Shown in pieces: positions 1 through 21,726 of a DNA stretch of 21,726 bases (within the stretch, counting starts at the first letter, position 1; each line of letters starts with the position of its first letter). This stretch comes from Thioalkalivibrio nitratireducens (GTDB lineage Bacteria; Pseudomonadota; Gammaproteobacteria; Ectothiorhodospirales; Ectothiorhodospiraceae). Position numbers and translations under genes: made by a program. Under the pieces are notes generated by a model. The model had not been told where the DNA came from and searched no databases. It saw nothing but the letters and a program-made list of their open reading frames with translations. The stretch is from NCBI GenBank assembly GCA_011390385.1, contig JAABSN010000043.1, forward strand, positions 1-21,726, read 5' to 3'.

Positions 1-946
1 CGAGATCGGCCGAATGCGTCTGCGGATCGAGATCGGACGGGATGGCGTCCACTTCGAGCAGGCTCTTGCTGGCGTCGCCCCAGATGCCGCCGTAATACAG
101 CGTTCCACCCGATTCCCAGGTCTCGAGGTCAGTCAGGTGCGTATCGGCATCGGAGATCTGGTCATGACGGGTATCGAGCTCGGCCGACGTCATCGAGCGG
201 TAATGTCCCCAGGCACCGCTCGGGTACATCGCCGTGATCACGGCATAGCGCCACTCGTTGTGCAGCGGGCTCCAGTAGCGCTCGAAGTCGATCAGTCGCC
301 CGGCGAGCGGGCGAAGCAGGTCACTGACGTCTGCGGATTCGAGGTGATAGTGGAGCACCGTGCGTGGCTGATTCGGATCGTTGACCCAGACGCCGGCAAA
401 ACGCACGTCGCCGTCCGGCTCGGTGTAGGCCTCGAAGTCGATGATGGCCAAGCCTGACCGGAAATACTGGTCCAGCCAGGCCTGGAATTGCTCCTCGGTG
501 TTGGTCGTGTGGAGCGCGAAGCTGTAGTCATCGCCGTCCTCGAGGAAGATCGCCGAGTAGCGCTTGTCGGCGCCGAAATAGCCCACCTCGACGTCCAGGA
601 AGCGACCGTTCAGCGCGCCGACTTCGTTGAAGAAATCCGTCCATTGGCTGGTCGATCCCTGGATCAGTGTATGAACCGTACCCTCGACAGGAAAGAAGAT
701 GCCGCTGAAACGCTCCTCGCTGCCCGTCCAGCGCACCTCGATATCCGTGGGCTGTCGGTCCAGCAGCGACTGGAACGCCGTGGCCGCGTCCCATTCGGCG
801 CGGGTGAGATCGCGCACGAAGCGAGACTCAGAGTTCTTGGCCCGCTTGTCGGTGGTCAGGAAATCTGTCGCACCCTGATGCTGGATCGGTTGCGATTCGT
901 CGGCTTGCAGGGTGCTGGAGACAGCATGGACGGCCAAAAGGATCAT
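1..946 (-). CDS. Secreted tandem-repeat protein (BTRD1-like repeats), 3' end missing
   Basis: This reverse-strand frame is open from the left edge for about 315 codons; the C-terminus lies outside the window. At least five units of about 50 residues repeat the pattern [acidic/Asp-Phe-Glu]-x-Tyr-x(6-8)-Arg-Phe/Tyr-x-x-Ile/Val-Trp, for example DFEAYTEPDGDVRFAGVW, DFERYWSPLHNEWRYAV and DLETWESGGTLYYGGIW. This resembles the bacterial tandem repeat domain 1 family found in polyglycine-hydrolase-type proteins, which is an assignment from memory. A hydrophobic stretch, MILLAVHAVSSTLQA, looks like the core of a signal peptide, so export is likely. The start is uncertain. ATG at 946 gives a signal peptide with no basic n-region, although RRRLLRAGR is encoded just upstream in frame. 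The longest in-frame ATG is at 1084, and neither has a strong ribosome binding site. A catalytic domain, if any, would be in the missing part. Confidence 0.72.
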   Translation of the reverse strand, partial: MILLAVHAVSSTLQADESQPIQHQGATDFLTTDKRAKNSESRFVRDLTRAEWDAATAFQSLLDRQPTDIEVRWTGSEERFSGIFFPVEGTVHTLIQGSTSQWTDFFNEVGALNGRFLDVEVGYFGADKRYSAIFLEDGDDYSFALHTTNTEEQFQAWLDQYFRSGLAIIDFEAYTEPDGDVRFAGVWVNDPNQPRTVLHYHLESADVSDLLRPLAGRLIDFERYWSPLHNEWRYAVITAMYPSGAWGHYRSMTSAELDTRHDQISDADTHLTDLETWESGGTLYYGGIWGDASKSLLEVDAIPSDLDPQTHSADL

Positions 947-1477
947 CGCAACCCGACCCGCGCGCAGGAGCCTGCGCCGACCCTGCTTCAGTGCGAGCGT
1001 TTCGGTGCCGGAAGCCGGATGCTGCAAGGGTCGTGGGCAGATGCAGTTACGAAATGAATTTTCGTCGTCGGTCCGTCTTTGCATGAGGATTCGGTGGGTG
1101 TGGGACGAGTCGAAAATCGGCCGCGCCGTCGCGCTGCCGATACATTTGAAGAGTACGCAGAAGCCCGGTTTTTCGGGACATCAGCGGCGGAATGCGCTGA
1201 TCCCAAGGACCTGCCAGATTGCTGGACAAGGTTTCTTCCGCCCGGATGGGGCAGGTTGTCCTTGCCGTCCGCTGGACCGTCGCGCAACCCGGATTGCCGA
1301 TCTGGTCGAGAGCCTGAAAGCTGATCAAACGGCGTCTGGAAAGACAGGAAAAGGGAGCTCGAGAGCAGTTCCAGGCCGGTCATCTTCGCGGTTGACTTCA
1401 ACTTTTCTGTGCCAAACTCTTCAACTCATACCTGTATGCTACAAGACATCTCTTCACTGCAAGCATGGAGCAAATTC
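947..1477. other. Intergenic region, divergent genes, no supported gene
   Basis: This lies between the divergent starts of the repeat protein and the lipoprotein, and should carry both promoters. Overlapping frames exist but have composition and codon use typical of antisense shadows. Part of 947-1084 may encode an N-terminal extension of the repeat protein. An imperfect inverted repeat is visible: CAAGGACCTGCC (1204-1215) can pair with 1250-1264 if a 3-nt bulge is allowed. No promoter with good -35/-10 spacing stood out; TTGACT at 1392-1397 has no matching -10. Confidence 0.5.
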
Positions 1478-2002
1478 ATGAAATTACGTTTGATTTTTCC
1501 GATCATTGCGATCATTGCGCTGATCGGCTGTCAGTCCGAAGAGCCCGACGATTCCATCGAGGAAGCCGGTGAGGCGATTGAACAGGCCGCCGAAGAAACC
1601 GGCGAAGCGGCCGAGGCGGTCGCGGAAGACGCGCAGGAGTCTGCGGCCACGGCAGGCGACCGCGTGCGCGAAATGGCCGACCAGGCCGGCGAACGAATGG
1701 GTGAGATGGCAGACGACTTCGAGGATGGTGCCGAAGCTGCCTGGCGCCGCGCTGCGGAAGCTGCCGCCCGCGCCAGGATCAAGGCGCAACAGCTGGCCGA
1801 GAGCGGTTACGAACGCGGCTCCGATGTCTGGACACAGATGCGTGACGAGGCGATGCAAGCGCGCGATGAGGCACGGCAAGCCATGGAAGAAGCCCAGGAA
1901 TACGGCGGAGAAGCATGGGACACGCTTCGCGATCGGACTCAGGAATCGATGGACGACCTGCAAGGATTCTGGCAGGAGCTGACTGACGACAACAACTCCT
2001 GA
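1478..2002 (+). CDS. Ala/Glu-rich helical lipoprotein
   Basis: This encodes a predicted lipoprotein of 174 residues. The N-terminus has a basic start (MKLR), a hydrophobic core and the lipobox LIGC, with acylated Cys18, so it is probably membrane-anchored in the envelope. The mature part is almost entirely charged and alanine-rich (EEAGEAIEQAAEE, ADQAGERMGEMADD, MRDEAMQARDEARQAMEEA). It should form long amphipathic helix or coiled coil, recalling Lpp-like or LEA-like proteins, although no family is recognised. The start at 1478 is preferred over an upstream ATG at 1409 because it creates the lipoprotein signal and has GGAG at 1467-1470, 7 nt upstream. It is a single-gene unit closed by a strong terminator 22 nt after the stop. 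The helical composition makes function guesses unsafe; a structural or stress-protective envelope role is an inference. Confidence 0.85.
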   Translation: MKLRLIFPIIAIIALIGCQSEEPDDSIEEAGEAIEQAAEETGEAAEAVAEDAQESAATAGDRVREMADQAGERMGEMADDFEDGAEAAWRRAAEAAARARIKAQQLAESGYERGSDVWTQMRDEAMQARDEARQAMEEAQEYGGEAWDTLRDRTQESMDDLQGFWQELTDDNNS

Positions 2003-2023
2003 TCTGATTCAGTCGGTGTATCG

Positions 2024-2062
2024 AGCACCCGCCGGGAACCTCTCGGCGGGTGCTTTTCTTTC
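2024..2062 (+). terminator. Intrinsic terminator after the lipoprotein gene
   Basis: A perfect 11-bp GC-rich stem (AGCACCCGCCG at 2024-2034, CGGCGGGTGCT at 2044-2054) with a 9-nt loop is followed by TTTTCTTTCC. It sits 22 nt after the lipoprotein stop codon, the expected place for Rho-independent termination. Confidence 0.9.
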
Positions 2063-2110
2063 CGGGCAGGGTTCGTCGAATGCATCTCGCCACGAATGAC
2101 AGCTATCGCC

Positions 2111-2258
2111 CTTACTATTAACCCGGCAACGAAATTCCTACGGTATTCGTTGCACGGCATTTGCGGCACATGTCCGCAAATGCCTTCGCTTCGCGGTCCC
2201 GGCCGTTCCGGCCGGGCATTCACCCGGCAATCTATTTGATTGCCGGGTTAATAGTAAG
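2111..2258 (+). repeat. 148-bp multi-hairpin repeat, copy 1 (complete)
   Basis: The ends are a 19-bp perfect inverted repeat: CTTACTATTAACCCGGCAA (2111-2129) and its reverse complement (2240-2258). Inside are four hairpins in a row. Hairpin 1 is CAACGAA/TTCGTTG (2127-2133 with 2146-2152). Hairpin 2 is GGCATTTGCGG/CCGCAAATGCC (2156-2166 with 2174-2184). Hairpin 3 is CCCGGCCG/CGGCCGGG (2198-2205 with 2209-2216). Hairpin 4 is ACCCGGCAATC/GATTGCCGGGT (2222-2232 with 2238-2248). A nearly identical direct copy begins near 21593. It lies between a terminator and the next gene start at 2288. No coding capacity or clear target-site duplication is visible. It could be a MITE, a REP/BIME-like element or a structured RNA. 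Confidence 0.93.
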
Positions 2259-2287
2259 CGTTGCCGGTATAGCGATCGCGTTTCTGC

Positions 2288-3226
2288 ATGATCCGTCTTT
2301 CGTCATGGCTGGACTTCATGCCGGTACCCGTGCGTAAGGGGCTCCGGATCGTGGTTGACGCCGGGCGAAACTGGATTGAAAGCCAGGCATTCATCTACGC
2401 TGCCGCACTGGCCTTCTTCACGACGTTCTCGATCGCGCCGGTGATGATCATGGCCGTTGCGGTTGTCGGCCTGATCCTGGGCCCGCGGGTCGCCGAGGGC
2501 GAATTGCTCGAGCAACTCCGGGGATTTGTCGGCCCGGAGGCGGCCAGCGCGGTCGAAACCGCCGTGCTCAATTCGCAGATCGATCAATCCGGTTGGCTGC
2601 CGATGATTGCGGGCATCGCGGCGACCATCGTTGGAGCCACAACGGTTTTCGCACAGATGCAGCAGTCCCTGAACGCCATCTGGGACGTTGCGCCACGTCC
2701 CAAGCGCAGCGGAATCTGGCGGTTCATCAAGGCGCGGTTGCTGTCGCTCACGGTGGTCCTGGCGATCGGTTTCGTCCTGTTGGTGTCGCTCGCGCTCAGC
2801 GTGTCTCTGCGCGCGGTCATCGTATTCGCCGAGCAATGGTTGCCCGTGCCGGGCTGGGTCATGGTTGGCGCCGAGATCGTGGTCTCGATGACCGTGGTGA
2901 CGTTGCTGTTCGCGGCCATCTTCAAGGTGCTGCCGGACGTGGTGCTCTCGCTTCGGGACGTGCTCGTCGGTGGTTTCGTGACCGCGCTCCTGTTCACGCT
3001 TGGCCGATCGCTGATCGCGATGTATCTCGCCAACACGGCAACGGCTTCGGCTTACGGTGCAGCAGGTTCATTGGCGTTGCTGCTGTTATGGGTCAATTAT
3101 TCGTCCCTGATTCTTCTGTTTGGTGCCGCGTTGACGCGGGCGCAGTTCGAAGCGCGTGGCCACGCGGTCATCCCCCGTAACGGTGCAGTGCGGGTGCACC
3201 GCCAGCTGGGCACCTCTGAACAATGA
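2288..3226 (+). CDS. YihY/BrkB family inner-membrane protein
   Basis: This 312-residue protein has the YihY/BrkB (formerly RNase BN) family layout. It has a first membrane helix after a basic N-terminus, with the motif AAALAFFTTFSIAPVMI (about residues 37-55), a soluble stretch with FVGPEAASAVE, then further hydrophobic segments, about six in all. The GATTVFAQMQQSLNAIWDV block and the AYGAAGSLALLLLWVNYSS block near the C-terminus are family hallmarks. It should sit in the inner membrane; the molecular function is not established in the family and transport is only suspected. No signal sequence is removed. ATG 2288 is the longest start, but ATG 2318 (MPVPVRK) is an alternative, and neither has an obvious Shine-Dalgarno site. 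The gene follows the multi-hairpin repeat by 29 bp, so that repeat lies in its leader or promoter region. Confidence 0.9.
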   Translation: MIRLSSWLDFMPVPVRKGLRIVVDAGRNWIESQAFIYAAALAFFTTFSIAPVMIMAVAVVGLILGPRVAEGELLEQLRGFVGPEAASAVETAVLNSQIDQSGWLPMIAGIAATIVGATTVFAQMQQSLNAIWDVAPRPKRSGIWRFIKARLLSLTVVLAIGFVLLVSLALSVSLRAVIVFAEQWLPVPGWVMVGAEIVVSMTVVTLLFAAIFKVLPDVVLSLRDVLVGGFVTALLFTLGRSLIAMYLANTATASAYGAAGSLALLLLWVNYSSLILLFGAALTRAQFEARGHAVIPRNGAVRVHRQLGTSEQ

Positions 3227-3716
3227 TGCACAAGCGCCGCGGGCGAGGCGGGCGAGCGAAGGCGTCCTTTCCGGGCCGTCAAGCGAGCGGAACGCAGTCC
3301 ACGGCGCTTGTGCGACGGCCCGGCGGGAGCCCCTGTGCCGGCACGACTCGGCGTTGCGTTTTTTGGCAAGGGAGCGCCCTTTCCAAGAGGCCTGACGCCG
3401 CGGATGAGCGCTTTCCGACTCGCCCGACGGGCGCGCGTCTGAGACGACATTGCGGCGTTGCAATGCTTGTAAATGGCGTGCCATTCACTGCGGAGTGCGC
3501 CTTGCACTGTCGACTCAGCCACGCTCTGAAAGTTACAGGATGAGTGGCGGGGTGCGCCAGGGCAAATGGAACGAATCGCGTTCCGGTTCGGCAAGTTTCG
3601 TATACTTCGATCACCGTGGCGAGCTCGCCAGCTTGCTCTGTTCAACGTCTGCGGGCCGTATCACGCTTCATTTCCCCCTTGATTTCCTCTGATATCCGAA
3701 ACGAGAATCTTCCATC
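3227..3716. other. 490-bp structured intergenic region
   Basis: I see no convincing gene here. Frames on both strands are Arg/Ala/Pro-rich shadows. The DNA is unusually rich in inverted repeats: GCACAAGCGCCG (3228-3239) with its exact complement at 3302-3313; CATTGC/GCAATG around 3448-3465; AATGGCGTGCCATT (3472-3485), a near-perfect palindrome; AGTGC/GCACT (3494-3508); and GGAACG/CGTTCC (3568-3573 with 3579-3584). TATACT at 3601-3606 resembles a -10 box but has no good -35 partner. The promoter of the amidohydrolase gene at 3717 should lie in the last part. Confidence 0.6.
3228..3313. repeat. 12-bp inverted repeat spanning 86 bp
   Basis: GCACAAGCGCCG at 3228-3239 and CGGCGCTTGTGC at 3302-3313 are exact complements separated by 62 bp. 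The left arm begins directly after the YihY-family stop codon. It lacks a T-run, so it is not a standard terminator. Confidence 0.7.
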
Positions 3717-6700
3717 GTGCGAAAGTTATTTCTTCAGGCCGTGCTGGCCAGCACCGTCTTCGCGGCTCACGCGCAGGAGACCGTCACCCCGAACGACATT
3801 GCCGACGATCGCAGCGGCGCCTATGCCTTCGTCAATGCGACGGCGACGGTCTCGCCGGGTACGACAATCGCTGACGCCACGATTCTGATTCGTGGTGGTC
3901 TCATCGAGTCCGTCCGTTCCCAGGGTTCGGTGCCCGATGGGTACGCGACCGTCGATCTCGCCGGTCGCCACGTCTATCCCGGCCTGATCGATGCGTATTC
4001 GAGTTACGGATTGCCCGACCCGGCTCCGCGCGCACGATTTTCGTTCAATGAACCCGAGGTGATCGAGCCACAGCGTCCGGGCGCCTACAGCGCAAATGAT
4101 GCCATTCGGGCCGACCACCGCGCAGTCGAGTCGTTCTCTGCAGAGCCGAAAGCCGCCGAGACCTGGCGGGGCATGGGTTTTGCCGCGACGCTGACCTTCA
4201 GTGCCGACGGGATTGCGCGCGGCACCGGTGCGCTCGTCAACCTGAACGATCAAAGCGATAATGAAGCGGTGCTGGTCCCGGACGCCGGTGCCTTCTACTC
4301 GTTCGACAAGGGTTCATCCAAGCAGAGCTTTCCCGTCTCGCCCATGGGAGCGATCGCATTGCTTCGCCAGACGTTCCTTGATGCCCGCTGGTATGAGCAG
4401 CAGGATCCGAAGCCGTTCATTGACCAGTCGCTTGACGCCTGGATCGCCAACCGATCCATGCCCCAGATCTTCGAGGCGAGCAACTGGAAGGAAGTGTTGC
4501 GCGCGGATCGGACCGGGGACGAGTTCGATGTCCAGTACGTGATCCGGGGCTCAGGCGACGAATATCAGCGACTGGATGCGGTTCGTCGCACGGGCGCCGC
4601 GTTGATCATACCCATCGACTTTCCGGAAGCCACGGACGTCAGCGATCCGCTGGCGGCCGAGCGCATCGGCCTCGACGAACTGAAGCACTGGGAAATGGCT
4701 CCGGGCAACCCGGCTGCGCTCGCAACGGCGGGCATCACGTTCGCGATCACGAGCGGTGGTGACTCGAAGAATTTTCATGCGAATCTACGCAAGGCCATCG
4801 AGCGCGGTCTCGGCGAAGAAACCGCATTGGCGGCACTGACTACCGTTCCGGCGCGTCTGCTCGGCGTTGAGGACAAGCTCGGATCGCTCACGCCCGGTGC
4901 CCAGGCCAATCTGCTGATCACGACCGGTCCGCTGTTCGACGAAGACAGCGTAATCGAGGAAAACTGGATTGCAGGCCATCGCCATGTGCTGGCGGTGCGT
5001 GCGGAGGACTTTTCGGGCCGGTATGCGCTGACCGTCGGTGACGAGGTTCGGACCCTCGACATCACCGGGATGCCGGGCAAGCACAAGGGCGAGATCGTTC
5101 TTCCGGAGCGGGAGAATGGATCGGAAACCGATGATACGAGCGCACCGAAGACCGTCAAGGCCGAGCTCAGCTTCGACGAGGGCGGGGTCAACATTGCATT
5201 CGCGCCGGAGAAGAATGCCGAGCCGATCCGGCTGACGGGCTGGACGCTGGACGGAGACTGGTCGGGTCGCGGTCAGTCGGGCGACGGGGTGTGGATGGAC
5301 TGGTCGGCCCGGCGCACCGGGGCCGTGCCCGAAGACGATTCGACCGAGGAAAACGAGTCGCTGGCGGACAACGAGTCTGAAGCAGGCGATGCTTCGATCG
5401 GCGAGGTGATCTTCCCGTTTCTGGCCTACGGGAGCGCCGAACGAGCCGCAGCCGAGCATGTGCTGATCCAGAACGCCACGGTCTGGACCATGGAAGAAGA
5501 AGGCGTGCTCGAGAACGCCGACGTGCTGATCCGCGACGGAAAGATCGTTGGGGTCGGCACCGATCTGCGCGCGGGATCCGCGCGGGTGATCGACGGGACC
5601 GGCCTGCACGTCACCCCCGGCATCATCGATGAGCACTCGCACATCGCCCTGGACGGCGTCAACGACGTGGCCATGAACTCGGGCATGGTCCGGATGGGCG
5701 ACGTGCTGGATTCCGAGGACGTCAACATCTACCGCAACCTGTCCGGCGGCGTCACGGCGGCCCAGCTGCTGCACGGCTCGGCCAACCCGGTCGGCGGCCA
5801 GTCGGCGCTGGTCAAGATGCGCTGGGGCAGCCTGCCCGATGAAATGCTCATCGAGGGTGCCGAGGGCTATATCAAGTTTGCGCTGGGCGAGAACGTCAAG
5901 CGATCGTCGAACCCGGCGTCGATCCGGTTTCCGCAGAGTCGCATGGGGGTCGAGGCAGCGTACAGAGCCGCATTCACCGAGGCGCTGGACTACCAGCAGC
6001 GCTGGGACGAGTGGAACGCGCTGTCGCGACGCGAACAGTCCCGGACTCCGGCGCCGCGCCGCGACCTGGTCCTGGACGCCATGGCCGAAATCCTGGCCGG
6101 TGAGCGCTTCATCAGCTGCCATTCGTATGTGCAGTCCGAGATCAACATGCTGATGAAAGTGGCCGAGGACTTCGATTTCCGGATCAACACCTTCACGCAT
6201 ATTCTCGAGGGCTACAAGGTCGCCGACAAGATGGCCGCGCACGGCGCCGGTGGATCCACCTTTGCCGACTGGTGGGCCTACAAGTGGGAAGTGCGCTATG
6301 CCATCCCGTACAACCCGGCGCTCATGCACCAGGCCGGCGTGGTCTCGGCCATCAACTCCGACAGCGCCGAGATGTCACGTCGACTCAACCAGGAAGCGGC
6401 CAAGGCCGTCAAGTACGGCGGCGTCAGCGAATTCGACGCGCTCGCCATGGTGACCATCAACCCGGCAAAGCTGCTCCGGCTCGACGACCGCATGGGCAGC
6501 CTGAAGGAAGGCAAGGATGCCGATGTCGTGATCTGGACCGATCCTCCGCTCTCGATCGATGCTCAGGTCATCACGACCTTCGTCGACGGCGTTCCGCTTT
6601 ACGATCGCGAGCGCGATGCGGCCCTTCGAGAAGCCAACCGGGCCGAGCGGGCGCGGCTGATGGCGAAGATGGCCGACGAGGGTCCTGGCAGCGGGACCGG

Positions 6701-6791
6701 CGGCGGCAGGCCCTGGGGCCGCGCCGAGCGCGTCTGGGAATGCGACAGTCTGCATGGCTACGAGCACCTGATCGGCCAGTCCACGCACTGA
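3717..6791 (+). CDS. Exported amidohydrolase, degenerate N-half and metal-binding C-half
   Basis: This is a 1024-residue protein with a signal peptide (MRKLFLQAVLASTVFAAHA). It contains two amidohydrolase-type units. The first (about 25-430) has the strand and composite-sandwich features (VNATATVSPG, GRHVYPGLIDAYSSYG), but YSS replaces the metal-binding HxH. The second (about 575-985) is complete: HSH at 640-642, Lys720 (GYIKFALGENVK, the likely bridging Lys), His802, His828 and Asp882, followed by NPAKLLRLDDRMGSLKEGKDAD. It is probably a periplasmic zinc-type hydrolase; the substrate is unknown, and imidazolonepropionase- or prolidase-like relatives are common. An acidic linker (about 535-560, EDDSTEENES) separates the halves. 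The start codon is GTG at 3717, chosen because it yields the signal peptide. The next gene starts 11 bp after the stop and encodes a related protein, so they are likely co-transcribed. Confidence 0.9.
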   Translation: MRKLFLQAVLASTVFAAHAQETVTPNDIADDRSGAYAFVNATATVSPGTTIADATILIRGGLIESVRSQGSVPDGYATVDLAGRHVYPGLIDAYSSYGLPDPAPRARFSFNEPEVIEPQRPGAYSANDAIRADHRAVESFSAEPKAAETWRGMGFAATLTFSADGIARGTGALVNLNDQSDNEAVLVPDAGAFYSFDKGSSKQSFPVSPMGAIALLRQTFLDARWYEQQDPKPFIDQSLDAWIANRSMPQIFEASNWKEVLRADRTGDEFDVQYVIRGSGDEYQRLDAVRRTGAALIIPIDFPEATDVSDPLAAERIGLDELKHWEMAPGNPAALATAGITFAITSGGDSKNFHANLRKAIERGLGEETALAALTTVPARLLGVEDKLGSLTPGAQANLLITTGPLFDEDSVIEENWIAGHRHVLAVRAEDFSGRYALTVGDEVRTLDITGMPGKHKGEIVLPERENGSETDDTSAPKTVKAELSFDEGGVNIAFAPEKNAEPIRLTGWTLDGDWSGRGQSGDGVWMDWSARRTGAVPEDDSTEENESLADNESEAGDASIGEVIFPFLAYGSAERAAAEHVLIQNATVWTMEEEGVLENADVLIRDGKIVGVGTDLRAGSARVIDGTGLHVTPGIIDEHSHIALDGVNDVAMNSGMVRMGDVLDSEDVNIYRNLSGGVTAAQLLHGSANPVGGQSALVKMRWGSLPDEMLIEGAEGYIKFALGENVKRSSNPASIRFPQSRMGVEAAYRAAFTEALDYQQRWDEWNALSRREQSRTPAPRRDLVLDAMAEILAGERFISCHSYVQSEINMLMKVAEDFDFRINTFTHILEGYKVADKMAAHGAGGSTFADWWAYKWEVRYAIPYNPALMHQAGVVSAINSDSAEMSRRLNQEAAKAVKYGGVSEFDALAMVTINPAKLLRLDDRMGSLKEGKDADVVIWTDPPLSIDAQVITTFVDGVPLYDRERDAALREANRAERARLMAKMADEGPGSGTGGGRPWGRAERVWECDSLHGYEHLIGQSTH

Positions 6792-6795
6792 GGGG
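6791..6795 (+). promoter_or_regulatory. Ribosome binding site deciding the start of the second amidohydrolase
   Basis: AGGGG begins in the last base of the preceding stop codon. It is 7 nt before ATG 6803 but only 1 nt before ATG 6797, so the start at 6803 is favoured. Confidence 0.65.
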
Positions 6796-6802
6796 CATGA
6801 AA

Positions 6803-8104
6803 ATGACCAAGAACATCATCGCAATCACGATCCTCGTTCTCGCGTTGCTCGCCGCTTCGACCTCGACCGCGCTGGTGCCGGAACCGGCACCGCTGCAGCA
6901 GGGCCCGATCGCCATCGTCAATGCGACGGTCCATGTCGGCAACGGTACGGTCATCGACAACGCAACGGTCGCGTTCGCCGAAGGAAAGATCACGTCGGTG
7001 GGCACGAGCGTCGATACCGCGGGACATCGAGTCATCGACGGCACCGGACATCATCTCTATCCGGGCTTCGTGCTGCCGGACTCGGACCTCGGCCTCAACG
7101 AAGTCAGCGCGGTGCGCGCCACCGTCGATTCCGAGGAAGCCGGGAGCCTGAATCCGAGCGTACGTTCGCTGGTGGCCTACAACACCGATTCCGAACTGAT
7201 CCCGACGCTTCGCTTCAACGGCATCCTGGTCGCCCAGGTCTCGCCGAACGGCGGCATCGTCAGCGGGCGATCATCGATCGTTCAGCTGGATGCCTGGAAC
7301 TGGGAGGATGCCGCCGTGCAGGCCGATGACGGGATGTTCCTGTCGTGGCCGGCGAAGAAGGTCGGTCGCTTCGACTGGGCGACCTTCAGTTTCTCGTACC
7401 AGGAAAATGACAGCTATCGGGCGCAGATCAACGCGATCGAACAGACTTTCATCGATGCGCGCGCCTACGTTGCACAGGACGATCCCGAGATTCCGAATAC
7501 CAAGCTCGAGGCCATGCGCGGGCTGTTCGATGGCAGCACGCGGCTTTTCGTCCGGACCAACAACCCGGTCGACATGGTTCGCGCGGTCGAGTTTGCGCGC
7601 GATCAGGCCGTTGGGCACGTGGTGATCATCGGCGCCGATGGCCTGCTCGAGGCCGCCGACTACCTGGCCGAGAACGACGTGCCGGTCATCGTCTCCGGCG
7701 TGCATCGGCTGCCGCAGCATGGTCACGACGCCATCGATGCGCCGTACCGCCTGCCGGCCGATCTCGTCGCTGCAGGCGTCCAGACCGGGCTGACCTATCC
7801 GGGCTGGATCATGGCCGCCCGCAACCTGCCATTCCTCGCCGGGACCGCGTCGGCCTACGGCCTCGGTCGCGAGCAGGCGCTGAAAATGATCACGCTCACC
7901 AACGCCGAGATTCTCGGCATCGACGATCGGGTCGGCTCGATCGAGACGGGCAAGCACGCGACCTTTTTCCTGTCGACCGGCGATGCCTTGGACATGCGCG
8001 GCAACGACCTGACGCATGCATTCATCGACGGCCGGGAAATCCAGCTCAAGGGCATGCAGCAGGAACTCTTTGAGCGCTTCGAGGCGAAATATCGGGGGCA
8101 ATAG
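6803..8104 (+). CDS. Exported amidohydrolase-like protein lacking the HxH metal site
   Basis: This protein has 433 residues and a signal peptide (MTKNIIAITILVLALLAAS). It has the amidohydrolase frame: an N-terminal strand block (IVNATVHVGNGTVIDNATV), then GTGHHLYPGFVLPDSDLGL, where active family members carry PGxIDxHxH, and a C-terminal ITLTNAEILGIDDRVGSIETGKHA block. The HxH pair is absent, so a classical binuclear metal centre is unlikely. It aligns by eye with the degenerate N-half of the upstream gene (shared SPNGGIVSGRSSIVQL-type and TFIDARAY / TFLDARWY segments). It is probably a non-catalytic partner or an enzyme with altered chemistry, acting in the periplasm with the upstream protein. 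The spacing to the upstream stop is 11 bp. A much longer frame reading from 6272 overlaps the upstream gene and is not believed, because its added part is a shadow translation. Confidence 0.88.
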   Translation: MTKNIIAITILVLALLAASTSTALVPEPAPLQQGPIAIVNATVHVGNGTVIDNATVAFAEGKITSVGTSVDTAGHRVIDGTGHHLYPGFVLPDSDLGLNEVSAVRATVDSEEAGSLNPSVRSLVAYNTDSELIPTLRFNGILVAQVSPNGGIVSGRSSIVQLDAWNWEDAAVQADDGMFLSWPAKKVGRFDWATFSFSYQENDSYRAQINAIEQTFIDARAYVAQDDPEIPNTKLEAMRGLFDGSTRLFVRTNNPVDMVRAVEFARDQAVGHVVIIGADGLLEAADYLAENDVPVIVSGVHRLPQHGHDAIDAPYRLPADLVAAGVQTGLTYPGWIMAARNLPFLAGTASAYGLGREQALKMITLTNAEILGIDDRVGSIETGKHATFFLSTGDALDMRGNDLTHAFIDGREIQLKGMQQELFERFEAKYRGQ

Positions 8105-8250
8105 GCTCCGGGCGCGTTGGCACGGCCGGACCGTCGGCCCGTAGCCACTCCTGAGCGGCCCGGCGTCCGATTCAGCAAGTTGCCCTGCGCACACCGGAAT
8201 CGTCCCGCAACGCCACTGCGTCCCGTTGTGCGGCCTGTCCGGGGCCGATT

Positions 8251-8279
8251 TTGCAATCGGGGCGCAGGGCATTTATAGT
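8251..8279 (+). promoter_or_regulatory. Sigma-70-type promoter for the secreted propeller-like gene
   Basis: TTGCAA (8251-8256, 4/6 to consensus) and TATAGT (8274-8279, 5/6) are separated by exactly 17 bp. Transcription would start near 8286, about 63 bp before the ATG at 8349. The spacing and the intergenic position support it. Confidence 0.65.
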
Positions 8280-8348
8280 GTTCTCTCTCACTCCTCTTGA
8301 GCATGAACGTGCTTCGGCTCAAGATTCAAACTGCCTGGAGAGAACGTC

Positions 8349-9677
8349 ATGAATACGACATCTAATCCATTGGCCCTGCTGTCCGCTTCAGTACTTGGCG
8401 CCGCACTACTCATTGCTGCATCTGTTGAGGCCCAGGATTCTGGCGAGTACTGGGTGGACGGCCCAGACGACATTCAGCCGGGCTCGGATCGCAGGTTCTC
8501 CGATGTCGGCATCCGTCAGGATGGTACGGCCATTCACGTCTGGGATGCCTTCGCCGCCCAGCGCCATGACGTTTTTGTTCGGCTTTTTTCTGAATCGGGC
8601 AGCCCGACATTGCCTCTACGTGTCAATTCCCTTACCGAGGATGACCAGTTCTTCCCCCGCGTCGCGGTGCAGTCGGATGGAAGCTTTTACGTCGTCTGGC
8701 AAAGTGATGAATTCGATCCCGAGCAGGAGCAGAACCGGCACTGGGTCCGCGGTCAGCTTTTTGGCGCCGACGGTCTGCCCGCAGGGAGCGAGCTATTGAT
8801 CAGCGAGGTTTCTTCCGGCACGTCGACCGATATCGATGCCAACGTTGCCGCCCTTGATGACGGCGGTTTTATCGTGACCTGGGAAAGCTTCAATGGATTC
8901 GAGGATGACTCCCAGCCGTGCGGAACCACGTTGCCGGTTGGCTGTGACTCGCTCAGCGTGCAGGCCCGACTGATCAGCGCGGAGGGCTCGGCAATCGGCG
9001 GCCAGTTCCAGGTCAACGCGGACGTCAGCCGAAGTCAGTCGCATCCCGCGGTGGTGGCGACTGCCGATGGTGGCTTTGCCGTCTTCTGGGGCAGTTCCAG
9101 CCGCAACGTTGACGTCAATGGTTCGATCCAGGGCCGGCGTTTTTCCGCGAACGGAGCGTCGCTCGGGCCCGAGTTCCGGGTCGATACGACAACCGAAGGG
9201 CTCCAGGGATTTCCGGAGGCCGCCCGTGATGATGATGGTCGGATTCTTGTGGTCTTTGAATCGCCCGGCGCCAACGACACGAGTGTTCGTGCCCGTCTTT
9301 ACGATGCGGACCTAGAACCGGCCGGCGATGACTTTCTGGTCCCCAGTCTTTCTCCGGACTTCGAGCAATTCGATCCCAAGGTCGCGGGCGGGATCGGCTA
9401 TTTCATGGTTGTCTGGACGGCGAACGGGGCGCTGATTTCCGACCCGAACACGGCCGTAAACGGACGCATTGTCCGGGACCGGAATCAGTTCGACGGTACC
9501 CAGTTCCAGGTGAATCTCTTCGAAGAGGGAAGCCAGACCGCGCCGGGAGTTGGTGCCGAAGGGGCCAAGGCCGTGGTGTCGTGGCGGTCCAACCCGATCA
9601 ACGCGTTCGAGCAGGATGATGGCATCATCGCGCGAGCCTTCAATCCTGACCGGTTGTTTTTTGATGGATTCGAATGA
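8349..9677 (+). CDS. Secreted beta-propeller-like repeat protein with C-terminal LFFDGFE tail
   Basis: This 442-residue protein has a signal peptide (about 1-29, cleavage near VEAQ/DSGEY). The mature part repeats a unit of about 55 residues of the type 'V.A..DGGF.V.W.S......V..R.F...G...G..F.V': see AVQSDGSFYVVWQSDEFD, ALDDGGFIVTWESFNGF, ATADGGFAVFWGSS and ARDDDGRILVVFESPG. Such repeats are common in secreted proteins and probably fold as beta-propeller blades. No catalytic motif is visible. It ends exactly in NPDRLFFDGFE. Similar short tails ending in DGFE recur, as I recall, in secreted proteins of Xanthomonadales relatives and may be a sorting or surface signal. GGAG at 8337-8340 lies 8 nt before ATG. 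It has its own promoter and starts a new transcription unit. Confidence 0.82.
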   Translation: MNTTSNPLALLSASVLGAALLIAASVEAQDSGEYWVDGPDDIQPGSDRRFSDVGIRQDGTAIHVWDAFAAQRHDVFVRLFSESGSPTLPLRVNSLTEDDQFFPRVAVQSDGSFYVVWQSDEFDPEQEQNRHWVRGQLFGADGLPAGSELLISEVSSGTSTDIDANVAALDDGGFIVTWESFNGFEDDSQPCGTTLPVGCDSLSVQARLISAEGSAIGGQFQVNADVSRSQSHPAVVATADGGFAVFWGSSSRNVDVNGSIQGRRFSANGASLGPEFRVDTTTEGLQGFPEAARDDDGRILVVFESPGANDTSVRARLYDADLEPAGDDFLVPSLSPDFEQFDPKVAGGIGYFMVVWTANGALISDPNTAVNGRIVRDRNQFDGTQFQVNLFEEGSQTAPGVGAEGAKAVVSWRSNPINAFEQDDGIIARAFNPDRLFFDGFE

Positions 9678-9891
9678 GGCTGCGCAACGTTCGAAGCATT
9701 CGCCACGATCTTCACGTGACCTTGGCGCGATGGGCCTGCATGACCTCGCGGAGCCCGGTTTCATGATCGCAAACCAGTGAGTTTTCTCGCCAACAGTCCG
9801 CGTTGATGCGTCGGTAGCAACTCCACGGGGCAACGGATGTCTTGGGGCCCGGTGGCCTCGGCACAGCACAGAGCGGATCGGGAAGCAGGAA

Positions 9892-11172
9892 ATGGCAAGA
9901 GAGAATCGTTATGACGGCATCCTTGTCGAACCACAAGGTTCGATGGATGCGTTGCCACTGGAACTAAAAATACGCACATCCGGAAAAGCCGTATTTCTGA
10001 GCCTGGTCATGTCCGGCCTGCTCGCGCTACTGGCCTACAACGCCGAGCAGATCATCCCGTTTCACCTGTTCGGCGAGTACCGTGCCATGGCCGAGCAATT
10101 CCTGCCCCTGGCCATCGCCGTCTTGGCAGCGCTCTTCGCCATACGTGCGCTGTTCCGCAAGTTCGCTCTCAGCCTGGTCCGTATCACCAGTGACCGGGTT
10201 TCGATGGCGACTCGAACGCCCATCGGTACGCGCGGCTGGAGCGAGCCCCTGGCTGCTTTCCAGGGCGTGCGATGGAAGCGGTTTCTCGTGACCAGCAGAA
10301 ACGATAATAGCCGTCAGACACAGCGACGCTACCGCAACGTGATCGAGCTGCAGCATGCGAACCCGAAGCACACATTTGCGCTGATGGTCTACACAACGGG
10401 CCGCGCCGATGCAGCGGCTACGTTGGCGCTTGCAAGAACAGCGTTCGCAACGCGCGATCCGAGCGATGAGCAGAAAGCGGAAATGGAGGCCGCTGCAGAA
10501 GATCTGGCCCGTCAGTCACGCGGTGATCATCTGCGGCAGCGATGGGAGCAAATGGCTGCGCTGCTCAATCTTCCGGCGATCGACGCACGTGATGGCGGTG
10601 AGACGATTCGCCAGGTCGAAGACCTCGATAAAACGGTCCGAGAACTGGCGGAAGAGGGCAGGAAAGTCACGGACTGGAAGCAAGGTTCACCGCCCGAACC
10701 GCTGGCGATCGAATCCGAGAGTGATGGGACCGAGGCTGTCGTGATCCGGCAGACCGATGCACCGCTTGTCGCACGTTTGTTCATGATTCTCGGTGCGATC
10801 ATGGTGGTGCTGGGGCTCTTCACGTTGCAATTCGGCCTGGCGTTCGGCGGAATTCTGTTTGCCGGGGCTGGATTCTTTATTCAGTTTATCGGCAAAGCCA
10901 ATCCGCGACGTCTGCAGATCGTGGACGGCGAGCTCCGATATATCAACCCGAACCGGAGACACACCAACTTCAAAGTGCCGCTGGCCAGAATTGAGGGGAT
11001 TGAAATCCGCGACCGGGAGGCGGACCAGGCCTACGCGAGAACGCTAAAGATTCGCGGCCAACACCTCTGGATCCTGTCGGATCGTGGCGAGTTTACCGCT
11101 GGGGGTGGCCTGTCGTCGGATGCGCTGATCTGGTTGCGTGGCTATTTGCTGCATGCAGCGAAGAACCACTGA
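9892..11172 (+). CDS. Four-helix membrane protein with two cytoplasmic-type domains
   Basis: I do not recognise this 426-residue protein. It has two pairs of membrane helices: about 32-50 and 68-87, and about 295-312 and 314-334. After the first pair comes a beta-rich stretch (VRITSDRVSMATRTPIGTRGW ... VRWKRFLV) and a charged helical segment (about 195-275). After the second pair comes another beta-rich stretch (RLQIVDGELRYINPN ... IEGIEIRD), each recalling bacterial PH-like domains that follow helical hairpins. This suggests two fused copies of a helix-pair plus PH-like unit, but it is an inference without an alignment. There is no signal peptide. GGAAG at 9881-9885 is 6 nt before ATG. It is likely an inner-membrane protein of unknown function, separated from its upstream neighbour by about 210 bp. 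Confidence 0.75.
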   Translation: MARENRYDGILVEPQGSMDALPLELKIRTSGKAVFLSLVMSGLLALLAYNAEQIIPFHLFGEYRAMAEQFLPLAIAVLAALFAIRALFRKFALSLVRITSDRVSMATRTPIGTRGWSEPLAAFQGVRWKRFLVTSRNDNSRQTQRRYRNVIELQHANPKHTFALMVYTTGRADAAATLALARTAFATRDPSDEQKAEMEAAAEDLARQSRGDHLRQRWEQMAALLNLPAIDARDGGETIRQVEDLDKTVRELAEEGRKVTDWKQGSPPEPLAIESESDGTEAVVIRQTDAPLVARLFMILGAIMVVLGLFTLQFGLAFGGILFAGAGFFIQFIGKANPRRLQIVDGELRYINPNRRHTNFKVPLARIEGIEIRDREADQAYARTLKIRGQHLWILSDRGEFTAGGGLSSDALIWLRGYLLHAAKNH

Positions 11173-11450
11173 ATATCCGAATGGGCTCCGCGCACAATTC
11201 GATAACGATTGGCCGCCGCAAGCCAAACGGGCATTCCCAAGAGGCCGAATGTCAAGATGACACGAGAGGGAGATCTTCGTGCCTGCTGACTTTTGTCGGT
11301 GACAGAGCCTCATGTCGTTTCGGTTTTTCAAACATCACCCGAAAGTGGTCTACGCTCAGAAACCGCTCCTGCTCCCTGACCTTCTATCCGTTCTATTTCC
11401 GTAGAGTCTCCGTAGACTGCGCACGAGTTTCCACGGTAGGAGCAAAAGCG

Positions 11451-12005
11451 ATGAGCAAGCCGAGAAGAACGCTGGTTCTTGGAGCGATTCTGGCGCTTGC
11501 GACAGGTTGCGGCCAACAGCAATCCAGCGATTCGCAGCCGGTTGCAGAGGGCGTTGCAGAACCTTCGACTGCGCCCGCCGAGCGCGCGCGACGGGCCAAC
11601 GAACTGCCTGATGGGACGTTGGCCCCGTCCACGGATTCCGGCCTCGGCCCTGCCATCCAGTCCCCGGAACGCTACTACGGCCTGTATGCCGCGCCGGATC
11701 GACCGAATCGCCAGTGGTTCATCACCGAGGCGCGCAATCCCGAGTACGCCGAATTTGCGCCCGACGTTCCGCCGGGTCACCTGATGCTCGGGGCCATGTT
11801 CGGTGATGTGGCCCCATGGCAGCTCCGCACGTTGTCGGAAACCGAGTTTGTCCAGGCACGCCTGAGCGCGGGCGCGAACGAGCCCATCGAGATCGAGTTC
11901 CGGCTTGATGACAGCAGCCGGGCCACGGCGCTGCGATTCAGCGGCGGCCCGTTCGCGAATGAGGCCTGGCTTGAACGGGTCGGTGATCTGCCCGAGGGTT
12001 GGTGA
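11451..12005 (+). CDS. Small lipoprotein of unknown function
   Basis: This encodes a predicted lipoprotein of 184 residues. The N-terminus MSKPRRTLVLGAILALATGC has a basic start, hydrophobic core and a lipobox ending in TGC, with Cys20. A low-complexity linker (QQQSSDSQPVAEG...) leads to a small globular domain containing YYGLYAAPDRPNRQWF and GDVAPWQLRTLSETEF. It looks like the self-contained beta-rich domain of an envelope lipoprotein, with no family recognised. The start at 11451 is chosen over an in-frame ATG at 11181 because AGGAG (11438-11442) sits 8 nt upstream and the lipobox begins there. It is flanked by about 280 bp and 174 bp of non-coding DNA and appears to be a single-gene unit. 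Confidence 0.83.
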   Translation: MSKPRRTLVLGAILALATGCGQQQSSDSQPVAEGVAEPSTAPAERARRANELPDGTLAPSTDSGLGPAIQSPERYYGLYAAPDRPNRQWFITEARNPEYAEFAPDVPPGHLMLGAMFGDVAPWQLRTLSETEFVQARLSAGANEPIEIEFRLDDSSRATALRFSGGPFANEAWLERVGDLPEGW

Positions 12006-12179
12006 GCCTGATCGCAGCCGCCGGGCCGTGGCCCGCGATGGCTTCATATCGCTTCAATCAGAGCCGATGGACTCTCGCCACTCTTCATGCCAAGTTCAGC
12101 TTGCCTCTCGGTGTGCATGGCATGACTCGCGCATGGCTTAGTAGAATCGGCGTGGATTGAATTCGATACAGGGGACCGC

Positions 12180-12953
12180 ATGATTCTTCGGCGAATTTCC
12201 GACGCGCTGCGCCGGCAGGACTGGGCGATGGTCCTGATCGAATTCACGCTGGTCATTGTCGGCGTGCTGATTGCACTGCAGGTGGACAACTGGAACGCGG
12301 ATCGGCTGGACATTGAGCGCGGGCAGATCTACCTTGCGAGATTCGAGGACGACCTCGGCAAGGACATCGAGGGGCTGACGGCAAGAATCAGCTATTGGGA
12401 GAAGGTGGCCGGCTACGGTGAGCAGGCCCTGGCTGCGGTCGATGTCGAGCAGGCGACGGATTCCGATCCGCGAGCCGCGCTGCTGGCCTTCATGCATGCC
12501 TCGCAGGCGAACGCCTATTTCGCGACGGATACCACCCATGCCGAGCTCAAGAGCGCCGGCGAACTGTCGCTGATTCGTGATGCACAGCTACGCGCAGATC
12601 TCTCGGACTACTACGCGCTCAGCGCGGCACGTTCCGACTGGCTGTTCGGCGTGAACCCGGCCTATCGCGGACGGGTACGCGGCATCATGCCGCTGTCCTT
12701 CCAGACGTTCTACTGGAGCGATTGCTACGACGTCGAGCGCGACCTGTCCGGCGGCCTCGGGCAGTGCGATGTGCCGCTCGGCACCGAAGAGGCAGGCGCG
12801 TTGCTGGATTCGCTGGCAGCGCGCAGCGATCTCATCGAAGCACTGAGAAGCTGGATCATCGACCTCAGAATCTCGATCAACCTGGCCCGTCTTGAACTGC
12901 AGGACGCCGAGGCATTGCGCCAGCGCGTGATTTCGGCGCGAGCAAGTCCATAG
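12180..12953 (+). CDS. Single-pass membrane protein, DUF6090-like
   Basis: This 257-residue protein has one N-terminal membrane helix (about 17-34). The motif EFTLVIVGVLIALQVDNWN is typical, as I recall, of the DUF6090 family, which is common in Bacteroidetes and some gammaproteobacteria. Most of the protein follows this anchor as a helical domain, probably in the periplasm, with an internal Cys pair (Cys183, Cys197). Function is unknown for the family. GGGGA at 12171-12175 places the ribosome binding site before ATG 12180. Upstream, TAGAAT near 12142 could be a -10 box, but no clear -35 is seen. It converges on the minus-strand gene that follows, 48 bp away, with a weak GC hairpin (12955-12972) between them. 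Confidence 0.75.
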   Translation: MILRRISDALRRQDWAMVLIEFTLVIVGVLIALQVDNWNADRLDIERGQIYLARFEDDLGKDIEGLTARISYWEKVAGYGEQALAAVDVEQATDSDPRAALLAFMHASQANAYFATDTTHAELKSAGELSLIRDAQLRADLSDYYALSAARSDWLFGVNPAYRGRVRGIMPLSFQTFYWSDCYDVERDLSGGLGQCDVPLGTEEAGALLDSLAARSDLIEALRSWIIDLRISINLARLELQDAEALRQRVISARASP

Positions 12954-13001
12954 CCCGCAGAACGTCCTGCGGCGGCATTTCCGAACACCGCGTCTGACCG
13001 A

Positions 13002-13670
13002 TCAGTTCGGCCAGAGCACGGCAATGGCCGCGGTGAACGCACCCAGCAGCACGAGGCTGGTCAGCGTCACGGCGTGCGGACGTCCATGGTTGCGGAAATC
13101 CAGCACCAGCATCGGAAGCAGGAGTACCAGCTGCTGGACATGTGCGGCGACGACGATGCTGTCGATGCCGAAGTCCGGCAGGAACCGGGCCATCCGGAAG
13201 AAAGCGGCATCGATCACAGCGACCGCGGCCAGGATCATCAGCCGCTTGTGGCTTTCGGGGTCCGTTCGTCGGACCCAGAGTGCCCAGCCGATGAACAACG
13301 AGAACAGGAGAATGCGGCGAAGCTGGGTCGCAATGACGGCCGGGCCGATCGGTCCGCCCGGAAAGTACTCGATCGCGATGATGATCATCAGCAAGACAAT
13401 GATCGGCGCGAGGATCAGCGCGCTTTGTCCCAACCGCTGATGGATGGCAACGCGGCGACGCGCAACCAGCATCGACTGCACGACGAGCAAGGCAATCCAG
13501 GCGCTCATGACGGCCGCATGGGCGTGAATGATCAATGCCGGGTTCTCGGCGCGCCCGGTCAGGATCGCAATCGAGTTGGGCGCAAACCCAACCGCGGCCG
13601 CTGCGGCAATCAGCCCGGCACTGAACGGAAACATCCAGCGCTCGAGCCAGTTTCTCGCGTTTCGCCTCAT
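13002..13670 (-). CDS. Multi-pass membrane protein, DUF2306-like His pattern
   Basis: This is a 222-residue integral membrane protein with about six hydrophobic helices. The second helix region reads IIHAHAAVMSAWIALLVVQS and is followed by RRRVAIHQRLG. The combination of His residues near the helix ends (His49, His51, His77, His141, His177) and the IHQRLG motif recalls DUF2306-like or cytochrome b561-type four-helix proteins, and heme binding by paired His is possible. This is inference; no family is certain. There is no signal peptide, and the N-terminus is basic (MRRNARNWLERW). The gene is on the minus strand, convergent with the DUF6090-like gene and divergent from the NTF2-like gene. No strong Shine-Dalgarno site precedes ATG 13670. 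Confidence 0.75.
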   Translation of the reverse strand: MRRNARNWLERWMFPFSAGLIAAAAAVGFAPNSIAILTGRAENPALIIHAHAAVMSAWIALLVVQSMLVARRRVAIHQRLGQSALILAPIIVLLMIIIAIEYFPGGPIGPAVIATQLRRILLFSLFIGWALWVRRTDPESHKRLMILAAVAVIDAAFFRMARFLPDFGIDSIVVAAHVQQLVLLLPMLVLDFRNHGRPHAVTLTSLVLLGAFTAAIAVLWPN

Positions 13671-13823
13671 CGTGCGCGACCCGGATCAGCGGCGAGTCGT
13701 ACCGGATCGAGATCTATCAGCTTGCATGACTGCGCGAGCTTTCTTCCCTGAGCGTGGCCGGCAGTTTACCTCAGCGGCAGACCGCTTCCCTGCTGACCTT
13801 TTCATTGCATGCAATATCTGCAC

Positions 13824-13852
13824 TTGACGCTGGCGTATGATCTGCCGAGAAT
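13824..13852 (+). promoter_or_regulatory. Possible promoter for the NTF2-like/DUF4956/CotH operon
   Basis: TTGACG (13824-13829) and GAGAAT (13847-13852) are 17 bp apart. The -35 is strong and the -10 weak (4/6). TATGAT at 13836-13841 is a better -10 but has no -35 at the right distance. Confidence 0.3.
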
Positions 13853-13889
13853 CAGGATCTTTCATGCGCCATCCAGGAACCCCCTCGAG

Positions 13890-14312
13890 ATGAAGAAACT
13901 GCTGCTTGGCCTGCTTTTGCTTTCGCTGTTGGCTTCTGTCTCATCAGCAGCTGAGGAGTTCGCGGAACCCGGAGATGCCGTTCGGTCCTACATTACCGGC
14001 GTGAGCACCGGTTCCGGCGCGCACATTCTGTCGGCGTTTTCCGAGAACGCGGAGATTCAGTACTACAATGTCGATGGCGACTACCGATTCTTTTCGCGCA
14101 CCGAGTTCGCCGAGGTGGTCGATACCGGGGAAACCTGGGATGCAGACATCAGGATCACGAACCTGCTGCAGACCGGAAAGGCGGCCAATGCCACGGTCGA
14201 GTTCACCTGGGGTGAGAACGGCCAGCACGGGTATGTCGACTATCTCAACCTGATCCATGCGGAAGGAAGCTGGCGCATCACCGACAAGGTTGCACAGTAT
14301 GTCGCCCGCTGA
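13890..14312 (+). CDS. Exported NTF2-like (lumazine-binding-like) protein
   Basis: This 140-residue protein has a signal peptide (MKKLLLGLLLLSLLASVSSA) and one compact domain. The order helix - strands - Trp near the end (DAVRSYITGVSTGS, ILSAFSENAEIQY, FFSRTEFAEVV, IHAEGSWRITDKVAQYV) matches the NTF2/SnoaL-like fold, closest to the 'putative lumazine-binding' branch. Many such proteins are small periplasmic ligand-binding or accessory proteins, and activity cannot be told from sequence. ATG 13890 is chosen over an in-frame ATG at 13809 because it gives the signal peptide. The next gene begins 35 bp after the stop, so it probably heads an operon with the DUF4956-like and CotH-like genes. Confidence 0.82.
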   Translation: MKKLLLGLLLLSLLASVSSAAEEFAEPGDAVRSYITGVSTGSGAHILSAFSENAEIQYYNVDGDYRFFSRTEFAEVVDTGETWDADIRITNLLQTGKAANATVEFTWGENGQHGYVDYLNLIHAEGSWRITDKVAQYVAR

Positions 14313-14347
14313 CCGGGTGATCGCCTTCGCCAGAGTCCAACTGCGTC

Positions 14348-15148
14348 ATGGCTGATCCGCAGATCAGCAGCAGGGACCTGGAGCATCGGACCGGCCTGGT
14401 CTCGCGTGCCGCGCGGAGAAGTGCCGGGTTTCGCCTGCTGCGCCGTCTGCTCGCTTATCACGCGGCGCTGGCAGTCGGCGTGCTGGTGCTGATCGTGGCG
14501 TTTCCCTCAGCGATCGACTATCTGCCTGTGGGTGGAGTCAACGAACTGGCCGAGGGCGGCGAAGTGCGCGTGACCAACGTCGATTCATCCCCGGCAAACG
14601 CCGATGGTGAAATCGTCAGCACCGTGATCAACGCGACTGTCGAGCTGGACAGTCTTGGCTATGCGCGGCGGCTGGCGATCGTGCTGATCGGAACCTGGCT
14701 TCTGGTCCTGCCCGTGTCCTGGGTGCAGAAGAACATGAACCGCGCGGACACGGCCGATCATTCCATGGACGAAACGACACTGATCCTGCCGGGTGTCGTC
14801 GCGGCGATCGTGCTCGTCGTGCAGCACAGCCTGGCACTGGCCTTCAGTCTGGCCGGCATCGTGGCCGGCGTCCAGTTTCGTCGTGCGTTGCAGGACACGT
14901 TCGATGCATTGTTCATTCTCGTGGCGATCGGGACCGGGATTGCCGCCGGCGTGAATGCGCTCGAGATCGCCGCGGTGCTGACGGTGTTCTTCTGCTACGC
15001 AACGCTGTACGTGTGCTGCTTCGGGGATGGTCTCGAGGCCGAGTTCTCGGCTCAGCGCAAGGCCGAGAAACGGCGGCGCAAGGAACGGGCCCAGCAGGCG
15101 ACGGACGGCGCGGAAAGCGGAACCGGCGACCCGGAGGAATCCGGATGA
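14348..15148 (+). CDS. DUF4956-like membrane protein
   Basis: This 266-residue membrane protein has helices near 37-54, 106-126, 144-168, 186-203 and 205-224. Residues 173-201 (AGVQFRRALQDTFDALF followed by a small-residue helix) match the DUF4956 pattern, in which an [F/V]RF/R-x(2,4)-D motif precedes a glycine-rich helix. A loop of about 45 residues between helices 1 and 2 is probably periplasmic. The C-terminal tail is highly charged (RKAEKRRRKERAQQ). DUF4956 proteins are typically encoded with a VTC-type polyphosphate polymerase and a CotH protein (recall). Here the CotH-like gene follows with an ATGA overlap (stop TGA 15146-15148, next ATG 15145), showing tight translational coupling; no VTC gene is in the window. 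A polyphosphate-linked role is plausible but unproved. Confidence 0.75.
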   Translation: MADPQISSRDLEHRTGLVSRAARRSAGFRLLRRLLAYHAALAVGVLVLIVAFPSAIDYLPVGGVNELAEGGEVRVTNVDSSPANADGEIVSTVINATVELDSLGYARRLAIVLIGTWLLVLPVSWVQKNMNRADTADHSMDETTLILPGVVAAIVLVVQHSLALAFSLAGIVAGVQFRRALQDTFDALFILVAIGTGIAAGVNALEIAAVLTVFFCYATLYVCCFGDGLEAEFSAQRKAEKRRRKERAQQATDGAESGTGDPEESG

Positions 15149-16188
15149 ACCGACTGCACCTCCTGCCCGTCATCGTGCTGTGCTGCTTGGTCCAGGGTCT
15201 GCGTGCCGAGACGCCGGACCCGCCCGTTCCGTTGTTTGCGGAAGCCGGCAGGCTCGACATCAAGATCACCGCGCCTTGGGCCCGTCTGAAGACTGAAACC
15301 GAGGAAGAGGGTCCGTATCCGGCAAGCCTGAGCTACACAGATGGCGACGGACAGTTGCGCACCATGCAGGCAACCGTCGAGCGACGAGGCAAGACCCGGC
15401 AGCGAATCTGCAGGATGCCGCCGGTTCGGCTGCGCTTGGAGAAGAAAGACGTCGACGGCACGCTGTTCGAGGGCAACAAGTCGATCAAGCTGGTCACGCA
15501 CTGCGATCGTCGCAGCCAGTGGGCCGATTATCCGAAGCTGGAAATGCTGGCCTACCGGATCTACAACGCGATCACGGACTTGAGCTTCCGGGTGCGGGAG
15601 TTTTCGATTCAATACGAAGACAGTGAGCGCGACGAGGTCGACGGGCCGCGTTTCGGCTTCATGATCGAGGATGACAAGCTGGTCGGCGATCGCCACGGTC
15701 TGGACAAGCTCGAGGCGAACCACATCTCGGCCTCCGACCTGCCTTCGGTCGAAACGAGCCGGTTTGCGTTATTTCAGTATCTGATCGGCAACGTGGACTG
15801 GTCCGCGCTCAGTGGGCCGGGTGACGAATGCTGTCACAACGCCAGGTTGATCGGAGAAGACTCGCTGGACCCGGTCTACGTCGTGCCCTACGACTTCGAC
15901 AGCTCGGGGCTGGTCGATGCCCACTATGCATCGCCGCCGGAGTCGCTGCCGATCCGCAGGGTCACGCAGCGGCTGTATCGCGGCTTCTGCGTGCATAACG
16001 ACGGCCTCGAGTCTGCGCGACGAGAATTGCTTGCCCTCGAAGACAGGATTCTCGGCCTCGTTGATGCGCAGGAAGCGCTGTCCCGGTCGGATCGGCGAAC
16101 GGCCAGACGTTATCTCGATCGATCTTTCGACGTATTCCGCGATGAGCGCAAGTTCCAGCGCGAAATCATAGAAGAGTGCCGCACGTAG
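15145..16188 (+). CDS. Exported CotH-like protein
   Basis: This 347-residue protein has a signal peptide (about 1-21). CotH proteins are atypical kinases that phosphorylate proteins, or act in spore-coat assembly in Bacillus. Key features are visible: a beta-rich N-lobe with ERRGKTRQ (79-86) and an LRLEKK...NKSIKLVTHC block, an FGFMIED strand (170-176), the catalytic-loop-like stretch NVDWS (216-220) with a following CCHN (229-232), and PYDFD (248-252), matching the metal-binding Asp motif. The extended Cys content (Cys89, Cys120, Cys229, Cys230) is unusual. GGAGG (15133-15137) is 7 nt before ATG 15145, which overlaps the upstream stop. It is translationally coupled to the DUF4956-like gene. 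Its end overlaps the convergent phosphatase gene by 23 bp. Kinase activity is inferred from motif only. Confidence 0.72.
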   Translation: MNRLHLLPVIVLCCLVQGLRAETPDPPVPLFAEAGRLDIKITAPWARLKTETEEEGPYPASLSYTDGDGQLRTMQATVERRGKTRQRICRMPPVRLRLEKKDVDGTLFEGNKSIKLVTHCDRRSQWADYPKLEMLAYRIYNAITDLSFRVREFSIQYEDSERDEVDGPRFGFMIEDDKLVGDRHGLDKLEANHISASDLPSVETSRFALFQYLIGNVDWSALSGPGDECCHNARLIGEDSLDPVYVVPYDFDSSGLVDAHYASPPESLPIRRVTQRLYRGFCVHNDGLESARRELLALEDRILGLVDAQEALSRSDRRTARRYLDRSFDVFRDERKFQREIIEECRT

Positions 16189-17380
16189 GGACTTCGGGCT
16201 CGTCGGCCGCTTCCGGAATCTCCTCGTCGGCGTCATCGGTGGCTTGCTCCAGTTCGATCGCATCGGCCTTCAGTTCTGCCGCACGTCGCTTCAGCGACTC
16301 GTTGTCGGGGTGGAGCGCAATCACTTCACGGATGTAGTCATCGAGCGCGTCGCCGGGCCCCGGTAGCTGGACGCGGCCGTTGCGATAGCCGGCGAAGACG
16401 CCGTCTTCCGTGATTTCCAGGTAGCCAACGTTGCCGCCGTACGCCGAGCTGATGCCGGTATCGATCTGCACGACGCGCATGTCGTAGCGCGGCCAGATGA
16501 GGCCGCCGGTGGGGGAATGGCCGACGGCGATGCGACTGGCGGCGTGCCGTTCCAGCAGGGCCTCGACGGCGGCTTCGGTCGCCGCCGGTTCGCCCCCGGA
16601 CAGACCGCGATACCAGAGCGGCCCGAGCGGGTCGACGACCATGTCCAGCGCCTCTTCATCGCCGGCGCGAAGCTCTTCGCGGGCGCGCTGGCTCAGGGAC
16701 TCCAGTGACTCCTGGCAATAGAACCCGCTCAGGCCGCCGTGGACGAACAGCGTGTCGTTGAGTTGAACGGCGATCTGGGCCTCCATCACCCACTCGAACA
16801 TCTCGCCGTCGACTCCCCAGGCCGGGCTCCATGCCTGTCGATGTTCGATCCAGCCCGGTGGATGTTGCGCGTCCCAATGCTCGCGAAGGTCATCGGGCAG
16901 GGCCTCGAAGCGCTCCGGATCCTGCTGCTCCAGGTTGTCCATCAGCGCCCGATAGTAGCGATCCAGCAGGGCCTCCGAGCGACGTGTGCGAAAGGCAGTG
17001 AATTCACCCTCGTCGACGTAGCGCAGGTCGCCGTAGACATTCATGGCCTCGTGGTTGCCGATCAGGTGGTGCACCCGCCCACCCTGCCGTTCAGCCTGGC
17101 GTGACAGTTTCATCATGTGCTCGATGATGCGTCGAGTGTCGGGCCCCCGATCCGCAATGTCGCCCGTCTGGACCAGATGCGCAGCGCCGCCCGACCAGCG
17201 GTTCCGATCATCGACCAGACCCGCCGCACGCAGCGTTTCGAGATAGTGCCCCCAGTCGCCATGGATATCGCCGATGGCGACGATGCGGTCGATACCGCTC
17301 CAATGGAATCGCTCGGCAATGGCCGGCTGCGCCGTGATGCAGGCGGCAACAAGGATCGCGGTCAGAACAATCTGTTTCAT
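16166..17380 (-). CDS. Periplasmic Shewanella-like PPP-type phosphatase (Shelph)
   Basis: This 404-residue metallophosphoesterase has a signal peptide (MKQIVLTAILVAACITAQPAIA). The PPP-type metal motifs are complete: GDIHGD (Asp38, His40), GDIADRG (Asp74) and GNHE (Asn109, His110, Glu111), then VHGG and VGHSPTGG further on. GNHEAMNVYGDLRYV is typical of the Shewanella-like phosphatase branch. It should bind two metal ions and remove phosphate from proteins or small substrates in the periplasm. A C-terminal helical, acidic tail follows the catalytic domain (DADEEIPEAADEPE). ATG 17380 is preferred to an upstream in-frame ATG at 17575 because it yields the signal peptide. The gene is convergent with CotH, and its 3' end overlaps CotH by 23 bp; a kinase-like and a phosphatase gene thus sit tail to tail. 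Confidence 0.9.
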   Translation of the reverse strand: MKQIVLTAILVAACITAQPAIAERFHWSGIDRIVAIGDIHGDWGHYLETLRAAGLVDDRNRWSGGAAHLVQTGDIADRGPDTRRIIEHMMKLSRQAERQGGRVHHLIGNHEAMNVYGDLRYVDEGEFTAFRTRRSEALLDRYYRALMDNLEQQDPERFEALPDDLREHWDAQHPPGWIEHRQAWSPAWGVDGEMFEWVMEAQIAVQLNDTLFVHGGLSGFYCQESLESLSQRAREELRAGDEEALDMVVDPLGPLWYRGLSGGEPAATEAAVEALLERHAASRIAVGHSPTGGLIWPRYDMRVVQIDTGISSAYGGNVGYLEITEDGVFAGYRNGRVQLPGPGDALDDYIREVIALHPDNESLKRRAAELKADAIELEQATDDADEEIPEAADEPEVPTCGTLL

Positions 17381-17748
17381 CCGCGCTGCACTCCCGAGGG
17401 AGATCGACTTCCCGTGTAGAGACATTGCGCATCCATTCGGTTCCATGGATTGTTTCCTTGTTGCTCCGTGAAAGTGTATCAGGGTGTTGCTGGCGGCCTC
17501 CGGATGCCGGAGCCTCAGCTCGTGATGAGTGCAGGGCGATATCGAATGCGACCGGCATCTTCGGGTTCGAGTCACTGGTCGCTCGGCGGATCTCCGGGCG
17601 TTTCAACGGGGTCGATCGATTCCCGCAACATGCTCGGCACGATGCTGCCGCGCTTGGGCTATCCTCGGCCGGTGCACAATGCTTCCCCGCCTGTCGGAAT
17701 GCGCCGGCGCGCGGATTTCCAACTGCGAGAACTGAATGAGGGCATGGA
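17381..17748. other. Intergenic region between divergent phosphatase and peptidase genes
   Basis: This holds both promoters in principle, but no convincing -35/-10 pair was found. Frames on the plus strand (for example 17525-17755) overlap the next gene's start and have no recognisable domain. No large hairpin or repeat was seen; GAGGG at 17738-17742 is the ribosome binding site of the peptidase gene. Confidence 0.5.
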
Positions 17749-19764
17749 ATGTTGAGGAAGATTTTCTGGACTGCGCTGCTGTTGCCCACGATGCTGCTGG
17801 CCGAAGACACGCGGCCGCTTTCGGTCGAGGTGTTGTGGGAAATGGACCGGGTCGGGTCTCCGATCATTGCCCCGGTCGGTGGTCATGTCGTCGTGCCGGT
17901 GACCTCCTACGACATGGAAACAGACGAATCGGAAACGCGGCTGTGGCTGCTCTCCGTCGACGGCAAAGTGCAGCGACCATTGACTGCCGAGGGCGCTTCG
18001 GCCGGGAATCCGGCATTTTCCCCGGACGGAACGATGCTGGCGTTCACGAGCAAGCGCGACGAGGATGATGCTTCCCAGATCTATCAGCTGCCCATGGACG
18101 GCCCGGGTGAGGCGACGCGTCTGAGCGAAGTGCCGACCGGCGTTTCGGCACTGCGCTGGGAAGGTCAGCACCTCTATTTCATCTCCAGGGTCTGGCCGGA
18201 CAAGACCTGGGAAGAGATGTCCGAGCACGTCAAGAGCGAAAAGGACGACAAGGTTTCGGCGCATCAGTGGAATGCGCTGCCGTACTCGTACTGGGACCAC
18301 TGGATCGAAGAAGATCGGCAGGCGCACGTGTTCCGGATTCCGGCTGCCGGCGGTGACGTCGAGGCGATCACCCAGACCATGGGTCGCGAATTGCCTCGCT
18401 CCACGCAGAGCCTGGGAAGTTACGACATCCATCCGGATGAGACCCTGATTGCGTTCACGTCCGACTCCCGCAACGGCGAGTCCGTGGATGCGGATATCGA
18501 CGTATTTGTCGGCCGGATCGGCTCCGGTCAAGCGGAAAACCTGACCACTGAGAACGAGGCCGGGGACGGGAACCCGATGTTCAGCCCCGATGGCGCGACT
18601 CTCGCCTATACACGCCAGGCGATTCCGGGCTTCTATGCCGACAACATCAATATCGTCTTGTATGACATCGAGTCCGGACAGTCGCGCGAGATCACCAGTG
18701 ACTGGGACCGGTCGGCGACCGGTCTGGTCTGGGCGTCGGACGGTTCCGGTTTCTTCGGGGCGATCGATGACGCCGGAATGCGGCGAATCTACTTCGTGGA
18801 TGCCGCCAATGGGGCGCCTCGTCCGGTGACTGCTGGAACCAGCTTCGGTGCATTGAGCATTTCCGGCGATGGCATCCTGGTGGCGACCAATCAGAGCTTC
18901 CTCTATCCGCCGCGCGTGGTCCGCGTCGAGGAATCAGGCGAAGTGAATCGATTGGATACCTTCAATGACGAGGTGCTGGCCAACGTGGACCTCGGAACGT
19001 ACGAGTCGGTGACCTACACCGGTCATGACGGCGCCGATATCCAGATGTGGGTTCACTATCCGCCCGGGTTCGATCGCAGCAAGCGCTACCCGCTGTTTCT
19101 GCTGATCCACGGCGGTCCGCACAATGCCATCACCGATACGTTCCACTTCCGCTGGAATGCACAGACCTTCGCTTCCTGGGGATACGTGACGGCCTGGCAC
19201 AACTTTCACGGTTCGTCCGGCTTTGGCCAGGAGTTCGCCGATTCCATCAATCCCGACTGGATGACGGCGCCTTACCACGACACGATTGCGGCGGCCGAAT
19301 GGTTTGCCGACAAGGACTGGATCGACCCCGAGCGCATGGTGGCCGGCGGCGGCAGTTACGGGGGCTACCTGTCCTCGATCCTGCTTGGCAAGCCGCATCC
19401 GTTCAATGCGCTGCTGATTCACGCGCCGGTCTACAACATGTACTCGCAGATGGCGGCGGACTTCGCCGTCCATTCGACGCGCTTCGGTTCGTTCTGGGAG
19501 GCGCCGGAGATCTACCGGGACATCTCGCCGCATTACTATGCGGGAAATTTCGATACGCCGGCACTGATTGTCCATGGGCAGCTTGATTACCGGGTGCCTG
19601 TCGGCCAGGCGTTCGAGCTGTTCCGCACCCTGCAGACCCGTGGCGTCGAGTCGCGGCTGATCTACTACCCGGATGAAAATCACTGGATTCTCAAGCCCAA
19701 CAACTCGGTGTACTGGTATCACGAGGTCCGGCGCTGGATGGCGCAGTTCGCCAAGCCTGAATGA
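17749..19764 (+). CDS. Exported S9-family prolyl oligopeptidase-type peptidase
   Basis: This 671-residue protein has a short signal peptide (about MLRKIFWTALLLPTMLLA). The N-terminal region is a beta-propeller with repeated FSPDG-type blades (NPAFSPDGTMLAFTS, SYDIHPDETLIAFTS, NPMFSPDGATLAYT) that should gate access for short peptides. The C-terminal alpha/beta hydrolase domain has the catalytic triad: Ser536 in GGSYGGY, Asp613 in GQLDYRVP and His645 in DENHWI. The oxyanion region HGGPHNA precedes it. It is a serine peptidase, probably dipeptidyl-peptidase or acylaminoacyl-peptidase-like, acting in the periplasm. ATG 17749 with GAGGG 6 nt upstream fixes the start. No terminator is obvious in the 81 bp before the next gene. 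Confidence 0.93.
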   Translation: MLRKIFWTALLLPTMLLAEDTRPLSVEVLWEMDRVGSPIIAPVGGHVVVPVTSYDMETDESETRLWLLSVDGKVQRPLTAEGASAGNPAFSPDGTMLAFTSKRDEDDASQIYQLPMDGPGEATRLSEVPTGVSALRWEGQHLYFISRVWPDKTWEEMSEHVKSEKDDKVSAHQWNALPYSYWDHWIEEDRQAHVFRIPAAGGDVEAITQTMGRELPRSTQSLGSYDIHPDETLIAFTSDSRNGESVDADIDVFVGRIGSGQAENLTTENEAGDGNPMFSPDGATLAYTRQAIPGFYADNINIVLYDIESGQSREITSDWDRSATGLVWASDGSGFFGAIDDAGMRRIYFVDAANGAPRPVTAGTSFGALSISGDGILVATNQSFLYPPRVVRVEESGEVNRLDTFNDEVLANVDLGTYESVTYTGHDGADIQMWVHYPPGFDRSKRYPLFLLIHGGPHNAITDTFHFRWNAQTFASWGYVTAWHNFHGSSGFGQEFADSINPDWMTAPYHDTIAAAEWFADKDWIDPERMVAGGGSYGGYLSSILLGKPHPFNALLIHAPVYNMYSQMAADFAVHSTRFGSFWEAPEIYRDISPHYYAGNFDTPALIVHGQLDYRVPVGQAFELFRTLQTRGVESRLIYYPDENHWILKPNNSVYWYHEVRRWMAQFAKPE

Positions 19765-19845
19765 TGACCCGTTTCGATCCGGGTTCTCGTACTGGTTGCT
19801 GAGTGCAGTCGAGATGCCATAAACCGTTCATTCGGGAGGATTCCC

Positions 19846-20682
19846 ATGCCCCTTCAGTATCTGCCATTCAAAAGCAACGAGCGCATCGTCAGGGCCTCGA
19901 TCAACAACCCGAGCATGAAGTGGGGCGAGCGCGGGCCGGCGGTGGCCGTGCTGCAGCAGGCCTTGGCTGATCGCGGCATTCCCATGCCCGGTTCCACCAG
20001 ATCCGGGGTGATGGACGGGATATTCGGTCGGGAAACCCGGGACGCGATCAGCTTTTTCCAGGGACGGAACAATCTGACGGTCGACGGCATCGCGGGCCAT
20101 GACACCTTCAGCGCGCTGGACCTGTTGTTGACCTCGGGGGCCAATCCGCAGCGCCAACGAAGGGTCACACTGCACTTTCGCAGCCTGGCACTGACCAACG
20201 TGTCTTTCCAGTCGCAGTTGCTTGCAGCCCAGCAGGTATATGCACAGTACAACATTCAGCTTGTGTTCGGATCCGGACTCTCGATGGGCCTGAGCGAGGC
20301 GGATGCGAAGAAGTTCAAGAAACTGGATGGATCCTGCACGTGGGAGATCAGCAGCGGTGAGTACGCCGAACTCCTGCGCAGGGGTCGCGAGGTTCCCCGT
20401 AACCATATCTGCGTGTTCTATGTCAGCAGGTTCTCGGATGGTGGTCTCCTCGGCTGCGGAGGTCATCTGAAGAACCATCCGGCCTGTATCGTGGCGGCTC
20501 ATGCGAATCGCTATGACATGGCCCATGAGGTTGGCCACGTGCTTCTGACTTCCAATTACAGCCCGGTGCATCATGCGAGCCGCGAGAACCTGATGCATGC
20601 GACCCAGTCGAACTATCCGAAAACGCCAGTGCTCGATCACGCTCAGCTCGCCACGATTCGAGTCTCGCCGTTGTGCGGTTGA
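19846..20682 (+). CDS. Peptidoglycan-binding domain fused to a zinc metalloprotease
   Basis: This 278-residue protein has two parts. Residues about 22-95 (GERGPAVAVLQQALADRG ... GIFGRETRDAISFFQ ... TVDGIAG) are a PF01471-type peptidoglycan-binding domain. The C-terminal part (about 105-278) is a zincin-type metallopeptidase with HEVGH (His227, Glu228, His231) and, instead of a standard HExxHxxGxxH, Asn at 237 and two His at 242-243; the third ligand may be one of these. NLM (248-250) looks like a Met-turn. No signal peptide or membrane helix is visible and an in-frame TAA lies upstream, so no longer start exists nearby. GGGAGGA lies just before ATG. Secretion, if any, would have to use another route. 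The next gene, encoding a CmcJ/NvfI-type oxygenase, follows after 64 bp in the same direction. Confidence 0.8.
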   Translation: MPLQYLPFKSNERIVRASINNPSMKWGERGPAVAVLQQALADRGIPMPGSTRSGVMDGIFGRETRDAISFFQGRNNLTVDGIAGHDTFSALDLLLTSGANPQRQRRVTLHFRSLALTNVSFQSQLLAAQQVYAQYNIQLVFGSGLSMGLSEADAKKFKKLDGSCTWEISSGEYAELLRRGREVPRNHICVFYVSRFSDGGLLGCGGHLKNHPACIVAAHANRYDMAHEVGHVLLTSNYSPVHHASRENLMHATQSNYPKTPVLDHAQLATIRVSPLCG

Positions 20683-20746
20683 TCCCTGAGCCTGATATTC
20701 ACCAGGATTTCGCGGCGGTACGTGGGCGCGTGATGACCGAGAGTTC

Positions 20747-21550
20747 ATGAGAGCGACGCTGAAGTTTCTTGCCGACCGCTCGGCGCCGCGGGTATACGTC
20801 CCGTCCCGAGGCGGTGGGGATCGCACCGAACACCAGGGCAACTATCGCAACCACACGGTCGAGATTCATGATGCACGGAGGTGGTTGACGGCCACCGATC
20901 TCGATCGCGAGGGGTTCATGCTGGTGCAGCACAAGAGCGCGGTCCGCGACTTTTATGATGATCAAACGCTGCGCCTGACCTATCACCGGGAATTGGTCGA
21001 GTTGTTGAAAGGGATGACCGATGCCCGCCGCGTCGAAGTCTTCGACGATACGCGCCGCAGCTCATCGACGGCAAAGCAGCGTGAGCACGGCAGTCGGGAT
21101 CCGGCCAGCATTGCGCACAACGATTACACGCAGGCCTCGGGCATCCGGCGGCTGGAGGATTTCTTTCGCGCTTCTCCCGAGGAGGCCGAGCGGCTCAAGC
21201 AGCGCCGTTTTGCCATCGTCAATGCGTGGCGGTCGATCGGCGCGCCGGTGATGGATCATCCACTGGTGGTCTGCGATGCGCAGACGGTTCAGGAAGATCA
21301 ACTGGCCCCGGTGGAGCGGCGTGGCGAGGACCGGACCGGGGAATTGCAGGTTGCCCTGCACGATCCCGCGCAGCGCTGGTATTACTATCCGCGCATGACG
21401 CGCGACGAAGTCCTGCTGTTCAAGACCTACGACTCTGCGCTTGACGGGCGAACACGCTTCACGCCGCATTCGTCATGCAAGGACCCGAGCGCGCCCCACG
21501 ATGTCCCGCCGCGCGAGAGTCTCGAGACGCGCTGCCTGGTGTTTTTCTGA
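20747..21550 (+). CDS. CmcJ/NvfI-family iron-dependent oxygenase
   Basis: This 267-residue protein matches the CmcJ/NvfI family of non-heme iron, 2-oxoglutarate-type oxygenases. Family blocks in order are RNHTVEIHDAR (about 34-44), REGFMLVQHKSAVRDFYD (54-71), RVEVFDDTRR (94-103), IAHNDYT (122-128), RRFAIVNAWRSIGAPVMDHP, YYYPRMTRDEVLLFKTYDS, FTPHSSCKDPSAPHDVPPRE and a C-terminal LVFF. The iron ligands are likely His124, Asp126 and His241. Relatives hydroxylate or desaturate small molecules such as cephamycin intermediates and plant-hormone-like acids. Here the substrate is unknown. It has no signal peptide and is cytoplasmic. The 64-bp gap to the upstream metalloprotease suggests the two could form one unit, but this is only spacing. 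The multi-hairpin repeat begins about 43 bp after the stop. Confidence 0.88.
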   Translation: MRATLKFLADRSAPRVYVPSRGGGDRTEHQGNYRNHTVEIHDARRWLTATDLDREGFMLVQHKSAVRDFYDDQTLRLTYHRELVELLKGMTDARRVEVFDDTRRSSSTAKQREHGSRDPASIAHNDYTQASGIRRLEDFFRASPEEAERLKQRRFAIVNAWRSIGAPVMDHPLVVCDAQTVQEDQLAPVERRGEDRTGELQVALHDPAQRWYYYPRMTRDEVLLFKTYDSALDGRTRFTPHSSCKDPSAPHDVPPRESLETRCLVFF

Positions 21551-21592
21551 ACGCATGACGCCGGTTCAATCGGCCAGGCGAGCGTCGCCGGA

Positions 21593-21726
21593 TACTATTA
21601 TTAACCCGGTAACGAAATTCCTACGGTATTCGTTGCACGGCATTTGCGGCACATGTCCGCAAATGCCTTCGCTTCGCGGTCCCGGCCGTTCCGGCCGGGC
21701 ATTAACCCGGCAATCTATTTGATTGC
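21593..21726 (+). repeat. Multi-hairpin repeat, copy 2 (truncated by window end)
   Basis: From 21601 to the edge this matches 2118-2243 of copy 1 at 124 of 126 positions. The two differences are T21610 for C2127 and A21704 for C2221. The left end reads TACTATTATTAACCC and so has an extra TTA before the shared core. The orientation is the same as copy 1. The right end of the element is outside the window. It lies in the intergenic DNA downstream of the oxygenase gene. Confidence 0.93.

Follow-up and report, generated by a model that had tools for sequence, protein, structure and literature searches.

A 148-bp repeat at positions 2111-2258 of the window (the whole 21,726-nucleotide stretch of DNA analysed here) is very probably a non-autonomous MITE of the IS630 (Tc1/mariner) type, about 134 bp long, that has spread in Wenzhouxiangella of soda lakes and in relatives. 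The assignment follows from three observations: the ends match those of an IS630-family transposon, the copies are flanked by TA only, and relatives that lack the element have a single TA at the corresponding site. The sequence-level features of IS630-type MITEs were found together, as the element is small and non-coding with terminal inverted repeats, is dispersed, has TA on both sides and has ends in common with an IS630-family IS. A MITE moved by a transposase elsewhere was one of the readings offered in the first-pass annotation; the empty sites with a single TA at two loci, the dispersed copies and the IS630 element with matching ends spoke for it.

The repeat in the window

The repeat had an outer inverted repeat of 19 bp without mismatch (25 bp at 92%), and the inverted repeats I2, I3, I5 and I6 were detected within it, so that the 19-bp inverted ends and further inner inverted repeats described in the first-pass annotation were borne out. 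Its fold was very stable as RNA (z -9.7) and as DNA (z -9.3); none of 200 shuffles was as good in either case. The second direct copy reported earlier was also present. Copy 2 (21596-21726) was identical to copy 1 (2113-2243) at 128 of 131 positions, the differences lying at 2115, 2127 and 2221, and it is incomplete, with the contig and the window ending inside it. The earlier figure of 124/126 core positions became 126/128 over the shared element proper (2116-2243).

The inverted repeats held up and the 148-bp extent was corrected. On either side, the outer 5 bp (CTTAC/GTAAG) were counted as flank because 78 near-full copies from relatives had TATTAA...TTAATA as their consensus ends, 58 of them beginning with T and finishing with A. 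The element accordingly reads TA-TTAACCCGG...CCGGGTTAA-TA (2116-2253) and is short (<300 bp) and non-coding, with terminal inverted repeats and a length of 138 bp including TA (Table 1). The hairpins were present as described; their nested look is partly due to an end sequence that is repeated three times, because hairpin E consists of the right terminal repeat and its own inverted copy. The end of copy 1 lies 34 bp ahead of the first ATG of a YihY-like gene, in its upstream region (window 2253-2288). A sigma-70-like promoter scan of 1990-2320 returned 0 sites.

Table 1. Positions in the window of the MITE copies and their parts
Feature	Position	Strand	Basis
MITE copy 1 including flanking TA dinucleotides	2116..2253	+	Boundaries by consensus of the 78 near-full copies from relatives; TA at empty sites
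Element proper of copy 1, TTAA...TTAA	2118-2251	+	Same consensus boundaries as copy 1
Left TA of copy 1, presumed target duplication	2116..2117	.	Analogy with relatives' copies and empty sites
Right TA of copy 1, presumed target duplication	2252..2253	.	Analogy with relatives' copies and empty sites
Left end of copy 1	2116..2146	+	27/31 identical to left end of L265 IS630-family element
Right end of copy 1	2232..2253	+	22/22 identical to right end of L265 IS630-family element
Hairpin A (GCAACGAA...TTCGTTGC)	2126..2153	+	Inverted-repeat scan, pair counts
Hairpin B (GGCATTTGCGG/CCGCAAATGCC)	2156..2184	+	Inverted-repeat scan, pair counts
Hairpin D (CCCGGCCG/CGGCCGGG)	2198..2216	+	Inverted-repeat scan, pair counts
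Hairpin E, right terminal repeat and inverted copy around TATTT	2218..2252	+	Inverted-repeat scan, IS comparison, pair counts
MITE copy 2, incomplete at contig end	21599..21726	+	Copy comparison, profile hits

Dispersal and insertion at TA

When the genome_contigs collection was searched with a pattern built on hairpin B (22 fixed bases, loop 3-12), 42 contigs were returned: 31 labelled Wenzhouxiangella, 4 from one Gammaproteobacteria MAG (T3Sed10), 1 from a Gemmatimonadetes MAG and 6 others. More than 50 nt of the element was present by BLAST in 35 of the 42, and in none of the 6 others. All ten MAGs behind the first 36 contigs matched in whole-genome searches, with 2 to 40 matches each, and matches were found in 23 of 43 genomes of one bacterial family, that of one of the ten MAGs; these match counts include partial copies, lone hairpins and opposite-strand palindrome hits (weak rows) and are not clean copy counts. 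In one of the 23 genomes (G038) the traced match (L086, same sequence as L265) was an end of the partner IS. Full copies were about 138 bp long, and many were dispersed in one genome, as in G039 with 12 matches. The suggested check on relatives and copy number thus revealed a dispersed family and not just the window's two copies. A copy ended at a contig end in 12 of the 39 copies listed by BLAST, the window's copy 2 included, which is probably the usual effect of short-read assembly at dispersed repeats.

With an nhmmer model the fetched loci yielded 184 distinct hits, a number that includes hairpin E on the opposite strand; 78 of the hits were near full length. The near-full copies were mostly intergenic and occurred in all gene orientations. 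After 7 copies within 300 bp of a contig end had been dropped, and with gene calls that are rough, 32 of the remaining 71 lay between tandem genes, 21 between convergent and 11 between divergent ones; 5 fell within a called frame and 2 were unassigned. No match to the element was found in phage and plasmid records, and three viral_contigs patterns gave 0 matches. The single contig returned by a looser viral_contigs pattern (L001) was rejected, as it has a terminator-like hairpin that precedes a run of T. A 6,767-bp contig of the Gemmatimonadetes MAG (L003) held two copies of the element; it comes from a sediment series shared with Wenzhouxiangella MAGs and is probably a misbinned Wenzhouxiangella contig. 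At one G039 locus (L094) the element was flanked by runs of GGTGAAA-type short repeats, mutually inverted across the element.

Other repeats were noticed in the same genomes. The flank of locus L059 (G007:C52, about 2129-2300) contained a further dispersed repeat, about 170 bp long, whose inverted ends are GTGTCTCAGC/GCTGAGACAC. As a query (3346-3518) it had many matches in G007, G004, G033 and G035, and it is probably another MITE-like family. At locus L074 (G004:C273), several palindromes of the GTAGCCCGG type come after a RAYT-like gene for a Y1 transposase and make up a REP family distinct from the element; one like them adjoins copy L185.

The check for target-site duplications, also suggested by the first-pass annotation, showed that flank duplication in the 78 near-full copies was limited to TA. 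Beyond TA, exact flanking repeats of 3 bp occurred in 2 of the 78 (shuffled mean 0.7, maximum 3) and repeats of 4-9 bp in 0 of the 78; flank palindromy beyond TA was within the shuffle range. Empty sites were sought with the joined flanks of 16 copies in 17 genomes, which gave 17 candidate-site alignments, two pairs being aligned twice. At two loci, the TA that lies on either side of the element in filled sites was present once in relatives free of it. Locus 1 was empty, with a single TA, in four genomes: G007 reads AGC-TA-CTAA and, on the opposite strand, G032 and G039 both read CAG-TA-ACTG and G005 reads CAG-TA-GCTG. It was filled in G004 (AGT-TA[element]TA-TTGACC) and in G006 (CAG-TA[element]TA-GCTG), and G035 had an apparent truncated copy. 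G034 was not counted at this locus: it reads AGTTACTGACCCG up to the contig end, which would fit an unoccupied site as well as the beginning of a copy in decay. Locus 2 was empty in G035 (CGT-TA-GCC) and filled in G004 (TGT-TA[element]TA-ACC); its alignment (L186) with G010 was unreadable. The comparison of L077 with G005 was ambiguous by one base. At L027 the element was absent from G035 and G007, but the flanks differed too and the target was not clean. Sites L040 and L034 were too diverged to read. For window copy 1 there was no empty site among orthologues of the YihY-like gene, the upstream region being too diverged (nearest G013, 80% protein identity). These sites would look alike whether the TA was duplicated or the element was inserted, with no duplication, between the T and the A.

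The insertion at locus 1 in G004 lies at the end of a gene, where the TAC plus stop of relatives is replaced by TAT TAA from the element's own end; read by eye, the protein end appears unchanged by the insertion. The copies L184 (G004) and L009 (G006) occupy one and the same orthologous TA but face opposite ways, which suggests two independent insertions at a favoured site or an in-place inversion of the element.

A probable partner IS630-family transposon

The search for a transposase proposed in the first-pass annotation led, within the same family of bacteria, to an IS630 element whose ends match. Of the 43 family genomes, 5 had PF13358 (DDE_3, IS630 type), 4 of them above the cut-off. G038 has four copies and G017 one copy of the transposase gene within an IS of 1,100-1,112 bp, TA to TA, whose ends read TATTAACCCGG. 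The ends of the L265 IS agreed with those of the window element at most positions on the left and at every position on the right (Table 1). The L265 IS encodes a 345-aa transposase of the IS630 family (NF033545 transpos_IS630, 240.8 bits; PF13358), and the two transposases scanned, of 345 and 347 aa, scored 241 and 234 bits with NF033545. Three G038 IS copies of another type than L265 were 99.4-100% mutually identical, and this near-identity suggests recent activity.

The match of the ends extended to other copies. The right ends of 10 other MITE copies matched an L265 IS end at 20-21 of 22 positions in 7 cases and any IS end at 17-18 of 22 in the other 3, and the left end of one G001 copy matched the G017 IS end at 20 of 22. 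In the fetched loci, all 14 TATTAACC...GGTTAATA pairs spaced 0.9-1.4 kb apart (8 distinct places) were in loci with an IS630 transposase gene. A related transposase (E <= 1e-40) was present in 13 of 299 genomes drawn from the order, with identity above 75% only in G038 and G017. Among 12 other transposase loci from this order-wide search, TATTAACC was located at both ends of an IS-sized stretch in 3 (L299, L301 and L311), and no such end pair was seen in the remaining 9. The middle ~70 bp of the MITE (hairpins B-D) had no convincing match in the IS, and the MITE is therefore not a plain internal deletion of the IS.

No genome among those examined held many MITE copies together with an intact matching transposase. 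G038 had its four IS copies and two matches to the MITE query, of which the one traceable was an IS end. G017 had 5 such matches, and its transposase frame has a stop. In G039, whose 3.84 Mb chromosome-size contig makes up the whole listed size of the genome, the only IS630 frame was one of 211 aa at 41% identity. Most of the other genomes are many-contig drafts, in which multi-copy ISs are likely to be lost often.

Judged by its ends, the MITE is probably moved by a full-length IS630-type transposon whose ends it has copied. Both MITE ends would be bound by the DDE transposase of an IS630-family element that shares them, and the enzyme would cut the MITE out or copy it; the MITE would then insert at a TA, with the TA duplicated. 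The window copies may have been moved by an L265-type transposase or by a close relative that is now lost or unassembled. The inner hairpins would be passenger sequence that is kept palindromic at the DNA level.

Inner hairpins, rival explanations and known systems

Pairing was counted in an alignment of 50 of the 78 near-full copies (71 after removal of near-identical ones). In the four-stem structure, 92.9% of stem cells were paired, compared with 89.1% in shuffles; double-change cells numbered 68 against 19, and 11 of 46 pairs had at least one double change against 7.4, a value reached by 10 of 500 shuffles, in a test that is inflated by relatedness among the copies. Further pair types were not above shuffles (35 vs 33.4). 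RNAalifold returned a weak consensus of 23 pairs with a covariation term of -0.87, and thus differs from the pair counts on the strength of covariation. Mismatches over the four inner stems were G-T in 52 and A-C in 62 cases (A 8/8, B 26/17, D 5/13, E 13/24), with no G-T excess. When the two ends of the element were paired with each other instead, G-T mismatches (36) outnumbered A-C ones (18).

A structured RNA, or a selected 3' UTR RNA motif, would have its fold as the conserved feature, and the stable RNA fold, the excess of paired and double-change cells and the G-T excess in end-to-end pairing speak for such a reading. It is nevertheless very improbable. The window had 0 Rfam matches at the gathering threshold, the consensus fold was weak, further pair types were not above shuffles, the inner stems had no G-T excess and the copies occurred in all gene orientations. 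The fold and compensatory-change check suggested by the first-pass annotation was thus divided, with double changes above shuffles on one side and the RNAalifold result and the inner-stem mismatches on the other, and on balance its structured RNA did not find support. As the arms co-vary beyond shuffles while the four inner stems show no surplus of G-U, the symmetry is more likely to be maintained in the DNA itself, either through selection or through correction of one arm by the other as the DNA replicates.

A mosaic of REP/BIME-like palindromes spread by a RAYT (Y1 HUH transposase) would also be mostly intergenic, hairpin-rich and numerous, with partial and single-hairpin matches such as those seen here, and Y1 transposases were present in 19 of 43 family genomes. 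However, their presence did not track the element: they occurred in 9 of the 23 genomes with an element match and in 10 of the 20 without (8 of 22 and 11 of 21 if G038, whose traced match is an IS end, is moved). Y1/RAYT was rejected as the partner of the repeat on these counts, and the earlier suggestion of a BIME-like element lost its support with them. At the one RAYT-like locus inspected (L074 in G004), the GTAG-type palindromes after the gene were by eye of another sequence. The copies also have fixed ends with TA on both sides, unlike REPs (PMC3733652), and this origin is extremely unlikely. Judged by copy context and the core motif of attC, the prospect of an integron attC or other recombination site is virtually negligible: an imperfect palindrome of ~140 bp with hairpins resembles one, but the copies are dispersed and have TA and IS630 ends.

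With the IS630-type MITE as the preferred reading, some variation among the copies concerned the hairpins themselves. The right arm of hairpin B was replaced in 11 of the 50 aligned copies, breaking the stem. In this subtype (A2 columns 59-69 and 76-80; e.g., L186, L163 and L162) the arm reads CCGTGTAGGCC or similar, and in several of its copies CATAG took the place of TCGCG; recombination between variants of the repeat appears to be the origin. At the L027 site, G010 had a lone 36-bp hairpin E where G004 had the full element, a form that deletion between the 13-bp direct repeats ATTAACCCGGCAA would produce. It is rather unlikely that the non-IS interior is itself functional as a DNA cruciform or as single-strand hairpins, with symmetry kept by compensatory changes. 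If it were, the hairpins could aid the choice or copying of the element in replication, or reflect arm-to-arm correction, and the lone hairpin E could be a minimal deletion form or even a mobile unit of its own.

REP/BIME elements with RAYT are palindromic, intergenic and numerous like the MITE, which differs in having no Y1 association and fixed TA ends. Correia/NEMIS elements have an end sequence that differs from the MITE ends. The descriptions in PMC2229807 and PMC10969869 show these Neisseria elements to be similar in size (~107-155 bp), in TA termini, in terminal inverted repeats and in dispersal. As described there, Correia elements carry promoters and an IHF site, whereas the MITE had no sigma-70-like match in its surroundings. 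Passages on the Nezha MITE of cyanobacteria and ISNpu3-like elements (PMC3049150) likewise pair a MITE with an IS by end similarity; Nezha differs in host and sequence. The RUP element of Streptococcus pneumoniae is 107 bp long and intergenic, with ends like IS630-Spn1 and insertion at TA, and passages of PMC2229807 present its mobility as proposed on indirect evidence. In those passages and others in PMC3049150, IS630-Spn1 is the proposed mover, and direct proof of transposition is lacking for RUP as for the Wenzhouxiangella MITE. Both are, on these descriptions, non-coding, intergenic, of high copy number and highly base-paired, with IS630-like terminal repeats and TA insertion. RUP differs in sequence and host phylum. 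Unlike RUP, the Wenzhouxiangella MITE has several separate interior hairpins and an extra inverted terminal-repeat copy at its right end, and no single genome of the set has many MITEs and an intact IS together. By analogy, the Wenzhouxiangella MITE would most likely work like RUP.

The family appears to be new, and its kind is well known. No literature pairing Wenzhouxiangella with a MITE was found in a search that lay outside subscription journals and ISfinder; the three "repeat" passages of the Wenzhouxiangella AB-CW3 genome paper (PMC7691419) concern other matters, and the main text of a 2024 review of prokaryotic MITEs (PMC10969869) mentions neither Wenzhouxiangella nor IS630. The MITE reading explains a conspicuous repeat as a member of an ordinary class of passenger transposons and points to a likely partner. 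The set of related genomes, which includes one with a contig of chromosome size, lends itself naturally to studies of the upkeep and loss of hairpin-rich MITEs.
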